A stretch of DNA of 64,000 nt from Thermosphaera aggregans (GTDB lineage Archaea > Thermoproteota > Thermoprotei_A > Sulfolobales > Desulfurococcaceae). Both the position numbers and the translations under genes were made by a program. Positions within the stretch are counted from its first letter, which is position 1, and every line of letters begins with the position of its first letter. The notes beneath the pieces are model-generated. The model worked only from the letters and a program-made list of their open reading frames with translations. It made no database searches and was not told the origin of the DNA. Shown here piece after piece: positions 1 to 64,000 of the stretch. Where the stretch lies: positions 548,582 through 612,581 of the forward strand of contig NZ_CP063144.1 of assembly GCF_014962245.1 (NCBI RefSeq), given 5' to 3'.

Positions 1-644
1 GGCATGTACATCATTGGAAGCATTGTATCCTCCCTCAGGTAGCAGCGGTACTTTTTCCCTTCAAGAGCGTAGTAGAATATTTCCACAGCGTAATCAGTGG
101 TCCCACCGCCTGGAAGGGCTTCACTGCTTATAATCCCGGGGTATCTCACCCCGCGGACGTCAACGTTGAACTTGTACGCGTAGTATCTTGTCAACAGTTC
201 ACCAGCATACTTTGTGATCCCGTACATTGTTGTGGGATCCATGATGGTTACCTGGGGGGTGTTGACTTTTGGAGAGCTTGGTCCGAAAGCTGCTATGGAG
301 CTCGGCCAGAAGATCCTGAAACCATACTCTCTCGCCAGCTCGAGCACGATATATAATCCATCCATGTTAACCCTCCAGGCATGCTGAGGGTTTTTCTCCC
401 CGGCAGCTGACAGGATTGCAGCCATATGGTATACTTCGTTGATATCGTACTTCTTGATAGCTTTTTCGACAGACTCCCTGCTCAGGACGTCCACCTGCTC
501 TATAGGGCCTTCTGTCAGCTTGCCTGTGGGCGGCTTGCTATGGTATCCAGCCACCACGTTATCGTTCCCGTATAGCTTGCGTAGAGCTGGAACCAGCTCG
601 GTGCCGATCTGTCCTGTTGCGCCAATAACCAGGATTCTCTTCAT
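1..644 (-). CDS. SDR-family L-threonine 3-dehydrogenase, partial
   Basis: The gene starts at 644 (ATG) and runs off the left edge, so only about 214 N-terminal residues are present. The start has a Rossmann glycine motif (VIGATGQIG) and the middle has the short-chain dehydrogenase catalytic YxxxK (YGITKYAGE). This is the extended-SDR, UDP-glucose-4-epimerase-like form of threonine dehydrogenase, which oxidises L-threonine to 2-amino-3-ketobutyrate with NAD. It begins 12 nt after the stop of the 2-amino-3-ketobutyrate CoA ligase gene, and its ribosome binding site (GGTGA) abuts that stop, so the two are one operon. The pairing is the main reason to choose threonine dehydrogenase over a sugar epimerase. 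The missing C-terminus is a limit of the window, not a truncation. Confidence 0.85.
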   Translation of the reverse strand, partial: MKRILVIGATGQIGTELVPALRKLYGNDNVVAGYHSKPPTGKLTEGPIEQVDVLSRESVEKAIKKYDINEVYHMAAILSAAGEKNPQHAWRVNMDGLYIVLELAREYGFRIFWPSSIAAFGPSSPKVNTPQVTIMDPTTMYGITKYAGELLTRYYAYKFNVDVRGVRYPGIISSEALPGGGTTDYAVEIFYYALEGKKYRCYLREDTMLPMMYM

Positions 645-656
645 AGGTTGCGTCAC

Positions 657-1841
657 CTAGATCAGTCCGAGTTTTCTACCGGCTTTCTCATAGGCTGCTA
701 AAGCCTTATCTAGGTCTTCAATCGTGTGTCCAGCGTTAACCTGGTTTCTAATTCTCTCTGTCCCTCTCGCCACCATTGGGTACACTATTGGGACCACGAA
801 GATGCCATCGTTCCAGAGCATTTTCGCCAGCTCCCTCGCCTTCTTAGTGTCTCCGACTATCACGGGCACTATTGGCGTTTGGCTCTTACCAGTGTTGAAC
901 CCCATTTCATCAAGCCTTTTCTTGAAGTAGTTCCTGTTGTCCCACAGCCTCCTGATTCTCTCCTTCTCCGTCATCACTATCTCGAGAGCTTTCAAGTTAG
1001 CTGCTGCCACCGCTGGAGGGAATCCTGTGCTGAGGAGCCATGTTCTAGCCTTGTTTCTAATGAATTCTATGACCTCATAATCCCCTCCTATCATGCCGCC
1101 CGAGGATCCAAGGGCTTTAGAGAACGTGCCCACGTGGAAGTCTACCTCCTCGTCAACGCCGAAGTGTGCAGGGCTTCCATGCCCATCTCCTAACACTCCT
1201 TCACCGTGGGCATCGTCAACGTACACCATTGCGTTGAACTCCCTGGCCAGCTTAACTATTTTATCGAGAGGCGCTATGTCGCCATCCATCGAGAAGACGC
1301 CGTCTGTGACTATGAGTATCTTGTTATACTTCCCGTGAACCTGCCTAAGCTTATCCTCAAGATCGCCCACGTCGCAGTGCTTGTACACAACTTTCTCAGC
1401 CCTTGAAAGCCTTATCCCGTCTATGATGCTTCCATGGTTCAGCTCGTCGGATAAAATAACATCTCCCTGCTCCACGATTGCTGGGATTGTGCCAGCGTTA
1501 ACAGCAAAGCCTGTTGGGAAGACAAGCCCGGCCTCTGTTCTCTTAAACTCCGCTATCTTTCTATGGAGTTCGTCCAAGAGTTCATGATAACCTGCAATAG
1601 CCCATACAGCCCCCGGTCCCCAGCCATACTTCTCCATCGCCTCGACGGCTGCTTTTTTCAACCGCGGGTCATTAGCTAGGTTCAAGTAATTATTTGAGGA
1701 TAGAATGATCATTTCCCTACCGTTCACAAGCGCGCGGGGGCCTGTGGGGCCGTTCAACCTCCTTATCTCCCAGATCTCCCCCCTCTCAATCATTTCTTGA
1801 AGCTTTTTAGCATAGATTTCTCTAACCCAGCTCTTACCCAT
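657..1841 (-). CDS. kbl: 2-amino-3-ketobutyrate coenzyme A ligase (glycine C-acetyltransferase)
   Basis: A PLP-dependent alpha-oxoamine synthase of about 394 residues that cleaves 2-amino-3-ketobutyrate with CoA to glycine and acetyl-CoA, the second step of threonine breakdown. Family signatures are visible: SSNNYLNLAND near the N-terminus, DELNHGSIIDG, the VYVDDAHGEGVLG segment holding the PLP-binding Asp and His, and the Schiff-base Lys in GTFSKALGSSGG. The ATG at 1841 is preferred over an in-frame ATG at 1868 because GGTGAT lies 6-7 nt upstream of it and the family starts near this point. It is first in an operon with the threonine dehydrogenase gene. Because the related 8-amino-7-oxononanoate synthase (BioF) is hard to separate by sequence alone, the neighbour supports the Kbl call. 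Confidence 0.92.
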   Translation of the reverse strand: MGKSWVREIYAKKLQEMIERGEIWEIRRLNGPTGPRALVNGREMIILSSNNYLNLANDPRLKKAAVEAMEKYGWGPGAVWAIAGYHELLDELHRKIAEFKRTEAGLVFPTGFAVNAGTIPAIVEQGDVILSDELNHGSIIDGIRLSRAEKVVYKHCDVGDLEDKLRQVHGKYNKILIVTDGVFSMDGDIAPLDKIVKLAREFNAMVYVDDAHGEGVLGDGHGSPAHFGVDEEVDFHVGTFSKALGSSGGMIGGDYEVIEFIRNKARTWLLSTGFPPAVAAANLKALEIVMTEKERIRRLWDNRNYFKKRLDEMGFNTGKSQTPIVPVIVGDTKKARELAKMLWNDGIFVVPIVYPMVARGTERIRNQVNAGHTIEDLDKALAAYEKAGRKLGLI

Positions 1842-1897
1842 AAATCCATCACCATATAGTATATACATGTCGTTAAAGTATAAAGAGTTTTAAGAGG

Positions 1898-2233
1898 GTG
1901 GTACGCGTGGAGAATGAGGAGTCAACCACTAGGGAGAGAATACTCACCCTCCTGTATAAGGCTTCGAAGCCTTTGAGCGTGGAGGAGATCATCAGCCTCC
2001 TCGGTTTAGAGGACTTAACCCCTAGAGATGTTTATGAGCACCTGGAGCATATTGCGAGAACAGTTAAAGCCCGCTCGAAAGGGAGAGAATACCTTGGTAT
2101 GGAGCCTCCTTACTGTAGGAAGTGCGGGTATGTTTTCAAAGATCTCGACAAGCCTAAAAAACCCTCCAGGTGCCCGCGCTGTAAAAGCGAGTGGATCAGC
2201 CCGCCTCTATTCACGATTTTGAGAAAAGATTAG
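1898..2233 (+). CDS. HTH and zinc-ribbon transcriptional regulator
   Basis: A small predicted DNA-binding protein of 108-111 residues. The N-terminal half reads as a winged helix-turn-helix (RERILTLLYKASKPLSVEEI, then a second helix). The C-terminal half is a zinc ribbon with CRKC and CPRC knuckles about 20 residues apart. This architecture matches the archaeal family of HTH domains fused to a zinc ribbon (COG3357 type); its targets are unknown. The start is GTG: 1898 gives the longest form, but GTG at 1907 has a well-spaced GAGGGTGG just upstream and may be the real start. It is divergent from kbl, so a role in controlling threonine breakdown is possible but unsupported. It overlaps the convergent DUF167 gene by 4 nt. 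Confidence 0.8.
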   Translation: MVRVENEESTTRERILTLLYKASKPLSVEEIISLLGLEDLTPRDVYEHLEHIARTVKARSKGREYLGMEPPYCRKCGYVFKDLDKPKKPSRCPRCKSEWISPPLFTILRKD

Positions 2234-2565
2234 ATGAGATTTACAACCCTGGCAAGCTTCTCAACAATTTTATCAGCTGGTTCATCCATTATAAGGATCT
2301 TCTTCAACTTTTCACGCTGACCGTACACTATATCGATCTTTGAAACAGGAATCTTAAGCTCCCTGGACAAGTACTTTATCAACGAAGCATTAGCGCGTCC
2401 CCGCTCAGCAGGCTCGGAGGTTTTGAAAACCAGTTCATCAGACTCTATGGTGAAACCCTCGGGCTCGGAACCGGGTTCAACCCTTACTTGAAGAATAACC
2501 CCTTTTGAGGATTCTTCAATGTTTTTGCGAAGAGTTTCCATAACTTTTTGGAGAACAGGGTTCAA
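2230..2565 (-). CDS. DUF167/YggU family protein
   Basis: A 111-residue protein of the DUF167 (UPF0235, YggU) family, widespread small alpha/beta proteins with no settled function. The hallmark is the block with KTSEPAERGRANASLIKYL, followed by a typical end in which IVYGQREKLKKILI forms the last strands. Length is normal for the family. There is a roughly 20-residue N-terminal helix before the core. It is transcribed toward the HTH-zinc ribbon gene and overlaps it by 4 nt tail to tail. No functional statement beyond family membership is justified. Confidence 0.85.
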   Translation of the reverse strand: MNPVLQKVMETLRKNIEESSKGVILQVRVEPGSEPEGFTIESDELVFKTSEPAERGRANASLIKYLSRELKIPVSKIDIVYGQREKLKKILIMDEPADKIVEKLARVVNLI

Positions 2566-2661
2566 AACCCACCCCCACTATGATTATTGGCTTGGAGAAA
2601 TAATAAAATTGTTTTAAAACTCTTTTTCAAAGAATTCTCTATGGGGATGACCTAAGGTTTT

Positions 2662-4020
2662 TCAGCCTGAAGGATGAAGAAGCTGGGCGCTGGCAAGACC
2701 CGCTTTCCTTGGATATACGAAGCCTTTCTCGTATAGCTCAATGATTTTCTTTGAAAGGGTTTCCTGAGTTAACCAGGAGCCGTAAGCCTTTCCAGCACCC
2801 ACGAGCCTGCTCCACTCTTTTCTAACCTTGACAGGCAGGGGAGAGGGGTTTTTCAACCCTAACGGTGTTCCAGGTAGGGGGATGTAGTAGTGGAGATGTA
2901 TCTTAGCTCCTTTACCAACTAATTTTTCAGCCAGTTTTAAAGTGGAAAGCATATCTTCCTCGGTCTCGCCGGGAAACCCTACTATGAAGTCCACGCTGGG
3001 CGTGAAGCCTGTTCTCAACGCTGAGTCTACAGCTGATTCTATTTCACCAACTCCGTGGCCTCTTTTAACCAGCTTGAGCATTCTCTCACTCCCTGATTGC
3101 CCTCCGATGATCAACTCCTTGTTGGCAACATATTTTCGTATAATTCTTAAAACATCTTCCTGAGCATGCTCTGGCCTAACCTCGCTGGGGAAGGATCCGA
3201 AGAATATTCTTCCCCCGTATTGAACGGTTTTAGCGTGAAGGCTTTCCATTAAAAATACGATCTTCTCCATGTTAACAGGGTTTGTTGAATACGGTGAGCC
3301 GTAGGAGAGGCTGTCTGGGGAGATGAATCTTAAATCTTTTAATCCAAGCTTCATCGAAATCTCAGCATAGTTAACTATTTTCTCGACACTCCTATGTCTT
3401 AGAGTGAAGCCGTGAAGGTAGGAGACTTGGCAGTAGAAGCATCCGAATGAGCAGCCTCTCGTGATCTCTATAGGGTTCACGATACCTCTCCAGTATGGGA
3501 ACGGGTCGTAGTCATCCAGGTTTACGGATTTCCCTCTACCGGTGAACGAGACTTCTCCGGTTTCACGATCCCTGTAGGCCAAGCCTTTCACACTGTGCAC
3601 GTCGAGATTGTTCTCTAAAGCGCTGAGAAAGTCCGCAATGGTTTTCTCACCTTCACCTATGAAGGCGAAGTCGAAACCCAAGACTGATAGGGACCCGTAA
3701 GGGTCTCCAGAAGCGTGTGGACCTCCCACGATCGTTAAGCACCCCTTCTCACGGATTCTTTTAACCGTTTCAACTAGGTTTATCAAGTAGGAGTCGTCGG
3801 CGAGCATGGTTGTGAGAAGGGATGTTGCGTAAACGCATTTCTCTCCTCTCGGGGGTGAGGAGGCGTGACGCAGGCTTTCATCAAAGGATTTCGATAGTAA
3901 AACCCTGGAGACTCCAAGCTTGTCAATCGAGGCTAGGATCGCGTTCAAGCTGTACCTGACTCTCTTATCATACTGAAGTATGAGGTTGATCAACCGTTCC
4001 CGACCTGTGGGCAATAACAT
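2662..4020 (-). CDS. B12-binding-domain radical SAM protein
   Basis: A 452-residue protein with a cobalamin-binding-like Rossmann domain (about residues 20-140, containing TIVGGPHASGDP and IGEGEKTI) followed by a radical SAM domain. The iron-sulfur CxxxCxxC motif is clear as CSFGCFYC near residue 190, and IIGGQSGSERML and FIVGFPGETEEDM fit the SAM barrel. The layout resembles the uncharacterised archaeal 'MJ_1487 family' of B12/radical SAM proteins. The classical B12 DxHxxG motif is not seen, so cobalamin binding is uncertain, as in many members. Substrate unknown. It stands alone; the promoter lies in the AT-rich gap shared with the divergent gene at 4069. Confidence 0.85.
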   Translation of the reverse strand: MLLPTGRERLINLILQYDKRVRYSLNAILASIDKLGVSRVLLSKSFDESLRHASSPPRGEKCVYATSLLTTMLADDSYLINLVETVKRIREKGCLTIVGGPHASGDPYGSLSVLGFDFAFIGEGEKTIADFLSALENNLDVHSVKGLAYRDRETGEVSFTGRGKSVNLDDYDPFPYWRGIVNPIEITRGCSFGCFYCQVSYLHGFTLRHRSVEKIVNYAEISMKLGLKDLRFISPDSLSYGSPYSTNPVNMEKIVFLMESLHAKTVQYGGRIFFGSFPSEVRPEHAQEDVLRIIRKYVANKELIIGGQSGSERMLKLVKRGHGVGEIESAVDSALRTGFTPSVDFIVGFPGETEEDMLSTLKLAEKLVGKGAKIHLHYYIPLPGTPLGLKNPSPLPVKVRKEWSRLVGAGKAYGSWLTQETLSKKIIELYEKGFVYPRKAGLASAQLLHPSG

Positions 4021-4068
4021 TTATACGGTTGTTTAATTTATAATTTAAAGCTGAGTCGAGAAAGGCTT

Positions 4069-4368
4069 ATGGTGTTGGAATTGGGCAATATTTCAATAAC
4101 TCAAGAGGAGATAGAAGAGCTGGCTCGAAGAGTAAGGTTGAAAATACTTCACGAGGATGACGACATCGTCTTGATGACGGCTCCGAACGAGGACCAGCTT
4201 GCCTCGATAATCAAGGAGCTTATTTCGATTAAGCCTTTAAACCTCAGGGAGATCCACGCTATCTTATCCGGGATAGCCAGCGAGGACAAGATCAGGAGGG
4301 CTTTAAACAATCTTTTGGAATCAGGGGAAGCATACATCAACAGTGAGGGAAGGTATCTCAGCACATGA
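4069..4368 (+). CDS. Small conserved-type protein, possible winged helix
   Basis: A 99-residue protein I do not recognise. It is charged and looks mostly helical: an N-terminal pair of amphipathic stretches, then a block (SIKPLNLREIHAILSGIA, DKIRRALNNLLESGEAYI) ending in a short hairpin (NSEGRYLST) that resembles the last two helices and wing of a winged-helix domain. DNA binding is therefore possible, not shown. ATG start; it is divergent from the radical SAM gene and its last 11 nt overlap the end of the convergent HAD gene. Codon use matches neighbouring genes, which argues that it is real. Confidence 0.6.
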   Translation: MVLELGNISITQEEIEELARRVRLKILHEDDDIVLMTAPNEDQLASIIKELISIKPLNLREIHAILSGIASEDKIRRALNNLLESGEAYINSEGRYLST

Positions 4369-5032
4369 CATGGTTGAGAGAGGAGAGGTGGAGGAGTACA
4401 TCGTAGAAGTCTTTGGCCACGAGGCTTACTCCTTTCTTTCTCATTAATCCTCCTCTCACCTCACTTTGATTAACCCCTATGAAGTAAACGCCGCTCTTCA
4501 AGGCGCTGACGTAGTCTGTGATGTAGTCTCCGAGAAAAACCGTCTGACACGGCTGCACCCCGTGCTTTCTCATGACGTAGTTTATGAGCCAGGTTTTGTC
4601 GAAGAGTGATTCCTCCACCCCGTTCAGGTAAACCAGATCCTGCAGTGTGTAGACCTCATCTATGAACTCATCAACCCCCAGCCTCCTCAACTCCATCCAT
4701 ATAAAACTGGGGCTCGACTCCCTTCCAGATATTATGACCGTCTTAGTGTGATATTTGGTTTTCAAAGCGATCAATGCTTCCCTACATCCTTTCTTCAAAA
4801 CCCCGTGCCTGGAAACGTAAAGCCTTCTAAACAGTCTCCAGAAGTCATCCTTACTTATCCCCGCTGGGACGCTATCCTCCAGCATATCATGCTCCAACAT
4901 CTCCATGAACTTGTCGAAACCAGGAGGCTCGCACCCATAGGTTTTTAAAGTACTCGAATAGGCCTCGTAGAAGTCCACGTAATTGTCCACAAAGGTTAAG
5001 TCGTAGTCGAGTATAACGAGTTTAATACCCAT
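4358..5032 (-). CDS. HAD-superfamily hydrolase
   Basis: A haloacid-dehalogenase-like hydrolase of 224 residues. Motif I is LDYDLTFVD (nucleophile Asp and the +2 Asp acid/base), motif II is VIISGRESS, and motif III/IV lies at FLGDYITDYVSALKSG, which carries the Mg-binding Asp pair. The cap between motifs I and II is helical, as in phosphoglycolate phosphatase-like members; the substrate cannot be assigned. The ATG at 5032 is preferred to one at 5044 because GGTGA sits 5 nt upstream of it. This choice also leaves room for the C/D box RNA whose D box ends at 5044. Confidence 0.85.
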   Translation of the reverse strand: MGIKLVILDYDLTFVDNYVDFYEAYSSTLKTYGCEPPGFDKFMEMLEHDMLEDSVPAGISKDDFWRLFRRLYVSRHGVLKKGCREALIALKTKYHTKTVIISGRESSPSFIWMELRRLGVDEFIDEVYTLQDLVYLNGVEESLFDKTWLINYVMRKHGVQPCQTVFLGDYITDYVSALKSGVYFIGVNQSEVRGGLMRKKGVSLVAKDFYDVLLHLSSLNHVMC

Positions 5033-5043
5033 CTGCTTCACCA

Positions 5044-5098
5044 TCAGGTATCGGGAGACACCACATCAATGTTTTTCGGGTTTCGGCAAACTCATCAT
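5044..5098 (-). ncRNA. C/D box small RNA candidate (2'-O-methylation guide)
   Basis: On the minus strand a perfect C box ATGATGA (5098-5092) is followed by a 12-nt guide (5091-5080), a D' box CCGA (5079-5076), a short spacer, a C' box TTGATGT (5069-5063), a second guide of about 15 nt and a perfect D box CTGA (5047-5044). Bases outside the boxes (CCA before, TGG after) can close a terminal stem. Spacing and the roughly 55-nt size fit archaeal C/D sRNAs, which guide rRNA or tRNA ribose methylation with L7Ae, Nop5 and fibrillarin. A TATA-like TTATTTATTA lies just upstream. Targets were not identified. The RNA ends immediately before the ribosome binding site of the HAD gene. Confidence 0.65.
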
Positions 5099-5321
5099 CT
5101 GGGTCTAATAAATAATTCTGTAAACAGGATTTAATAGCATGACGAAACTTACACGATGATACAATAAGTGAGACCGTGCTCCCATATTGCAGGGAGCTTC
5201 CACCGCTAACCCCCTTGTTAAACAACGTCTCTTTGAGAACCAGCAGGGCTTATTAAGGGAGAGGTTTAAGGTTTTAAATCCATAATTGGAAAATACTAGT
5301 GCTTGAGCTAATGGTGAACCC

Positions 5322-6035
5322 ATGCTTATTGACATGCATGTTCACTGCAACGAGCTAAAAGACTTGGACCACTACTCTGGAAGCCACTTGTTTGCATGTG
5401 TTGCAGAGGACGTGGAGACAAGTAAGGCTACCATTGAGCTTTCCAGGCGGTTCCATTTCATCAAGCCCTGCGTCGGGATCCATCCATGGAATATTGCTCG
5501 TTCAAGCGTTGAAGAGGCGAGGAGCCTCATGGAGATAGCTGTTTCAAACAATATTGAGTGCTTAGGTGAGGTGGGGCTTGACTCTAGGTTTGTCCCGGAG
5601 ACGCTTCCACGTCAACGAGAGGTTTTCAAAATCTTCCTAGATTATGCCAGGGAGTACGATCTAGTCCTGAACCTTCACACAGCTGGGACGCACAGGGAGG
5701 TGTTCCAAATGCTTAAAACATGGCGGGTTGAGAAAGCATATTTCCACTGGTATACTGGCCCCGAGGATCTTATCAAGGAGTTGATAGATAGCGGGTATTT
5801 TATCGGTGTAAACCCTTCATGGAAGATCCAGGAGAAGCATTACAGGATAATCTCCAAAACCCCGTTAAGCAACTTGTTAACAGAGAGTGATGCTCCATAC
5901 CAGTATAAAAGCCTTAGCTTAAACCCCGAGCTGATCAGTGATTCGTTAGACCTTTTAGCAAGGCTTCACAACCTGGATAGAGAAATCGTTGAGGAAAAGA
6001 TTGAGGAAAATTTTAGGAGACTCTTCACGCGGTGA
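5322..6035 (+). CDS. TatD-family metal-dependent hydrolase
   Basis: A 237-residue TIM-barrel hydrolase of the TatD type. The metal ligands can be followed: HVH at residues 6-8, Glu in GEVGLDSRF, His in NLHTAGTH, His in YFHWYTG, and the final Asp in TESDAPY. TatD proteins are Mg-dependent DNases or phosphoesterases in the cases studied; the substrate here is unknown. ATG start. A TATA-like, AT-rich stretch lies 30-60 nt upstream. Its last 11 nt overlap the convergent gene at 6025. Length is slightly below the bacterial norm of about 260. Confidence 0.88.
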   Translation: MLIDMHVHCNELKDLDHYSGSHLFACVAEDVETSKATIELSRRFHFIKPCVGIHPWNIARSSVEEARSLMEIAVSNNIECLGEVGLDSRFVPETLPRQREVFKIFLDYAREYDLVLNLHTAGTHREVFQMLKTWRVEKAYFHWYTGPEDLIKELIDSGYFIGVNPSWKIQEKHYRIISKTPLSNLLTESDAPYQYKSLSLNPELISDSLDLLARLHNLDREIVEEKIEENFRRLFTR

Positions 6036-6318
6036 CGATTGCGCCCTGGTTTTGAGTACTCAGTACACTGTCCTTTAGCGATGCAAAGACGAGGATTCCT
6101 TTCGGTTTAAACACTATTGTTATCTCATAAATGTTTGCATCTATTACAATGCTGCGGGGAAGGGGACGTTTAAGCTCTTTCGACAAGAACAAGTGAGATC
6201 TGACAACATCCTTCGATGCTTCAACAACCTCATCCATCTCCTTCTTAGATATGCTGGATAAGGGGTAGATTTCCACTAGTTCTCCATTATAGTCGAGTCT
6301 TGCAACTACTATTCTCAA
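6025..6318 (-). CDS. Uncharacterised small protein
   Basis: A 97-residue protein that I do not recognise. It alternates short hydrophobic strands and charged helices (start IVVARLDYNGELVEIYPL, a helix rich in Glu/Lys in the middle, then IYEITIVFKPKGILVFASL), suggesting a compact alpha/beta fold. No cysteine or histidine clusters and no membrane segments. It overlaps the end of the TatD gene by 11 nt and sits 33 nt downstream of the HTH-coiled-coil gene on the same strand, so the two may be cotranscribed. Confidence 0.55.
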   Translation of the reverse strand: MRIVVARLDYNGELVEIYPLSSISKKEMDEVVEASKDVVRSHLFLSKELKRPLPRSIVIDANIYEITIVFKPKGILVFASLKDSVLSTQNQGAIVTA

Positions 6319-6351
6319 AACAACCCCTAATGCTTATCAAACCATTAATGT

Positions 6352-7014
6352 TTAAAAACCGGCGGACTCTAACAGCTTTTTCAACTCTCCTATAAGCCTG
6401 GTCAATGATTCCAGCTTGTTCATTAAATCCTGGTTCTTGGATGAAAGAGCTTTGTTCTGCTCGCTTAGATCAATTATTAGTTTTTCCTTCTCACTAATCA
6501 AGGATTCGAGTTCCACTATTCGCTTCCTAGCCTCTTCTAACTGGGATTTGAGCATTGTGTTCTCCCTCCTTGCCTCCTCTAGCTCAGCCTCCAGCTTCTT
6601 CACCCTCTCCTCCTCGATTTTGAACCCGCTTACAAACGGGAACGAGAGCTTCAACTCCCCGGCTTTCAGCTTCTCATATGTTTCCGCCACCAGTTTTCCA
6701 GCCTTAGTCTTCCCTGATAGGTGAGACCTAATGGTTGTCTCGCTCCTACCCAGTTCCTCGGCTATTTGAGGCACCATCATCCCCGCCTTGCTCCTGGCCA
6801 GCGCTGATGCAGCAATAGCCAGGCTGTCAACCCATGTAGCCCTCTCAACAGGGTCTTTTAACAGCTCCACTATCTCTGGGCGGAACAATGTCCCTATGAT
6901 TAAAGCGGTCTCCAACTGCTGAATCTCCTTCTTCCCCACCGGCTTCACTGGAATATTGGACAGGTCTACAATTACCTCCACGGGTCTCCTCGCTTCCTGG
7001 ATTGGCTCACTCAT
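6352..7014 (-). CDS. HTH and coiled-coil protein, probable transcription regulator
   Basis: A 220-residue protein in two parts. Residues about 30-120 are helical and include a helix-turn-helix-like segment (MMVPQIAEELGRSETTIRSHL). Residues about 130-218 form a long heptad-patterned coiled coil (repeating leucine positions in KKLEAELEEARREN and later). The combination suggests a DNA-binding protein that dimerises or recruits a partner through the coiled coil. It resembles predicted crenarchaeal regulators, but its targets and ligand are unknown. ATG start. It may share a transcript with the small gene downstream at 6025. Confidence 0.7.
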   Translation of the reverse strand: MSEPIQEARRPVEVIVDLSNIPVKPVGKKEIQQLETALIIGTLFRPEIVELLKDPVERATWVDSLAIAASALARSKAGMMVPQIAEELGRSETTIRSHLSGKTKAGKLVAETYEKLKAGELKLSFPFVSGFKIEEERVKKLEAELEEARRENTMLKSQLEEARKRIVELESLISEKEKLIIDLSEQNKALSSKNQDLMNKLESLTRLIGELKKLLESAGF

Positions 7015-7083
7015 AGAAACCCCTGTGATTATATTTTGTATCTAGGAGAATAAAACCTTTCCTTTAAAAAGGATTTTAAAAGG

Positions 7084-7404
7084 ATGTTGAATGGGGAGTG
7101 TGAATTGAAGGTAGAGCTGATTGTTTCCAAGAACTTCCTATCATTGTTTACCGTAGAGATCGTTAGCCAAGCCGTAAAAGCGTTCAGCAAAGCCAACTCC
7201 GCCAAATTGGAGTTGAAAATTGTTTGGGAAGATGAGGTCGAGTTTCCTGTTTTGAAAATAGCAGGGTTTCCCCCTATAGTTGTGAAAACACCTCCAAGCC
7301 TTAGCGAAGTCTTGAACATGTTGACGCTTGCTCTAGATCTCAGCGAGCTCTCGCAAGCGCCATACGGGATTGTGAGCGCGTGGGAAGCCGACACAATCGT
7401 TTAG
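7084..7404 (+). CDS. Uncharacterised small alpha/beta protein
   Basis: An unrecognised protein of 99-106 residues. Alternating strands and helices (KVELIVSKNFLSLFTVEIVS, then LELKIVW and VLKIAGFPPIVV) give a thioredoxin-like impression, with the Pro-Pro before a strand in place of the usual cis-proline, but there is no CxxC. The ATG at 7084 lacks a clear ribosome binding site; TTG at 7105 has GGGGAG 6 nt upstream and may be the true start. An open frame on the opposite strand (7029-7394) has no better support. Moderate confidence that this strand is the coding one. Confidence 0.5.
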   Translation: MLNGECELKVELIVSKNFLSLFTVEIVSQAVKAFSKANSAKLELKIVWEDEVEFPVLKIAGFPPIVVKTPPSLSEVLNMLTLALDLSELSQAPYGIVSAWEADTIV

Positions 7405-7521
7405 TGGCGTGAGAATCAAGGTTTAGTTTTGAATAATGAATTAGCCCTGTTTAAAGTGATCAGCCCTGCTGTAGCAGGATGGGTTTTCAACTAGGCTTCT
7501 CCAATATCGGTAGGGGCAAGC

Positions 7522-7881
7522 CTATTTCTCACTGGCTAGCGAGAGATAGGGGCATGTCCTCCACAGCTCTACGCACTTTGACACGCTGTTTCTAGGGATG
7601 TATTTTTCAATGGCTTTGCAATATGCTACGCAATCCTCTTCTCCAAACCTTTTAACTAGAAAGTTAGGGCATTCGCTGAACACGGTGCAGGCTATCTTGT
7701 GAATGATGGGGTAAACCTCTCTCGGAGCCTCCTGCTCCGGGGGGTCGGCAAAATAGCTGCACTCTCTATAGTTTTTAGTAGTGCATGTTTCCTGTTTAAC
7801 CACGACGCTGGAGGGCCTCCCGTATGTTGAAACCACCGAGGGGTTATAGCATAAGCCATTGTGGTAAAACGGGCAGCTCAC
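7522..7881 (-). CDS. Cysteine-rich uncharacterised protein
   Basis: A 119-residue soluble protein with ten cysteines spread along its length (residues 3, 11, 33, 41, 65, 71, 84, 88, 103 and 110), and no signal peptide or membrane segment. The spacing does not match a standard zinc ribbon or ferredoxin. The cysteines may bind a metal or iron-sulfur cluster or form disulfides, which are common in hyperthermophilic Crenarchaeota. The start is GTG at 7881 with GGTGAT 5 nt upstream. It lies 56 nt downstream of the flippase-like gene on the same strand. Function unknown. Confidence 0.6.
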   Translation of the reverse strand: MSCPFYHNGLCYNPSVVSTYGRPSSVVVKQETCTTKNYRECSYFADPPEQEAPREVYPIIHKIACTVFSECPNFLVKRFGEEDCVAYCKAIEKYIPRNSVSKCVELWRTCPYLSLASEK

Positions 7882-7937
7882 TCTTTATCACCAAGCTTAC
7901 GAGTCTGTTAATACGTTCTGGAAGTTTTAAACCGTTT

Positions 7938-8936
7938 TCACCCGTTTCCCTGAGCCAGCTCTCTAGCGGCAACAACGAATCCTATTAGGATTGTTGAATA
8001 GTAGAAAAGAGTTCTGTAGCTAACAACGATGGATGGTGGAAGAATGATTGATAAGCCGTATTCTGAAGATATGCTTCCACCGGGCGTGGGTATTGAACCC
8101 ATGCTCATCATGAAGTAGTATGCTATAACGCCTTCTAGTAGGTAGTTGCCACCTGCCAGGAAGAATATAGCTAAGCCCCAGGTTGTGTTATAAACTATTG
8201 TCAGCGCAACCAGCACGAGCACCCCGGTGAAACCTATTTTAGACGATATCTCCCTGTATCCGTTTGAAAACTTCACAAACCTCTCATAGAATGCGGGGAG
8301 TCTTGCGGATATTTTCAGCAGGAGTGAATTATTTGAGCGCCCACTATTCCGTTTAATAAAATAACTCATTGACAGCCATGAGGTAACCATGAAGGATGCG
8401 ACAAGTACTACCGGGATTGAAACCGGGATGTAGAGGAGGGCTGGTATTAGGGCCACTGTGTTGACAAGTATCACGTCGTAGTAGACCTCGTAGAGAGCTA
8501 GCGCGTACAATTCCTCTATATCCTTACCCATGATTTTTCTAAGGAATGCAGCCCTAGCCGGCTCCCCGCCTATGGCTGATGGGGTGATGTTCGCGACTAA
8601 ACCTCCTAGTAAGCGGGCTTTCAGAGAAGCTTTAAGGCTAAGCCTGTAACCGTAGATTTTTCCCACAAGATATTTCAGCCTCACCGCTGAGATAAACCAG
8701 CCTGCCATGAGAACCGTGAAGGATGCCAACCCTTTCCACGAGACCAGGTCTTTAAATCCTTCGTACCCGGCTGTCAGGATACTGTAAGCTAGTATTACAA
8801 GGGTTACCATTAACAGCGTGGCAATGATTTTCCTCCAGTTAGCCGCCAGCGTTGAGGGCAATGCAGCAACCTTTAACCTATTAGTTATCGTTACGTATTT
8901 AAAACCTGAAATATATACGTTCGTTAAGGTGTTCAA
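7938..8936 (-). CDS. Flippase-like LPG-synthase-TM (UPF0104) membrane protein
   Basis: A 332-residue integral membrane protein with about eight hydrophobic segments. It fits the lysylphosphatidylglycerol synthase transmembrane family (UPF0104), whose members flip lipids or lipid-linked sugars. The landmark is LVANITPSAIGGEPARAAFLRK near residue 110-135, a conserved cytoplasmic loop of the family, plus a late segment with SMGSIPTPGGSISSEYGL. There is no C-terminal synthetase domain, as is usual in archaea. Its start faces the divergent aRF1 gene across a 40-nt gap. A role in S-layer glycan or archaeal lipid handling is an inference from the family. Confidence 0.8.
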   Translation of the reverse strand: MNTLTNVYISGFKYVTITNRLKVAALPSTLAANWRKIIATLLMVTLVILAYSILTAGYEGFKDLVSWKGLASFTVLMAGWFISAVRLKYLVGKIYGYRLSLKASLKARLLGGLVANITPSAIGGEPARAAFLRKIMGKDIEELYALALYEVYYDVILVNTVALIPALLYIPVSIPVVLVASFMVTSWLSMSYFIKRNSGRSNNSLLLKISARLPAFYERFVKFSNGYREISSKIGFTGVLVLVALTIVYNTTWGLAIFFLAGGNYLLEGVIAYYFMMSMGSIPTPGGSISSEYGLSIILPPSIVVSYRTLFYYSTILIGFVVAARELAQGNG

Positions 8937-8976
8937 GGGATGAGTCTTTAGCTATAGTGAGGAACAGCTTGAATCA

Positions 8977-10068
8977 ATGCGCGTGGATAAGCAAAAGCTT
9001 AGAGAAATAGTTAGGGAGCTTAAAAAGTGGAAGGCACATGCTACAATCCTGCTCAGCCTGTACGTCCCTCCTGGAAGACCCGTTAGCGATGTCTTAAACA
9101 TGCTGAGGCAGGAGCTATCCATCACAGACAACATTAAGCTGAAGAAGACCAAGTCTGCTGTTCAAAGAGCTCTCTCAATGGCTATAGACAGGCTCAGCAA
9201 GATCCCGAAGATCCCGGACAAGGGGCTGGTGTTGTTCGCCGGCGAGAACCCGGATACCGGGGAATCAATACTGGTAATGCTGATCCCTCCGGAGGAGGTT
9301 CCAGTATATTTCTACAGAACCGATAAGCACTTCCACACAGAGTTTCTCGAGGAGATGGTTTCCGAGTCCAACATCATTGGGCTTCTCCTCATAGAAAGGG
9401 ATGCGGCAACGATCGGCATGCTTAAAGGAAACAGGCTGAAGATTGTCGAGGAGCTTGAGGACTACATCCCTGGTAAGCATGAGAAGGGTGGTCAGAGCCA
9501 GCGGAGGTACGACAGGATTATTGAGCAAATGGTTGAAGAGTTTTACAAGAGGGTTGGAGAGCATGCTAACAGAGTCTTCCTACCACTTCACGAGCAGGGG
9601 AAGTTGAAGGGGATTCTAGTAGGCGGCCCAGCCTATGCGAAGTACGACTTCCTGGAGAAGGACTACCTGGATTACAGGCTGAAGAAGATTGTCCTGCCGG
9701 AGCTGATAGATGTAGGGTATCAGGGTGAGGCAGGCCTCAGGGAAATGATCTTGAAGGCTGGAGACCTGCTGAAGGAGCAGGAGTATGCAGATCTTTTAAA
9801 ATACATTGAAGAGTTCAAACTACACCTAGCAAAGGACGACGGGCTTATCGTGTACGGTGAGGAAGAGGTTAGGAATGCTCTGGAGATGGGGATGGTTGCA
9901 GTGCTGATTATTAGTGAGGAGCGCGAGGATGTTGAGCAGTGGCTAGAGCTGGCTAAGAAGGGCGGGGCTAAGGCGCTGGTTCTCAGCAGTGATGTTCCAG
10001 AATCAGAATGGTTTAACAAGACATTCAACGGGTTAGCAGGTATTCTCCGCGTAAGACTATACAGTTAA
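8977..10068 (+). CDS. prf1: Peptide chain release factor aRF1
   Basis: The archaeal class-1 release factor (363 residues), which reads all three stop codons in the ribosomal A site and triggers peptidyl-tRNA hydrolysis. The catalytic GGQ is at 171-173 (KHEKGGQSQRR) in the middle domain. In the N-terminal domain the stop-decoding NIKS loop reads NIKL (52-55) and the YxCxxxF loop reads YRTDKHF (113-119), so Ser and Cys positions are changed to Leu and Thr. I believe similar changes occur in other Crenarchaeota but cannot verify that here. The C-terminal domain (about 270-363) contacts ABCE1 and aIF-like GTPases. ATG start; the rest of the protein is full length and canonical. Confidence 0.97.
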   Translation: MRVDKQKLREIVRELKKWKAHATILLSLYVPPGRPVSDVLNMLRQELSITDNIKLKKTKSAVQRALSMAIDRLSKIPKIPDKGLVLFAGENPDTGESILVMLIPPEEVPVYFYRTDKHFHTEFLEEMVSESNIIGLLLIERDAATIGMLKGNRLKIVEELEDYIPGKHEKGGQSQRRYDRIIEQMVEEFYKRVGEHANRVFLPLHEQGKLKGILVGGPAYAKYDFLEKDYLDYRLKKIVLPELIDVGYQGEAGLREMILKAGDLLKEQEYADLLKYIEEFKLHLAKDDGLIVYGEEEVRNALEMGMVAVLIISEEREDVEQWLELAKKGGAKALVLSSDVPESEWFNKTFNGLAGILRVRLYS

Positions 10069-10123
10069 ATGGTAACACGTCCTCGATAACGTTATTAAGT
10101 TTCAAAAACCAATATATTAGTAG

Positions 10124-10405
10124 GTGTCTCCTACAGTGGGTGAGCTAAGACTCGATCCTTCATTCAGGAGAGAACTCATCTCCCTAATAATCAACGCCGG
10201 CCTCGAAGAAGACTTCATCGAATGGCTGAAGACCCAGGGAAGGACTCACATAATAGGCAAGATGGATAACGTGCCGGACGAACTGCTACTGGTTTATATT
10301 AGGGAGAAAAAGCTCACTGTTGAAGAAGAAACGGTCATACCGGAAAGGGTTGAGGCCGGCCCCGAGGACGACTTGTATATTAAGAGCAGGGAAGGGAGAA
10401 GATAG
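10124..10405 (+). CDS. Small conserved-type crenarchaeal protein
   Basis: A 93-residue acidic protein (89 if it starts at GTG 10136) that I do not recognise. The body is helical (FRRELISLIINAGLEEDFIEWLK) and the tail is polar and rich in Glu/Asp. It has no cysteines, no membrane segment and no clear nucleotide-binding motif. The start at GTG 10124 follows TTATTAAG at about 10091, which is at a good promoter distance for a nearly leaderless transcript. It lies 55 nt after aRF1 and may be read with it. Codon use matches aRF1. Confidence 0.6.
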   Translation: MSPTVGELRLDPSFRRELISLIINAGLEEDFIEWLKTQGRTHIIGKMDNVPDELLLVYIREKKLTVEEETVIPERVEAGPEDDLYIKSREGRR

Positions 10406-10460
10406 CCTTTTCTAGCTTACGGTGATTGTTTTTAAACCGTGATGTTCACGGCAAAGGATT

Positions 10461-10537
10461 GAGGCCGGGAGTGACCCGACCCATGCTCACTCTTCCCCCG
10501 GTACTCGGGGGCGTTGCATGGGCACCGGGGTCACACG
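10461..10537. ncRNA. Structured RNA candidate between convergent genes
   Basis: A GC-rich element that can fold into three stacked helices: GTGACCC (10471-10477) with GGGTCAC (10528-10534), CCCATGC (10480-10486) with GCATGGG (10516-10522), and CCCCCG (10495-10500) with CGGGGG (10506-10511) around a 5-nt loop. All 20 pairs are Watson-Crick. It lies in the 163-nt space between the ends of two convergent genes, which are otherwise AT-rich. TATA-like TTTTTAAA (10429-10436) fits a plus-strand transcript from about 10460; TTTAAAAC read on the minus strand (10568-10561) fits the reverse. A separate small hairpin (CCGTGA/TCACGG) precedes it at about 10438-10452. It does not fit tRNA, C/D or H/ACA rules well. 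Confidence 0.45.
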
Positions 10538-10568
10538 TTGAAAAATATTCTCTCGGGGAGTTTTAAAC

Positions 10569-11603
10569 CTATTTAACCTCTATCTCGGGTGATTTAGAAG
10601 CTTTAATGTTCAGGGAAGCCTCTGCTATCCCATTAGAGTATCTTACGATCCTTCTTAAACTGTCGCATACCATTACTAGGAATGCTTTCTCACGCTCCTC
10701 CATTTTAGCCGGGATTATATCCTCGTATAGAACCTTGTCTATCTGCTCGACAACCTCTTTCGCGCCCTGGATGACTTCTTCAGCACCTCTTCTACTCTGG
10801 CTGTATAAAGCCTCCATTGCCTTGTTGAATATTTCCAGGGCCTTGTATGAAATGTTTTCAACCATGTCTACTCTAGCTATTTTCTCAGTTCTCAATAATC
10901 TTTTAGCAATGTTGGTGGCGTGATCAGCTATTCTCTCAAGGTTCCTGGCTATAATCCTGTAGTTCATTGCTTCGATAATGTTTGAAAGGCCTAGTTCGTG
11001 CTGGACTCTGACATCGATTAAAGCCATTGACAGCTCCCTAACTATCATGTGATGGAACCTGTCTGCCTCGTCATCTCTCTGAATGACTGCTTCAGCCAGG
11101 TTCCTGTTATTGCTCAGTAACGCCTCCACCCCGTCCTGCAGCATATTGTTCACAATTAAATGTAGCCTGCGGAGAGCACTCACTATTGGGAGCTCCTTAA
11201 TATTCAGCAGTATTTTGAAAGTTACAGCGTTGTAGGATTCCTCGACAACCTCGACGCCTGCGAGCTTCACCCTTGCAAGGTTCTTTATATCGCTGACTCT
11301 CTTTGCGAGATTGGGCAAGCTGGGGTCGAAAAGTATTGTGATATTGCTGTAGCCGGATAAGTAAGCCGCGACCAGCATTCTGAAAACCTGCTCCGTCGGG
11401 ATGTCTGCTGAAACCTTGATTGTTGACTGTGATTGAAACACCTCCATTTCAGGCGGTATTATTACGAGCTTCCCCTCGTACTCGTAGACATATACGTGAT
11501 CGCCGCTTTTCAGCTTAACAGCGTCAACCCACTCTTTTGGAAGTGTGATTATAAACGATGATGAGCCTGTTTTTTGAACCTTCCTTCTCTCTATATTGGG
11601 CAT
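10569..11603 (-). CDS. AbrB-PhoU phosphate uptake regulator
   Basis: A 344-residue protein joining an N-terminal SpoVT/AbrB-type DNA-binding domain (residues about 1-50, with RKVQKTGSSSFIITLPKEWV and KSGDHVYVYEYEGKLVIIPP) to PhoU-like helical bundles (about 120-335, with repeated acidic patches such as IQRDDEADRFHHMIVRE and RIADHATNIAKRL). PhoU domains bind metal clusters and restrain phosphate uptake; in archaea the AbrB fusion is thought to regulate phosphate genes directly. It is not beside the PiT transporter at 32.6 kb but probably acts in the same response. ATG at 11603; its promoter is in the AT-rich 185-nt gap upstream. Confidence 0.88.
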   Translation of the reverse strand: MPNIERRKVQKTGSSSFIITLPKEWVDAVKLKSGDHVYVYEYEGKLVIIPPEMEVFQSQSTIKVSADIPTEQVFRMLVAAYLSGYSNITILFDPSLPNLAKRVSDIKNLARVKLAGVEVVEESYNAVTFKILLNIKELPIVSALRRLHLIVNNMLQDGVEALLSNNRNLAEAVIQRDDEADRFHHMIVRELSMALIDVRVQHELGLSNIIEAMNYRIIARNLERIADHATNIAKRLLRTEKIARVDMVENISYKALEIFNKAMEALYSQSRRGAEEVIQGAKEVVEQIDKVLYEDIIPAKMEEREKAFLVMVCDSLRRIVRYSNGIAEASLNIKASKSPEIEVK

Positions 11604-11788
11604 GAGTATATCACCACTTTTTTAATACATTTGTAATTATCATACAATATTTAATTTATGTACAAAACGTTTTTATATATTTACCGATAATCTAAGTGAA
11701 AAATAAGTACATGCTATACGAGTAATAAGAGTATTAGGAATCTTATACGTAAAAGTTAATTAATCCTTTAACATTAATGTAGAATTGA

Positions 11789-11891
11789 GCCGGGGTGGCC
11801 GAGCGGTCTAAGGCGGCGGGCTGCAGGGCTATTAAGCGCTCAGGGTTCACGGACACCCGTTTCACCGCGGGTTCGAATCCCGCCCCCGGCT
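11789..11891 (+). tRNA. tRNA-Cys (GCA) with a canonical intron
   Basis: Acceptor GCCGGGG (11789-11795) pairs with CCCCGGC (11884-11890); the T-arm is GCGGG-TTCGAAT-CCCGC (11867-11883). The anticodon stem GCGGG/CCCGT encloses CTGCAG, a 28-nt intron (about 11827-11854), and A38, so the intron is at the usual 37/38 site and the anticodon is GCA. The discriminator T (11891) is the U73 identity base expected for cysteine. The short variable loop excludes tRNA-Ser or tRNA-Leu, which the D-arm first suggests. CCA is not encoded. The exact splice sites were placed from the loop geometry, not from a full bulge-helix-bulge fold. Confidence 0.88.
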
Positions 11892-11912
11892 CTCATCAAC
11901 CTGTGAAACAGC

Positions 11913-12440
11913 TTACTGCATCATTACGAGATGCTCCAGCTCCTCCGGTATTCCATTAGTTCTCGCTATCTCACGGAACACTAGAGCGCTAGGGCGGAGA
12001 TATCTTTTCTTTGTTTTAAAGTCGACCATGACTAGTCCAAACCTCTGCCTGAACCCCTGGGCCCACTCGTAATTGTCTGTCAGGCTCCAGTGGAGATAGC
12101 CTTTCACAGGTATTCCCTCGTTTACTGCTTTCCACACGTTGTAGACGTGGGAGACAAGGTATGCAGGTCTTAACGCATCCCTACTATCTGAAACCCCGTT
12201 CTCAGTCACGATCAAGTCGACTCTGTAACGGTTGAAGAGTTCTTTCAACAGTAGGTAGAGTCCTTCAGGATAAGCCTCCCATCCGAAATCGCTGCACGGG
12301 TTTCCAGCAGGGCTGTATCCTCTGGGAGTGCAGGTGTACCCGTATCCGGGTTTTAAAACTGGCTTGCCGTTGACGAATTGGAAGACTACACGACTGTAGT
12401 AGTTAACGCCCAGCCAGTCGAGCCGGCTAGCGCTGCCCAC
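11913..12440 (-). pseudogene. Beta-glycosidase GH1, C-terminal remnant
   Basis: About 170 residues matching the last third of an archaeal family-1 beta-glycosidase (full length about 480). The nucleophile Glu is present in VTENGVSD and the aglycone-site block YLHWSLTDNYEWAQGF is intact, with DWLGVNYYSR at the front. The N-terminal two thirds, including the barrel start and the acid/base Glu (the NEP motif), are missing. The frame is open back to 12440, where the DNA passes into an MFS transporter N-terminus in another frame. It cannot encode an active enzyme. It reads very like the beta-glycosidases of Thermosphaera and Sulfolobus. The remnant ends 21 nt after tRNA-Cys. Confidence 0.9.
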
Positions 12441-12871
12441 GAGTAGTTCCTGCCCACGTTAACCCTGTCCTCTAAAACACTGCTTAACGCAATGGTCACT
12501 GCTAGGTTGTGTGAGAAAGCATACCCTGCAACAGCAAGGATTTTCAAAACCCAGTTCTCAACCGTGAAAAGATGCCAGAGCAGTAAGCTTCCAAGGAGCG
12601 ATAGCCAGAGAACCCTTCTCCTCCCGTAGACATCGCTCAAGCCTCCTACAATGAAGGAGAAAAGAGCGGGAGTGTACTCCGCGCTTACAAGGTAGAAGAC
12701 AAACCACTCCCCGTACACGTCGTTCCCGTAGAGAGGGCGTGAGATCACAACGTACATTGAATAAGCAGTATTCAGCAATCCAAGACCCATCAGATACTTC
12801 AGGCTGATCCTATTCCCCAATAAACCCCGACCTATAGAAAAACATTTAAGAAGGGAAATATAAGCGAACAA
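12386..12871 (-). pseudogene. MFS transporter, N-terminal remnant
   Basis: About 160 residues with the first four to five membrane segments of a major facilitator transporter. The family loop motif between helices 2 and 3 is present as GGLSDVYGRRRVL. Full MFS proteins have about 400 residues and 12 helices; here the frame ends at 12386, shortly after a segment with AALAGSTGWAL that still looks like helix 5. The final 55 nt overlap, in a different frame, the glycosidase remnant. The simplest reading is a deletion that removed the transporter's C-terminus and the glycosidase's N-terminus. The transporter probably carried the glycosidase's substrate or product. Confidence 0.82.
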
Positions 12872-12907
12872 GCCCTCTAAAAGAGGTTTTACAGGTTAAA
12901 AAAGAAA

Positions 12908-14305
12908 CTACTTGTACTCCTGTATAATCTCCCACTGCCTCTGCGCAATAATATCCAAAGCCTCAGCAGGGGAAACCTCCCTTGCAACAGCCATGTTCAA
13001 ATACAGCTGCTGAACCTCCAGCAGCCGCCCATAGAACGGGACGTTCCAGAAGTCTTTCGCATACTTCACAGCCTCGGTGAAAACTCTTGCCCACGGCTTC
13101 GAGTCAAGGAACTCGGGATCCTGCGCCACCGACTTCCTCGCGGTGAACCCCACTCTCATAGAGTACTCCTTGTAAGCGACAGTGTAGAACCATTTCAGGA
13201 ACAGCTTAGCCTCCTCCTTATTCTTCGAGTACGAGCTTATCACTAATGGCTGGCCTCCCAGCGTGGTATACCTCGTGCCGTTGTGATGAGGCTGTATTGC
13301 CACCCCGGTTGCATTATAAACCCTGGATGTGTTGGGGTCGAACAATGCCGGGGCCATTGATGGCCATAGAATCGTCATTGCAACCCTACCTTGTGCATAA
13401 AGGGATATGACCTTGTCGTAGTCGAAGGTTGCAGGGCCCGGCGGCATGTAGTTGGTGAGGTCGACGAAGAATGTTAAAGCCTCCTTAGCCTTAGTGCTGT
13501 TGATATAGTTAACCGGGTTCTTAGTTACAGGATCCCATAGCTCCGCTCCCCAGCTCCAGAACACGCTCAGGAAAAAGCATGAGATGTAATCGTAGTCCCT
13601 GGACAATACGAGGGCTAAGCCGTAGAAGTCCTCTGTCAACGTTTTCCCTGCCAATGTCTCACCAGCCTTCCTTGTAAAGAACTCTGCAATGTCTTTTAAC
13701 TGAACCCAGTCTAAGTTCTTCCACTCCTCCAAAGTTGTCGGCAGATCGTACCCGTACCTAGCCCTGAACGCGGCTCTCTCATCCGGGTGGTTGAAGAGGT
13801 CTGTCCTGAAGTATAGGAGAGGGGTTGCATCAGCATACCCGGGTATTGCCACGTAGTTGTCACTGCCCTGTGGGTAAGCAGTGTAGAAGTATACAAGGTT
13901 CTCGAAAGTATCGTTCAGAACCGCATACTTGAGATCAGGATCGTTGAGTATGTAGTCCTTTAAAGATATTATGTGGCCTCCTTCATACAGCTCTCCAAGC
14001 CATTGACTATCAGCGAAAATAATGTCTACCTCGCTACTCTTAGCAGTCATAATGCTTGTTACACGCGTGTAATAGGTACCCCATGGAGTGAAGTCGAATT
14101 TAACGTTAACCTTATACCCAAGCTTCTCCTGAGCATAAGCCGTGAAATCCGCTGCCATCTGCTCCATTATCTTACCAGGCTCCCATTCAGGGCTTAGAAT
14201 AACGATGGTTACTTCCTTAGCTGGAGGTTGCGTCAAATAGTAGGCGGCAACAGCGACAATAATAATAGCTATAACTAGAATACCCACTAGCAGGGATGTT
14301 TTCAA
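12908..14305 (-). CDS. Sugar ABC transporter substrate-binding protein
   Basis: An extracellular solute-binding protein of family 1 (carbohydrate uptake, CUT1 type), about 465 residues. An N-terminal membrane anchor (VGILVIAIIIVAVAAYYL) with no lipobox cysteine is followed by two alpha/beta lobes (VTIVILSPEWEPGKIMEQMA, then DIIFADSQWLGELYEGG). It should tether to the membrane and deliver an oligosaccharide to the permeases encoded across the divergent promoter. Sugar specificity cannot be read from sequence. The start TTG at 14305 has GGTGGG just upstream; a longer frame from TTG 14317 is possible. The gene is divergent from the permease-ATPase operon with a dyad operator candidate between. 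Confidence 0.9.
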   Translation of the reverse strand: MKTSLLVGILVIAIIIVAVAAYYLTQPPAKEVTIVILSPEWEPGKIMEQMAADFTAYAQEKLGYKVNVKFDFTPWGTYYTRVTSIMTAKSSEVDIIFADSQWLGELYEGGHIISLKDYILNDPDLKYAVLNDTFENLVYFYTAYPQGSDNYVAIPGYADATPLLYFRTDLFNHPDERAAFRARYGYDLPTTLEEWKNLDWVQLKDIAEFFTRKAGETLAGKTLTEDFYGLALVLSRDYDYISCFFLSVFWSWGAELWDPVTKNPVNYINSTKAKEALTFFVDLTNYMPPGPATFDYDKVISLYAQGRVAMTILWPSMAPALFDPNTSRVYNATGVAIQPHHNGTRYTTLGGQPLVISSYSKNKEEAKLFLKWFYTVAYKEYSMRVGFTARKSVAQDPEFLDSKPWARVFTEAVKYAKDFWNVPFYGRLLEVQQLYLNMAVAREVSPAEALDIIAQRQWEIIQEYK

Positions 14306-14349
14306 TATACCCACCAATATGTATCTACACCATACACATTTATATGTTT

Positions 14350-14370
14350 AACTTAGTCTAAGTTTTATTA
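14350..14370. promoter_or_regulatory. Dyad operator candidate and TATA box in divergent sugar-ABC promoter
   Basis: AACTTAGTCTAAGTT (14350-14364) is a perfect 7+1+7 inverted repeat in the 80-90 nt between the binding-protein gene and the permease gene. It abuts TTTTATTA (14363-14370), a TATA-like box about 29 nt before the GTG start of the permease, which suggests a nearly leaderless transcript. A repressor bound here could shut both promoters. Archaeal sugar regulators such as TrmB bind palindromes in this position, but this sequence is not their known site. Confidence 0.5.
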
Positions 14371-14398
14371 AGTGCGAAGGCTTAGAAAACTATAAAAG

Positions 14399-15313
14399 GT
14401 GTCGGGTTTGGCGCGCTTCTATTTGAAGCGAGGAAAAATGGTGAACCCGTGGCTGCTAATACTTCCAGCTTTCCTGGTTTTGCTAGTTTTCAATATTTTC
14501 CCGCTTATATGGAGCCTAGGCATTTCCTTCCACAGGTTCTCAATAATTATTAGGGAAACGCCTAGGTATGTCGGCGGCTTAAACTATATTACAATGCTAA
14601 CTAGCCCTGAGGCATGGGACAGGTTGCAGAGGACTGGCACCTTCCTCTTCTATTCCCTCCTCTTCCAATTCGGCATAGCTTTAACAGTAGCACTCCTCAT
14701 GTTCGAGGATTTCAAGGGGAAGAGAACACTGCTCACGGTTTTCATGATACCGTTGATGATCGCGCCCATAGCCTCAGCATTATTCTTCAGGTACATGTTT
14801 GATGAAAACCTTGGACCAGTAAACAACTTCCTGGAATCAGTCCTCGGCACACGGGTCTTATGGTTCAGCAACGAGATCAGCCCTCTAGGAATCCCCTATT
14901 CATTGCTAACAGTGATAACGGTTGAAACATGGATATGGACTCCTTTCATAACCTTCCTCCTGATAGCGGGCATAAGCTCCATCCCAGGCGACCTGATAGA
15001 GCAGAGCAGGGTTGATTCTCTAAGATTCCGGTACAAGTTCAGATACATGATACTTCCCTACATCAAGCCCATGCTAGCCATAGCGTTAATCTTCAGATTC
15101 ATGGATGCGTTGAAAACATTCGACTCCATTTACGTCTTAACTGCCGGGGGCCCGGGCTCTACAACGGAGTTAATATCGGTTTACATTTACAAGCTCGCTT
15201 TCGAAAGATGGGATTTTGGTTCTGCAACGGCGATGAGCTACCTGGTCCTTGTCGTGGTGATTTTCATGACGAATGTTTTCATGAGATACGTTCTCGGAGG
15301 TGAGAAGGAGTGA
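14399..15313 (+). CDS. Sugar ABC transporter permease (MalF-like)
   Basis: First permease of the CUT1 transporter, 304 residues with six membrane helices. The EAA cytoplasmic loop that docks the ATPase reads SIPGDLIEQSRVDSLRFRYKFRYMILP (about 198-224). Its consensus EAAxxDGA is changed here to EQSRVDS while keeping the central Asp. It pairs with the next gene product to make the pore. The start is GTG at 14399; TTG at 14408 also has GGTG 6 nt upstream. It leads an operon of two permeases, two ATPases and a small membrane protein, divergent from the binding-protein gene. Confidence 0.92.
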   Translation: MSGLARFYLKRGKMVNPWLLILPAFLVLLVFNIFPLIWSLGISFHRFSIIIRETPRYVGGLNYITMLTSPEAWDRLQRTGTFLFYSLLFQFGIALTVALLMFEDFKGKRTLLTVFMIPLMIAPIASALFFRYMFDENLGPVNNFLESVLGTRVLWFSNEISPLGIPYSLLTVITVETWIWTPFITFLLIAGISSIPGDLIEQSRVDSLRFRYKFRYMILPYIKPMLAIALIFRFMDALKTFDSIYVLTAGGPGSTTELISVYIYKLAFERWDFGSATAMSYLVLVVVIFMTNVFMRYVLGGEKE

Positions 15314-16149
15314 GGGATTATAGGAGGGAGACACGGGTCTACAAGATTCGCAAATACCTGAAGCTGGGGATTCTAATCACTATTGTGGTTATCTACCTGC
15401 TCCCAATCTACGGGATGTTCAACCTTGCCTTCCGCCCCAGGGCTGAAATGTTCACCGGGTTCTTCGTCATAACGCAGCCTACCTTAGAGAACTTCGTAGA
15501 AGCATATGAGTACGGTGCTTACTCAGCGATAGTGAACTCAGCAATCATAACGGCTGGCGGAGTAGGCTTGGCGCTGGCCCTCGCCGTTCTCGCATCATAT
15601 GCTTTCTCAAGGTTTAAGGTGAAAGGTAAGAACCTCCTAATGTTCTACATCTTATCGACAAGAATGATGCCTCCTATAACACTGATAATCCCCATCTTCA
15701 TAATGTACTATACTGTAGGGTTGAAAGGCACATACCTCGGGTTAATCCTAGTATACGGAATGATGGCTCTCCCCCTATCGGTTTGGATGACGAAGAGCTT
15801 CATAGATGACGTGCCCAAGGATATTGATGAAGCCGCGATGATAGATGGGCATTCAACAATGTACATCTTATTCAAAATAGTGCTACCGATGGTTATCCCC
15901 GGGATAGCGGCATCAGCAGCCTTCGCCGCGATAACCATATGGAACGAGTTCCTCTTCGCACTGCTCCTCAGCGGAATAGACACCAAGCCAACCTCAGTAC
16001 TGCTGAGCAGTATAAGAGGGGAAAGGGGCTTCAACTGGGGCAGGGTTGCTGCCATAGAAGTAATATACATTATCCCGATAATAATACTGGTCTTCTGGCT
16101 TCAGAAACACATGCTGCGAGGACTCACTTTTGGAACAGTGAGGAGATAG
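15310..16149 (+). CDS. Sugar ABC transporter permease (MalG-like)
   Basis: Second CUT1 permease, 279 residues, six membrane helices. The EAA loop is canonical for the MalG group: DVPKDIDEAAMIDGHSTMYI (about 165-184) followed by KIVLPMVIPGIAA. GTG start at 15310 overlaps the stop of the first permease by 4 nt, implying translational coupling. It forms the heterodimeric pore with the product of the gene before it. Because this EAA loop is standard and that of its partner is altered, the two docking sites differ, in line with the two unlike ATPases that follow. Confidence 0.93.
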   Translation: MRDYRRETRVYKIRKYLKLGILITIVVIYLLPIYGMFNLAFRPRAEMFTGFFVITQPTLENFVEAYEYGAYSAIVNSAIITAGGVGLALALAVLASYAFSRFKVKGKNLLMFYILSTRMMPPITLIIPIFIMYYTVGLKGTYLGLILVYGMMALPLSVWMTKSFIDDVPKDIDEAAMIDGHSTMYILFKIVLPMVIPGIAASAAFAAITIWNEFLFALLLSGIDTKPTSVLLSSIRGERGFNWGRVAAIEVIYIIPIIILVFWLQKHMLRGLTFGTVRR

Positions 16150-16153
16150 TTTT

Positions 16154-17251
16154 ATGGAGAAAGCCTTGATCGTCTCAGAGATTGTTAAAAAGATTAGGGG
16201 CAAGGAGGTGTTGAAAAACGTTTCATTCGAAGTGGAGAAAGGCCAGTTGCTGGTGCTACTGGGGCCGCCTGGCTCCGGGAAAACAACGCTCTTAAAAATC
16301 ATAGCCGGCTTGGAGAAGCAGGATTCAGGCAGCATCTACATTAATGGTGTTAGAGTTGATGAAACTCCCCCATATGAGAGAAAAGTCTCCATGGTTTTCG
16401 AAACACTAGCGCTTTACTCGCACATGACGGTTTACGAGAACATCGCGTCTCCTATGGTAGCGGAGAAGAAGCCCAAGGATTTCATTGACAAGAGGGTAAG
16501 AGAGATAGCGGGTATTTTGAGGATAGAGCACCTCTTGGATAGGAGAGCGGACAAGCTCAGCGGGGGCGAGAGGCAGAGGGTTGCAGTAGCACGGGCCCTT
16601 GCTAAGGAAGCGGAGATATATCTGCTGGATGAACCGTTCTCGAATCTTGATGCTAAGATACGGTATGCTTTGAGAACAGAGTTTAAGAAGCTTAAAACAA
16701 TACTTGGTAAGACGCTCGTATTAGCAACCTCAGACCCCCTGGATGCTCTGGCGTTAGGGGATGCTGTTGTTTTCATTGAAAAAGGCGAGGTGGTTCAGAG
16801 GAGCACACCAGTTGAACTATACTACAAGCCTTCAAGGCTCGACATAGCAAGGTACTTAACCGGTAAGATTCTCAACGAGGTAATCGTGAAAAAGAAGGCA
16901 GAGGGCGGTAAAACAGTAATAATGAGTGAGCTGGACATTGCAATATCAGAGAGTGTTTTAAGAGATCTCCAGGAAATCCCAGCAGAGAACATAGTGTTAG
17001 CCTCCCACCCCGATACCGCCATCATTGAGAAATCAGTTGAGAATTGCGACGGCTTAAAGTTGAAGGGGAGGTTTCTCGGATACGAGTACAGGGGTAGCGA
17101 GTTCCTCGTTTTCGCAGAGTACAAGAATCACTTGTTCAAAGCCTTGAAGTACGAGAAACCCCTCATAGATTTCAACGAACCAGTCGAGGTTTGCATCAGC
17201 AGGGAGGGATTAAACTTCTACAACCTCGACACCGGGGCATTAGTGAGGTGA
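16154..17251 (+). CDS. Sugar ABC transporter ATPase 1, degenerate Q- and H-loops
   Basis: A MalK-type ATPase of 365 residues: nucleotide-binding domain about 1-230, then a regulatory beta domain. Walker A GPPGSGKTT (37-45), signature LSGGE (135-139), Walker B IYLLDE (155-160) and D-loop SNLD are normal. Two conserved residues are changed: the Q-loop Gln is Glu83 (MVFETLALYSHMT) and the H-loop His is Ser193 (LATSDPLDAL). Its own ATP pocket is therefore likely weak, while its signature motif can complete the partner's pocket. The gene begins 4 nt after the second permease. The partner is encoded 5 nt downstream and shows the opposite pattern. Confidence 0.93.
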   Translation: MEKALIVSEIVKKIRGKEVLKNVSFEVEKGQLLVLLGPPGSGKTTLLKIIAGLEKQDSGSIYINGVRVDETPPYERKVSMVFETLALYSHMTVYENIASPMVAEKKPKDFIDKRVREIAGILRIEHLLDRRADKLSGGERQRVAVARALAKEAEIYLLDEPFSNLDAKIRYALRTEFKKLKTILGKTLVLATSDPLDALALGDAVVFIEKGEVVQRSTPVELYYKPSRLDIARYLTGKILNEVIVKKKAEGGKTVIMSELDIAISESVLRDLQEIPAENIVLASHPDTAIIEKSVENCDGLKLKGRFLGYEYRGSEFLVFAEYKNHLFKALKYEKPLIDFNEPVEVCISREGLNFYNLDTGALVR

Positions 17252-17256
17252 AGCGA

Positions 17257-18375
17257 ATGGTTAGTGTTAGAATAGATAATGTTTCAAAATCCTTCGGAAG
17301 CGTTCAGGCCTTGAGAAATGTTTCCCTGGAGATAAGCAATGGAGAGTTCTTCGCTATTCTAGGCCCCAGCGGGTGTGGGAAAACAACTCTTTTAAGAATA
17401 ATAGCCGGGCTGGAAAAACCGACCAAGGGAAGGGTTCTATTTGACGAAATAGACGTTACCGATGTGCCTGCAGAGATTCGCGATGTCTCCATGGTTTTCC
17501 AGTTCTACGCTCTCTATCCAACCACGGTTTTCAACAATATCGCCTTACCTTTAAGGTCGAGAGGGCTTAGCCCTAGCGAAACACGTGAAAGAGTGGTGGA
17601 GATCGCTAAGCTAGTCGGGATTGAAAGCATACTCAACGCTCACGTTGACAGGTTAAGTGTTGCTGATAAGCAGAAGGTTGCACTGGCCAGGGCGATCGCT
17701 AAGGAGCCGCAACTATACCTTTTGGACGAACCATTAACCATCCTAGACCCGGTTTCGAGAGTGATTATGAGAGCTGAGTTGAAAAGGATTCAGAAAGAGC
17801 TTAAGCAAACAATAATATACGTTACCCATGACCAAATAGAGGCTTTAACCCTCGCGGACAAGATTGCAGTAATGAACTTCGGAGTTGTAGAGCAGGTTGG
17901 AACCTCGTCGGAAGTTTACGATCATCCAGAATCTGTTTTCGTTGGATGGTTCCTTGGCGAGCCGGGCATGAACTTCGTCGAGGCAAGTGTTGAGCAGGAC
18001 TCCTTGAGAATAGGCGGAAAACCGGTTTTAAGCGAGAGGAGAATACTGGAGGATTTGAAGAGCAAAGGTTATGAGAAGGTTTTAACAGGATTCCGCGCCG
18101 AGCACGTCAAGATTTCCAAAACCCCTGTCACGAGGCTGGATGGTGTTGCAGTCATTGAAGGGGTTGTCAGAGTTATCGAATTCATGGGAACCTACTATGT
18201 TGTAGATGTTGAGTCGGATAGCGCAGAATTTAAAGTGAAAATGGATCCAAGGATCTTCTCCAACTTATCGATCGGGGAGGGTGAAAGAGTCTGGTGTTCC
18301 ATACCGTTAGACAAAATACTTTTCTTCGACCCCGACAGTAGTAAAAGGATTGACGTAGGTGGTGGCAGTGGTTAA
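17257..18375 (+). CDS. Sugar ABC transporter ATPase 2, degenerate signature motif
   Basis: Second MalK-type ATPase, 372 residues. Walker A GPSGCGKTT (36-44), Q-loop Gln82 (MVFQFYALYP), Walker B LYLLDE (153-158) and switch His191 (VTHDQIEAL) are canonical, but the signature is LSVAD (133-137) instead of LSGGQ. Together with ATPase 1 this predicts a heterodimer with one consensus ATP site (this protein's Walker motifs with the LSGGE of ATPase 1) and one degenerate site. The rest is a regulatory domain with two beta modules. ATG at 17257 is preferred over an upstream in-frame ATG inside the previous gene. It ends within the start of a small membrane-protein gene. Confidence 0.93.
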   Translation: MVSVRIDNVSKSFGSVQALRNVSLEISNGEFFAILGPSGCGKTTLLRIIAGLEKPTKGRVLFDEIDVTDVPAEIRDVSMVFQFYALYPTTVFNNIALPLRSRGLSPSETRERVVEIAKLVGIESILNAHVDRLSVADKQKVALARAIAKEPQLYLLDEPLTILDPVSRVIMRAELKRIQKELKQTIIYVTHDQIEALTLADKIAVMNFGVVEQVGTSSEVYDHPESVFVGWFLGEPGMNFVEASVEQDSLRIGGKPVLSERRILEDLKSKGYEKVLTGFRAEHVKISKTPVTRLDGVAVIEGVVRVIEFMGTYYVVDVESDSAEFKVKMDPRIFSNLSIGEGERVWCSIPLDKILFFDPDSSKRIDVGGGSG

Positions 18376-18649
18376 GGTCAACAGAAGGCTTATTGAGGAA
18401 TTATTGATCATTATGGGGTTAATCAGCCTCGTACTAATTTTCCAGCCTGTCGACAAGACTTTGTACACTATTGGATGGAGCATAATTCTCGTCAGCACGC
18501 TCGGCTACGTCATATTCACTCTAATCCCGTCTCACACTACCGCCCCCAGGGAGCTGATCAAGAACTACTTCAAAACCTTAGTGATAGTGTTAATGGTGGT
18601 ATTGGGGTTCCTGCTCATATCGATCATTCTAACGCCTTACTTAGTGTAA
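18359..18649 (+). CDS. Small three-helix membrane protein
   Basis: A 96-residue (or slightly shorter) hydrophobic protein with three predicted membrane spans (about 14-29, 36-55 and 71-93). I do not recognise a family. The start overlaps the end of the ATPase 2 gene by 17 nt (GTG 18359; GTG at 18368 has GGTGG upstream), so it is the last gene of the sugar ABC operon and is likely translated with it. It could be an accessory subunit of the transporter or unrelated. Nothing in it points to catalysis. Confidence 0.6.
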   Translation: MVAVVKVNRRLIEELLIIMGLISLVLIFQPVDKTLYTIGWSIILVSTLGYVIFTLIPSHTTAPRELIKNYFKTLVIVLMVVLGFLLISIILTPYLV

Positions 18650-18715
18650 AGTCCTCGTTGAAAATCACAATCAAGTATTTTAGTGAAGTAAAACAAAATT
18701 TAAAATGGGATTAAG

Positions 18716-19948
18716 ATGGGAGGAAACAATTCTCTGAGAATAGGATTCCTCGGCTCAGGATTTGTTGCAAAATTCCATGCCCGAGCTTTTAAAATGGTGA
18801 GAAACGCGGAGATATCAGCCGTTTACTCGAGAAGCCAGGAGTCTGCTAAATCACTAGCCTCGTTCATAGAGTCGCTCGGGTTTAAGCGTCCTAAGATATA
18901 CACAGACATGCACGAGTTTGCTTCAGATAAAGATATTGACGCTGTGTGGATAATGCTTCCCAACAACCTGCATCTTGAGGCTACGAGGATTATTGCTGAG
19001 GAAGTCGTCCAGGGCAAGAGCAGCATTAAAGCCGTAGCTATCGAGAAACCCTTGGCCAGGAACATGAAGGAGGCTAATGAAATGATCAGGCTTGTCGAGA
19101 AGGCAGGCCTCCTTCACGGCTACTTGGAAAACCAGGTCTTCATGCCGTCTGTTATCAAGGGGAAGGAAGTAGTCTGGAGCATCGGAGCAAAGTACTCGGG
19201 AAGACCTTACCTTTCAAGAGCTGCGGAGGAGCATTCCGGACCGCACAATTCATGGTTCTGGGTTCCCAGCATATCGGGCGGGGGAGTATTAATAGATATG
19301 GCATGCCACAGTATAGAAGCCTCTAGGCACCTACTACTAGACCCGTCCAAGCCTAAGAGCTCGCTGAAGCCGGTGGAAATCTATGGTGAAACAGCGTTCC
19401 TGAAATGGGTTAAGCAGCCTTACGCGGATGATTTGAAGAAAAGGTTTAACGTTGACTTCCTTGAGGAGCCTGCCGAGGATTACGCGTTGACCGTGGTTAA
19501 ATACAGGGATGAAGACGGCAACGAGGTTGTAACCGAGGCGAGGACCTCGTGGTCGTTCGTGGGCGCTGGATTAAGGCTCACCTTTGAAGTGCTGGGCCCG
19601 GAGTACAGTTTATCAATCAATACTCTCCAGCCTGAACTGTTCACATTCATAAGCAGGAACATTAAGATACCGGCTAGTGAGGAGTTTGTTGAGAAACAGA
19701 ACGCGGAGCAAGGATTGATGCCTGTCCTACCCGACGAGGCCTTCACCTATGGGTATCAGGCTGAAGACGCCCACATGGTTGAATCCTTCCTAGCCGGTAA
19801 ACTCCCCTATGAGAACTGGTATGACGGGAGGCTTGTAGTAGAGTTAATGATGCACGCATATCTATCAGCTGAGAAAGGTTCAAGAATCCGGTACGACCCC
19901 TCTTCCGTAGAGGATTATACCCCATTCGTTGCAAGGAAAACAAAGTAG
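18716..19948 (+). CDS. Gfo/Idh/MocA-family oxidoreductase
   Basis: A 410-residue NAD(P)-dependent oxidoreductase of the glucose-fructose oxidoreductase/inositol dehydrogenase family. The N-terminal Rossmann fold has IGFLGSGFVAKFHARAF; the conserved EKPLARNMKEA motif holds the catalytic Lys; the C-terminal domain has the usual GGGVLIDMACHSIEASRHLL block with the active-site His. Such enzymes oxidise sugars or polyols. Its place straight after the sugar ABC operon suggests it acts on the imported sugar. ATG start; its TATA candidate is the AT-rich stretch just upstream (AAAATTTAAAA). Confidence 0.9.
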   Translation: MGGNNSLRIGFLGSGFVAKFHARAFKMVRNAEISAVYSRSQESAKSLASFIESLGFKRPKIYTDMHEFASDKDIDAVWIMLPNNLHLEATRIIAEEVVQGKSSIKAVAIEKPLARNMKEANEMIRLVEKAGLLHGYLENQVFMPSVIKGKEVVWSIGAKYSGRPYLSRAAEEHSGPHNSWFWVPSISGGGVLIDMACHSIEASRHLLLDPSKPKSSLKPVEIYGETAFLKWVKQPYADDLKKRFNVDFLEEPAEDYALTVVKYRDEDGNEVVTEARTSWSFVGAGLRLTFEVLGPEYSLSINTLQPELFTFISRNIKIPASEEFVEKQNAEQGLMPVLPDEAFTYGYQAEDAHMVESFLAGKLPYENWYDGRLVVELMMHAYLSAEKGSRIRYDPSSVEDYTPFVARKTK

Positions 19949-19952
19949 TTTT

Positions 19953-21176
19953 TTACATATACCTTACCTTCAAACCTAGAATCTTCCCAAGCATCTCTAG
20001 TTCCGAGCCGTGGTCGCCGAGTAGGAGTGCGTAATGGTTTCCTATAGGTTCCTCAACAATCATCCACGGGTTTGAGAGACCGATTCTAACCTGGGTTCTA
20101 CACCAGGACTCGCTCCATTCGTGAGCTAGTATTGTGCCAACCCCTATCCTGACCTCCTCGAGATCGGAGTCTACTCTGTAAACCGTTACTTTCCCGCCAA
20201 CCGGGTAGTCAACCCTGACTCCTACTCCCCTGCCTGTTTCGAAATGCGTGTGAAGCAAGTACCTTCCTATTAGAGGCGAGGTGCAGTGGGCTATGACTAC
20301 TTCATTGTTCTCGATAAAGGATGGATTACCCATGAAAACGGGCTTACCAGAGATCCACTCACCCATAGCCATCGAAACAAGGAGGGGGAGGTCGCCCTCG
20401 CAGGAGGCTGGGAACCCGTTAGAGTTGAGCAGGGATAGGGCGAGGCAGGCAGTTGTCCCTGTTAAAGGAATAATGTCGAAGCATTTAATGCTGATCCCGC
20501 TTAACCCGTAGTTTTCAATTATACTTTTCAAAGCGACGTATATTTTCAAGGCCTTCTCAACCTCGTGCCTTGGCACATGTACTTCGGCAGCCTTCTCCCA
20601 AACACCTGGCAAATCTTCGAGGGGACCAGCCCTTTCATACTCTTTAACAAGAGCTTCAACAGGTATTTCAACAATCTCCGAGCCCAGCTTCTCCCGAAGC
20701 GTATCAGGGCTCAGCTTGCTGTATACAAGCCAGTCGCTCACGCCCCCGATTAATCCAAACCTTGCACTTCTAAACCTGTCGACCACGCTGGCAACTCTCA
20801 AAACCTTTTCCAAAACCTCTACTGTTTCTTCAACAGGTTCGACAAGTTTCACAACGTGCTTGAACCCGTTCCTCCTAAGCAGTGACGAAGCCTCTATTGC
20901 TGCTGGAAGGCTGTTGTAGTATTTATGGGCTAGTAGGATGAGGAAACGCGACTTCTCAGCCGTCGCGGCAACGATTTTCTCCGTCCCCCCTGTAGCTATG
21001 AACACTACTCTGAGCAGGCATTCCTCTATGTTTTCAGCCGAGGGAGAATCCAGTATTCCATCGTATGCTATATTAGCGTTGACGCTGTTCAACATACCAC
21101 GTACTTTTTTCTCAATTTGCCGAGAGTAATTAACGCCAATGGAGGATGAGGCTATGGAGAAGCATAATGTTTTCAC
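19953..21176 (-). CDS. L-fucose/L-arabinose isomerase-like protein
   Basis: A 407-residue protein of the FucI/AraA-like group (COG2407 type). The strongest signs are in the second half: ASCEGDLPLLVSMAMGEW carries Glu260 and Asp262 at the positions expected for Mn ligands, and EEPIGNHYALLLGDH near the C-terminus gives the third ligand His. The N-terminal half is an alpha/beta domain with FIATGGTEKIV. Known relatives interconvert aldoses and ketoses, though many are uncharacterised. It is the last gene of the BMP-type ABC operon, 1 nt after the permease stop. That context hints that the importer carries a pentose or deoxyhexose rather than a nucleoside. Confidence 0.75.
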   Translation of the reverse strand: MKTLCFSIASSSIGVNYSRQIEKKVRGMLNSVNANIAYDGILDSPSAENIEECLLRVVFIATGGTEKIVAATAEKSRFLILLAHKYYNSLPAAIEASSLLRRNGFKHVVKLVEPVEETVEVLEKVLRVASVVDRFRSARFGLIGGVSDWLVYSKLSPDTLREKLGSEIVEIPVEALVKEYERAGPLEDLPGVWEKAAEVHVPRHEVEKALKIYVALKSIIENYGLSGISIKCFDIIPLTGTTACLALSLLNSNGFPASCEGDLPLLVSMAMGEWISGKPVFMGNPSFIENNEVVIAHCTSPLIGRYLLHTHFETGRGVGVRVDYPVGGKVTVYRVDSDLEEVRIGVGTILAHEWSESWCRTQVRIGLSNPWMIVEEPIGNHYALLLGDHGSELEMLGKILGLKVRYM

Positions 21177-21177
21177 G

Positions 21178-22077
21178 CTACTCCCTCCTATAAGGTCTTC
21201 CGGTAAACCTGGGAGGCCTGGCTCTACCTATAACTCCCGCGGTGACAGCGAGGGTAGCAATGTAGGGTATGGTCTCCATCAAAGGCAACGGTATCATCTC
21301 TTTCAATGGAGTAAGCTTCAACCACCCTATCAAAACCCAGAAGAAGCCGAATAAGTAGCTCCCAACCACCCCAAGCAGGGGGTTCCAGTTGGCGAAGTTA
21401 ACAATAGCCAGCGATATGAACCCTCTACCCGCGGGAAGGTTCTTGGTTATCGAGGACAGCCAGTCTATGGCTAGGAAAGCCCCAGCCAGCCCTGTGAATA
21501 ATCCCGTAATCGTGGAGGCAAGGGCTTGGGTCAGCTCTATTTTCACCCCTGTCGACTCAGCAGCCCTGGGCTCCTCACCGCAGGCTCTTAAAATCAACCC
21601 GTAGGGTGTTTTAAACAATACCCAGTAAGACCCTAGTGCTAGTATTAAACTAGCGAGAAATATTGGGGACAGGTCTGTCCCAGGTATTCGGGGAACCTTG
21701 AGGCTTGCGGGGATTGTGAAGTATCCTCTAACACCCCATACCGCCTCAACCCCGTATGGCACGAAGCCGGATGCGAAAAGGTTTATACCTATACCGCTAA
21801 TTACATGGTCGCCCTTTAAGTAGGCAGTGATTAAAGCATGTAACAGCCCAATAAACCCTCCTATTAAAACCCCTGCAACCACCCCGGCAAACGGTGATTG
21901 AAACATGTATGCGAACACTATTGAGGCAAAGCCTGAGATGAGCATTATGCCTTCTAAGCCGATGTTTACAATTCCTGCTCTCTCCCCGATTATTTCCCCT
22001 ACAGCAGCCAGGAGTAACGGGGTTGCAGCATAGGAGGTTTGGATTAGTATGTTAACTATTGCCTGAGCATCAATCAT
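21178..22077 (-). CDS. BMP-type ABC transporter permease 2 (YufQ/NupQ-like)
   Basis: Branched-chain-type permease of about 299 residues with eight to nine hydrophobic segments. AAVGEIIGERAGIVNIGLEG near the N-terminus is the hallmark of permeases from nucleoside/sugar BMP-family importers, and ACGEEPRAAESTGVKI is the cytoplasmic coupling loop. It should pair with the permease encoded just upstream. ATG at 22077 overlaps that gene's stop as ATGA; a start at 22092 is also open. The isomerase-like gene follows after 1 nt. Substrate: nucleoside or sugar. Confidence 0.9.
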   Translation of the reverse strand: MIDAQAIVNILIQTSYAATPLLLAAVGEIIGERAGIVNIGLEGIMLISGFASIVFAYMFQSPFAGVVAGVLIGGFIGLLHALITAYLKGDHVISGIGINLFASGFVPYGVEAVWGVRGYFTIPASLKVPRIPGTDLSPIFLASLILALGSYWVLFKTPYGLILRACGEEPRAAESTGVKIELTQALASTITGLFTGLAGAFLAIDWLSSITKNLPAGRGFISLAIVNFANWNPLLGVVGSYLFGFFWVLIGWLKLTPLKEMIPLPLMETIPYIATLAVTAGVIGRARPPRFTGRPYRRE

Positions 22078-23141
22078 TTCTTCCCCCTCCACTGCTTCAA
22101 CATTCTAACAAGCCCCGGCACAGCTAGTATGAGGATTATTATTCCTTGAACAGCCTTCACCATTTCAAGCGGTACCCCGCTCTCAATTTGCATACCCCGC
22201 GAGCCTGCTGTCAAAGCCCCCACGAATATTGCGGCTGGAATTATTGCTAATGGGTGGTTTCTCCCGATGAGCGAGACAGCGAGCCCGTCAAACCCCAATC
22301 CTACAAGGTTCGAAAGCCCTGTGGTGATGGCGTAGTGGGGAGGTCTTCCAGCAACCTCCATGACTCCGGCAAGACCTGCTAGGCTACCAGCTATTATGAA
22401 CGAGTAAAGCATTGACCTCCTGACTTCAACGCCACCGTATCTAGCCGCGATCGGGTTGAGACCGGTTGCCCTGATCTCGTATCCCAGCGACGTGTGCCAC
22501 ATTATCACGTACACGACTACTGTAGCTACTAGCGAGATGATTATGCCAGCGTAAAGCTCCGTCCCCGGTACCAGGAGCGGTAGCCTACCCGCCTCAGGTA
22601 TCTTGATAGTCCTCTGAGGCTCTGCAGGGTCGAAGTACACGTATGTTCTACCGTATTCAACTATCCAGAAGCCAGTCCAGTTCAGCATGATTGTTGACAC
22701 GACTTCGTTAACCCCTCTCTGAGACTTCAAGAAGCCTGCTATCGAGGCCCATGTAATCGCTAACAAGACCCCGAAGAGGAATTCGGCAATTAAGTACAGC
22801 TCGCTGGGTAGCGATAACGATGCCACGATCACCGCGCCGAGAGCCGCCATGTACACTTGCCCCTCAGCCCCGATGTTGAAGACGCCTGCTCTAACGCTTA
22901 CCGCGAAGGCCGCACCGGTCAGCATTAAAGGTGTTGCGAAACTCAGCGTGGTTGAAACACCGTATAAGTCGCCGAACGCGCTCTTAAATAATGAAACATA
23001 GGCTCTGATCGGGTCGAATCCTCCAGCAGCCATCAATAAGCCGGATATTGCGAACCCTGCTAACACTGCGAAGACAACTTCTACGATGTCATCCTCAAGC
23101 TTCGACAAGTCAATGCTTCCAAGGATTGAACTAGGCTTCAC
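22074..23141 (-). CDS. BMP-type ABC transporter permease 1 (YufP/NupP-like)
   Basis: A 355-residue permease with about ten hydrophobic segments. The conserved block SVRAGVFNIGAEGQVYMAAL and the coupling loop IRATGLNPIAARYGGV are typical of the NupP/YufP permeases of nucleoside importers. It forms the pore with the permease encoded next. The start is GTG at 23141 inside the last 11 nt of the ATPase gene, so translation is probably coupled. Spacing throughout the operon is tight, arguing for a single transcript from the binding-protein promoter near 25970. Confidence 0.9.
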   Translation of the reverse strand: MKPSSILGSIDLSKLEDDIVEVVFAVLAGFAISGLLMAAGGFDPIRAYVSLFKSAFGDLYGVSTTLSFATPLMLTGAAFAVSVRAGVFNIGAEGQVYMAALGAVIVASLSLPSELYLIAEFLFGVLLAITWASIAGFLKSQRGVNEVVSTIMLNWTGFWIVEYGRTYVYFDPAEPQRTIKIPEAGRLPLLVPGTELYAGIIISLVATVVVYVIMWHTSLGYEIRATGLNPIAARYGGVEVRRSMLYSFIIAGSLAGLAGVMEVAGRPPHYAITTGLSNLVGLGFDGLAVSLIGRNHPLAIIPAAIFVGALTAGSRGMQIESGVPLEMVKAVQGIIILILAVPGLVRMLKQWRGKK

Positions 23142-24657
23142 CTGCCCTCACCTCGCTCAACCTGTACCCGCCGATCATTAATCCTAACTCCTTAATACTT
23201 ACCTCACCAGGCTTCACAACCCCCATGAACTCCCCCTTGTACATGACTGCAACCCTGTCGCTAAGCTCCAGTACCTCGTCGAGATCGCTTGAAACAAGTA
23301 AAACACCTTTACCCTCATCCCTGAGCTGGACGAGTAGTTTACGAATATACTCAGTAGCAGCTACGTCGAGGCCTCTTGTCGGCTGGTTAGCCACGATTAG
23401 CAGAGGATTCTTGGATAACTCCCTCGCTGCCACTAGCTTTTGCTGGTTACCGCCGCTGAGGCTTCTCACAGGCGTGTAGATGCTAGGGGCGAGTATTTCA
23501 AACTCCTTAACAATTTTACCAACATATGAAAATATTTTCTCGTAGTTGAATACTCCTAGCTTTCTCGTGAACGCGTTAGTGGTGTGAAGCCCTAGGATGC
23601 TGTTCTCCCACAAGCTCATTTCAAGTATTAAACCCATTTTCTGCCTATCCTCCGGGATATGAGCCAATCCCTTACTGTAGAGCAGCAACGGGTTTGCCTC
23701 CCTCAACTCCATGCCGTTGAAAACTATTCTCCCTTTCAAAGGCTTTCTCAATCCAGTAACAGCCTCAACTAGCTCAACCTGCCCATTCCCCTCAACCCCC
23801 GCTATCCCGAATATTTCTCCTTCATGGATTCTGAAGGTAACGCCTCTAACAGCATCCTGTCCTAAGTCACCCTTAACCCATAAGTCTTCAACCTCTAGAA
23901 GAGGTTTCCCAAACTCTCTCGGCTTCTTCTCTATTTTCAGGAAAACCTCTCTGCCAACCATCAGCCTCGCCAGTTCTCCAGGAGTGGTTTTCCCTGTTTC
24001 AACCTCTCCCGCAACCTTCCCCTTTCTTAAAACCGTGACCCTATCGGTGACCTGTAGTACTTCCCTAAGCTTGTGCGAGATGAAGACGATTGTTTTCCCT
24101 TCATTCTTCAATTTAACAAGGCTTCTGAACAACTCCTCGGTTTCTATCGGAGTCATATTAGTAGTGGGCTCGTCAAGGATTAAAACGTCAACCCCCCGGT
24201 ACAGCATCTTTATGATCTCCACCTTCTGCCTTAATCCGAGCGATAAATCCTCCACTTTAACGTCCAGCGGGACTATGAGGCCGGAGCTTTTCATTACTTC
24301 CTCAAGTTTGGCGTCATCGATTTGACTCGACTTCAATCCAAGGTAAATGTTCTCCCTAGCTGTGAAAACAGGCACTAAGGCTGGGTGCTGGTGAACCATT
24401 CCAATACCTAGTGAGAGAGCTTCCGACGAGTTTTTAAAGAAAACTTTTCTACCATTAACTATTATTGTTCCACGACTCGGTTTTATCAACCCCGAGAGAA
24501 TTCTCATTAAAGTTGTCTTCCCAGCCCCGTTCTCACCGAGCAACCCGTGTATTTCCCCGCGCCTGAGCCGTAAATTAACACCTTCAAGCGCTCTTACCCC
24601 GTCGGGGTAGGTTTTCCAAATATCCAGCATCTCCACGATAAACTCTACGCTAGACAT
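23131..24657 (-). CDS. BMP-type ABC transporter ATPase, two fused NBDs (YufO/NupO-like)
   Basis: A 508-residue protein with two ATP-binding domains in tandem. Domain 1 (about 1-240) has Walker A GENGAGKTT, signature LSLGLRQKVEI and Walker B LILDEPTTNMTP. Domain 2 (about 255-500) has a reduced Walker A (VEGNGQ), a good signature LSGGNQQKL and a Walker B ending in NQPTRGLDV where the catalytic Glu is replaced. This asymmetry is normal for the RbsA/YufO group, in which domain 2 is the degenerate one. It powers the two permeases encoded next. ATG at 24657, 57 nt after the binding-protein stop. Confidence 0.93.
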   Translation of the reverse strand: MSSVEFIVEMLDIWKTYPDGVRALEGVNLRLRRGEIHGLLGENGAGKTTLMRILSGLIKPSRGTIIVNGRKVFFKNSSEALSLGIGMVHQHPALVPVFTARENIYLGLKSSQIDDAKLEEVMKSSGLIVPLDVKVEDLSLGLRQKVEIIKMLYRGVDVLILDEPTTNMTPIETEELFRSLVKLKNEGKTIVFISHKLREVLQVTDRVTVLRKGKVAGEVETGKTTPGELARLMVGREVFLKIEKKPREFGKPLLEVEDLWVKGDLGQDAVRGVTFRIHEGEIFGIAGVEGNGQVELVEAVTGLRKPLKGRIVFNGMELREANPLLLYSKGLAHIPEDRQKMGLILEMSLWENSILGLHTTNAFTRKLGVFNYEKIFSYVGKIVKEFEILAPSIYTPVRSLSGGNQQKLVAARELSKNPLLIVANQPTRGLDVAATEYIRKLLVQLRDEGKGVLLVSSDLDEVLELSDRVAVMYKGEFMGVVKPGEVSIKELGLMIGGYRLSEVRAGEA

Positions 24658-24714
24658 TTAAACACCTGCTTTAAAATCTACATAGGTTTAAAGGCTTGTA
24701 GGTTTAAAAAAAGT

Positions 24715-25962
24715 TTAAGCTCCGAGAGCCTGCCTTATCTGCTGTATTTCGGAAGCGTCGAGCGGTATTGCCGCCTCGATATCTGAGAACTTAACGCCTC
24801 TAACCTCTATATTCTTATTCGTCTTCAACTCGTTCTGGAGTTTTGCAACCTCCTCCCATATCCAGGATGGGATGGAGTTTCGTAGAGCCTGAACCTTGGC
24901 AATAATATCCGTCTTATTCACAGTCTTACCTGCTTGCTCTGCAATGCTCAGGAAAGTATCCAGGTCTTCCACACTGCTCACGCCTACACCGCCCTCAGCT
25001 AATCCCAGCTCGAGAATGCCTCCATACTTCTGGATTTTCCCATCTCTATATTCTAATGCTCTCTTTACAGCTGTGTAAACGCCAACGTCCACCCTCTTCA
25101 TCATACTCGCAATTATGAAGCCCGGCTTAATCCAGTCTTGATCAGCATCAACACCGATGCCGAAAGGCGGCCCCTGAGTCCTGCCTCTTGAAGCACAGTA
25201 TTCTTCAACAGCCTCGAATATTCCCAGCCCTGTCGCGCCTGCGACATTGTACACCAGCCCGGCTCCCTGGGCTAGCTGGGCCTGGGTCGCGGTCTTACCT
25301 CCAGCAGGGTCGTCAAATCTTCCAGTGTAAGTCCAAAGTATTGTCAACGGGGTGATGTTCACGCCTGCTCTCTCAGCATACTTGGCTTCACCATACCTTA
25401 TCCCCCAGTAATACCCTGCTTCAAACTTGTATAGCACTGGGATCTCCATGCCGAGGACTACTCCCACGGCTGAGTAGTTGTAGTAGTGTGCAACCATGGC
25501 TGCTAAGGCTCCTACTAGGGCGCTTCCCTCATGCTCCTTGAACACGACGCTTAAAACGTTAGGCTTGTCCACTACTGCGTCGATTATAGCGAATAATTGG
25601 TTCGGATATTCTTCTGCAACCTGGCTTACTGCGTCAGCCATTAAGAATCCAACAGCCACTATAACAACGTAATCACCTGATTTAGCAAGGCTCCTGAGAT
25701 TAGGCAGGTAGTCCGACTCGCTCTTGCTTTGGACTTCAACAAGCTTCAGGTTGAAATCTTTAGCAGCCCTGTTTCCTCCGAGGTATGCCATGTCGTTGAA
25801 GCTTAAATCCCCTCTACCGCCAATATCGTAAACTATGCCTATTTTCCACTCGGCCACGGGTTGAGTAGAGTAGTAGTATATTAAGGCTCCAGCCACTGCA
25901 GCAACAATTATGAGGACGAGTATTATAGTTGTTCGAGCCACTGCTTTCAAAATACTCACCAT
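24715..25962 (-). CDS. BMP-family substrate-binding protein
   Basis: A 415-residue extracellular binding protein of the basic membrane protein (BMP/PnrA) family, whose members bind nucleosides or, in some archaea, possibly sugars. The N-terminus is a membrane anchor (TTIILVLIIVAAVAGALIYYY) with no lipobox. The mature part starts with WKIGIVYDIGGRGDLSFNDMAY, the family's signature start, and has VFKEHEGSALVGALAAM and VYNVAGATGLGIFEAV. It is the first gene of a five-gene operon (binding protein, ATPase, two permeases, isomerase-like protein). The ATG at 25962 lies 46 nt from the convergently read tRNA-Met end. Confidence 0.92.
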   Translation of the reverse strand: MVSILKAVARTTIILVLIIVAAVAGALIYYYSTQPVAEWKIGIVYDIGGRGDLSFNDMAYLGGNRAAKDFNLKLVEVQSKSESDYLPNLRSLAKSGDYVVIVAVGFLMADAVSQVAEEYPNQLFAIIDAVVDKPNVLSVVFKEHEGSALVGALAAMVAHYYNYSAVGVVLGMEIPVLYKFEAGYYWGIRYGEAKYAERAGVNITPLTILWTYTGRFDDPAGGKTATQAQLAQGAGLVYNVAGATGLGIFEAVEEYCASRGRTQGPPFGIGVDADQDWIKPGFIIASMMKRVDVGVYTAVKRALEYRDGKIQKYGGILELGLAEGGVGVSSVEDLDTFLSIAEQAGKTVNKTDIIAKVQALRNSIPSWIWEEVAKLQNELKTNKNIEVRGVKFSDIEAAIPLDASEIQQIRQALGA

Positions 25963-26007
25963 ATAATACTAAGATCCAGCTGTTATATAAGGATGAAGGA
26001 ATAGAAG

Positions 26008-26117
26008 TGCCGCCGCCGGGATTTGAACCCGGGGCAACCGGATCTCCCCTGGGCCTCACGACCACGGTTTACAACCCGTATGAGTCCGGCGCTCTAGCCG
26101 AGCTGAGCTACGGCGGC
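26008..26117 (-). tRNA. tRNA-Met (CAT), elongator, with intron
   Basis: Read on the minus strand: acceptor GCCGCCG (from 26117) pairs with CGGCGGC, discriminator A at 26008. The anticodon stem CCGGA/TCCGG encloses CTCATA, a 35-nt intron (about 26044-26078) and A38, giving anticodon CAT with an intron at the canonical 37/38 site. The T-arm is CCGGG-TTCAAAT-CCCGG. It lacks the A1-U72 and GGG/CCC anticodon-stem features of the initiator at 39.7 kb. A tRNA-Ile2 with modified CAT anticodon is the alternative; that depends on a base modification that sequence cannot show. Confidence 0.88.
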
Positions 26118-26271
26118 CCTTCTCTCTAATAATCACTGATTCGAATCTTATAAAACTTAGTAGTAGGGTTAAATAATCATAATGCATCGAAACAGTTAAG
26201 TGCTAGGTTTTAGCTTACACCTGTGACAGGGTATATAATGAAACACAAGGAGTTTTAGGGGAAGCAAAGGA

Positions 26272-27099
26272 ATGAGAGTGGTGAAACACAAACTGTACGT
26301 TTTATCCGCCGCAGTCCTATGGAGCACCATAGGGGTTGCGAGCGTGTATAGCACTGACCCGGCTTTAGCCGCCCTGGTGAGGGCTTGGGGGGCTGGGGCC
26401 GTGTCTTTGATAGTATTTAGAAGTAGAAGCTTTTCATCAATAATATCAGGCGTCTTCCTCGGAGCCCTCTTCATTCTTTTCTCGCTCTCAGCAGTCTCTG
26501 CAGGCGTAGGGGTTGCCGCGTTCCTACTCTACACGGCTCCTTTGTGGAGCACGCTGGGATCCCTGCTATACGGTGAGAAGCCGGGCCGGCTTGACGCGCT
26601 ATCACTTGTTTTATTGTTATTAGCATTATCAATGATTGGTTTTGAAACCTGTAAGGAGTCGCAGGGTTTGACAGGGTTTGCAGCAGGCTTAGGCTCCGGC
26701 ATATCATACGGTTTATACATTTCAATCGCGAGGAACTACTCCAGGAGAAACGGCGCGTTGAATGTTTCACTCGGGGCAATGCCGTACGCAGCTTTAATAA
26801 CCACAATACTCACACTTGTTGTTCCAGGTTTCCGCGTGAAGACAGTTGTAAACTACGCCGCGGTTGCCGCGGGGATCTATTTAGCAATTTTCTGCACGAT
26901 TCTACCTTACCTATTACTCTCCAAAGGACTTGAGAAAGTTAAGGCTTCAACAGCATCCCTGATAGGCGTTTTAGAGCCGGTCTTGGCAGCGGTTTGGGGC
27001 GTGTTCTTTCTAGGGCAGATTCCTTCAACAAACCTTACCCTAGCCTACGCGCTGATAACGTTCTCATCCCTTATGCAAGTCTTTTTCAAGCAATATTGA
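26272..27099 (+). CDS. EamA/DMT-family transporter
   Basis: A 275-residue membrane protein with ten predicted helices arranged as two EamA repeats. The first repeat starts with AAVLWSTIGVASVY; the second has SGISYGLYISIARNYS, and the final helices hold SLIGVLEPVLAAVWGVFFLGQ, a block typical of drug/metabolite transporters in the 10-TMS group. These proteins export amino acids or metabolites; the substrate is unknown. ATG at 26272; GTG 26281 is possible. A TATA-like TATATAATG lies about 40 nt upstream. Confidence 0.88.
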   Translation: MRVVKHKLYVLSAAVLWSTIGVASVYSTDPALAALVRAWGAGAVSLIVFRSRSFSSIISGVFLGALFILFSLSAVSAGVGVAAFLLYTAPLWSTLGSLLYGEKPGRLDALSLVLLLLALSMIGFETCKESQGLTGFAAGLGSGISYGLYISIARNYSRRNGALNVSLGAMPYAALITTILTLVVPGFRVKTVVNYAAVAAGIYLAIFCTILPYLLLSKGLEKVKASTASLIGVLEPVLAAVWGVFFLGQIPSTNLTLAYALITFSSLMQVFFKQY

Positions 27100-27264
27100 T
27101 TACAATATGGTGTTTTAACGGGAAAATATTGGTTAACATGGAAGAACCGTTTGAAAGCGGTTTTGCCGCATCTGGTTTACTTATTGAAAAACATTCAATG
27201 CGAAAATTAATTATCTGATTTTAAAAGTTAAGTAAACCCCAACACATATTATATCGTAGGTGTT

Positions 27265-28152
27265 ATGATGATTGTTGGAATAATTGGAACTGGAAACATG
27301 GGGTCCAGCCTAGCCGAGTGCTTGACGGGTAGAAATGTAGAAGTAGCATTGTTCAACAGGACAAGATCAAAGGCTGAAGAACTAGGTAGGAGGCTAGGGG
27401 CCCGAGTATACGATTCTCCTTCAGAGCTTGTTGAAAATGTTGAAGCCGCGATTGCCTTTGTAAGGGATGATCAAGCGTTGAGAACAGTATTATTCAGCAT
27501 TGCGTCAAAGAGCGGGAAGATCGCTGGAAAAGTTTTCATAAACGCTAGCACCGTCACACCTTCTACCAGTCTGGAGGCTATGGAGATTCTCGGGTTAAAA
27601 GGAATTGACTATGTTGAAGCACCTGTTTTCGGAAGCACGAGTGAGGCGCGAGAGTGCAGGCTGATCTCAATGGTTTCAACCAAGGAGTATTTGCTTGAGA
27701 AAGCAACCAATGTCTTAAAGCTTTACAGCGAGCGGATACACTACATTGGAGAACCGCCAAAGGCGATGGTGGTTAAGCTGGCTTTAAACAATTTAGCACT
27801 CGCCCTCCCCGCGGTTCTCGCAGAATCTATCATGCTGCTCACATCATGGGACATCGAGTTAGACGTGCTGAGAAGGGTTTCCCAGAACACTTGGATCGAG
27901 CCAGTGTTAAACAGGTACTGGGATAGGGCTCTCGGAGATTCGAGGCCAAGGTTCACCGTGGACAATGCGGGGAAGGACTACTCTTACGTAGCAAGCGCTT
28001 TAAAATACAAGGGTCTACCCTCCTTCCTGTCTGATGCCGTCTCATCAATGTACCACCTGGCAGGTCGCAACGGCTTGGGCGATAGAGATTACCCGCAAAT
28101 AGTTAAGTACTACCGTGAAATAGCCGGGAGAAGCCAATCCAGCGCAGGTTAA
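27265..28152 (+). CDS. Beta-hydroxyacid dehydrogenase (3-hydroxyisobutyrate dehydrogenase family)
   Basis: A 295-residue NAD(P)-dependent dehydrogenase. The N-terminus has the Rossmann motif GIIGTGNMGSSLAECL and an Arg pair (FNRTRSKAEEL) suited to NADP. The substrate-binding motif lies at INASTVTPSTSLEAM, and the catalytic Lys in VVKLALNNL, with the expected Asn four residues later. Members reduce or oxidise small beta-hydroxyacids such as hydroxyisobutyrate, tartronate or succinic semialdehyde; which one cannot be told. ATG start; a TATA-like ATATTATATCG is 10-20 nt upstream, so the true transcript start may be very close. Confidence 0.88.
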   Translation: MMIVGIIGTGNMGSSLAECLTGRNVEVALFNRTRSKAEELGRRLGARVYDSPSELVENVEAAIAFVRDDQALRTVLFSIASKSGKIAGKVFINASTVTPSTSLEAMEILGLKGIDYVEAPVFGSTSEARECRLISMVSTKEYLLEKATNVLKLYSERIHYIGEPPKAMVVKLALNNLALALPAVLAESIMLLTSWDIELDVLRRVSQNTWIEPVLNRYWDRALGDSRPRFTVDNAGKDYSYVASALKYKGLPSFLSDAVSSMYHLAGRNGLGDRDYPQIVKYYREIAGRSQSSAG

Positions 28153-28217
28153 CACCCAATATACTTCATTGAAAGTACTGTTCGAGATCTAACTAATTCA
28201 GGAATACAGTCAAGTCA

Positions 28218-29078
28218 TCATCTCTGATCATGGTTTTTCCAGAGGATGTTGCGATTAGCTTCTAACAATCTAACCTCTTCACCCATAAACTCTGCTGCGG
28301 TGTTGATTTTTACCTTCGTATTCAGCTTTTCCAGCTTCTCAAAATACTTCTTATAGTGCTGGTCTCTCAGGAGGTGGTGATCAAGGATTAGAACGGTGTT
28401 CTGCTTGATATTCTTTAACAGCGTCTCAAGGTTTGTGAAATCCCTCTGATCCTCACCTAGGTATGTGGGTGGCCCGCTCATTATTAGAAAATCCGGTTTC
28501 TTACGCATTAAATAGTTGAAAGAATCCTGGCAGAGGCAGCCCTGGATATCGCTAGCATGGATTGCGGTCACCCCCTCCTCGGTTATCGCGGTGGTTAAAA
28601 CCCATCCGAGTTTTGAACCGCATTGTCCATGTGAAAGAGGGTGTGAAAACTCCAGTGAAACCCGGCCTATCTTCATACTGGTTGAATCCGCGTACACTAT
28701 CGATTTCGCAAGGTTTTTCACGTTCATTTTCTCTAGCAAGACGTAAGCCCTTATTCTCTGACTAGGGTTTATGAATACTCGTGGATGCTTGATGAGAAGA
28801 TTTTTACCCGCGTAGTACTCTTCCTCTCCCACCCGGTATAGGTAGTGGTCTCTATGATAGTGTGAAATGACAATGTAGTCCGATTCTCTCGCATAGTCAT
28901 ATATCGCGTGGAGTTTTTCTCGCAGAGTCTTCAGCTCTTCTTCATGCGGCGGTAAACCATACCTCCTAGGCGCCAAGGCGGCTCCAGGGTCAATGAAAAA
29001 CGTGCCTTCGGAAGTTTCTATGAAAGTAGCCATTGATCTAACTCCCATGCTGTCGAAAGCGATCAGCTTTATCCTCAA
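28218..29078 (-). CDS. UPF0282-family metallo-beta-lactamase-fold protein
   Basis: A 286-residue hydrolase of the metallo-beta-lactamase fold. The metal motif HxHxDH appears as SHYHRDHY (near residue 76); further ligands are likely the His in HPLSHGQC, the Asp in ASDIQGCL and the His pair in LDHHLLRD. The N-terminal SMGVRSMATFIET and PGAALAPRRYGLPPH match the archaeal UPF0282 family as I know it. Substrate unknown. The gene is read toward the dehydrogenase gene and ends with two adjacent stops (TGATGA). Confidence 0.88.
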   Translation of the reverse strand: MRIKLIAFDSMGVRSMATFIETSEGTFFIDPGAALAPRRYGLPPHEEELKTLREKLHAIYDYARESDYIVISHYHRDHYLYRVGEEEYYAGKNLLIKHPRVFINPSQRIRAYVLLEKMNVKNLAKSIVYADSTSMKIGRVSLEFSHPLSHGQCGSKLGWVLTTAITEEGVTAIHASDIQGCLCQDSFNYLMRKKPDFLIMSGPPTYLGEDQRDFTNLETLLKNIKQNTVLILDHHLLRDQHYKKYFEKLEKLNTKVKINTAAEFMGEEVRLLEANRNILWKNHDQR

Positions 29079-29524
29079 CTACCTCACCGTCTAGAATATG
29101 TTATAGGTTTATGGGGAAAAAGACTATATGCTCAGGGAGGCTTCTTCCAACCCGGCTCTCACCAGAAAGGGTACCGGGTTTATCAGCAACCCTAAGGCTA
29201 CAAAATCACACAGTACCGTCCTCACAATTATAACAAGGCTCTGATACCGACCCAACCCTTGTAACGATCCATTGTAGATCATTGCGAAGGCTAACTCTGA
29301 ACTTATCGGGAAAAGCATTTTTGCCTGACAGGTTCCACCCAGGATCGCTCACACTACATCAATGGCTTAATCCTTGCGTATAAACTCGAGCAGGCTCATC
29401 ACTATTTACCTGTGCTTAATGTTGGTTAATTTTTTAAATTTGTCTTAATAGAAACAATGTGAAATGGTTAGTTAGACGTCACAAATAATAAGGGCATGCA
29501 ACCATTATTTAGAATGGGGATATA
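29079..29524. other. 446-nt intergenic region upstream of the encapsulin gene
   Basis: The longest stretch in the window without a convincing gene. A minus-strand open frame of 64 codons (29124-29318) is partly hydrophobic but has no ribosome binding site or recognisable family. A second half that is AT-rich (TTTTTTAAATTTG near 29428-29441) is a plausible promoter for the encapsulin gene, implying a leader of some tens of bases. Nothing here resembles a riboswitch. It may hold a decayed membrane-protein gene or a small RNA. Confidence 0.4.
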
Positions 29525-30580
29525 ATGTTAAGCAAGAACCCGTTAGACATTCCTTCATCTAAAAAGCTGTCGAGTAGCGAGGTGGCTCAGGCGTTACGGT
29601 TAGCTATTATTGCTGAGTTAGACGCGATTAACCTGTATTTACAGTTGGCTAGCTCGATCGAGGATGAGAAGGTTAGGAAAGTATTTGAAGACGTGGCTTT
29701 AGAGGAGAAGACACACGTTGGAGAATTCCTTGCAATGCTTAAAAACATGGATCCTGAACAAGTGGAGGAGTTGGAGAAGGGTGCTGAAGAAGTGCGGGAG
29801 ATAACAGGGGTGGAAACAGCCGGTTCCGCTGAGCCCGTGAGGAAGGGGAACGCGAAATCTTGGAGCGATTTCGAGGAGTTTGTTAAGGCTCAGGTTAGAA
29901 ACACGGTGAAAGAGCTGAGTTTGATAAGGAACAACCTGCCGGTGATAATGCTTGGGAAAGGGGCTTCATCCACGGTGTTTGAGAGAGAGCCAGGTAAACA
30001 GATAATTATACCTTTAAACGAAGTATCGGTTAACTTCTTAATCAGCCGGAGAGAAGTCGACAACTGGTTGTCAGGCGTGAGCGATTTAAGCTTGCCCGAT
30101 GTCTTCAAAGCATCTAGGGAGCTGGTTTTAGCTGAGGACAGGCTTGTATTGGAACGGCTCCTCGAGTGTAAGGAAACCATCACATATGATGTCGGCACAT
30201 GGGAGAGTGGAGATGAGGTTGTTAACGATGTTGCGAGAGCGGTTTCAACCCTGATGTCTTCAGGCTTCCATAAAAATATTATGATGATAATTAATCCTGC
30301 CAGGTATGCTAAGCTGTTAAGAGTTGATTCTAGAACAGGGTTAACCACCTTGGAAAGGGTTAAAGCCTTCGTATCCAACATTGTTATTACGCCGCTCATC
30401 AGCGAGAAGGAGACCATAATACTCTCCTCAACACCAGAGGTGGTCGACGTGGCCGTAGGCGGCAACTCCGAGGTTGACTACATAGGGCCTAAAGACGGTC
30501 TTCACGAGTTCAGGGCTTGGTCGTCAATAGCTGCTCGCATAAAGAATGGACACGGTATAGTGATTCTCAGAGAGAAATAG
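29525..30580 (+). CDS. Encapsulin shell protein fused to a ferritin-like domain
   Basis: A 351-residue fusion. Residues about 15-95 form a ferritin-like helical hairpin with Glu31, Glu61 and His64 (LRLAIIAELDAINLYLQL; ALEEKTH), matching the spacing of the iron ligands in encapsulated ferritins (Glu32, Glu62, His65). After a linker (95-110), residues 112-351 are an HK97-fold encapsulin (Linocin M18 family), with DVFKASRELVLAEDRLVLERLL being the clearest block. The design matches the Pyrococcus furiosus virus-like particle protein (about 345 residues). The expected product is a self-assembling shell whose subunits each carry an inward-facing ferroxidase, for iron storage or oxidative-stress protection. 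It is a single-gene unit. Confidence 0.93.
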   Translation: MLSKNPLDIPSSKKLSSSEVAQALRLAIIAELDAINLYLQLASSIEDEKVRKVFEDVALEEKTHVGEFLAMLKNMDPEQVEELEKGAEEVREITGVETAGSAEPVRKGNAKSWSDFEEFVKAQVRNTVKELSLIRNNLPVIMLGKGASSTVFEREPGKQIIIPLNEVSVNFLISRREVDNWLSGVSDLSLPDVFKASRELVLAEDRLVLERLLECKETITYDVGTWESGDEVVNDVARAVSTLMSSGFHKNIMMIINPARYAKLLRVDSRTGLTTLERVKAFVSNIVITPLISEKETIILSSTPEVVDVAVGGNSEVDYIGPKDGLHEFRAWSSIAARIKNGHGIVILREK

Positions 30581-30632
30581 GTTACCCAGCCGTGTTTCAA
30601 AACATGTTGTTTAAATCATTTTTTAAAATAAG

Positions 30633-30734
30633 GGCCCGGGCCGGGATTTGAACCCGGGACCTCCGGGTTTCAGCAAGCCCCTCATCACGGGCTTCCACAG
30701 CCCGGCGCTCTATCCAGGCTGAGCTACCCGGGCC
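30633..30734 (-). tRNA. tRNA-His (GTG) with intron
   Basis: Read on the minus strand: acceptor GCCCGGG pairs with CCCGGGC, and the bases just outside are G (complement of 30734) and discriminator C (complement of 30633), so the histidine identity pair G-1:C73 is genomically encoded. The anticodon stem CCGGG/CCCGG encloses CTGTGG, a 26-nt intron (about 30669-30694) and A38, giving anticodon GTG and a canonical 37/38 intron. The T-arm is CCGGG-TTCAAAT-CCCGG. It lies convergent to the encapsulin gene. Confidence 0.9.
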
Positions 30735-30974
30735 ACCTCCAACAGTTCACGTGGCCTGGGGTCATCATTGCCTAACGGCTCTATGCTCGGGCCCTTCAAA
30801 AGTATCAAGGTTGAAAAGGGCTTATATCTTTATTTTCCCAACCAAACCACTCCTCCACTGGTGGGGCTTTGGTCAAGCCAGTGGCCTTAGTTTCCGGGTT
30901 AAAGAAGATGGTTGAAGCAACTGGGCAAGGTTTACTGGTAAAAACACCGTTTAAAATAAAACATAATTTTGGGG

Positions 30975-31877
30975 TTAAACCAGTTCTTTCACGCCCCATA
31001 GTCTAATGGTAACAGGCATTCTTGTCATTATGGGCATGGTCTTCTCAAGGTCGCTCGTATATCCTTTCAATGGCTTGTTATCCACTACACCTACGAAGCC
31101 CATGAAGTCCCCGGCTCTTGAAACAGGTATGGTTACGCTCATCCTGTTCAACGGGTCGCGTATCGTTATCAATGCCAATTTGTATTTGGCAATCTCCCTT
31201 ATCGACTCCAGGGTTGTCTTAACGAGATCGTTAATCGTCCATCCCGGGCTCAGGTTTTTAGTGGTTATAAGGTCTGATTTAAGCATAAGAACCGCTAGGT
31301 ATGTCTCATCTAGCAGTTTTTCAACAGGATACTCCTCTTCCTCTCTCTTAGGAGCTGGCGCGGCTGGTGCCGGCGTAGGAACAGGAGCTTCAGGTTTAAC
31401 CGGGGCTGGTGTCGGTGTTGGAGGAGTTGGCGGTACAGTAATTGGTGGGGGTTTAACAGAAACTTTGGGAGGTCTCTCAAACAATTCTAACAGCCCGGAG
31501 TAAAGTAGTGATACGAAATTGTTGCACACACCGCCTTCTTTCGACTCACAGTTAATGCGTATATCCGCCATGCTCCCTTTATCAGCTGGTTTCACCTCGG
31601 CTTTCAACACGAAATCGGCCAGTTCGCCAGACCCTTTTATGATGATGCTGTTTTGAGTAACGCTCTCCACGTTTAGGTCGAACACGAGCTCGCGGTCAAA
31701 CCCGTGGAATGTTTTAACCTTTGCTTGAAGCGAAACTTTTCCCTCCTTGGAAGCAAGGGTTTTCACGTTTTTGACATTCTTGAAGAATGTTTGAAGGTCG
31801 TACATGAATCCTAGAAGGCTTAACGGCTCCATCGTCACACTCGTGGAAAATATAACATATGCGCCAATAATAGGCAT
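30975..31877 (-). CDS. Two-domain protein with proline-rich hinge, function unknown
   Basis: A 300-residue protein I do not recognise. Residues about 20-135 form a beta-rich domain (FHGFDRELVFDLNVES, IIIKGSGELADFVLKAEVKP) reminiscent of lipid-binding or START-like folds. Residues about 136-180 are a Pro/Ala/Thr linker with repeated PTP and PAP units. Residues about 180-300 form a second alpha/beta domain starting with a long helix. No signal peptide or membrane segment stands out. The hinge suggests two tethered modules. An internal Met16 could be the start. It lies 70 nt downstream of the PiT/DUF47 pair on the same strand. Confidence 0.6.
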   Translation of the reverse strand: MPIIGAYVIFSTSVTMEPLSLLGFMYDLQTFFKNVKNVKTLASKEGKVSLQAKVKTFHGFDRELVFDLNVESVTQNSIIIKGSGELADFVLKAEVKPADKGSMADIRINCESKEGGVCNNFVSLLYSGLLELFERPPKVSVKPPPITVPPTPPTPTPAPVKPEAPVPTPAPAAPAPKREEEEYPVEKLLDETYLAVLMLKSDLITTKNLSPGWTINDLVKTTLESIREIAKYKLALITIRDPLNRMSVTIPVSRAGDFMGFVGVVDNKPLKGYTSDLEKTMPIMTRMPVTIRLWGVKELV

Positions 31878-31947
31878 TCAAACCACTCTCCAATCTAAGT
31901 TAAAATTATGTAGAAATTAAGAATATAAAGATATGGAGGTACTTACA

Positions 31948-32616
31948 CTAGCTTAAAGATACAGCAAGCATTCTGATAATGTCGGCAACCCTTTCTCCTC
32001 TGTCAGTGGCCTCTTCCAAGGTGTCGATAATCTCCTTGCTCAGAATACACCACTCTATGGATTTTTCATTGCATTTTTTAAGAACTATCTTATACGCTTC
32101 GAGCTTCAAGTCGTCAACCTCTTCCTCTATTTTCTCAATCTCATTAGTGTATTCTATCGTCTCCTGGGCACTCCTTTTCAGGCTTTGAAGAGCGGATAGG
32201 ATGAGCTCGGCAATATGCCTTATTTTAGAAGAAACGGTGGAGATGTATTCAATCACGTGCTCCTCCAACTCTTCTGAAGCATCCATGAGTATGAGGATTC
32301 TTTTTCCAACGGCGCGGCAGTAGCCTGCGATCTGGTCAATGTTTAGTGTCAGATTTATCAAGTACTCCCTGTCTATGGGGTGGATTAAGACCTGGCTAAC
32401 CTCCTTCATGAGAGTCCTCTTGAAAACATCGGCCTCTCTCTCAAGCGAGGAGAGTTTTTCATAATCTTTTCTGAAAGAGTTGAGGTCGCGATTTTTCACA
32501 TGAGAGATAGAGTCCTCTAGCGCCCGAGCTGTCTCTACGACTTTCTCAACATGTTTCAAATGGTCTTCAAGAATCTTCTTCTCCATCTGCTTGGAGGTCC
32601 AGAACCAGGTGCTCAT
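31948..32616 (-). CDS. DUF47 PhoU-like protein, PiT accessory
   Basis: A 222-residue all-helical protein of the DUF47/Pit-accessory family (TIGR00153 type), distantly related to PhoU. Acidic patches that bind metal in PhoU-like bundles are seen in SLEREADVFKRTLMKEV and EIEKIEEEVDDLKLEAYKIV. It is the standard partner of low-affinity phosphate permeases. ATG at 32616 overlaps the stop of the PiT gene by 4 nt, so the two are coupled. It probably gates or regulates phosphate uptake. Confidence 0.9.
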   Translation of the reverse strand: MSTWFWTSKQMEKKILEDHLKHVEKVVETARALEDSISHVKNRDLNSFRKDYEKLSSLEREADVFKRTLMKEVSQVLIHPIDREYLINLTLNIDQIAGYCRAVGKRILILMDASEELEEHVIEYISTVSSKIRHIAELILSALQSLKRSAQETIEYTNEIEKIEEEVDDLKLEAYKIVLKKCNEKSIEWCILSKEIIDTLEEATDRGERVADIIRMLAVSLS

Positions 32617-33656
32617 ATAACCCCCACCAGGAGCCCTATAATATGATAAAGTATTGCTCCGATTATTATAGTTATGGGGAGAGTTAGCAACCAGGAGAAG
32701 ACAATCTTTAACACAACGCTTTTACTGCCTTGAAACCATTTCCTCCCGTACTTAGCCAACCCTACTCCAATAATAGATGAGACTGATGCGTGAGTGGTTG
32801 ATATTGGCATGCCGTAGCCTATTAGCCACGAGGGAATAGTTGTGAATAGCCAAACGGTAAGAGAGTTTGAAGCTTCAGCAACCACTCCTGACCCGTAGTC
32901 GAGCTTCGTTATCTTGTACGCAACAGTGTCTATTACTTTACGACCGATACTCCAGCCGCCCACCACGATGCCTGCAGCACCCATTGACGCGAGAACAAGC
33001 ATTGTGTGGGCATCGGGCAAGCCAAGGTATTTCGATGTTACAAATAAGTAAACCCCTGTAGCGTTCGCAACATCGTTAGCGCCGAAAGAGTATGCTGAGA
33101 ATAGCAGTGTGAGGATCATGAGTATTTTAATAGCCCTCCTCCCTCCCGGAGTGGTTTCAAGCATTGTTAAACGTTTTTGAAGAACCGTGTAAAGGCTTAG
33201 TGAGAGAAGTATTGCTGATAGCGGCGATATTATCCAGCTTAACACAATGTTGGATAGAACACTGAAATTCAAGTCTCCCAGGGACAGCTCGCCTTTAAGA
33301 ACCATTCCAAGGCCAACGCCTATCACACTTCCCACAATACTCTGAGATGTTGAAATCGGCATTCCTTTCAAAGTAGCTATCAACACCCATGAACCCGCTG
33401 CCAGGACTGTCGCTACAGCTCCGGCTAATGGTATTGTGGGGACGATGCCCTTCCCAATGGTTTTGATCACGAACGAGCCTTGTAGCAGAGCCCCTGCGAA
33501 AACCCCTATCGAGAAAAGGGCGAGAGCTTGACGAACTGTTAGGACGCCGGAGCCTACGGCCGTGTCCACCGGGTTAGCGGCATCGTTTCCCCCGATATTC
33601 ACTGCCATGAAAAACGCGAGGCAGTACCCGATTATCACAAGCACTATTGGTTCCAT
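32613..33656 (-). CDS. PiT-family inorganic phosphate transporter
   Basis: A 347-residue transporter with ten or more membrane helices. Both internal repeats carry the family signature: NIGGNDAANPVDTAVGSG near residue 20 and SFGANDVANATGVYLF near residue 190; GMPISTTHASVSSIIGVGL is the paired C-terminal motif. It moves phosphate (probably as a metal-phosphate complex with protons or Na). ATG at 33656. It is first in a coupled pair with DUF47. The AbrB-PhoU regulator at 10.6 kb may control this promoter, but no shared site was identified. Confidence 0.94.
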   Translation of the reverse strand: MEPIVLVIIGYCLAFFMAVNIGGNDAANPVDTAVGSGVLTVRQALALFSIGVFAGALLQGSFVIKTIGKGIVPTIPLAGAVATVLAAGSWVLIATLKGMPISTSQSIVGSVIGVGLGMVLKGELSLGDLNFSVLSNIVLSWIISPLSAILLSLSLYTVLQKRLTMLETTPGGRRAIKILMILTLLFSAYSFGANDVANATGVYLFVTSKYLGLPDAHTMLVLASMGAAGIVVGGWSIGRKVIDTVAYKITKLDYGSGVVAEASNSLTVWLFTTIPSWLIGYGMPISTTHASVSSIIGVGLAKYGRKWFQGSKSVVLKIVFSWLLTLPITIIIGAILYHIIGLLVGVI

Positions 33657-33754
33657 ATTGCCCTGTTGAAAGTATTCAGCCCTCAGTTAATAAATCTCCA
33701 TCCTAAAGTAATAGTTAAATATTTTAGTCCTTTCTCCTAAACAATTTTAAACAG

Positions 33755-33828
33755 GCCGCCGTAGCTCAGCCTGGTGGAGCGCTGCCCTGGTAAGGCAGAG
33801 GTCCCGGGTTCGAATCCCGGCGGCGGCT
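33755..33828 (+). tRNA. tRNA-Thr (GGT), no intron
   Basis: Acceptor GCCGCCG (33755-33761) pairs with CGGCGGC (33821-33827), discriminator T. D-arm GCTCAGCCTGGTGGAGC, anticodon stem CTGCC/GGCAG enclosing CTGGTAA (anticodon GGT), T-arm CCGGG-TTCGAAT-CCCGG. All stems are perfect and there is no intron, unlike most tRNA genes in this window. CCA is not encoded. Confidence 0.96.
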
Positions 33829-33866
33829 CTACCATGATGTTTGTTCAATGAGAACCGGCGATTTAG

Positions 33867-34694
33867 ATGAAGAATGCCCGCGAACTGTTTGAAATCGTCA
33901 AGAGTGTTTCTGAAAGCTTAACCGGGTTGCTCAGGGAGTGCTATGGCGACACGGCTTACTCTGAAGTGATAGGTTTAGGCGTGACCGGGGATACTTCTAG
34001 ACGCATAGATATAGTAGCCGAGGAGCATGCTGTTGAGGAACTGCGTAGAACAGGTCTCAACATCTGGGTTGTTAGCGAGGAAAAAGGCTTGTACAGGTTG
34101 AGCGAGAAGCCGGATTACGTGGTACTAATAGACCCGTTAGATGGAAGCCTCAACTACTCCGTGGGAGTACCCTTTGCTTCAGTATCCTTGGCAATATTCC
34201 CTTACAAGCAGTTAAATCCTCAAAGCATTCCTGAAGATGTTGTAGGAGTTGTAGAGAACATTTTCACGCGTGAATGGTACGGGGTTATCAATCGCGAAGT
34301 ATATGTTGATGGAAGACTGGTTGAATCATATCCTGCGCAAAGGACTGGAATAGCATCGGTTTATTTCGATACTATTGAAGAGCTGAAGAACCTGCGTGAT
34401 TTCTTTAAAAATCGCGGGTGGAAGTTAAGGCTGAGAGTTTACGGGTCGGCATCGCTTGAATCAGCTTATGCATCGGTTGGAAAAATAGACCACTTCATCT
34501 CGTTAACGAAAAAACTTAGAAACACCGACATAGTGGTTGGCTACGTAATCGCAAACAGGCTCGGAGCCAGCATTACAGGAGATGTTACGCCTTCGAAAGT
34601 CTTCACAAGCAACGTGACCACTGTTGGCAGGATAGCGATATCCCCTCCTGAGAGATTGATAAGCATTAGCACTCTTAACGAGCTAGGTCAATGA
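33867..34694 (+). CDS. Inositol monophosphatase/FBPase-family phosphatase
   Basis: A 275-residue Mg-dependent phosphatase of the IMPase fold. The metal motif is VLIDPLDGSLNYSVGVPFAS (DPLDGS) near residue 91, with Glu ligands upstream in VSEEKGLYRL; the C-terminal part has GSASLESAYASVGKIDHFI where the family has WDxAAG, so the third-metal Asp sits in a divergent context. Archaeal members act on inositol-1-phosphate and/or fructose-1,6-bisphosphate. ATG start, 38 nt after tRNA-Thr. Its 3' end overlaps the convergent peptidase gene by 20 nt. Confidence 0.85.
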   Translation: MKNARELFEIVKSVSESLTGLLRECYGDTAYSEVIGLGVTGDTSRRIDIVAEEHAVEELRRTGLNIWVVSEEKGLYRLSEKPDYVVLIDPLDGSLNYSVGVPFASVSLAIFPYKQLNPQSIPEDVVGVVENIFTREWYGVINREVYVDGRLVESYPAQRTGIASVYFDTIEELKNLRDFFKNRGWKLRLRVYGSASLESAYASVGKIDHFISLTKKLRNTDIVVGYVIANRLGASITGDVTPSKVFTSNVTTVGRIAISPPERLISISTLNELGQ

Positions 34695-35793
34695 TCAACC
34701 TTGTTTTACCAGACAGAATCCTAGGACCCTTCTTTGTCAGCAATACATCCTCCTCAAGTCTAACCCCGAATTTCCCAGGATAGTATAGCCCGGGTTCAAC
34801 GGTGAAGACCATGCCAGGCTCGAGCACGGTTTCACTCCCCAGTCTTAAATAAGGTGGTTCGTGAACAACCACGCCTATTCCATGCCCAAGACCATGGATA
34901 AATTTCTTCCCTACACCGTTTTTCTCGAAGAACTCAACCACCTTTAACGCTGGCTCACCGGCTTTAACGCCTGGTTGTATGGACTCTATACCTACGTGGA
35001 GAGCTTGCTCCACAAGCTCAAGAGCTTTCTTCTCCTCCTCGCCCAGCCTCCCGTATTTTAAAATCCTTGTAATATCGCTACACCTACCCCCATACTTCAC
35101 CCCGACATCTACTAGTATAATATCGCTCCTACCCAGCTTCCTGGATGTTGGGACGTTGTGTGGGTAGCTGTTGTTGGGCTTGAAGGAGATAATGGGCTCG
35201 AAAGCATATTGGCTGACTCCCTCTCTTCTAACTCTTTCCTCGAAGTAACCTGTCAGCTCGGCCTCGGTAACTCCTTCAGTAACCATTGATGCCAGCGTGT
35301 ATATGCCTTTAGAAGTTATTTCAATAGCCTTCTTTATCACGTCAACCTCCTCCCTTGTCTTAACCATTCTCTCCTTCCATATCCTGCCGGAAGCGTCAAC
35401 GATTCTCTCGCCCGGTAGCTCTGTCAACAAGTGTGAAAGAGTGGATGGAAAGGATTTGTCAACACCAACTTTCACGCTCTCTCTTAGTAGATCGTTAATT
35501 ATTTCTTTCCAATCCTTATCGACCACTACAGCATCATCCGGTTTAATCGATTTAGAAACACCGTACACTTCAGCCCTGTCTTTTAAACTATCCCGGAACC
35601 TGTAGAACTCTAAGACAGGAACGTAGAGTTTTACGCTTCCGTTTTTATCTGCATAGAGGATTTGGGTGGAGTCGGCGATTGTCGGAACACCTGTGAAGTA
35701 CTCGGTGTTATCCGGGGCTGTTAGAATAAGGGCGTCCACTTTCAAATCTTGAATTATGCTCAGAATCTTACCGGTGAAATCCAACGAGCACAC
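34675..35793 (-). CDS. M24-family aminopeptidase (Xaa-Pro dipeptidase-like)
   Basis: A 372-residue pita-bread metallopeptidase. The five metal ligands can be placed: two Asp in ILVDVGVKYGGRCSDITR, His in HGLGHGIGVVVHEPP, and Glu in VFTVEPGLYYPGKFG and VRLEEDVLL. The N-terminal domain (1-125) is the creatinase-like half that favours Xaa-Pro substrates. Likely role: trimming proline-containing peptides in the cytoplasm. Ends 20 nt inside the convergent phosphatase gene. Family assignment is firm; exact substrate is not. Confidence 0.92.
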   Translation of the reverse strand: MCSLDFTGKILSIIQDLKVDALILTAPDNTEYFTGVPTIADSTQILYADKNGSVKLYVPVLEFYRFRDSLKDRAEVYGVSKSIKPDDAVVVDKDWKEIINDLLRESVKVGVDKSFPSTLSHLLTELPGERIVDASGRIWKERMVKTREEVDVIKKAIEITSKGIYTLASMVTEGVTEAELTGYFEERVRREGVSQYAFEPIISFKPNNSYPHNVPTSRKLGRSDIILVDVGVKYGGRCSDITRILKYGRLGEEEKKALELVEQALHVGIESIQPGVKAGEPALKVVEFFEKNGVGKKFIHGLGHGIGVVVHEPPYLRLGSETVLEPGMVFTVEPGLYYPGKFGVRLEEDVLLTKKGPRILSGKTRLIIDLAR

Positions 35794-35862
35794 CCTCTTA
35801 GAGATTTAATTTTGAGATAATATAAAAACATGGATGTTTAATTGATTCTAAAGGTGTTAGCG

Positions 35863-36072
35863 ATGGATACGGGTAAGTGCCCTAGGGACGCGAATAAAAT
35901 GCTCTTCACGCTTGAATCGGAGAAGTTGAGCAACGGGGTTGCCAGGGTGTCACTAGTTTTGAAATGCCCCGTCTGCAATTACAGGGTTGTTGTAGAGAGG
36001 TTAGAGGCTAGTAGGGATAAGGATGGGAATATCTTGATAAGAAGGTTTTTCACGGAACCTAAACCTGCGTGA
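35863..36072 (+). CDS. Small zinc-ribbon-like protein
   Basis: A 69-residue protein starting at ATG 35863, chosen because GGTG lies 6-7 nt upstream; a TTG start at 35842 would add seven residues. It has CPRD near the N-terminus and CPVC in the middle (KCPVCNYRVVVERL), so a knuckle of the zinc-ribbon kind with one Cys replaced by Asp. No family recognised. It could be a nucleic-acid or protein adaptor. It lies between two minus-strand genes and has its own AT-rich upstream region. Confidence 0.6.
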   Translation: MDTGKCPRDANKMLFTLESEKLSNGVARVSLVLKCPVCNYRVVVERLEASRDKDGNILIRRFFTEPKPA

Positions 36073-36090
36073 AGCCGGGCTTGAACCCTC

Positions 36091-36423
36091 TTATTCAATC
36101 ACGCTGTTAATCAAATCCTTGATAAGCTGGGGGTTAATCCCCGTGAACTCGACCTGGTAGTTCTCAGGGTCTAGCGGGGATAAGATCACTATGGCGTCCT
36201 GAGGGCTTCTAATGTCAAGGAGTCTTATCACGAACTTGTTAACTCTTCCCGACGGGATTGTGAGGGATTCGAATTTTTTCTCAGGGAAAACCGGCTCTTC
36301 CTTCATCGTCTCCCCGACTAGAACGTATCTGGTCGTTTTCCTCCCCGAGCGAATCGTCACCTGTTTCAGCCTGTCCTTGACAAGTATCCACCTATTGCTT
36401 GGAAGCTTCATGAATATTTTCAA
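36091..36423 (-). CDS. Uncharacterised 110-residue protein
   Basis: Unrecognised basic protein with a beta-rich pattern (RWILVKDRLKQVTIRSG, RYVLVGETMK, KFVIRLLDI, AIVILSPLDP). No cysteines, no membrane segment. The alternating strands suggest a small barrel or PRC-like fold, but no motif settles this. ATG start at 36423. It is convergent with the zinc-ribbon gene, 18 nt apart, and divergent from the C/D RNA candidate and aminotransferase gene. Confidence 0.55.
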   Translation of the reverse strand: MKIFMKLPSNRWILVKDRLKQVTIRSGRKTTRYVLVGETMKEEPVFPEKKFESLTIPSGRVNKFVIRLLDIRSPQDAIVILSPLDPENYQVEFTGINPQLIKDLINSVIE

Positions 36424-36483
36424 CCACTACCCCCTTCCGAACACTCAAGGTTAATAATATTATATGTTTAAACTTAAATATCA

Positions 36484-36534
36484 GGGATGACCGGGCAGAG
36501 ACGTACTGAGCAATGATGTAGGTGGAGCGACTGG
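36484..36534 (+). ncRNA. C/D box small RNA candidate with degenerate outer boxes
   Basis: Plus-strand order: C box GGGATGA (36484-36490, one mismatch to RTGATGA), guide of 15 nt, perfect D' box CTGA (36506-36509), 3-nt spacer, C' box ATGATGT (36513-36519), guide of 11 nt, and CTGG (36531-36534) where D should be CTGA. The tight D'-C' pair with a 3-nt spacer is typical of archaeal guides. An AT-rich, TATA-like stretch (AATATTATATG) ends about 25 nt upstream. The changed D box weakens the call. No target was identified. Confidence 0.4.
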
Positions 36535-36591
36535 GACCTTTAGAATCCTATTTAAGCCTTTTCCTGGATAATCAAAAACGGTGCGTGAATT

Positions 36592-37737
36592 ATGAAGTAC
36601 CCGGATGTGGTTAAGGAAGTTGAAAAAATCGCGTGGCCTAAACCAATGAAATTGTTCACCGCGGGCCCTGTCGCGTGCTTCCCCGAAGTCCTGGAGGCTA
36701 TGAAGATACAGATGTTCAGCCACAGGTCTAAGGAGTATCAGGAGATTCACAAGGATACAACGCTGAGGCTTGCCAAGTTCCTTGAGGCGGAGAAATCAAC
36801 GATACTTCTAATTCCTTCGAGCGGGACGGGTTTCATGGAGGCCAGTATTAGAAACGCCGTGTCCCCCGGGGGCAAAGTCTTGGTGACCGTGATAGGAGAG
36901 TTCGGGAACAGGTATAGGGAAGCGGTTGAGCGGAATGGGAGAAAGCCTGTAGTCCTCGAGAAGCCTTTGGGTAAGCCTGTTTTGCCGGAGGAGTTAGACG
37001 ACGCTTTGAAGAAGAACCCTGATGTCGAAGCAGTAACGATCACTTACAATGAAACCAGCACGGGCGTGCTCAACCCGTTGAAAGAGTTAGCAAAGGTTGC
37101 TAAGGAGCGGGGGAAGATGGTTTTCGTAGACGCTGTCTCCGCCATGGGTGCAGCGGACATTAAGGTGGATGCATGGGGTATCGACCTTGTGTTCTCCAGT
37201 AGTCAGAAAGCATTTGGTGTTCCACCGGGGCTTGCCATGGCAGCTGTCAGCGAGGCCGTGTTCGAGAAGGCGAAGAATATTCCGGAGAGGGGATTATACT
37301 TCGACCTCTTGGAGATCAGGGACGTGCTTTTGAAACAGTGGTCAACACCTACGACTCCGCCTATGCCCCAGATCATTGGATTGAACGTGGTGTTGAGAAT
37401 CATCGAAAAGATGGGTGGGAAAGAAGCTTGGTTGAAAATGTATGCTGACAGGGCTGAGAAGATTAGGAGAGGCGCGCTCAACCTCGGCCTCAAGCTCTTC
37501 GCCGAGCCAGGCTACTACAGTCCAACCATCACCGTGATATACAATCCCCCGGGAATCAAGGGGCCGGTTATATATGAGGAGTTGAGGAAGAGGGGTTTTG
37601 AAATAGCTAAGGGTTACGGTAAAGTAAAGGATGACACATTCCGCATAGGGCATATGGGCTATATAACAGACGAGGACATAGACCTCTTGTTCAGGAACCT
37701 AGAGGAAGTCTTGAAATCCCTTGGAGTAAAGAAGTAG
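36592..37737 (+). CDS. Class V aminotransferase (serine-pyruvate/alanine-glyoxylate type)
   Basis: A 381-residue PLP enzyme. Key parts: LFTAGPVACFPEVLEAM at the N-terminus, the phosphate-binding SSGTGFMEASIRN, VDAVSAMGAADIKVDAWG with the PLP-contacting Asp, and the Schiff-base Lys in FSSSQKAFGVPPG. Members transfer amino groups between serine or alanine and keto acids such as glyoxylate, pyruvate or phosphohydroxypyruvate. The next two genes encode a phosphoglycerate-dehydrogenase-like enzyme and a serine kinase homologue, so a role in serine synthesis or breakdown is likely. ATG start; a CTATTTAAGCC box sits about 35 nt upstream. Confidence 0.9.
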   Translation: MKYPDVVKEVEKIAWPKPMKLFTAGPVACFPEVLEAMKIQMFSHRSKEYQEIHKDTTLRLAKFLEAEKSTILLIPSSGTGFMEASIRNAVSPGGKVLVTVIGEFGNRYREAVERNGRKPVVLEKPLGKPVLPEELDDALKKNPDVEAVTITYNETSTGVLNPLKELAKVAKERGKMVFVDAVSAMGAADIKVDAWGIDLVFSSSQKAFGVPPGLAMAAVSEAVFEKAKNIPERGLYFDLLEIRDVLLKQWSTPTTPPMPQIIGLNVVLRIIEKMGGKEAWLKMYADRAEKIRRGALNLGLKLFAEPGYYSPTITVIYNPPGIKGPVIYEELRKRGFEIAKGYGKVKDDTFRIGHMGYITDEDIDLLFRNLEEVLKSLGVKK

Positions 37738-37794
37738 TTTTTTCAATACTTTTATATTTTCCCTTCCTCATATTGTGAACCCGAGGTGAGAGTG

Positions 37795-38712
37795 TTGAAG
37801 ATCCTTGTAGCAAGCCGCATTCATGAGAAGGCAATCCAGCTTCTAAGGGAAAACGGGTTCGAAGTATCAGTTGTTGAGGAACCACCCGAGGAAGAATTGG
37901 CGAGGCTGATAAAAGGCTTCGACGGGCTAATAGTTAGAAGCAAGCCCTTGGTTACGAGGAAGGTAATAGAGTCTGCGGACAGGTTGAAGGTAATTGCGAG
38001 AGCAGGCGTGGGGCTGGACAATATCGATGTTGAAGCTGCAAAAGAGAAAGGGATTACACTGATCAACGCGCCCGAGTCATCGACCCAGAGTGTTGCAGAG
38101 CTCGCTGTAGGATTAATGCTTGCTGTTGCGAGGAAAATAGCCTTCAGTGATAGGAAGATGAGGGAGGGGTACTGGGCTAAGAAGGAGGCGATGGGTGTTG
38201 AACTATCAGGCAAAACCCTCGGCGTTATAGGTGCTGGACGCATCGGAAGCGCTGTCGCGAGAATCGCTAAATACGGGTTCAACATGCACATACTCTACTA
38301 TGATGTCTCCTGCAGGGAGGACTTGAGCAAGGAGCTGGGGGCTGAGTGCGTGAGCATTGAGGAGTTGTTGAAGAGGTCTGACATAGTAACTATTCACGTA
38401 CCCCTACTGCCCGAGACAAGGCACATGATCAATGAACAGAGGCTGAGATTGATGAAGAAGACAGCCATACTCATAAATACCTCCAGAGGCGCAGTAGTGG
38501 ACACAGCCGCACTGGTCAAAGCCCTTAGCGAGGGCTGGATAGCTGGGGCCGGGCTGGACGTGTTTGAAGAGGAGCCTCTGCCAAGGGATCACCCGTTGAC
38601 GAAGCTCGAGAACGTTGTGTTAACACCTCACATCGGGGCTAGCACGAAGGAGGCGCAGGAGAAAGCCGGCATAGAGGTTGCCAGGAAGATAGTGGAGTTC
38701 TTCAAGAAGTGA
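37795..38712 (+). CDS. serA: D-3-phosphoglycerate dehydrogenase-like enzyme
   Basis: A D-2-hydroxyacid dehydrogenase of about 305 residues lacking the C-terminal ACT domain, as in short archaeal SerA forms. Rossmann motif GVIGAGRIGSAVARI, active-site Arg in INTSRGAVVDTAAL, Glu in DVFEEEPLP, and catalytic His in LTPHIGAST. It should oxidise 3-phosphoglycerate to 3-phosphohydroxypyruvate, or reduce hydroxypyruvate or glyoxylate. TTG at 37795 is preferred because GAGGTGA is 5 nt upstream; GTG at 37786 or 37792 is also in frame. It forms a likely operon with the aminotransferase upstream and the kinase 6 nt downstream. Confidence 0.88.
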   Translation: MKILVASRIHEKAIQLLRENGFEVSVVEEPPEEELARLIKGFDGLIVRSKPLVTRKVIESADRLKVIARAGVGLDNIDVEAAKEKGITLINAPESSTQSVAELAVGLMLAVARKIAFSDRKMREGYWAKKEAMGVELSGKTLGVIGAGRIGSAVARIAKYGFNMHILYYDVSCREDLSKELGAECVSIEELLKRSDIVTIHVPLLPETRHMINEQRLRLMKKTAILINTSRGAVVDTAALVKALSEGWIAGAGLDVFEEEPLPRDHPLTKLENVVLTPHIGASTKEAQEKAGIEVARKIVEFFKK

Positions 38713-38718
38713 CCCGTT

Positions 38719-39579
38719 ATGTCGTTTTTCGAGATTAAGACGAAGCACTTAGTATTGAAGATTACCCTGGAGGAAGTGTCCAAGCTCCATATTCACGAAG
38801 AGATAATACCGGAGATGTATGAGAAACTGGTGGAAAAGATCAGGCAGGACGGCTTCTTCAAAGACCCTGTCATAGTTGATGAGAAGACACTGGTAGTGCT
38901 TGATGGAATGCACCGGGTTGCGGCTGCGCAGACTCTGAAATTCCCGTACATGCCGGTCTGCCTAATAGATTACGACAACCCCGAGGTCAAGCTCAGGTCC
39001 TGGTGTAGAACAGCCTTTAAGAAGTCTAGCAGTCCTAGCGAGGCATTATCGGTTATATCTAGGCTAGGGCTGAGGATGACGAAGGTGGCAAGCATTGACG
39101 ACGCCTTCGCTTTGTTAAAAGCGAGAAAGCTTGTAGTAGCGGTAACCGATGGCGACAGCGTTTCAGGCGTGGTCTCCCCGGCAAGCGATATTAAAATAAT
39201 ATACGACTGGGTGAAGAAGATAGAGCACGCGCTTAAAAACTCTGGTTTCGACGTTGGGTACGTAACTGAGGAGGAGGCACTTGAAAAAGCGAGAAAAGGA
39301 GAGGTAACGGTTTCACTGATAACCCCTACTATAACAAAGGAAGAAGTCCGCAAGGTCGCGCTGAGAGGGGAGGTCTTCGCTCACAAGGCAACCCGTCACA
39401 TCGTGCCAGCAAGGCCGATGAACGTCAAGGTGCCGTTAAACTGGATTGACGGGTCAATCCCCTTGGAGGAAGCCAGGAGGAGACTGTCCGAGTATCTAGG
39501 CAAGAAGCAGATAAAAACACTGCCTCCGGGCACTGTTCTCGATAGAAGGTATGATGAGGAATTATTTGTTTTCGAATAA
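38719..39579 (+). CDS. serK: Free-serine kinase, SerK-like (ParB/Srx fold)
   Basis: A 286-residue protein with the ParB/sulfiredoxin-like fold. Residues 25-70 hold the core: HEEIIPEMYEKLVEKI, then VVLDGMHRVAAAQTL, whose DGMHR motif (62-66) binds phosphate and substrate. Length and motifs match the ADP-dependent serine kinase described in Thermococcus kodakarensis, which makes O-phosphoserine from free serine for cysteine synthesis. The start at 38719 is 6 nt after the SerA-like gene. The neighbourhood of serine-pathway genes strongly supports kinase over a chromosome-partitioning ParB role; there is no DNA-binding HTH after the fold. Confidence 0.85.
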   Translation: MSFFEIKTKHLVLKITLEEVSKLHIHEEIIPEMYEKLVEKIRQDGFFKDPVIVDEKTLVVLDGMHRVAAAQTLKFPYMPVCLIDYDNPEVKLRSWCRTAFKKSSSPSEALSVISRLGLRMTKVASIDDAFALLKARKLVVAVTDGDSVSGVVSPASDIKIIYDWVKKIEHALKNSGFDVGYVTEEEALEKARKGEVTVSLITPTITKEEVRKVALRGEVFAHKATRHIVPARPMNVKVPLNWIDGSIPLEEARRRLSEYLGKKQIKTLPPGTVLDRRYDEELFVFE

Positions 39580-39648
39580 GAACACTTTTTCCTTAACTCA
39601 CTTACTTCATTAATCTTTATAAGCACTGTTTTCTAATCAAATCATAAT

Positions 39649-39818
39649 TGGCGGGGCACAACAGCGGGGTAGGGCAGCCTGGTAGCCCGCGGGAGACAGT
39701 AGTCGATAGACCTGTCCGCGAAGCTCATAACCCCGAGGTCGGTGGTTCAAAGCGGGCGTCAAGCCCGTGGAAATCCACCCCCCGCTATGGATCGCCCGCT
39801 TAACAGCGGGCCCCGCCA
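39649..39818. repeat. 9-bp inverted repeat and 9-nt direct repeat around initiator tRNA
   Basis: TGGCGGGGC (39649-39657) is the exact reverse complement of GCCCCGCCA (39810-39818), so the precursor of the initiator tRNA can close an extra stem outside its acceptor stem. Separately AACAGCGGG occurs at 39660-39668 (over the tRNA 5' end) and again at 39802-39810 in the trailer, where it can form a hairpin with GCCCGCT (39794-39800). The trailer copy resembles a partial duplicate of the tRNA 5' end. The arrangement may be a processing stem. Confidence 0.7.
39663..39787 (+). tRNA. Initiator tRNA-Met (CAT) with two non-canonical introns
   Basis: Acceptor AGCGGGG (39663-39669) pairs with CCCCGCT (39780-39786), discriminator A; A1-U72 and the GGG/CCC pairs next to the anticodon loop are initiator hallmarks. 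Intron 1 (39694-39722, 29 nt) interrupts the 5' strand of the anticodon stem between positions 30 and 31. Its junctions fit a splicing motif: a CGCG/CGCG helix (39688-39691 with 39717-39720) flanked by 3-nt bulges GGA and AAG, each cut after the second base. Intron 2 (about 39751-39772, 22 nt) splits the T-loop, leaving TTCAAAT when removed; a run of A makes its ends ambiguous. Joining the exons gives a perfect cloverleaf. Confidence 0.9.
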
Positions 39819-39875
39819 CTCCTTGTTTCAAACATTTTTATTCTCTGAACAAGAAATTTTTCATAAGGTGGTTGA

Positions 39876-42485
39876 ATGTCTTCAACCAGGATCTTCCTGT
39901 TATTACTGTTGGTAACACCTATTATCCTAGGATTCGCTGGATCACTCCAAACCCTTCAAGGAACTCACAGCGGAGTCATCGTAATCAAAGGTCCCACTCC
40001 CATAATGGAGGGAGAGGCGAAGGGTCCTGAAGACATCACCGTAATGAACGAGTATATCGCTGTAGCATTCGGTATTTCAACAACCCCGCCATGGGGGATT
40101 CCGCCCGGTCACATTGTAGACCTTGCCCCGGTCGCCCCCGGTTCTTCAGATGTCTTAGCACAGTTCAGCCTTCCCTTGAACGACTGGGGGAACTGGGCAA
40201 CTATAACTAGCTTCCAGATAGTGGAGAATTCTTCCACAAGGGCTGTTATTACTGCCCTGGGGCAGTGGAAGGGTTTAGCCGTAAACTACACGTACATTCT
40301 CGAAGCGGGCAAGCCGTATCTGAGAACAGTCATAACTGTGACGAACAATGACACGGTATCATACTCTAACCATATAATGGGTCCAGCCGTCTCGCTGAAG
40401 AGGGGGTGGGCTTACGCACCTGGTTTTGGAACAGGCAGGATCACAACATCTCCTAAAGCAGGCTACGGGATAACTGAGGACTGGGTTGCAGCATACCATG
40501 AGGATTACGCTCTGGGCCTATACTCGCCAGGCTACACCCATATAGCTCTCCACAGCAGTTTCGCAGACACCTTCTACCAGGTGACACTGAACCCGGGCGA
40601 GTCACGAGTGTTCGAAGCATACTTGATAGCGTATCCTGAAGGGGACTTATGTAAGATAGCGGAAACGGTTCAAACCATTAGGGAGGGAGGGCTAGCATCA
40701 ATCCATGGGGAGGCCAGGACAAGTAAGGGTGAAGCGTTGGCTAAAGGAGTGGTAATGGTCGAATCCAACGGCAGACCATATTGCTGGGGGCTTGTGAAAA
40801 ACGGTTCATACACTTTAAGCCTTCCAGCTCCAGGATCCTACAGTGTTTTCGCGCTTGCTAAGGCACACGCTCCCAGCACGAGGCAGAATCTCACAGTTGC
40901 GCCAGGCGAGGATCTCGAATTAAACTTCACCGACGTGGTTCCCCCTGGCAGGGTAGTGTTAACAGTGTTTAGGAATGACACCGGGGCCTCGACTGATGCG
41001 AGAATAATTGTCAGCGGGGGATACGTGCCCCCTGTCATGTACTTAGCCGTCACGACTGTGTACACTGATGTTTACGATGTTGGAAAGGCAGTGATCGATT
41101 TAGCCCCAGGCACCTATAACTTAACGATCGATAAGGGCGCGGGATTCATAAGCACTGCTAAAACCATCAACGTATCGGTGGCTAGTGAGCAAATTGTTAA
41201 TGTTAATGTAACTGTCGAGATCCTCATCAAACCCTTTGATGAAGGATGGTACATGGTAGACCTCCACCACCACTCCGACTGGATGGATGGCAGGACGCCT
41301 CCTGACCTGCTCGTGGCAGCCCAGCTTGCATCAGGACTGGATATTGTTTTCGTCAGCGACCACGACTACGTTGGAAACTGCCCCGTGATCCAGGCAATAA
41401 CGCAGGCTCGTAGCGTGCCGTTCGTGTGCGGAGTGGAAATCTCCCCTGACTGGGCCCACTTCAACGTCTATCCCGTGGTTGATCCTTCAAAGCTTGTTTA
41501 CAGGGGAACCATGAGGGAGATCATAACAGCTGCCAGGGCGGCTGGAGCGATAATGGTCAGGGCTAATCACCCATGGATTGGCGGGTTGTTCATAGCTCAG
41601 GAGATGAACAATATTCCTGGAGGGTATTATGAGGACTGGGATGCTGCGGAGCTGGGTCCATGGGGCACTAATAGCCAGAGGACATTGACGAAAATGTTCA
41701 CGCTATGGGATTTGAATATAAGGAAATATTTGACAGCGGGTAGCGATGTCCACGACGTTATCATGCAGACATACACCGGGAAACCCAGGCTTGTCGCCTA
41801 CCTACCCAACGGCCCCAACCCTGTCTCGCTAGCCCTGGCTGAAAAGTATGGGAGGACATTCATATCTTACGGCCCCTTCCTGTTCTCCGACCCGTTACCG
41901 GGCACCACTGTCGGCGTAGCATCCCTCTCCCAGAACGTAACGCTAAGGGTTAAACTCTTCTCAGTACTTGGCTTAAGCAAGGTTGAAGTATATGGTAAAG
42001 GAGGCAGGATTATCCAAACCATCCCTCTAGGGTCAGCGACGTCCAAGACTCTGGAAATAACTGTTCCAGCATCCCTGGCGACTAACGGGACTGAGAACGG
42101 GTATATCGTTTTAATCGCCTACGACATGCAGAATAACAGGGCGATTAACAACCCTATTTGGATAGATCTAAACACGCAACAGGTGACGACAACCGTTACC
42201 GAGAGAGTTACTGAAAGGGTTACTGAGACGACGACTACTACTCAAACAGTTACGTCTCCCGTAACGACCTCGGTAACGGTGACCACGACTAGGACGGAAA
42301 CCGTTACGCATTCAACCATGTTAACAACCACGCAGATCTTGGAATCAGTAACGACGACAACTTACACTTCCACATACACTAGTGAAAAAATTATCTCGCA
42401 GACAGACTACATTGTCACGGGAGTAGTCGCAACCTTATTCCTAGCCATAGGATTAGGATTGAGCAGGATATTATTCAAGAAGTAG
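39876..42485 (+). CDS. Cell-surface PHP-domain metallohydrolase (CehA/McbA-like)
   Basis: An 869-residue exported protein. A signal peptide (FLLLLLVTPIILGFAG) is followed by about 430 residues of beta-sandwich and carboxypeptidase-regulatory-like modules. A PHP domain starts at residue 462 (DLHHHSDWMDG, then VSDHDYVG) and carries further metal-site blocks such as VEISPDWAHFNVYP, RANHPWIGG and AGSDVHDV. Residues about 770-835 form a Thr/Val/Glu-rich stalk (repeated TVTERV and TTT units) and a final membrane helix anchors the C-terminus. PHP hydrolases of the CehA type cleave phosphoesters or aryl esters; the substrate here is unknown. It stands alone after the initiator tRNA. Confidence 0.85.
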   Translation: MSSTRIFLLLLLVTPIILGFAGSLQTLQGTHSGVIVIKGPTPIMEGEAKGPEDITVMNEYIAVAFGISTTPPWGIPPGHIVDLAPVAPGSSDVLAQFSLPLNDWGNWATITSFQIVENSSTRAVITALGQWKGLAVNYTYILEAGKPYLRTVITVTNNDTVSYSNHIMGPAVSLKRGWAYAPGFGTGRITTSPKAGYGITEDWVAAYHEDYALGLYSPGYTHIALHSSFADTFYQVTLNPGESRVFEAYLIAYPEGDLCKIAETVQTIREGGLASIHGEARTSKGEALAKGVVMVESNGRPYCWGLVKNGSYTLSLPAPGSYSVFALAKAHAPSTRQNLTVAPGEDLELNFTDVVPPGRVVLTVFRNDTGASTDARIIVSGGYVPPVMYLAVTTVYTDVYDVGKAVIDLAPGTYNLTIDKGAGFISTAKTINVSVASEQIVNVNVTVEILIKPFDEGWYMVDLHHHSDWMDGRTPPDLLVAAQLASGLDIVFVSDHDYVGNCPVIQAITQARSVPFVCGVEISPDWAHFNVYPVVDPSKLVYRGTMREIITAARAAGAIMVRANHPWIGGLFIAQEMNNIPGGYYEDWDAAELGPWGTNSQRTLTKMFTLWDLNIRKYLTAGSDVHDVIMQTYTGKPRLVAYLPNGPNPVSLALAEKYGRTFISYGPFLFSDPLPGTTVGVASLSQNVTLRVKLFSVLGLSKVEVYGKGGRIIQTIPLGSATSKTLEITVPASLATNGTENGYIVLIAYDMQNNRAINNPIWIDLNTQQVTTTVTERVTERVTETTTTTQTVTSPVTTSVTVTTTRTETVTHSTMLTTTQILESVTTTTYTSTYTSEKIISQTDYIVTGVVATLFLAIGLGLSRILFKK

Positions 42486-42542
42486 GTAAACCTCAAATAT
42501 CAATGTTTTTTATAGCCCAAACTTATTAAACACATTAATAGT

Positions 42543-42627
42543 GCGGGGGTGCCCGAGCTTGGTCAAAGGGGTCGGGCTCAGGACCCGATGGCGTAGGCCT
42601 GCGTGGGTTCAAATCCCACCCCCCGCA
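42543..42627 (+). tRNA. tRNA-Leu (CAG), no intron
   Basis: Class II tRNA of 85 nt: acceptor GCGGGGG/CCCCCGC, discriminator A, anticodon stem TCGGG/CCCGA around CTCAGGA (anticodon CAG), long variable arm TGGCGTAGGCCTGC, T-arm GTGGG-TTCAAAT-CCCAC. It differs from the tRNA-Leu at 52897 only at anticodon position 34. CCA is not encoded. Confidence 0.96.
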
Positions 42628-42758
42628 CTTCACACATATAGCTAAGAACCCTTCCTTGGAATCCTTGAGTATGCTTCGAATTATCAGATCCTATCCCGCA
42701 TCCTTAATCTCATCTTTAATAGTGAAAGGAGGTAAGCGAGGGATTATCATTGAATATC

Positions 42759-43481
42759 TCACGGCAGGGTTATAAGTTTAGAGTATTCATTACCACCCAT
42801 AGTGTGTAGCCTTAGCTCTATAACTTGCCCATGCGTATACCCCGTTGTTAACCATATCGTAACCGTTTTCTCCTCACCCGGTCTTAAAGTTAGAGGTAGT
42901 GGAAGATTCGAGTTTGCATTAGCCTTGCTGAGGGTTTTTCCATCGATAAATGCCTGGTCTATGGTGGCGGGGTTATCCCCAATGTTCCTTATTCTTAACA
43001 CAATGTTGAATACTCCTGAGTAGTATACTTCATAAATATTGATATCAAAGTTCTCATAGCAAAACGCCCTAGTGACTGTTACATTGAGCTTGTATTGGAG
43101 AGCGTCCCCAGCCTTGATGTAAACCGGAATACTTTCTCCCTGCTTGGAAGAAGCATTATAGATGATGATGTTTAAAGCAACCATATCCTGGGCTTCTAAA
43201 TTTTCTGTCTCGACTCTCACATATGCGGTTCCATTAAAGCCTATTCCTCCATTAATGGAGACTCTAACCCCTTCCACAAGTACTTCATCAATCAAGATGG
43301 AGCTACCGCTTCTACTTCTAAACACTGCTTTAATGTACAAGTCGCCGCAGGAAATGTAAGCTTCTTTAGCGAGGATCTCTACTTCCCCAGACTCCTGGAC
43401 GAAATCTTTAAGGTGGAAGTACAGGATGCTTGCAATTAAGGTAATGAGAATTAAAACAGCAACGATGTGCAGGGTCTTCAT
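42759..43481 (-). CDS. Membrane-anchored extracellular protein, function unknown
   Basis: A 240-residue protein with one N-terminal hydrophobic helix (IVAVLILITLIASILYF) and a long beta-rich remainder. Two similar halves, each with strands like AFRSRSGSSILIDEVLVEG and VLRIRNIGDNPATIDQAFIDG, look like paired immunoglobulin-like (CARDB or DUF11-type) modules of archaeal surface proteins. Cys45 and Cys143 might form a disulfide. I recognise no specific family. It probably faces outward, attached by its N-terminus. It is convergent with the tRNA-Leu gene. Confidence 0.6.
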   Translation of the reverse strand: MKTLHIVAVLILITLIASILYFHLKDFVQESGEVEILAKEAYISCGDLYIKAVFRSRSGSSILIDEVLVEGVRVSINGGIGFNGTAYVRVETENLEAQDMVALNIIIYNASSKQGESIPVYIKAGDALQYKLNVTVTRAFCYENFDINIYEVYYSGVFNIVLRIRNIGDNPATIDQAFIDGKTLSKANANSNLPLPLTLRPGEEKTVTIWLTTGYTHGQVIELRLHTMGGNEYSKLITLP

Positions 43482-43555
43482 GAAAACCAGCTCCCACTGA
43501 GTAAGTTCTTGTTTCCCGAATTTATGGCTTCCGATACTGAGAGGGTTGATTTTTT

Positions 43556-45013
43556 TCAGGTGTTAGAAGAGTCCGTTGCTAGGCATTTTTCAGGCTCTCT
43601 ATAATTTTCACAGACATAGGCTTCAGGATTCTTAATAACCATGTCGGCAACTCTTTCAGCCAAAACATAAAGGTGTTCGCTCACAACCTCCCTCGTTTTT
43701 AAAAATGAAAGCTGCTCCAAATCTATCACCACAGGGTTTTCACCAGGCTTCACCACGACGTCGACCACGAGATCATGGTATTTCACTATTCCTGGCGCGA
43801 GTTCCGGCGGCGTGTTAATGTTTATGTAGCTGCCCAGCCAGTTCCCATTCCTGAAATAGTTATGGCTTATCACGTAGGAGCCTTCCTTGATAATTAACAA
43901 GTCTCTGTCACCGGGGAGTTTTTCAATGCCTAACCCGTCGTAAACCCCCTCACTAGTGAAAACCCTTTCTAAAACAAGGCAAGCCCTTCCTTGAACAAGT
44001 TTGTAATGCTCGAGAAACCCTGGGGTGAGCTCCCTGACTCCTTTAACAGGCGAGTAGTGTAGGATTCTAAACCTCTTTGTCTCAGATATTTTCCTGATAA
44101 TCCACTCTCTCAAACTACCCCCTACAAGGCTTAAACTACAGCCTTTTCCAGCAAGGTTTTCAACCAGGTCTAGCTCGTCACCAAATCCTAGGTTTTTCAA
44201 TTCATGATGCCCTGGCATGGTTGGAGTCACTGCCCGTCTCTCATGGTCTAGGATTTTCTTCGCAATACTTGTTAGCGAGATTAATCCTATGAACTCCCCG
44301 GTTCTCAGCCTGCACGGGTTTCCAACACTCTTCGCCACCTCCATCAACCTCTTATACTCCTCCAACAACGCGTCTATTTCAGCCTCAACATCCCTCGGGT
44401 CCGCGAACCTCGCGCTGCTCCTGAACTTCACCCCGAGCCCGGAGCCTATGAGCTTGGATAAAGCTATGGCGGAAAGCTTGTTCTTCAACACCCTATCCCT
44501 GATGTATTCGGAGAAAACTATTCTAGGGTTTCCGTGGATGAGAGAGACAAAATCTCCGAGCATTTTGAACTCTCGGGTAAGCTCAACAAGCTCACCCTCA
44601 CTCCACGAGGGCTTGGAAACCCCTACAATGACCTTATCGTTCACGGACAAGCCTTTACAATCCCTCAACACTCCCTTGAAATCACCCACATCTACAACGC
44701 AAGCCCCGGGCACTGTTTTTTCAACTCTTCCAAGATAGATCGAGTTTACCTCAATCCTCGAGGCTTTCCTAAAGACGAACTTTAAACTTCCTGAGAGTAA
44801 GTCGAAAATGGACCTAGCCTCAGAGGGTTTGCCTATGATAAGGACTGAATCATCCTCAGCGTCCTTCACCGTTGCATCGGGAGGAGAGTTGTCGAAGCCT
44901 ATGTTAAGCCTATTGGCTATTACCTCGCTTGGCTGGACAATCCTGTACCCGTGTTTCAAAAATAGGTGTGAGAGGGCGGTTGCGTATATCCCTCTGACAC
45001 GTACCTTGGTCAA
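43556..45013 (-). CDS. fau-1: RNase FAU-1 (RNase E/G-like, AU-rich RNA binding)
   Basis: A 485-residue protein of the archaeal FAU-1 family. The N-terminal half contains an S1-like segment (SIYLGRVEKTVPGACVVDVG, then GVLRDCKGLSVNDKVIVGV) as in RNase E/G; the C-terminal part (about 330-460) is a DUF402-type domain (NGNWLGSYININTPPELAPG). In Pyrococcus and Thermococcus FAU-1 binds AU-rich RNA and takes part in 5S rRNA processing. Length fits the family (about 470). It is followed on the same strand, upstream by 12 nt, by the UPF0147 gene, so the two are likely cotranscribed. Confidence 0.88.
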   Translation of the reverse strand: MTKVRVRGIYATALSHLFLKHGYRIVQPSEVIANRLNIGFDNSPPDATVKDAEDDSVLIIGKPSEARSIFDLLSGSLKFVFRKASRIEVNSIYLGRVEKTVPGACVVDVGDFKGVLRDCKGLSVNDKVIVGVSKPSWSEGELVELTREFKMLGDFVSLIHGNPRIVFSEYIRDRVLKNKLSAIALSKLIGSGLGVKFRSSARFADPRDVEAEIDALLEEYKRLMEVAKSVGNPCRLRTGEFIGLISLTSIAKKILDHERRAVTPTMPGHHELKNLGFGDELDLVENLAGKGCSLSLVGGSLREWIIRKISETKRFRILHYSPVKGVRELTPGFLEHYKLVQGRACLVLERVFTSEGVYDGLGIEKLPGDRDLLIIKEGSYVISHNYFRNGNWLGSYININTPPELAPGIVKYHDLVVDVVVKPGENPVVIDLEQLSFLKTREVVSEHLYVLAERVADMVIKNPEAYVCENYREPEKCLATDSSNT

Positions 45014-45025
45014 GACCAGGGCTCC

Positions 45026-45304
45026 TCAGTCATGGATTGTCTCAAGTATTGCTATGATCTGCCAGATCTTAGTCCTAGTGTTCAAAGGCATGTTAGGATC
45101 CTGGCTAACCTGGTCTAGAAGGCTGATCGCGTTTGCAGCCTTAACGCCCGGGGTCAGTTTTTCATCGCGCAACTGGTTTAAAGCCTCCGTGGCCGCTCTT
45201 CTAATATTCCTGGGAACAGCTGTGTCGTTAACTATGCTAACTAAAAGGTAGATAGCATTCCTTAACTTAACCTCGTTGTCAGGCACCTTCGCCATCATAA
45301 TCAC
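45026..45304 (-). CDS. UPF0147 family protein
   Basis: A 92-residue helical archaeal protein of the UPF0147 family; the block DTAVPRNIRRAATEALNQLRD and the end QDPNMPLNTRTKIWQIIAILETI are diagnostic. Met4 (AKVPDNEVKLRNAI follows) may be the true start. The repeat-like pairs of helices resemble HEAT units. Function unknown. Gene order with FAU-1 suggests an RNA-linked role, but this is only context. Confidence 0.88.
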   Translation of the reverse strand: MIMMAKVPDNEVKLRNAIYLLVSIVNDTAVPRNIRRAATEALNQLRDEKLTPGVKAANAISLLDQVSQDPNMPLNTRTKIWQIIAILETIHD

Positions 45305-45362
45305 CTGTTAACCATCCCTCATAAACATATATGAGTGTGATTAATAAAACTATTATGGAGAG

Positions 45363-45749
45363 ATGGTTGGAATGGGTGAGAGAAAAGACTATACTAAGAT
45401 CATGGCCGAGTACTTGAAAGCAGGTGCAACAATGCTATCGCTAACATGCCCTGTCGAAGGGTGCGGCCTTCCGTTGTTCAAGCTTAGGTCGGGAGAAATC
45501 GTCTGCGCGGTTCACGGGAAAGTCCACTTGGTTAAGAGCGATGAAGAAGTCAAGGAGATAAGGGAAAGGATTACGTTGATAGGAGTGCTAGACAAGCTCG
45601 AGGAGAAAACACTCAACATAATAAAGGAGCAAAGCGAGAGCGAGGATGTGGATCCCAGGGAGATAATAGGCTGGCTCGAGGTTTTAGAAAGAATTAGAAG
45701 ATTGAAGGAAATCAGCCGGGAGAAGCAGTCTTTGCCGAAGCCGCCGTGA
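45363..45749 (+). CDS. UPF0148/SSSCA1-like zinc-ribbon protein
   Basis: A 128-residue protein of the archaeal UPF0148 family, related to the Sjogren's-syndrome autoantigen p27. Residues about 14-55 hold the pattern: EYLKAGATMLSLTCPVEGCGLPLFKL and then EIVCAVHGKVH, with Cys29, Cys34 and Cys49 plus a His as likely zinc ligands. The C-terminal half is a helical, charged coil. Met4 may be the start. Function in archaea unknown. It is divergent from the UPF0147 gene and convergent with dTMP kinase (15 nt). Confidence 0.85.
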   Translation: MVGMGERKDYTKIMAEYLKAGATMLSLTCPVEGCGLPLFKLRSGEIVCAVHGKVHLVKSDEEVKEIRERITLIGVLDKLEEKTLNIIKEQSESEDVDPREIIGWLEVLERIRRLKEISREKQSLPKPP

Positions 45750-45764
45750 ACCCCCGGAGTTGCC

Positions 45765-46376
45765 CTAAACCATGCCGCTACTAAAGAGCGATCTAACCTT
45801 CTCAAGTACTTCCGAGTAGACTGCTTGCACTTCTCTTGTAGCGTCAACCTCCAAGAGCCATCCCTGGGCAACCATTCTCTTATAGTTCTGCCTAACCCTG
45901 TTGAGAAACTCTTTCTCCTCGAACTCGGGGAATCTTGAAGGGAGCCCCTGCCTCCTAGCCATGGCTACCTCGGGGGGAATGTCAAGATATATTGCCAGGT
46001 CGGGTTTCAAAGCATACTTGTTCACTTCCACAACCCACTCGAAGGGAGCCCCCATGGCTGACTGGTAGGCTATACTGCTGTAGAAATACCTGTCCGAGAC
46101 CACGCAAACCCCTTTCTCAAGCATTGGCTGTATCAGGGTTTTCACATGGATAAGCCTGTCGAGGGCGAAGGCTAAGGCGTCAACATAGGCATCCCTGTAG
46201 GAAGAATACTCCCCTTTAACGGCTCTAACTATTAGCGAGTCTGTTGGCTCGTAAGTGTAAACAGCCTCCATCCCCTTTGATTTAAACATGTCTATTAGCA
46301 TTTTCGCAAGCGTGGTTTTCCCTGCACCATCAATGCCTTCTAACACTATGAAAAACCCTCTACTCAACCGTGACAT
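45765..46376 (-). CDS. tmk: Thymidylate kinase
   Basis: dTMP kinase of about 203 residues, phosphorylating dTMP to dTDP. P-loop LEGIDGAGKTTLA near the N-terminus, the DRY-type motif SDRYFYSSIAYQSAMGAP, and the LID region MARRQGLPSRFPEFEEKEFL. The ATG at 46376 is chosen because GGGGAGG precedes it and the family starts here; the longer open frame back to 46451 lies inside the preceding gene. It overlaps that gene by 17 nt and ends a six-gene operon whose other members include the mevalonate-pathway enzymes. Confidence 0.94.
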   Translation of the reverse strand: MSRLSRGFFIVLEGIDGAGKTTLAKMLIDMFKSKGMEAVYTYEPTDSLIVRAVKGEYSSYRDAYVDALAFALDRLIHVKTLIQPMLEKGVCVVSDRYFYSSIAYQSAMGAPFEWVVEVNKYALKPDLAIYLDIPPEVAMARRQGLPSRFPEFEEKEFLNRVRQNYKRMVAQGWLLEVDATREVQAVYSEVLEKVRSLFSSGMV

Positions 46377-46758
46377 AATCCTCCCCTTCCCTATGTGTAA
46401 CAAGTTTCTTGTTGGATAATATTGTTGAAAACTCTTCGAACTCCTCGACAATAAACAAGGGGATGCCCGCTAACACGCATCCTGCTATTAAGATGGGCTC
46501 CACCTCCTTAACGATCATGCAGCATGGATGGACGTTGTTCTTTTTCAAAGCATATATGATGTATGAGCCCACAGTGCTTCCTCGCGAACCCTTGAAAACA
46601 AGCACTCTTCCAGCCATCTCAACTTCGCCAAAGTCTGCTCTGACAACTCCTCTGACAGGGTCTACTTCACCGAAGAAGCTTAAGTACTGGTTTAAAACAA
46701 CAGGTTCTCCGGAGCAGTCGCCATCAACCACTCGTTTAATCCTCCATTTCAAACTCAC
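46360..46758 (-). CDS. Phosphomevalonate dehydratase small subunit (AcnX-type)
   Basis: A 132-residue DUF126/aconitase-X small subunit. It forms the swivelling domain that caps the large subunit; typical blocks are SGEPVVLNQYLSFFGEVDPVRG, GRVLVFKGSRGSTVGSYIIY and AGIPLF. With the large subunit encoded next to it, it dehydrates 5-phosphomevalonate to trans-anhydromevalonate 5-phosphate in the archaeal mevalonate pathway, as shown for Aeropyrum pernix. It follows the large subunit by 21 nt. Confidence 0.9.
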   Translation of the reverse strand: MSLKWRIKRVVDGDCSGEPVVLNQYLSFFGEVDPVRGVVRADFGEVEMAGRVLVFKGSRGSTVGSYIIYALKKNNVHPCCMIVKEVEPILIAGCVLAGIPLFIVEEFEEFSTILSNKKLVTHREGEDYVTVE

Positions 46759-46779
46759 GTTTCCCCCTCCCCATCGTGA

Positions 46780-47946
46780 TTAAGCGTAGATGCTTTCAAC
46801 TATCTCCTTTAAGCCTGCAATACCTGCTTTAAGCCCATGTATCTTCCTCATGTAGAAATATGCCTTTCCACTATTCGTCAACATGTAATCATATTTCTTC
46901 TTTAACACGGATACGACAGGGCAGGTTCCCAAGGCTATGTCCACCTTCCGCGACAAGAGGAATTTCATCAGGGGAGAATAGGTGGAGGCAAGCTCAGGTG
47001 GCATTGTAACGAGAAGCTTGCCCCTCCTGGGCTCTCGATATTTTTCAAGTAAGCGCTTGAGAGCAACAAGCTCTTCTGGATGCGTGTGGGGACATCCTAT
47101 ATATCCTAAAACAGTCCCGCCTAGACCAGGCAACTCTCCAACATATTTTTCCACGTCGCTAGGTTCCAGGGTAATGGTTTCCTCTATCTCTGTTTTATAA
47201 GTTTCCCTAGGGGTTATGCCGTCGAGCACTGCTAGTGCATGGGATCCGGATGCCGCCATCGCTGCCAGTAGAGCTTTAATCTCGTGTAAAGGTTTCTCCC
47301 TAATCTTTACAACGGGGATGTCCCTAATGTTTTCCCCAATCCACAAGCCGGCTAGAGATAGGGGCTTATTATCAATTAATGGTGATAATTCGACCAGAAC
47401 CCTTGCAACCCTGTTTTCAAGACTATGAAGACCGTGAAGATATGTGAAACCTGTTAAGGCTGAAGCCAGCGCTAAGGGCCCGCCCTCACGGTTTGTTCTA
47501 GCCCCGAAGTAGGAGTTGGCGAAAATCACGGCACTGCTCTCGCCCCATGCCAAGTGCTCGCCCGGCATCGGCGGTCTATGGTAGTAGGGTATGCAGGTGA
47601 ACACGGGCTTACCGCCCATTCCAACCAGTGCTTCATCTATCAATGCCTGCTTGCTGAAATACTTGTTGTCAATTACCTGGGAGAGCATTCCGTAGTCGAC
47701 GCAGCCTGGGTTTATGGTGGTGTAGACTCGGAACCTTGGCCTCTCCCTGTAGAAGTCTCTTAAGAACTCCAGCCCGGGTTCGCCTATGTTCGAGTATGAG
47801 ACACCGGATACGTGTGCATGTGTGATTTCCACAAGTCTGTCAGAGCCCAGGGCCTCGCCTACTTTCACAATTATCTCGAGCGCTTTAGCGTAAACCCATC
47901 CGAACTCTCCTTTAAGCATTCTCTCCTGAAAAGGAGTGAGATACAT
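46780..47946 (-). CDS. Phosphomevalonate dehydratase large subunit (AcnX-type)
   Basis: A 388-residue aconitase-X large subunit. The three domains hold cysteines suited to an Fe-S cluster: Cys81 in TTINPGCVDYG, Cys in IGCPHTHPEE and Cys in LGTCPVVSV; SYFGARTNREGGP is a further family landmark. It works with the small subunit downstream to dehydrate 5-phosphomevalonate. ATG at 47946 shares one base with the stop of the UbiD-like gene. The presence of both subunits and the decarboxylase in one operon argues for the archaeal mevalonate route to isopentenyl phosphate rather than the classical route. Confidence 0.92.
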   Translation of the reverse strand: MYLTPFQERMLKGEFGWVYAKALEIIVKVGEALGSDRLVEITHAHVSGVSYSNIGEPGLEFLRDFYRERPRFRVYTTINPGCVDYGMLSQVIDNKYFSKQALIDEALVGMGGKPVFTCIPYYHRPPMPGEHLAWGESSAVIFANSYFGARTNREGGPLALASALTGFTYLHGLHSLENRVARVLVELSPLIDNKPLSLAGLWIGENIRDIPVVKIREKPLHEIKALLAAMAASGSHALAVLDGITPRETYKTEIEETITLEPSDVEKYVGELPGLGGTVLGYIGCPHTHPEELVALKRLLEKYREPRRGKLLVTMPPELASTYSPLMKFLLSRKVDIALGTCPVVSVLKKKYDYMLTNSGKAYFYMRKIHGLKAGIAGLKEIVESIYA

Positions 47947-49226
47947 TACTCGACAACAACCCTCCTATACTTATCCCATGGTTCATTGAATGGTTTCACA
48001 GCGAGGAAAATAACCTTATCCCCAATCCCTTCCCTGCTCCTGGGTTCTAGAGTACTGCCTTTGATATCTTTTAAGATTATTATGTCCTCGCTCCCTTTAA
48101 GCCTAGTAGCCAACGCCCACTCTACTTCCAATGGATTGTCGACGTCAATATCTTCGTCAACGATGAACACGTGTTTAACGCTAGGGTGGGCAGATATCGC
48201 AGCTAGTCCTGCTAGTTTCGCCTCGCCAGGGGAGTTCTGCTTCAACGATATGGCTACGTGGAGCCATCCGCCCCCGCCCTCGGTTAGCCGGACCTTCACA
48301 ACCCCTGGGGCTACTTTCCTAACCTCCTCGTATATTAAAGGCTCCCTAGGGAAGCCCATTAGGAATTGGTGCTCCCATAACCCGGGGATTATTGCGTGGA
48401 ATAGTGGGGTTTGGTGCTTGTTAACGTAGAATCCTGCTGGTTTGAAAACCGGCTGAAGCCTCTTACCATCCAGGAGCATCAGTATGTCTGTGAAAGGCCC
48501 CTCCTCGGCGAGTTCTCTTGATAAGACTCCTTCCACGACTACGCTGGCGTTTGCAGGTACAGGTATCTTGTACAATGGGGTTTTAACAACCTTGTTGTAG
48601 CCCGACATTGCCGCTGCCACGGATGCTTCGAAAACGCCTAACGGGGGAGTCATCGCAGCTGCTAACTCGAAATAGGGGTCTGCCCCAAGAACCATTGCGA
48701 CTGGGGCGTCAACGCCTCTATCATGGTATTTCTTCATCAGGAAGTGGAGCTGCCTCGGGACTACTCTAATCGGGGCTTCTGCAGGGGATTTGTACATGGT
48801 TCTATGGTAGCTAGCGTTGCACGTCTTCTCGTAGCAGATGATGTATATGGAGCTTGTCAAGTACCGTGAACCATCATCCCTATAATACTTCACGAATGGG
48901 AGCGAGTCAAGCGTGTAGTCCCTTCTCTCAAAGTAGTCGTCGAACTCCACGGTATCGAGCAGTGCAGGATTCTCCAATGCTTTAATAACTCTACTGTAAA
49001 CCTCTAAGTCTGTGGTAGCTTCAAACAAAGCATACACGTCTTTCCTCGCAGTCACCAGGTTGGTGTAGCCTGTGAACTCTGTTCCTTCAAGTTCGAACAG
49101 GAAGAGTTTTCCACGGTTTGAGGATGCTAACCGGGTGATTGCATAATCTCTCTCTACTTTTCCTAACTCCTCAACGGGTTTTCCGGCTTTACGGGCTGTT
49201 TCACGTATCAACTGTAGAGGGTTCAA
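47946..49226 (-). CDS. UbiD-family anhydromevalonate phosphate decarboxylase
   Basis: A 426-residue prenylated-FMN decarboxylase of the UbiD family. Typical blocks: TSSIYIICYEKTCNASYHRTM, PVAMVLGADPYFELAAAM, ASVVVEGVLSRELAEEGPFTD and GGWLHVAISLKQNSPGEA. Adjacent AcnX genes identify it as the decarboxylase that turns trans-anhydromevalonate 5-phosphate into isopentenyl phosphate. It needs prFMN made by a UbiX homologue, which is not in this window. It overlaps the upstream kinase gene by 4 nt and the downstream dehydratase by 1 nt. Confidence 0.9.
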   Translation of the reverse strand: MNPLQLIRETARKAGKPVEELGKVERDYAITRLASSNRGKLFLFELEGTEFTGYTNLVTARKDVYALFEATTDLEVYSRVIKALENPALLDTVEFDDYFERRDYTLDSLPFVKYYRDDGSRYLTSSIYIICYEKTCNASYHRTMYKSPAEAPIRVVPRQLHFLMKKYHDRGVDAPVAMVLGADPYFELAAAMTPPLGVFEASVAAAMSGYNKVVKTPLYKIPVPANASVVVEGVLSRELAEEGPFTDILMLLDGKRLQPVFKPAGFYVNKHQTPLFHAIIPGLWEHQFLMGFPREPLIYEEVRKVAPGVVKVRLTEGGGGWLHVAISLKQNSPGEAKLAGLAAISAHPSVKHVFIVDEDIDVDNPLEVEWALATRLKGSEDIIILKDIKGSTLEPRSREGIGDKVIFLAVKPFNEPWDKYRRVVVE

Positions 49227-50473
49227 GAGAACACCTCCAAAAACTCCTCGGTGAAATCATCCCTGAGCTTTATTGTTGAAACCTTCAGCTCACTAATCTT
49301 ATCCGTGAACCTTGTTTTAATAATTATCCTCCTCCCTTGGAAATCAATTTTATCGATTAAAGCAGGGTAGTCTAAGCTGCCGTTGGAGACGGCGGCGTAG
49401 AGATTTCTCTCGGCGCCGGGTTCGAAAACAGCTATTTTAGCCACTCCAAACTCCTTTTTCAACCCTTCCTCCTCAACCCTTCTTACACTGCCGGCTAAGT
49501 AGAGCTTATCTGGGAGAAGTGAAGCGTGAGAGATTTTTCCTTCAACGTATTTCTCCACGCTTGCAACATCTACTGGAACACCTTCAAGGATGGGAAGACC
49601 ATTGATGATTAGGTTTTCAAAATCGAGTTTAACTACTGGTGCCTCGTGAAGAAACTCTCTATATTTCATGCTTCTAAGAATCCTCCGCTCATCCCTGCTT
49701 CTAACCTTCCTCGTAGCAGGTATATTGAACTCTACCACTCTAACACCGTGAGCGCTGAACTTTCTGAAGTAAGGGGAGATATCGGCTCCGAAAACAACTA
49801 TAACATCTGGTTTTAGAGCTGAAATAAGTGAAACCTTGTACCTCAGCCCTTTTTCATCTCTGATCCAGCCGTCAGTATCCACGATAACGTGAGTGCTCCC
49901 GGCTTTGAAGTATTCGGAGGCTAGTTCTTTAACAGCATTTATTATTTTCCAGATGTTTACGTGAGGCTTTACATCACCGATGAACCGTAGCTTCTCCGGC
50001 TTAGCCTCCCCTACCCATAGCACGGGCTCCGTAATCCTTCCAGCTGATACGAAACCGGGTGGTCCAATATTTGACTGGCCTACATCACCATCAACTATTG
50101 CGGGGCTCCCGCCCTTCTGCAACACAATGTTTGATAAGAGGGTTGCGAAAGATGATTTACCGCTATCGGTCCCGCCCACCAGCACTATTAGTCTACCAGG
50201 GTTTGAGGCCAGTTCCTGGCTGAGAGCGTACTTGGCAAGGTAGGGGTCGTCTTCCTCGAGGGGTTGCACGGAGGCTTCTTCACCCATCACCAAGTCCAGT
50301 TCTGAATCCTCAAGGGCCCGGATTATGTAGGTTTTAGTTTTATGAACTATCACCCTAGTTTTTTCAACGAATACTTTTCCGAGAACATCTATGGCGCCTT
50401 TCTTGACAAGTATGCTCACAGGCCCGTAAACCTTTAAGAAGCCCCCTTTTGAAACGCTTAGCTCGGGTGTCAT
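49223..50473 (-). CDS. Clp1/Grc3-family polynucleotide 5'-hydroxyl kinase
   Basis: A 416-residue protein with an N-terminal beta domain and a central P-loop kinase: Walker A GGTDSGKSSFA (about residue 99), then VDGDVGQSNIGPPG, the Clp1/Grc3 hallmark. The C-terminal domain is beta-rich. Archaeal Clp1 phosphorylates 5'-OH ends of RNA and DNA and may act in tRNA splicing repair, relevant in a genome with many tRNA introns. Start ATG at 50473 overlaps the stop of the upstream gene by 4 nt. Its presence in the mevalonate operon is probably only coexpression. Confidence 0.88.
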   Translation of the reverse strand: MTPELSVSKGGFLKVYGPVSILVKKGAIDVLGKVFVEKTRVIVHKTKTYIIRALEDSELDLVMGEEASVQPLEEDDPYLAKYALSQELASNPGRLIVLVGGTDSGKSSFATLLSNIVLQKGGSPAIVDGDVGQSNIGPPGFVSAGRITEPVLWVGEAKPEKLRFIGDVKPHVNIWKIINAVKELASEYFKAGSTHVIVDTDGWIRDEKGLRYKVSLISALKPDVIVVFGADISPYFRKFSAHGVRVVEFNIPATRKVRSRDERRILRSMKYREFLHEAPVVKLDFENLIINGLPILEGVPVDVASVEKYVEGKISHASLLPDKLYLAGSVRRVEEEGLKKEFGVAKIAVFEPGAERNLYAAVSNGSLDYPALIDKIDFQGRRIIIKTRFTDKISELKVSTIKLRDDFTEEFLEVFS

Positions 50474-51117
50474 GACACCTCAACACCTTTTTTCAAAGCT
50501 ATCCGGTAAGCCGCGTACACGTCCTTGAACCTGAAAGGCCTAAGCCCTCTTTTCATCTTCCCGGCTATATACCGGATTTCGTCGCGGCTTTCAATAGCTG
50601 GGGAGGTTTTCTCCTCGGATACTATTTCAAAAGGTATTCTAAACTCCTTGCTTAAAACCTGCACCAGCTCTAATCCTTTAGGCGAAGCCCCTATTTTCAC
50701 CCGGAAGCTCCGCGAGGGAATGCATTCTAGAAAATACTTCAAATCCTTTATGAAGCCGAGGAGATCGGTTTTCCCATAGTCTACCAGGGTTCCATCACCT
50801 AGGGCGACATAAGTGATGTACTTTCCAGGATCAACGCCTATGACGAGTTCCCGGAAGCTTTCAATTAGATATGTGGCTAAAACCGCCTGCTCGATCTTCC
50901 TGCAGTCATGCTTGGGGTCGTAAACCACTTCTAAATCCTTTCTCTCGGAGACGCTGTCAGCAATCTCCTTGTGATCGGTGTAGAAGACGCTCGATAACGG
51001 GATTTCACCGGGTTCATAGTAGTAGCTGAATAACACCCCCCGCTTCCTCAATAATTCCCGGACCTGCATAAACCATTCAGGGTCGTAGATGGCGATGACA
51101 AGGTGTTTTTTCTGCAA
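50470..51117 (-). CDS. Uncharacterised RNase H-fold-like protein
   Basis: A 215-residue protein. The middle contains LVIGVDPGKYITYVALGDGTLV, which looks like the first strands of an RNase H/RuvC-like fold with a leading Asp (DPG), followed by helices and KIGASPKGLELVQVL and FEIVSEEKTSP, where further acidic residues could complete the site. I do not recognise the family, and nuclease activity is only a suggestion. TTG is the longest start (51117) with GAGG directly adjacent; a later start cannot be excluded. First gene of the six-gene operon down to tmk. Confidence 0.6.
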   Translation of the reverse strand: MQKKHLVIAIYDPEWFMQVRELLRKRGVLFSYYYEPGEIPLSSVFYTDHKEIADSVSERKDLEVVYDPKHDCRKIEQAVLATYLIESFRELVIGVDPGKYITYVALGDGTLVDYGKTDLLGFIKDLKYFLECIPSRSFRVKIGASPKGLELVQVLSKEFRIPFEIVSEEKTSPAIESRDEIRYIAGKMKRGLRPFRFKDVYAAYRIALKKGVEVS

Positions 51118-51124
51118 CCTCTTA

Positions 51125-51140
51125 AACCATTATAATGGTT
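51125..51140. promoter_or_regulatory. 16-bp perfect palindrome in a divergent promoter
   Basis: AACCATTATAATGGTT is a perfect dyad in the 48-nt gap between the operon starting at 51117 (minus) and the RecA-like gene at 51166 (plus). Its centre ATTATAAT is TATA-like and is at the right distance (about 30 nt) for the plus-strand start. It could be a shared TATA or an operator that covers it. For the minus operon it lies only 8 nt before the start, where a repressor would block elongation or initiation. Confidence 0.45.
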
Positions 51141-51165
51141 AATATTCCCCGGCTTATAATATCTA

Positions 51166-51783
51166 TTGGGGATTGCGATAAGGAGCAGGGGATTAAGGAT
51201 TCACGACCTGGTTTCGAAGTCCGCTATGTGCTTGTTCTACGGGGTAGCGGGAGCCGGTAAAACCAATATCTTGCTGACCCTGACAAGGGATTTGTGCAGG
51301 GAGGACGGCCCCTGCCTCTACATTTCCACTGAGGAAACGTTGCACTACGAGAAAGTGGGTAAGCAGGCTGAAAACTATGCTAACACGTTGTTCGCAGAGG
51401 TTCACGAGCTTGACAAGCTGCTGGAACTGTTCCTACAGCTTAGCTACATGGATTTTCGAATCCTGGTCGTAGACAGCATCAACTCTCTCTACAGGGCGGT
51501 TGCATACGAGGAGTCTTCCCTAGCAAAGTTCACTTTTTCACTGGGTTTTTTAAGAAGCATGAGCGTGCAGAAGGGTTTTAAAGTATTGGCGTCAGCACAG
51601 GTTCGGGCTGGAGAGGATGATGTTGAAGCCTCCGGCATGAGCCTCTTGGAATACTATTTCGACACGGTGTTTCAAGTAGGGTTTGAAAGGGATAAAAGGT
51701 TTGTCAAACTTGTCAAGCCAAAATATAAGGTGCCCCTGGTTAATTACTTTGAAATAAATGAGAAGGGAGCAGTGTGGGTGTAG
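51166..51783 (+). CDS. RecA/RadA-like ATPase paralogue
   Basis: A 205-residue single-domain RecA-fold ATPase. Walker A FYGVAGAGKTNILLTL (near residue 25), Walker B FRILVVDSINSLYR, and the L1-like KVLASAQVRAG. It lacks the N-terminal helix-hairpin-helix domain of RadA, so it resembles short RadA paralogues of Crenarchaeota that assist homologous recombination. The start is unclear: TTG at 51166 follows a TATA-like palindrome, with no ribosome binding site, and may be leaderless. One base separates its stop from carS. Confidence 0.8.
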   Translation: MGIAIRSRGLRIHDLVSKSAMCLFYGVAGAGKTNILLTLTRDLCREDGPCLYISTEETLHYEKVGKQAENYANTLFAEVHELDKLLELFLQLSYMDFRILVVDSINSLYRAVAYEESSLAKFTFSLGFLRSMSVQKGFKVLASAQVRAGEDDVEASGMSLLEYYFDTVFQVGFERDKRFVKLVKPKYKVPLVNYFEINEKGAVWV

Positions 51784-51784
51784 C

Positions 51785-52291
51785 ATGATAGAGGAGTATG
51801 TGTACTGGCTGGTGAAATTCTACATCCCAGTAATGGTTGCTAACGGGACTCCAGTACTTGTTAAAGGCGTGTTTCGAATAGACTCCGGTAGAGCCTTCGT
51901 CGACAGGAGACCTCTGCTCGGGTCGAACAAGACCTGGGAGGGTTTGCTCATAGGTGTTACCTATGCTTTCGTAGCGAGCTCGCTCATCTCTATTGTTTTC
52001 GACAACCCCTTCTACATTATCGGGGGGCTTGCAGGCCTCTTCGGGCTTTTAGGGGATTTAGCAGGGGCTTTCCTTAAAAGGAGGCTGGGGATCAAACCCG
52101 GCGACCCGCTCCCGGTGGTCGACCAGCTTGACTTCGTAACATTCTCCACGCTCTTCTACCTTGCAGTAGGTTTTGAGGAGTTCGCGGAAAACCCTGGCTA
52201 CATTATTTCAACCTTCCTGCTCATATTGCTTCTCCATGTTGCCGCGAACAACTTGGCTTACTACATGGGTTTGAAGGATAGGAGATGGTAA
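51785..52291 (+). CDS. carS: CDP-archaeol synthase
   Basis: A 168-residue membrane protein with about five helices. It activates digeranylgeranylglyceryl phosphate with CTP to CDP-archaeol, the lipid precursor for archaeal polar head groups. Family motifs: VANGTPVLV near the N-terminus, LGSNKTWEGLLIG, and GDLAGAFLKRRLGIKPGDPL with PVVDQLDF, matching the DUF46/CarS active site. ATG at 51785 is preferred over an upstream in-frame ATG at 51758 inside the ATPase gene. Likely cotranscribed with the RecA-like gene. Confidence 0.93.
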   Translation: MIEEYVYWLVKFYIPVMVANGTPVLVKGVFRIDSGRAFVDRRPLLGSNKTWEGLLIGVTYAFVASSLISIVFDNPFYIIGGLAGLFGLLGDLAGAFLKRRLGIKPGDPLPVVDQLDFVTFSTLFYLAVGFEEFAENPGYIISTFLLILLLHVAANNLAYYMGLKDRRW

Positions 52292-52342
52292 TATTTTTAA
52301 TAGGATTTTCACGTTAAAGGAGTTAATTGAAGGTGTTTACGA

Positions 52343-52630
52343 ATGAGGATACCGAAGGTAATAACGACATACTGCCCCAAGTGCAGGACACACACCGACC
52401 ACTCAGTAGCGATCTACAAGCACGGTAAGAGAAGGAGCCTTGCCGAGGGAGAGAGAAGGTATGCTAGGAAGAAGAAAGGCTACGGCTCAAAAAGGAAGCC
52501 TGAGCAGAAGCGTTTCGCCAAGGTAACTAAGAAGACCGTGTTAAAGCTTAAATGCACCAAGTGCGGATATACCTTCCACACCGAGGGTATAAGGTTGAAG
52601 AAGGCTGAGCTGGTAGAGGTGGGTAAGTAG
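52343..52630 (+). CDS. rpl44e: Ribosomal protein L44e
   Basis: A 95-residue large-subunit protein. Two zinc knuckles (CPKC at 11-14 and CTKC near 72-75) enclose the basic middle ([20 protein letters not shown]). Length and sequence are canonical for archaeal L44e, which binds near the E site. ATG start. A TATA-like AATATTTTTAATAGG lies about 45 nt upstream. It is followed 2 nt later by S27e, a conserved archaeal gene pair. Confidence 0.98.
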
Positions 52631-52632
52631 GT

Positions 52633-52839
52633 ATGAGGAAGAGGAAACTACTCATACCTCAGCCTCGAAGCCGCTTCTACAAGGTAATATGTAAAACCTG
52701 CGGCGCTGAAAACATTGTTTTCAGCCACGCATCTTTCCCCACGAGATGCAAGGTCTGTGGAACACAGCTTGTGAAACCCACTGGTGGAAGAGCCCTAGTG
52801 CTCAAGGATAAGTCGGAAATCGTTGCGGAACTAGGCTAA
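52633..52839 (+). CDS. rps27e: Ribosomal protein S27e
   Basis: A 68-residue small-subunit zinc protein. Four cysteines in CKTC and CKVC (with ENIVFSHASFPTR between) form the zinc site. Length and sequence are canonical. ATG start 2 nt after the stop of rpl44e, with GGTGGGTAAG providing the ribosome binding site inside that gene's end. Expressed with L44e. Confidence 0.98.
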   Translation: MRKRKLLIPQPRSRFYKVICKTCGAENIVFSHASFPTRCKVCGTQLVKPTGGRALVLKDKSEIVAELG

Positions 52840-52896
52840 CCTATTCTTTTCTGGGTTAAGTTTAAATTAACTCCTGAATTATCCAATCAAAATGAT

Positions 52897-52981
52897 GCGG
52901 GGGTGCCCGAGCTTGGTCAAAGGGGTCGGGCTTAGGACCCGATGGCGTAGGCCTGCGTGGGTTCAAATCCCACCCCCCGCA
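52897..52981 (+). tRNA. tRNA-Leu (TAG), no intron
   Basis: Class II tRNA of 85 nt with the same stems, variable arm and T-arm as the tRNA-Leu at 42543; the anticodon loop is CTTAGGA, so the anticodon is TAG. The single base change from the other copy is at position 34. CCA is not encoded. Confidence 0.96.
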
Positions 52982-53089
52982 CTCTTCTAAATCGTTCTAG
53001 CCCAGGAATTTGAAATTATCATAGTGGGATAATAATCAATTATGCGCTATATTAATAAAGAAATGATAAAAAGTTAGGGGTATAACAAG

Positions 53090-53743
53090 CTATTGCTGCT
53101 CCTGGGGAGGGGTTTCACGGGAGGGGGCCTTCCCGGTGGAAGCTTCTTTCCTACCCTTGCCGGGTTTCTGCTGAGCAGCTTGCTTAAGCTCTTCAACCTC
53201 CTGCTTCAACCTCTCCAACTGCGCTTTCAGCTCTGCAACCTCTTTTTCCTTCTCAGCAAGCTTTTGAACAGGATCGTATAGCACATGGTTTCCAGCACTG
53301 CATAAGAGTCTTCCTTCCTCATCAATCGTAAAATCTTGCCAGCCGTGCTCAGGGCATTTAACCTTCCCCGTTTCCCTGGAGAACTCTAACCCAGATAGTT
53401 TCTCATATATTTTTAAAACGCGTTCGTCACGATTGGCTGGTTTCTGTTCAACGGAGACCACCTGCCCAGTAACTATCCATGGAGGGATCCCGATTGTTTT
53501 GAGGAAGTCGGGGAGCTTTTCATAAGGAATGCTTATCCTGCCAAGTAATCCCGGTATTTCAACCTCCACTCTCCTAGCCCTGTCAAGGTTCTCTATAATC
53601 CTTATTCCTTTGAAATCTTCAATACTCTTATACACTCGCTTTATTACAAGTATAAGATATGTAAACAATCCAAGAGCTACTGCGGCCAGAACCCCCGCGG
53701 CAATAACCACCTGTAGGAGTAGTTCACCGGTGAGTTCAACCAT
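53090..53743 (-). CDS. Membrane-anchored protein with C-terminal coiled coil
   Basis: A 217-residue protein I do not recognise. One N-terminal membrane helix (LLLQVVIAAGVLAAVALGLFTYLI) is followed by a soluble part with a possible metal site (Cys129 and His132 in VKCPEHGW, Cys148 and His153 in LLCSAGNH), then a coiled coil (about 160-195) and a Lys/Pro/Glu-rich tail. It may bind zinc and act as a scaffold at the membrane. ATG at 53743; its AT-rich upstream region also holds a TATACGCGTATA palindrome (53827-53838). Confidence 0.6.
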   Translation of the reverse strand: MVELTGELLLQVVIAAGVLAAVALGLFTYLILVIKRVYKSIEDFKGIRIIENLDRARRVEVEIPGLLGRISIPYEKLPDFLKTIGIPPWIVTGQVVSVEQKPANRDERVLKIYEKLSGLEFSRETGKVKCPEHGWQDFTIDEEGRLLCSAGNHVLYDPVQKLAEKEKEVAELKAQLERLKQEVEELKQAAQQKPGKGRKEASTGKAPSRETPPQEQQ

Positions 53744-53929
53744 ATAACCACCTACACAGGATTTATTTGTGGGAAGGATTTGAAACTCCTACATTCTCCG
53801 TGAATACGAGTTTTCCCCATACACTCTATACGCGTATAAAAAATACGCATTTCCAACCCCACTTTTATACATTAACTTTATCCCCACAAATATTTAAACA
53901 TTGTTGAAGAACAGGCATGAAAAACTTAA

Positions 53930-54037
53930 CGCCGGGGGCGGGATTCGAACCCGCGCGCCCCGCAGGGGGCAGTGGGTCTCCCGGGAGAAGCCGGAAAGTC
54001 TCGAGCCCACCCCCTTAGACCGCTCGGGCACCCCGGC
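53930..54037 (-). tRNA. tRNA-Ser (CGA) with intron
   Basis: Read on the minus strand: acceptor GCCGGGG (from 54037) pairs with CCCCGGC, discriminator G at 53930, as usual for serine. Anticodon stem GTGGG/CCCAC encloses CTCGAG, a 22-nt intron (53978-53999) and A38, so the anticodon is CGA and the intron is at 37/38. A long class II variable arm (GCCCCCTGCGGGGC) and T-arm GCGGG-TTCGAAT-CCCGC complete it. Confidence 0.93.
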
Positions 54038-54058
54038 CGATCTAAATAGTATTGTGTA

Positions 54059-54083
54059 GGGCTTTTATAATGTTTAAAAGCCC
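54059..54083 (-). promoter_or_regulatory. tRNA-Ser promoter within a 9-bp inverted repeat
   Basis: GGGCTTTTA (54059-54067) and TAAAAGCCC (54075-54083) form perfect arms around a 7-nt centre. Read on the minus strand this contains TTATAAAA, a good TATA box about 25-30 nt before the tRNA-Ser 5' end. It also follows the C/D RNA candidate directly, so it might serve as that RNA's 3' boundary. Confidence 0.5.
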
Positions 54084-54084
54084 C

Positions 54085-54136
54085 TCAAAGCCGGAGGTTT
54101 CTTCACCGTTCGGCTAGACGCCTGACGGCTCATCAT
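54085..54136 (-). ncRNA. C/D box small RNA candidate downstream of pyrG
   Basis: Minus-strand order: perfect C box ATGATGA (54136-54130), 16-nt guide, D' box CCGA (54113-54110), 3-nt spacer, C' box GTGAAGA (54106-54100, one mismatch), 11-nt guide, and TTGA (54088-54085) as a one-mismatch D box. CCC before the C box can pair with GGG after the D box as a terminal stem. A TTAAAAAC box lies about 15-20 nt upstream. The first guide is a little long and D is imperfect. It lies between the pyrG stop and the tRNA-Ser promoter. Confidence 0.4.
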
Positions 54137-54176
54137 CGGGTATGTTTTTAACAATGTTTTGAAAGGCAAATATTTT

Positions 54177-55820
<1,644 letters not shown>

Positions 55821-55842
55821 CTACTCCTCCATAAAGTAATCC

Positions 55843-56397
55843 ATGGTCTCCAACATTAAGTACAGGTATATTGGCTGGTTAGAGATACATAAAGCCTTGT
55901 CTATCTTGGCGAAAAGAGTTCTCGAGGAGTACAGCCCTGACACGATAGTGTCGATTGTCAAGGGAGGGCTGATACCTGCGAGAATAATTGGCGACATACT
56001 AGGTATTGATGAGATAGGCTATGTGGGCGTGAAATTCTACAAGGGGATTGACAAGAGGGGGGAGAAGCCGTTCGTGACTTTCACGGCTCTTCCCAGGCTT
56101 GACTATAAGAAAATCCTCATCGTTGACGACGTCATAGAGTCTGGGAGAACAATAAACACTGTAGTAGATTTACTGTCAAAATACAATTACTCAGGGTTGA
56201 AGTCCCTGGCCATCTTCGTCAAGCCATGGAGCCCGCTTAAGCCTGACTACTACTATGAAGTAGTTGACAAGTGGGTTGTGTTTCCATGGGAGATATGTGA
56301 AACGGTGAGGGAAGGCTTAGACATTACCCCGGATTTAGAGGATCCCTCGATACTTGACCATTGCACTCCTGCTTCAAGGGCAGAAAGAAAGCCGTGA
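55843..56397 (+). CDS. Purine-type phosphoribosyltransferase
   Basis: A 184-residue type I phosphoribosyltransferase. The PRPP motif is ILIVDDVIESGRTINT (near residue 90), and the flexible loop region lies at YVGVKFYKGIDKRGEKP. It resembles xanthine/guanine or hypoxanthine transferases that salvage purine bases; the base is uncertain. ATG start, about 60 nt from the divergent pyrG. The last 74 nt overlap the convergent membrane-protein gene, an unusually long overlap, so one of the two ends may be shorter in reality. Confidence 0.82.
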   Translation: MVSNIKYRYIGWLEIHKALSILAKRVLEEYSPDTIVSIVKGGLIPARIIGDILGIDEIGYVGVKFYKGIDKRGEKPFVTFTALPRLDYKKILIVDDVIESGRTINTVVDLLSKYNYSGLKSLAIFVKPWSPLKPDYYYEVVDKWVVFPWEICETVREGLDITPDLEDPSILDHCTPASRAERKP

Positions 56398-57709
56398 GCA
56401 CGACGTAGCCGAGAAGAGTCAGTAAAATACTGTACAGTAAGTAGGCTTCCTCGGCGAAAACCATTAGGGAGATTGAATCCAGCAGGCTGATAACCCAGTA
56501 GTTGGGGTTCTCTATGTGAGCATGCCCCCACCAGCTCACCGGAAACATGAAGAACCATATAATCACGAAGATTGAGTATATTATCGACAAACCCCTCCTG
56601 TAAGTATTGAAGCGGTCTATGACAAAGTACATGCTGGTGAAACCCATCATCGGGGCGAAGTATTGATAATTAACCCTCCAGTAGGTGGTTAGAAATATCA
56701 AGTATGAGATGTAAAAATTCTCTAGCGCGGACTCCATGCTGAACTGTTCTTTAAACAGCTTCAAGAAGAGGAGAGTGAATAGGATGAGAACAGGGATCCA
56801 CCAGTTCGACGTCACCCAGGTGAAGTCTCCGCCTGTTTTCGAATTCATATAGGTTGCAAGGCTTGAGAACCCGTTGAAACTGTAGCAGAGAGGCGGTGTG
56901 TATCCTGGTGTACCAGTGTTTTTCAAAGCCTGGTAGTATATAATTAAGCTTCCAGGACAGAAGAGCTCGAAGGGCATGTAAGTAATAAGCAAGCCGGTTG
57001 CGAAGCCTAAAACCCCGGCAACCACCCTCTTCACCTCTTTAAGGAAAGGTCTGCAAGCGTAAGCTGCAATGACAAGTGCTGGCAAAATAACGTTAGGCTT
57101 TACTGCGACGGAGAGACCTGCGAGAGCAGACACTATAACAGTGTCTCTAACAGAGTCGATGCCCCGTTTTAGAAGAAGGAGAATGGATAATGCTTGAGGA
57201 AAGAACGCTACCGCGTCGAACATTCCGTATATTGATGAGATGTAGATTGTAGCAGGGTTTAAGTAGTAAAAACCTGTTGCTAACAGTGCCTTCCGAGGAG
57301 ATAGTTGCTTAACAATAAGGTAAATGGTTAACGCCGATAAGGTATCGAATAGTATGAAAACTGATTTAGAAGCGATGATCCAGTCCACTGGGACGTACAC
57401 ATGGTATACTCCTGCCTTCCAGAAATGGGCTACAGGTGTCGGCGCAAGCATTCTCGGGACTGATAAGAGAATTACTAGGATGGGGCCGTACGGGTATGGC
57501 CATGGATACGGCCAGTTTTCACCTATGTGCGATCCTGTACTGGAGTATTTGAAAAAGCAAAGGGTTTTAGATAGGAAAGTATCAGCGAAGCCTGCGAACT
57601 GGGCTATGTCGCTACCGCTCGTGTATGGAGCTAGGGAAAGCCTGACTATCAGCCCCGCTCCAATAATGATGACTAGAAGTGCTACGTGACGGGTTACCCG
57701 TATTCTCAA
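56324..57709 (-). CDS. Multi-membrane-span glycosyltransferase-like protein (GT-C type)
   Basis: A 461-residue integral membrane protein with about ten helices. The first outward loop contains SGSDIAQFAGFADTF, which places an acidic residue where GT-C mannosyltransferases have their catalytic Asp, and a long loop rich in aromatic residues follows (ENWPYPWPYPYGP). GT-C enzymes use lipid-linked sugars to build surface glycans. Exact donor and acceptor are unknown. ATG at 57709, 1 nt after the stop of the aldo/keto reductase gene, so it ends a three-gene set with AlaX and that reductase. Confidence 0.72.
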   Translation of the reverse strand: MRIRVTRHVALLVIIIGAGLIVRLSLAPYTSGSDIAQFAGFADTFLSKTLCFFKYSSTGSHIGENWPYPWPYPYGPILVILLSVPRMLAPTPVAHFWKAGVYHVYVPVDWIIASKSVFILFDTLSALTIYLIVKQLSPRKALLATGFYYLNPATIYISSIYGMFDAVAFFPQALSILLLLKRGIDSVRDTVIVSALAGLSVAVKPNVILPALVIAAYACRPFLKEVKRVVAGVLGFATGLLITYMPFELFCPGSLIIYYQALKNTGTPGYTPPLCYSFNGFSSLATYMNSKTGGDFTWVTSNWWIPVLILFTLLFLKLFKEQFSMESALENFYISYLIFLTTYWRVNYQYFAPMMGFTSMYFVIDRFNTYRRGLSIIYSIFVIIWFFMFPVSWWGHAHIENPNYWVISLLDSISLMVFAEEAYLLYSILLTLLGYVVLTAFFLPLKQECNGQVSRDPLNPG

Positions 57710-57710
57710 G

Positions 57711-58709
57711 CTATATTCCCCGCATCAGGGCGACGAGCAGTCTCTGGAGTCTGCGGGGCATTGACGCGAAAGGGGTGGGCTGCCTATAGATTAAACCCCA
57801 GTGCTTCACGTATTTCTCAGAGGACTTATCAAGCAACTCCATGTCTTCGCTGTCAAGACTTATTGATAAAGCCTTAGCATACTCTGTAATTCTTGCAGGA
57901 TTAGTGGTTCCGACAATGGGTATTGCGCCCTTGTTAATCAACCATGCTAAGGCTACGGCTGATTTAGGTGCGCCGTGCTTCACAGCCGCCTGGTTCAACG
58001 GGTCTTGAAGCTCCCTGTCTTCTGAAGCGGTTTTAAACACGCTGTCCACTCTCTGGGCAAACGTCTTAGCCCTTGTTAAACCGGCTAGGGCTCCTTTAGC
58101 GAGAGGGCTCCACGCTAATAAGGCTATATTGTTTCTTCTCATGTAGTCGAGGAGCTCGTTCTCCACCAATCTGTACGCGAGGCTGTACTGTAGCTGGTTG
58201 GCAACAGGCTCTACTCTCTTAGTACAGCTTAACGCTTCCTCCAGCTCCTTCAACCCGTAGTTTGACAGCCCGTAAGCAGTAACGTAGCCCTGGGTCACAA
58301 GGGATTCAAGAGCGTTGACAACACGGCATATTTCATCCTTTTTCCGAGGAGGCCAGTGGTGGAGAACTATATCCGGTTTAAACCCCAGCCTCTTATGGCT
58401 GTTTTTAAATGCTTTCAGGAACTCTTCGAAAGCAGGTTTGCGGAATCCCGCGATTTTCGTTACCACTACGAACTCTTCCCGGGCGTTGAGTCTGAGAACA
58501 GCTTCGCCGAGCAGCCTCTCCGATCTCCCATTCCCATATATTTCAGCAGTATCGATCAGGTTTATACCGTGTGCCATAGCCGTGCTTAAGAGCAGTGAAA
58601 CCTGCATCGTGGACAGGCTTGTACCCCACAGTTTTGATGAAAACTGCCATGTTCCAAGACCGAGCCTGCTGACCTTCAGCCCTGCATGCTTCAGCTCGAT
58701 CAATGCCAT
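57711..58709 (-). CDS. Aldo/keto reductase
   Basis: A 332-residue NADPH-dependent aldo/keto reductase TIM barrel. The catalytic tetrad can be placed: Asp and Tyr in LIDTAEIYGNGRSERLLGEA, Lys in FVVTKIAGF and His in IVLHHWPP. The C-terminal NADP site reads VALAWLINKGAIPIVGTTNPARI. Substrates of such enzymes are broad (sugars, aldehydes). It lies 8 nt downstream of the AlaX gene and 1 nt upstream of the GT-C gene; the grouping has no obvious metabolic logic. Confidence 0.92.
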   Translation of the reverse strand: MALIELKHAGLKVSRLGLGTWQFSSKLWGTSLSTMQVSLLLSTAMAHGINLIDTAEIYGNGRSERLLGEAVLRLNAREEFVVVTKIAGFRKPAFEEFLKAFKNSHKRLGFKPDIVLHHWPPRKKDEICRVVNALESLVTQGYVTAYGLSNYGLKELEEALSCTKRVEPVANQLQYSLAYRLVENELLDYMRRNNIALLAWSPLAKGALAGLTRAKTFAQRVDSVFKTASEDRELQDPLNQAAVKHGAPKSAVALAWLINKGAIPIVGTTNPARITEYAKALSISLDSEDMELLDKSSEKYVKHWGLIYRQPTPFASMPRRLQRLLVALMRGI

Positions 58710-58717
58710 AAAACCAC

Positions 58718-59446
58718 CTAGGGTTGCACGGTGAAGTAAATCCTCTTCTTATTCTTCCCCTTGTTCTCAATCCTTAGGAGAACGATCTCACCTATCTCCA
58801 ACGTATTCCTCACGTGAGGACCGCCATCTGCCTGCACGTCAACCCCAGGTATCTCAACTATTCTAAGCCTATCCACGGAGGGCGGCATTTTAGCAGCCAG
58901 CTTCACCACGCCAGGTATCTTCAGCGCATCCTCTCGTGGTAGCCAGTAGATTCTTACCTCCAGAGCCTGTTTAACAATCTCGTTCGCTTTTTCAACAGCC
59001 TTTAGGAATGCTTCTCTGTCAAAAACCTCCATGCTGTAGTCATCGTACCCGTATTCCTCGGAGATGTTTCCGCCGGTTATAAGGGCGTTGTAGTCTCTGT
59101 ACATTATAGCCGATAATATGTGTGCAGCTGTGTGAAGCCTCATCAACCTGTATCGCCTATTCCAGTTAAGCTTCAACCACACCTTGACTCCTACGGGAGC
59201 ATCCACTCCTTTTTCAAGCTCGTGGATCAATAATCCTGAATCCTTGTCATAATATACGTTTACCACTGGGATTTCAAGCCCTTTGAGAACAACCCATCCC
59301 GTGTCATTATCAACACCACCGCTCTTGGGATGAAAGATTGTCTTATCCAGGATGAGCTTGTTTGGAAGAGTCTTGAGGACTGTGGCCTCCAACTCTCTCA
59401 GATAAGAATCATGCTGGTAAACCAGTTCCGTCAAACTCTGCACCAC
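58718..59446 (-). CDS. alaX: Alanyl-tRNA editing protein AlaX
   Basis: A 242-residue free-standing editing domain that removes serine (or glycine) from mischarged tRNA-Ala. Zn ligands: LHTAAHIL supplies the HxxxH pair, and QADGGPHVRN supplies the third His; the position that is usually Cys in related AlaRS domains (CGGxH) is Asp here. The N-terminal beta barrel contains FHPKSGGVDNDTG, the GG motif that contacts tRNA or substrate. Length suggests the medium AlaX-M form. First of three tightly spaced genes. Confidence 0.9.
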   Translation of the reverse strand: MVQSLTELVYQHDSYLRELEATVLKTLPNKLILDKTIFHPKSGGVDNDTGWVVLKGLEIPVVNVYYDKDSGLLIHELEKGVDAPVGVKVWLKLNWNRRYRLMRLHTAAHILSAIMYRDYNALITGGNISEEYGYDDYSMEVFDREAFLKAVEKANEIVKQALEVRIYWLPREDALKIPGVVKLAAKMPPSVDRLRIVEIPGVDVQADGGPHVRNTLEIGEIVLLRIENKGKNKKRIYFTVQP

Positions 59447-59486
59447 TGTGAGTTATTATCTCGCCGGAGAATATTTAACTTAATAA

Positions 59487-59573
59487 TAGCCGGGCGGGGA
59501 TTCGAACCCCGGTCGCGGGGTATCTTCCGAGCGGACCAAAGCCCCGCATCCTTGGCCGCTAGACGACCCGGCT
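59487..59573 (-). tRNA. tRNA-Gln (TTG) with intron
   Basis: Read on the minus strand: acceptor AGCCGGG (from 59573) pairs with CCCGGCT, discriminator A. The anticodon stem CGGGG/CCCCG encloses CTTTGG, a 14-nt intron (59522-59535) and A38; anticodon TTG, intron at 37/38. The A1-U72 pair and the 4-nt variable loop are typical of archaeal tRNA-Gln. T-arm CGGGG-TTCGAAT-CCCCG. Confidence 0.9.
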
Positions 59574-59674
59574 ATCAATAGAAGTATATTTCCAGAGGGA
59601 TTTTTAACCTTCATTACTTAGGAGGCTGATTTAAAAACTTTTTCAACGAGGCATTTTTTAAGTATTTCTAAAAA

Positions 59675-59682
59675 TTTATAAG
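59675..59682 (+). promoter_or_regulatory. TATA box and BRE of the TFB gene
   Basis: TTTATAAG (59675-59682) preceded by a purine-rich BRE-like CTAAAAA. It lies 38 nt before the TFB start codon, predicting a transcript start near 59706 and a leader of about 14 nt. This is one of the clearest core promoters in the window. Confidence 0.6.
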
Positions 59683-59719
59683 GGGATTATTTCAAAGATT
59701 TAAAGGCTGGTGTTTCCTT

Positions 59720-60670
59720 ATGGAGGATACCCATGTTGAGAATACTTCTGTAGAAACAGGCAAGGAGTCGAAGCCGAAGCCACCGTGCCCGCATGAGAAA
59801 CTAGTGTACGATAGTGAGCACGGGGAGTATGTTTGCCTGGAAACAGGCGAGGTTGTTGAGGAGAAAATAATAGATGAGAGGCCGGAGTGGAGGGCCTTCA
59901 CCCCGGAGGAGCGGGGTAGGAGAGCTAGGACTGGAGGACCATTAACCACTACTGTTCACGACATGGGGTTTGCAACCGCTATCGACTACTCTAACAAGGA
60001 TGCTGCGGGCAGGAAGCTTATGGGTAAGAGGCAGGAGTTGATAAAGCTTAGGAAGTGGCAGGCTAGGACGAGGATACTCACAAGCATGGATAGGAATTTG
60101 GCGCAGGCAATGAACGAGCTGGAGAGACTGGGAGACTTGTTGAACCTTCCATCACACGTTAAGGAGGAAGCTGCTAGAATATACAGGGAGGCGGTTGAGA
60201 AAGGGCTTGTAAGGGGGAGAAGCATTGAGAGCGTGATAGCTGCAGCTGTTTACGTTGCGTGCAGGGAGCTGAAGGTTCCGAGATCGCTTGATGAAGTGTC
60301 AAGGCATACCCGTATAGGGAGGAAGGATATTGCAAGATGCTACAGGCTACTTCTCAGGGAGCTGGATATTAAAGTAGGCACCACCGACCCTGTCGACTAC
60401 GTTCCTAGAATAGTTCACGCACTAGGGTTGCCGGGCACTGTTGTTAAGAGAGCTGTCGAGCTCTTAAACGTGGCAAGGGAGCACGGGGTCACAGGGGGCA
60501 AGGATCCCGCTGGGCTTGCGGCTGCGGCTGTTTACGTGGCAGCCCTGGAGGTTGGCGAGAAGAGGACTCAGAAAGAGGTAGCCCATGTCGCAGGAGTTAC
60601 TGAGGTAACGGTGAGGAACAGGTATAAGGAGCTGGCGAAAATTTTTGGTTTAGACGCAAACGCTGTTTGA
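59720..60670 (+). CDS. tfb: Transcription initiation factor TFB
   Basis: A 316-residue archaeal TFIIB homologue that bridges TBP-TATA to RNA polymerase. The N-terminal ribbon is degenerate: CPHE (23-26) and CLET (39-42) keep only one Cys of each usual CxxC pair, so metal binding would need His25 or other ligands; I believe crenarchaeal TFBs commonly look like this. The B-reader/linker follows ([24 protein letters not shown]). Two cyclin repeats (about 115-210 and 215-305) complete it, with an HTH near the end ([21 protein letters not shown]) that contacts the BRE. ATG start. Confidence 0.97.
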
Positions 60671-60677
60671 TAGCGGG

Positions 60678-61007
60678 CTAGTCCAGTATCAAAATGTTTT
60701 CAGGCTGGAAGCCAAACTCGTCAATCAATATTTGTTTAACCTTGTGCCTATGATCTCCTTGAAGCTCGATCCTGCCTTCTTTGAAGGTTCCGCCAGTAGC
60801 TAGCTTTGTCTTAAGGGTTTTAGCGATTTGTTTTAAAAGATTCTTATCGTCTGGAAGCCCTTCTATTATTGTTACTTCCTTGCCAAACTTCCTCTCGTCA
60901 AGCCTTATCTTGATAACCTGTTGCTCTATGGATAGCTGCTCGCACAGCTCCGGAGGAAGTCCACCGCAGAGAGACTCGTCCAGGCTCGAATACATCACCA
61001 TATCCAA
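60678..61007 (-). CDS. SUI1/eIF1-family translation factor (aIF1)
   Basis: A protein of 105-109 residues of the SUI1 family. The family core is visible: KEVTIIEGLPDD, KQIAKTLKTKLATGGTFKEGRIELQGDHRHKV with the GGxxK-like loop, and the hydrophobic end FQPENILILD. It helps select the start codon on the small subunit. The N-terminus is uncertain (TTG 61007, ATG 61001 or ATG 60995). It is convergent with TFB, 7 nt apart. Confidence 0.92.
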   Translation of the reverse strand: MDMVMYSSLDESLCGGLPPELCEQLSIEQQVIKIRLDERKFGKEVTIIEGLPDDKNLLKQIAKTLKTKLATGGTFKEGRIELQGDHRHKVKQILIDEFGFQPENILILD

Positions 61008-61097
61008 CCTGTACCTGTTTGTGTCTATAATAATTATCTAGCACTCCCTTAAAAATTTATAATTAGGATAACGGCTTGGATTAGGTTGGGTGAGGCT

Positions 61098-61247
61098 ATG
61101 GTAAAATACAGATGTGGTAGATGCGGCCACGTGTTCGACCCGGAGGAGATGAAGGTTTTCGGCAGAGGCAAGGTCAAGTGTCCCAGGTGCACCTACGAGA
61201 TAGTTTATAAATTGGCTAAGCCTTACAGGCTTGTCAAAGCTATTTAG
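61098..61247 (+). CDS. rpoP: DNA-directed RNA polymerase subunit P (Rpb12-like)
   Basis: A 49-residue zinc protein. CGRC at 6-9 and CPRC at 28-31 form the zinc site, and the basic end KPYRLVKAI is typical. ATG at 61098 with GGGTGAGG 3-5 nt upstream. RpoP stabilises the polymerase assembly platform and open complex. A TATA-like TTTATAATT sits about 35 nt before the start. The last 8 nt overlap the convergent agmatinase gene. Confidence 0.95.
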   Translation: MVKYRCGRCGHVFDPEEMKVFGRGKVKCPRCTYEIVYKLAKPYRLVKAI

Positions 61248-62136
61248 CAATTCTAATAGATTTATCCATCGCCATTACTTCTAGGATGATTTTCCCGGCC
61301 AGCGCGCTTGTAACATCGTTAACGTCCACTAACGGGTTAACCTCGACCAGGTCGAAGCCCATCACCCTGCTTCCGGACTCGAATATTTTCTTGATAACTC
61401 GTAGAAGTGTGAAGGGGTCCATGCCTAGCGGCTCAGGGTTTCCAACCCCTGGAGCGTAGGCTGGGTCTACAACATCGATGTCCAGGCTGATATAGGTTCG
61501 GCCAAGGTTTTTAAACTCCTTACTCACCGTTTCCAGATCCTTCAAGTCCAGGATGTTTAGCATTCTCAACCCGGAAGCTCTTACATAGTCGAGCTCATCC
61601 TTACTATAAGCTCTCGACCCGATGTGCAGTACGTTTAAATCCAATTCTTCAACAACTCTTCTTAGGAAGGTTGCATGGTTGTATCTCGAGTTTAAATACT
61701 CGTTCCTAAGATCCAGGTGGGCGTCGAAAACCACTAGCGTGTCAACGTCTTTGCCGAACGCTTTCATTATAGGGTATGTGATAAGGTGTTCTCCCCCTAT
61801 GAATATTGGGAGGGTATTCGGGTAAAGGCTTCGAATCTCTCTCGCAGCATCCTCGATTATTCTCAAACCCTCTTTAACGTCTCCTGGTGGAAGAACCAGG
61901 TTTCCAATATCATTGATCCTCTCATCCTCAAGGATCAGCCCTGTTAAGATGCTGTAGAATTCAAGGTTGCAGGATGTAGACCTCACAGCATCGGGCGCGA
62001 AACGGGTTCCCGGCTTATAGGTAGTGGTAGAGTCGAAAGGAATTCCTAGCAGGCTCCACCCTGAATGAGCCTTTGGAAGGCATGCGAAGCTAATGGTTTC
62101 CTGTGCCAGCAGCTCTAACACTCCCATTTCAAACAC
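61240..62136 (-). CDS. speB: Agmatinase (ureohydrolase family)
   Basis: A 295-298 residue ureohydrolase that cleaves agmatine to putrescine and urea. Manganese motifs: FIGGEHLITYP, VVFDAHLDLRNEY (DAHxD) and YISLDIDVVDPAYAPG (SxDxDxxDP); EVNPLVDVNDVTSALA closes the site. The first motif has Glu where many agmatinases have Asp (GGDH). GTG 62136 is the longest start; ATG 62127 with GGTG upstream may be the real one. Archaea make polyamines from arginine through agmatine, so this fits core metabolism. Convergent with rpoP. Confidence 0.92.
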   Translation of the reverse strand: MFEMGVLELLAQETISFACLPKAHSGWSLLGIPFDSTTTYKPGTRFAPDAVRSTSCNLEFYSILTGLILEDERINDIGNLVLPPGDVKEGLRIIEDAAREIRSLYPNTLPIFIGGEHLITYPIMKAFGKDVDTLVVFDAHLDLRNEYLNSRYNHATFLRRVVEELDLNVLHIGSRAYSKDELDYVRASGLRMLNILDLKDLETVSKEFKNLGRTYISLDIDVVDPAYAPGVGNPEPLGMDPFTLLRVIKKIFESGSRVMGFDLVEVNPLVDVNDVTSALAGKIILEVMAMDKSIRIAK

Positions 62137-62200
62137 CGCCTGCTATAAATGCTTATATAAAGTTAATTAAATTATCATTCCGTAATTAGAGGGGGGTTTA

Positions 62201-63946
62201 GTGAGCAGTAGTGAAGAGATTTATGACGCAGTAATGGATCTTGCAAGGAGAAGAGGCTTCTTCTGGGGTTCTTTCGAAATATACGGGGGAGTTGCCGGTT
62301 TCTACGATTACGGCCCTCTCGGTGTTTTACTTAAGAGGAGGATCCAGGATTTATGGCTGAAGCATTTCGTCTACTCAAACGACATGGTTGTGGAAGTGGA
62401 GACCCCTATTATTAATCCTAGAGTCGTATTCAAGGCCAGCGGGCACGAGGAAAGCTTCACAGACCCGGTTACCGAGTGTTTAAAGTGTGGAAGGATCTAC
62501 AGGGTTGACCATCTTCTCAAGGAGGTTCTCGGGGTAGAAGCAGAGGGGTTGTCTCCTGAGGAATACAAAAAGATTATTGTCGAGAGAAACGTTAAATGCC
62601 CAGTATGTAATGGAGAGCTGGCCGAGCCCTCTTACACGCTTCTACTGTTTAAAACAGAGATAGGACCCTACAAGGGCTCACTGGGTTATTTAAGGCCGGA
62701 GAACGCCCAGGGCATGTTCGTGAATTTCGCTAATGTTCTAAGAATAACCAGGAATAAGCTACCTTTAGGCATTGCTCAGGTGGGGAGGGTTGCGAGGAAT
62801 GAGATATCGCCGAGGCAGGGCTTACTCAGGCTGAGAGAGTTCACCATTATGGAGATAGAGTTCTTTTTCGACCCTGAAACCGTTGCCGAGGATATTCGCG
62901 AATACCTGTCTCAAGACATCCTTGATGAAAAACTGAATGTTCTGACAGCGGAGGACAGGGAGAAAGGGGTTTCGGAACCTAGGACGTACACTGTTAGAGA
63001 GCTTATAGAAAACGGCGTAGTGAAGACTCCATGGCTTGCTTTATGGATGGGTGTTGGAAGCAGGTTCCTAAGGGATATTGGAATAGATCCCGCGAGAACA
63101 AGGTTTATCGAGAAGCTTCCAAAAGAGAGAGCACACTACTCTGCGCAAACATTTGACCAGGAGGTTAAGACCGAGAAGTATGGGTGGATCGAGGTAGCAG
63201 GCTACGCCTACAGGACCACGTACGACCTGGAGAGACACATAATGTTCAGTAATGCAGACCTAACCTTTTTCAAACGGTTCGAGAAGCCTATGGAGAAGAC
63301 GGTGAGAAAGGCTTTTCCAAACGTTTCAAAAATACGTGAAGCCTTCGGAGACAAGTACTCCGAGTTCATGAAGAAGCTGTCAGAGAAGCGGCCTTCAGAA
63401 CTTTACGAGGAGCTTGAGAAGGCAGGCTTCATAGAGGTTAATGGTTCAAGGCTGGGCAAGGAGTTCTTCACGTTTAAAGAGGAGGTTGAGAAAATCCACG
63501 GAGTCAAGATAATCCCCCATGTGGTTGAACCATCGTTCGGTCTGGAAAGGCTTCTCTACGTTGTGCTGGAAAACAACCTCAAGATAAGGGAGGAGAAAAC
63601 CGTTCTAACCCTCCCACCGCAAATAGCTCCATACCATGTAGCGGTTTTCCCGTTGGTGACTGGTTCGAGACCCGAACATAAGAAAATCGTGGAGTTAGCG
63701 AGGAAAGTATACTGGGATCTCGTCAGGGCAGGCTTCAACTGTATTTACGACGACGACGGCAGTATTGGGAGGAGGTATGCAAGGGTTGATGAGATAGGAG
63801 TTCCCTTGGCGATAACTGTGGACTACCAGAGCATTGAAGACAACACTGTAACAGTGAGGGACAGGGATACTACTCAGCAAGAGAGAGTTCATTTAAACGA
63901 CTTGAAGAAACACCTGGCCGAGAAGCTTGGGATCACTGTTTTTTAA
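62201..63946 (+). CDS. glyS: Glycyl-tRNA synthetase
   Basis: Class II alpha-type (dimeric) synthetase, 581 residues, charging tRNA-Gly. Motif 2 region QVGRVARNEISPRQGLLRLREF and motif 3 HVVEPSFGLERLLYVV are present, along with LRPENAQGMFVNF. A zinc-knuckle insertion has CLKC and CPVC. The C-terminal anticodon-binding domain begins near residue 470 (PPQIAPYHVAVFPL). GTG start at 62201, with GAGGGGGG 6-7 nt upstream. A TATA-like TTATATAAAG lies about 40 nt before. Complete within the window. Confidence 0.97.
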   Translation: MSSSEEIYDAVMDLARRRGFFWGSFEIYGGVAGFYDYGPLGVLLKRRIQDLWLKHFVYSNDMVVEVETPIINPRVVFKASGHEESFTDPVTECLKCGRIYRVDHLLKEVLGVEAEGLSPEEYKKIIVERNVKCPVCNGELAEPSYTLLLFKTEIGPYKGSLGYLRPENAQGMFVNFANVLRITRNKLPLGIAQVGRVARNEISPRQGLLRLREFTIMEIEFFFDPETVAEDIREYLSQDILDEKLNVLTAEDREKGVSEPRTYTVRELIENGVVKTPWLALWMGVGSRFLRDIGIDPARTRFIEKLPKERAHYSAQTFDQEVKTEKYGWIEVAGYAYRTTYDLERHIMFSNADLTFFKRFEKPMEKTVRKAFPNVSKIREAFGDKYSEFMKKLSEKRPSELYEELEKAGFIEVNGSRLGKEFFTFKEEVEKIHGVKIIPHVVEPSFGLERLLYVVLENNLKIREEKTVLTLPPQIAPYHVAVFPLVTGSRPEHKKIVELARKVYWDLVRAGFNCIYDDDGSIGRRYARVDEIGVPLAITVDYQSIEDNTVTVRDRDTTQQERVHLNDLKKHLAEKLGITVF

Positions 63947-64000
63947 CCAGCATAATCTAAAACTAAGATATGACATATATAATTATGGTGGAATCCGATG

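Follow-up and report, generated by a model that had tools for sequence, protein, structure and literature searches.

The two adjacent ATPase genes of a sugar importer in Thermosphaera aggregans, here called S and T, very probably encode an obligate heterodimer of a CUT1-type importer with one complete and one degenerate ATP site; we infer both the assembly and the one-site hydrolysis from sequence. The stretch of DNA analysed (hereafter the window) covers 64,000 nucleotides of contig NZ_CP063144.1, and the importer locus, with its neighbouring genes, lies at positions 12908-19948:

12908..14317, minus strand: solute-binding protein (SBP), trehalose/maltose-binding-protein-like, divergently transcribed (PF01547)
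14399..15313, plus strand: F-type permease (PF00528), with an altered EAA loop, EQSRVDSLRF
15310..16149, plus strand: G-type permease (PF00528), with a canonical EAA loop, EAAMIDGHST
16154..17251, plus strand: S, GlpS-like ATPase 1, 365 aa, signature kept and Q/H residues lost
17257..18375, plus strand: T, GlpT-like ATPase 2, 372 aa, Q/H residues kept, signature and D-loop altered
18362..18649, plus strand: small hydrophobic protein of 95 aa following T, present in 7/7 orthologous loci
18716..19948, plus strand: GFO/IDH/MocA oxidoreductase (PF01408)

The start of T was set at the ATG at 17257, which was preferred over a longer open reading frame beginning with TTG at 17191, and 5 bases separate it from the stop of S. 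The ATPases combine a MalK-type nucleotide-binding domain with a C-terminal regulatory domain, and two BPD_transp_1 permeases and an SBP adjoin them, as in CUT1 (MalK/UgpC-type) ABC importers. The altered EAA loop reported by the first-pass annotation for one permease was recovered in the first of the two (EQSRVDSLRF vs EAAMIDGHST in the second). The alteration is mild; its Gly position is occupied by Ser in five of the seven orthologues and by Gly in the remaining two.

Motifs of S and T and the predicted ATP pockets

The residues that set the two chains apart are located as follows:

16400..16402, plus strand: S Glu83 codon, at the position of the Q-loop Gln (MVFE); Glu invariant in 7 orthologues
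16556..16570, plus strand: S signature LSGGE, residues 135-139, read from the sequence
16730..16732, plus strand: S Ser193 codon, at the position of the H-loop His (LATSD); orthologues have Ser (6 of 7) or Pro (1 of 7)
17500..17502, plus strand: T Gln82 codon, Q-loop (MVFQ); invariant in orthologues
17653..17667, plus strand: T degenerate signature LSVAD, residues 133-137; LSVAD, ISVAD, LSVAE, LNVAD, LNIAD or LSIGD in orthologues
17737..17751, plus strand: T D-loop TILDP (usually SNLDA); TILDP in 7/7 orthologues, TVIDP in GlpT
17827..17829, plus strand: T His191 codon, H-loop (YVTHD); invariant in orthologues

The translations agreed with the motif assignments proposed earlier for both chains, S retaining LSGGE with the Q-loop Gln replaced by Glu83 and the H-loop His by Ser193, and T retaining Gln82 and His191 with LSVAD in place of the signature. 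The Walker A Lys and the Walker B Asp and catalytic Glu were intact in both S and T, as was the D-loop Asp; S possessed LLDEP followed by the D-loop SNLDA, and T also possessed LLDEP. The aromatic A-loop residue was absent from S in this genus (KKIR for KxYG). Three further MalK-type ATPases encoded by this genome were canonical.

In ABC transporters the D-loop, like the signature, faces the pocket of the partner chain. Each pocket comprises Walker A and B and the A-, Q- and H-loops of one chain, and is completed by the signature of the other (PMC7756269). Because each pocket draws on both chains, the Q-loop, H-loop, signature, D-loop and A-loop changes of S and T all hit one pocket, and the TILDP D-loop of T adds a further change, beyond those recognised earlier, on the same side of that pocket. 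The proposal that pairing S with T gives one consensus and one degenerate pocket was thereby borne out as an asymmetry in the sequence of the two pockets.

In the proposed mechanism, S and T would assemble as the two unlike ATPase subunits of one importer. The first pocket, formed by the Walker A and B motifs, Q-loop and H-loop of T with the LSGGE signature and D-loop of S, would be complete and would hydrolyse ATP. The second, in which the Walker A and B motifs, Glu and Ser of S would face the LSVAD signature and altered D-loop of T, would probably bind ATP and hydrolyse it slowly or not at all, and may act as a clamp or sensor. Since the Walker A Lys and the Walker B Asp and Glu are intact in S, this degenerate site may retain hydrolysis. 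A heterodimer in which both sites hydrolyse ATP, the changes merely slowing one site or tuning coupling to the unlike permeases, is unlikely but deserves serious consideration: neither chain has lost Walker A, the Walker B Glu or the D-loop Asp, the Glu and Ser replacements are polar, and the two permeases differ in their EAA loops. Against it, the Q-loop, H-loop, signature and D-loop changes all affect a single pocket and persist in different phyla.

Conservation and integrity of the pair

Profile searches across 214 genomes of the order placed the S and T matches in the identical 7 genomes, all of one family. The seven S orthologues had E-values of 1e-176 or better, the other matches reaching about 1e-94 at best, and the seven T orthologues were at or below 1e-191, with no other match passing 1e-135. 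In all seven genomes, the window included, the S and T genes were adjacent and the complementary pattern was intact. Glu83 and SGG of S and the Gln and His of T were invariant in the seven orthologous pairs, whose identity ranged between 50% and 85%. This invariance, together with the canonical MalK-type paralogues and the low dN/dS reported below, indicates that the motif changes did not arise by chance. The divergent SBP, the two permeases and the 95-aa membrane protein were also conserved around the orthologous pairs, and a GFO/IDH/MocA gene adjoined the operon or lay close to it in the window and in six of the seven displayed loci.

The constant association of S and T bears on whether they act together at all. 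Some CUT1 ATPases, such as MsmX, serve several importers, and this genome contains further canonical MalK-type genes, so that each of the two chains might homodimerise, or one might serve other importers in a shared or regulatory role. Such an arrangement is very unlikely, as an S homodimer would be without the Q- and H-loop residues at both sites and a T homodimer without the signature at both, and the two genes were always adjacent and co-occurring.

Relative to the nearest congener, dN/dS was about 0.04 for S and about 0.06 for T, with dS near saturation, and both genes are under purifying selection. The AF2 single-chain models (pLDDT 91.2 for S and 92.7 for T) were both complete MalK-like folds, that of S including the C-terminal domain, and the S model, the one matched against the PDB, aligned with the MalK, PH0203 and MsmX structures along its entire length. 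The low dN/dS and the confident full folds indicate that neither S nor T is a remnant. Motif losses alone can resemble decay, and the adjoining MFS/GH1 stretch is broken, but the dN/dS of 0.04-0.06, the invariance of the replacement residue Glu83 in 7 genomes and the full-length confident folds make decay of one or both genes, with the importer dead or driven by another ATPase, extremely improbable.

Tandem ATPase pairs elsewhere and the age of the S/T lineage

Among 63 adjacent pairs scored, which were mostly found through similarity to S or T so that the count describes this lineage and not random tandem ATPases, 60 were complementary, 2 were symmetric and 1 was of another kind (L044, not S/T). 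Both kinds of loss within one gene were seen in none of the 63 adjacent pairs. The 60:0 count does not amount to 60 trials, as pairs of the same lineage are not independent and only about two origins (S/T and Lokiarchaeal) are clearly distinct. Fully canonical motifs were found in 121 single genes, the exceptions being mostly pairs that the overlap rule missed or ATPases of non-CUT1 type; the GlpST pairs L165, L181 and L182 appeared among the singles owing to overlap of their stop-to-stop frames. In 7/7 orthologous pairs, and likewise in each S/T-type pair from other sources, one gene carried the Q/H losses and its partner the signature loss, and the independent, uncorrelated motif changes in homologous pairs that the first-pass annotation had named as evidence against its reading were absent from the survey.

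In an alignment-based motif table, archaeal pairs from further families and lineages (L022, L023, L105, L123, L124, L131, L145) showed the same split. S of the Ignisphaera type retained the His, its sole change being Gln to Glu. A contig scan with the Walker A and signature peptides of S recovered mostly ordinary ATPases, plus the Ignisphaera and Lokiarchaeal pairs. Bacterial glp operons were reached with a GlpT fragment as starting query. Their GlpS possessed LSGGQ and YATTE (His to Thr) and their GlpT possessed LTADA-type signatures with VFQ and YVTHD kept, and the losses were complementary in every bacterial GlpST pair examined, a Streptomyces pair among them. Relatives of GlpT were found in 253 plasmid records and, within one bacterial phylum, in 56 of the 299 genomes sampled. 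The dihydroxyacetone-kinase-linked pair of Shinella (L108, 3965-6083), considered as GlpST-like, was rejected as both genes are canonical, which makes it a symmetric control.

In a tree of the ATPase domain only, with the motif columns removed, S and GlpS formed one side of a branch (99/96) and T and GlpT formed one clade (99/94), with two Ignisphaera-type T rows unplaced outside the T clade; constraining all T to a single clade was not rejected (p-AU 0.22). The GlpS branch was long (1.11) and several deep forks were weak. Archaeal loci L152 and L157 encoded GlpV/P/Q-like proteins, with DUF2160 in L157 and an FGGY kinase in L152, and bridge the window-type importer and the bacterial glycerol system. 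The S/T pair belongs to an old lineage that includes bacterial GlpS/GlpT and extends beyond this one archaeon.

Complementary tandem ATPases of non-CUT1 type were present in Lokiarchaeal contigs (L064, 4804-7206; L066, 5935-8321; L069, 5277-7715). The chain with FGNPG kept Gln and His, and the chain with SGGM had Gln changed to Glu and His to Asn; in L064 and L066 the signature FGNPG stands opposite MFE/VTNE. As L064 and L066 fell among non-CUT1 ATPases in the tree, their complementary split is probably of separate origin. The L064 pair is accompanied by a fused permease and, judging by eye alone, by PhoU-like and PiT-like genes. In a Desulfovirgula MAG (L080), nearby ATPases at 5953-6717 and 9300-10454 possessed ISSSM and LSGGM respectively, the latter with Asn for the H-loop His, and are possibly another complementary pair.

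A convergent likeness to GlpST, with the archaeal pair of separate origin, is improbable. The long GlpS branch (1.11) and weak deep forks, the position of the Ignisphaera-type T outside the T clade and the Lokiarchaeal pairs, which show that convergence is possible, would allow it, but S groups with GlpS (99/96) and T with GlpT (99/94) with the motifs masked, and L152 and L157 link both types through their GlpV/P/Q-like proteins and, in L157, DUF2160. The complementarity of S and T therefore appears to be an old, widespread design and no local oddity. On balance, the degenerate-site heterodimer is likely to be an old and stable design of type I importers, with the S/T lineage spanning Thermoproteota, Pseudomonadota and Actinomycetota, the glycerol importer having a single active site and the Lokiarchaeal split being separate.

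The textbook example of two equal, cooperating ATP sites is the maltose-type importer. A conserved branch with one complete site in bacteria that are easy to culture (Rhizobium glpST) would offer a direct test bed for one versus two ATP per sugar, and would also let the role of a degenerate site be probed, which has so far been done mostly in exporter studies.

Known transporters, putative substrate and neighbouring genes

According to a passage in PMC7912956 that cites Ding 2012, GlpST is part of a six-protein importer with two ATPases, GlpSTPQUV, in Rhizobium leguminosarum, and GlpST is co-induced by glycerol in Ralstonia (PMC11223650). GlpS and GlpT resemble the window genes as adjacent CUT1 ATPases, with S before T, the losses divided in the same way and a position as clade partners. 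Unlike S, GlpS keeps the Q-loop Gln, His alone being changed (to Thr or Ser), and its Walker A is GPTLSGKT; the bacterial glp operon carries DUF2160, GlpV and GlpK/GlpD, whereas the window possesses a trehalose/maltose-type SBP and no DUF2160.

MalK, UgpC and GlcV share the fold and subfamily of S and T, but each is a single gene with all motifs canonical, forming a homodimer with two equal sites. The exporters TM287/288, TmrAB and BmrCD combine one consensus with one degenerate pocket (PMC7756269, PMC4046567), as predicted for S/T, but belong to another family, and the Walker B Glu usually changed there is intact here (PMC7756269). In RbsA/NupO, also importer ATPases, one site of the pair is likewise degenerate, but the two halves are fused in one chain, the Walker A Lys is lost in the second half and the importer class is different (PMC11466899). 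In open PMC text, no account was found of a degenerate site in any CUT1 importer, GlpST included.

The best PDB match of the SBP was the trehalose/maltose-binding protein 1eu8 (E 6.9e-29). At the window locus, the whole glycerol system GlpSTPQUV was not found, with no GlpV-type SBP, DUF2160 or adjoining glpK/glpD and with the GFO/IDH/MocA gene as neighbour instead, and glycerol is not supported by the gene content as the importer's substrate. The 95-aa protein recalls DUF2160 (GlpU), the small membrane protein of glp operons, without sequence likeness; hhalign gave a probability of 0.1 and no Pfam family matched, so that it was rejected as a GlpU/DUF2160 counterpart.

In a congener, the region upstream of the importer and the MFS gene includes a GH16 beta-glucanase-like gene (L146, 450-2150, minus strand), a hint of a beta-glucan substrate. 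In the window (11913-12871, minus strand), the MFS gene breaks off after about 150 residues, its full-length counterparts in two congeners measuring 382-417 aa, and in an overlapping frame the truncated gene continues into the C-terminal portion of a GH1 beta-glycosidase, which looks like the result of a deletion that fused them.
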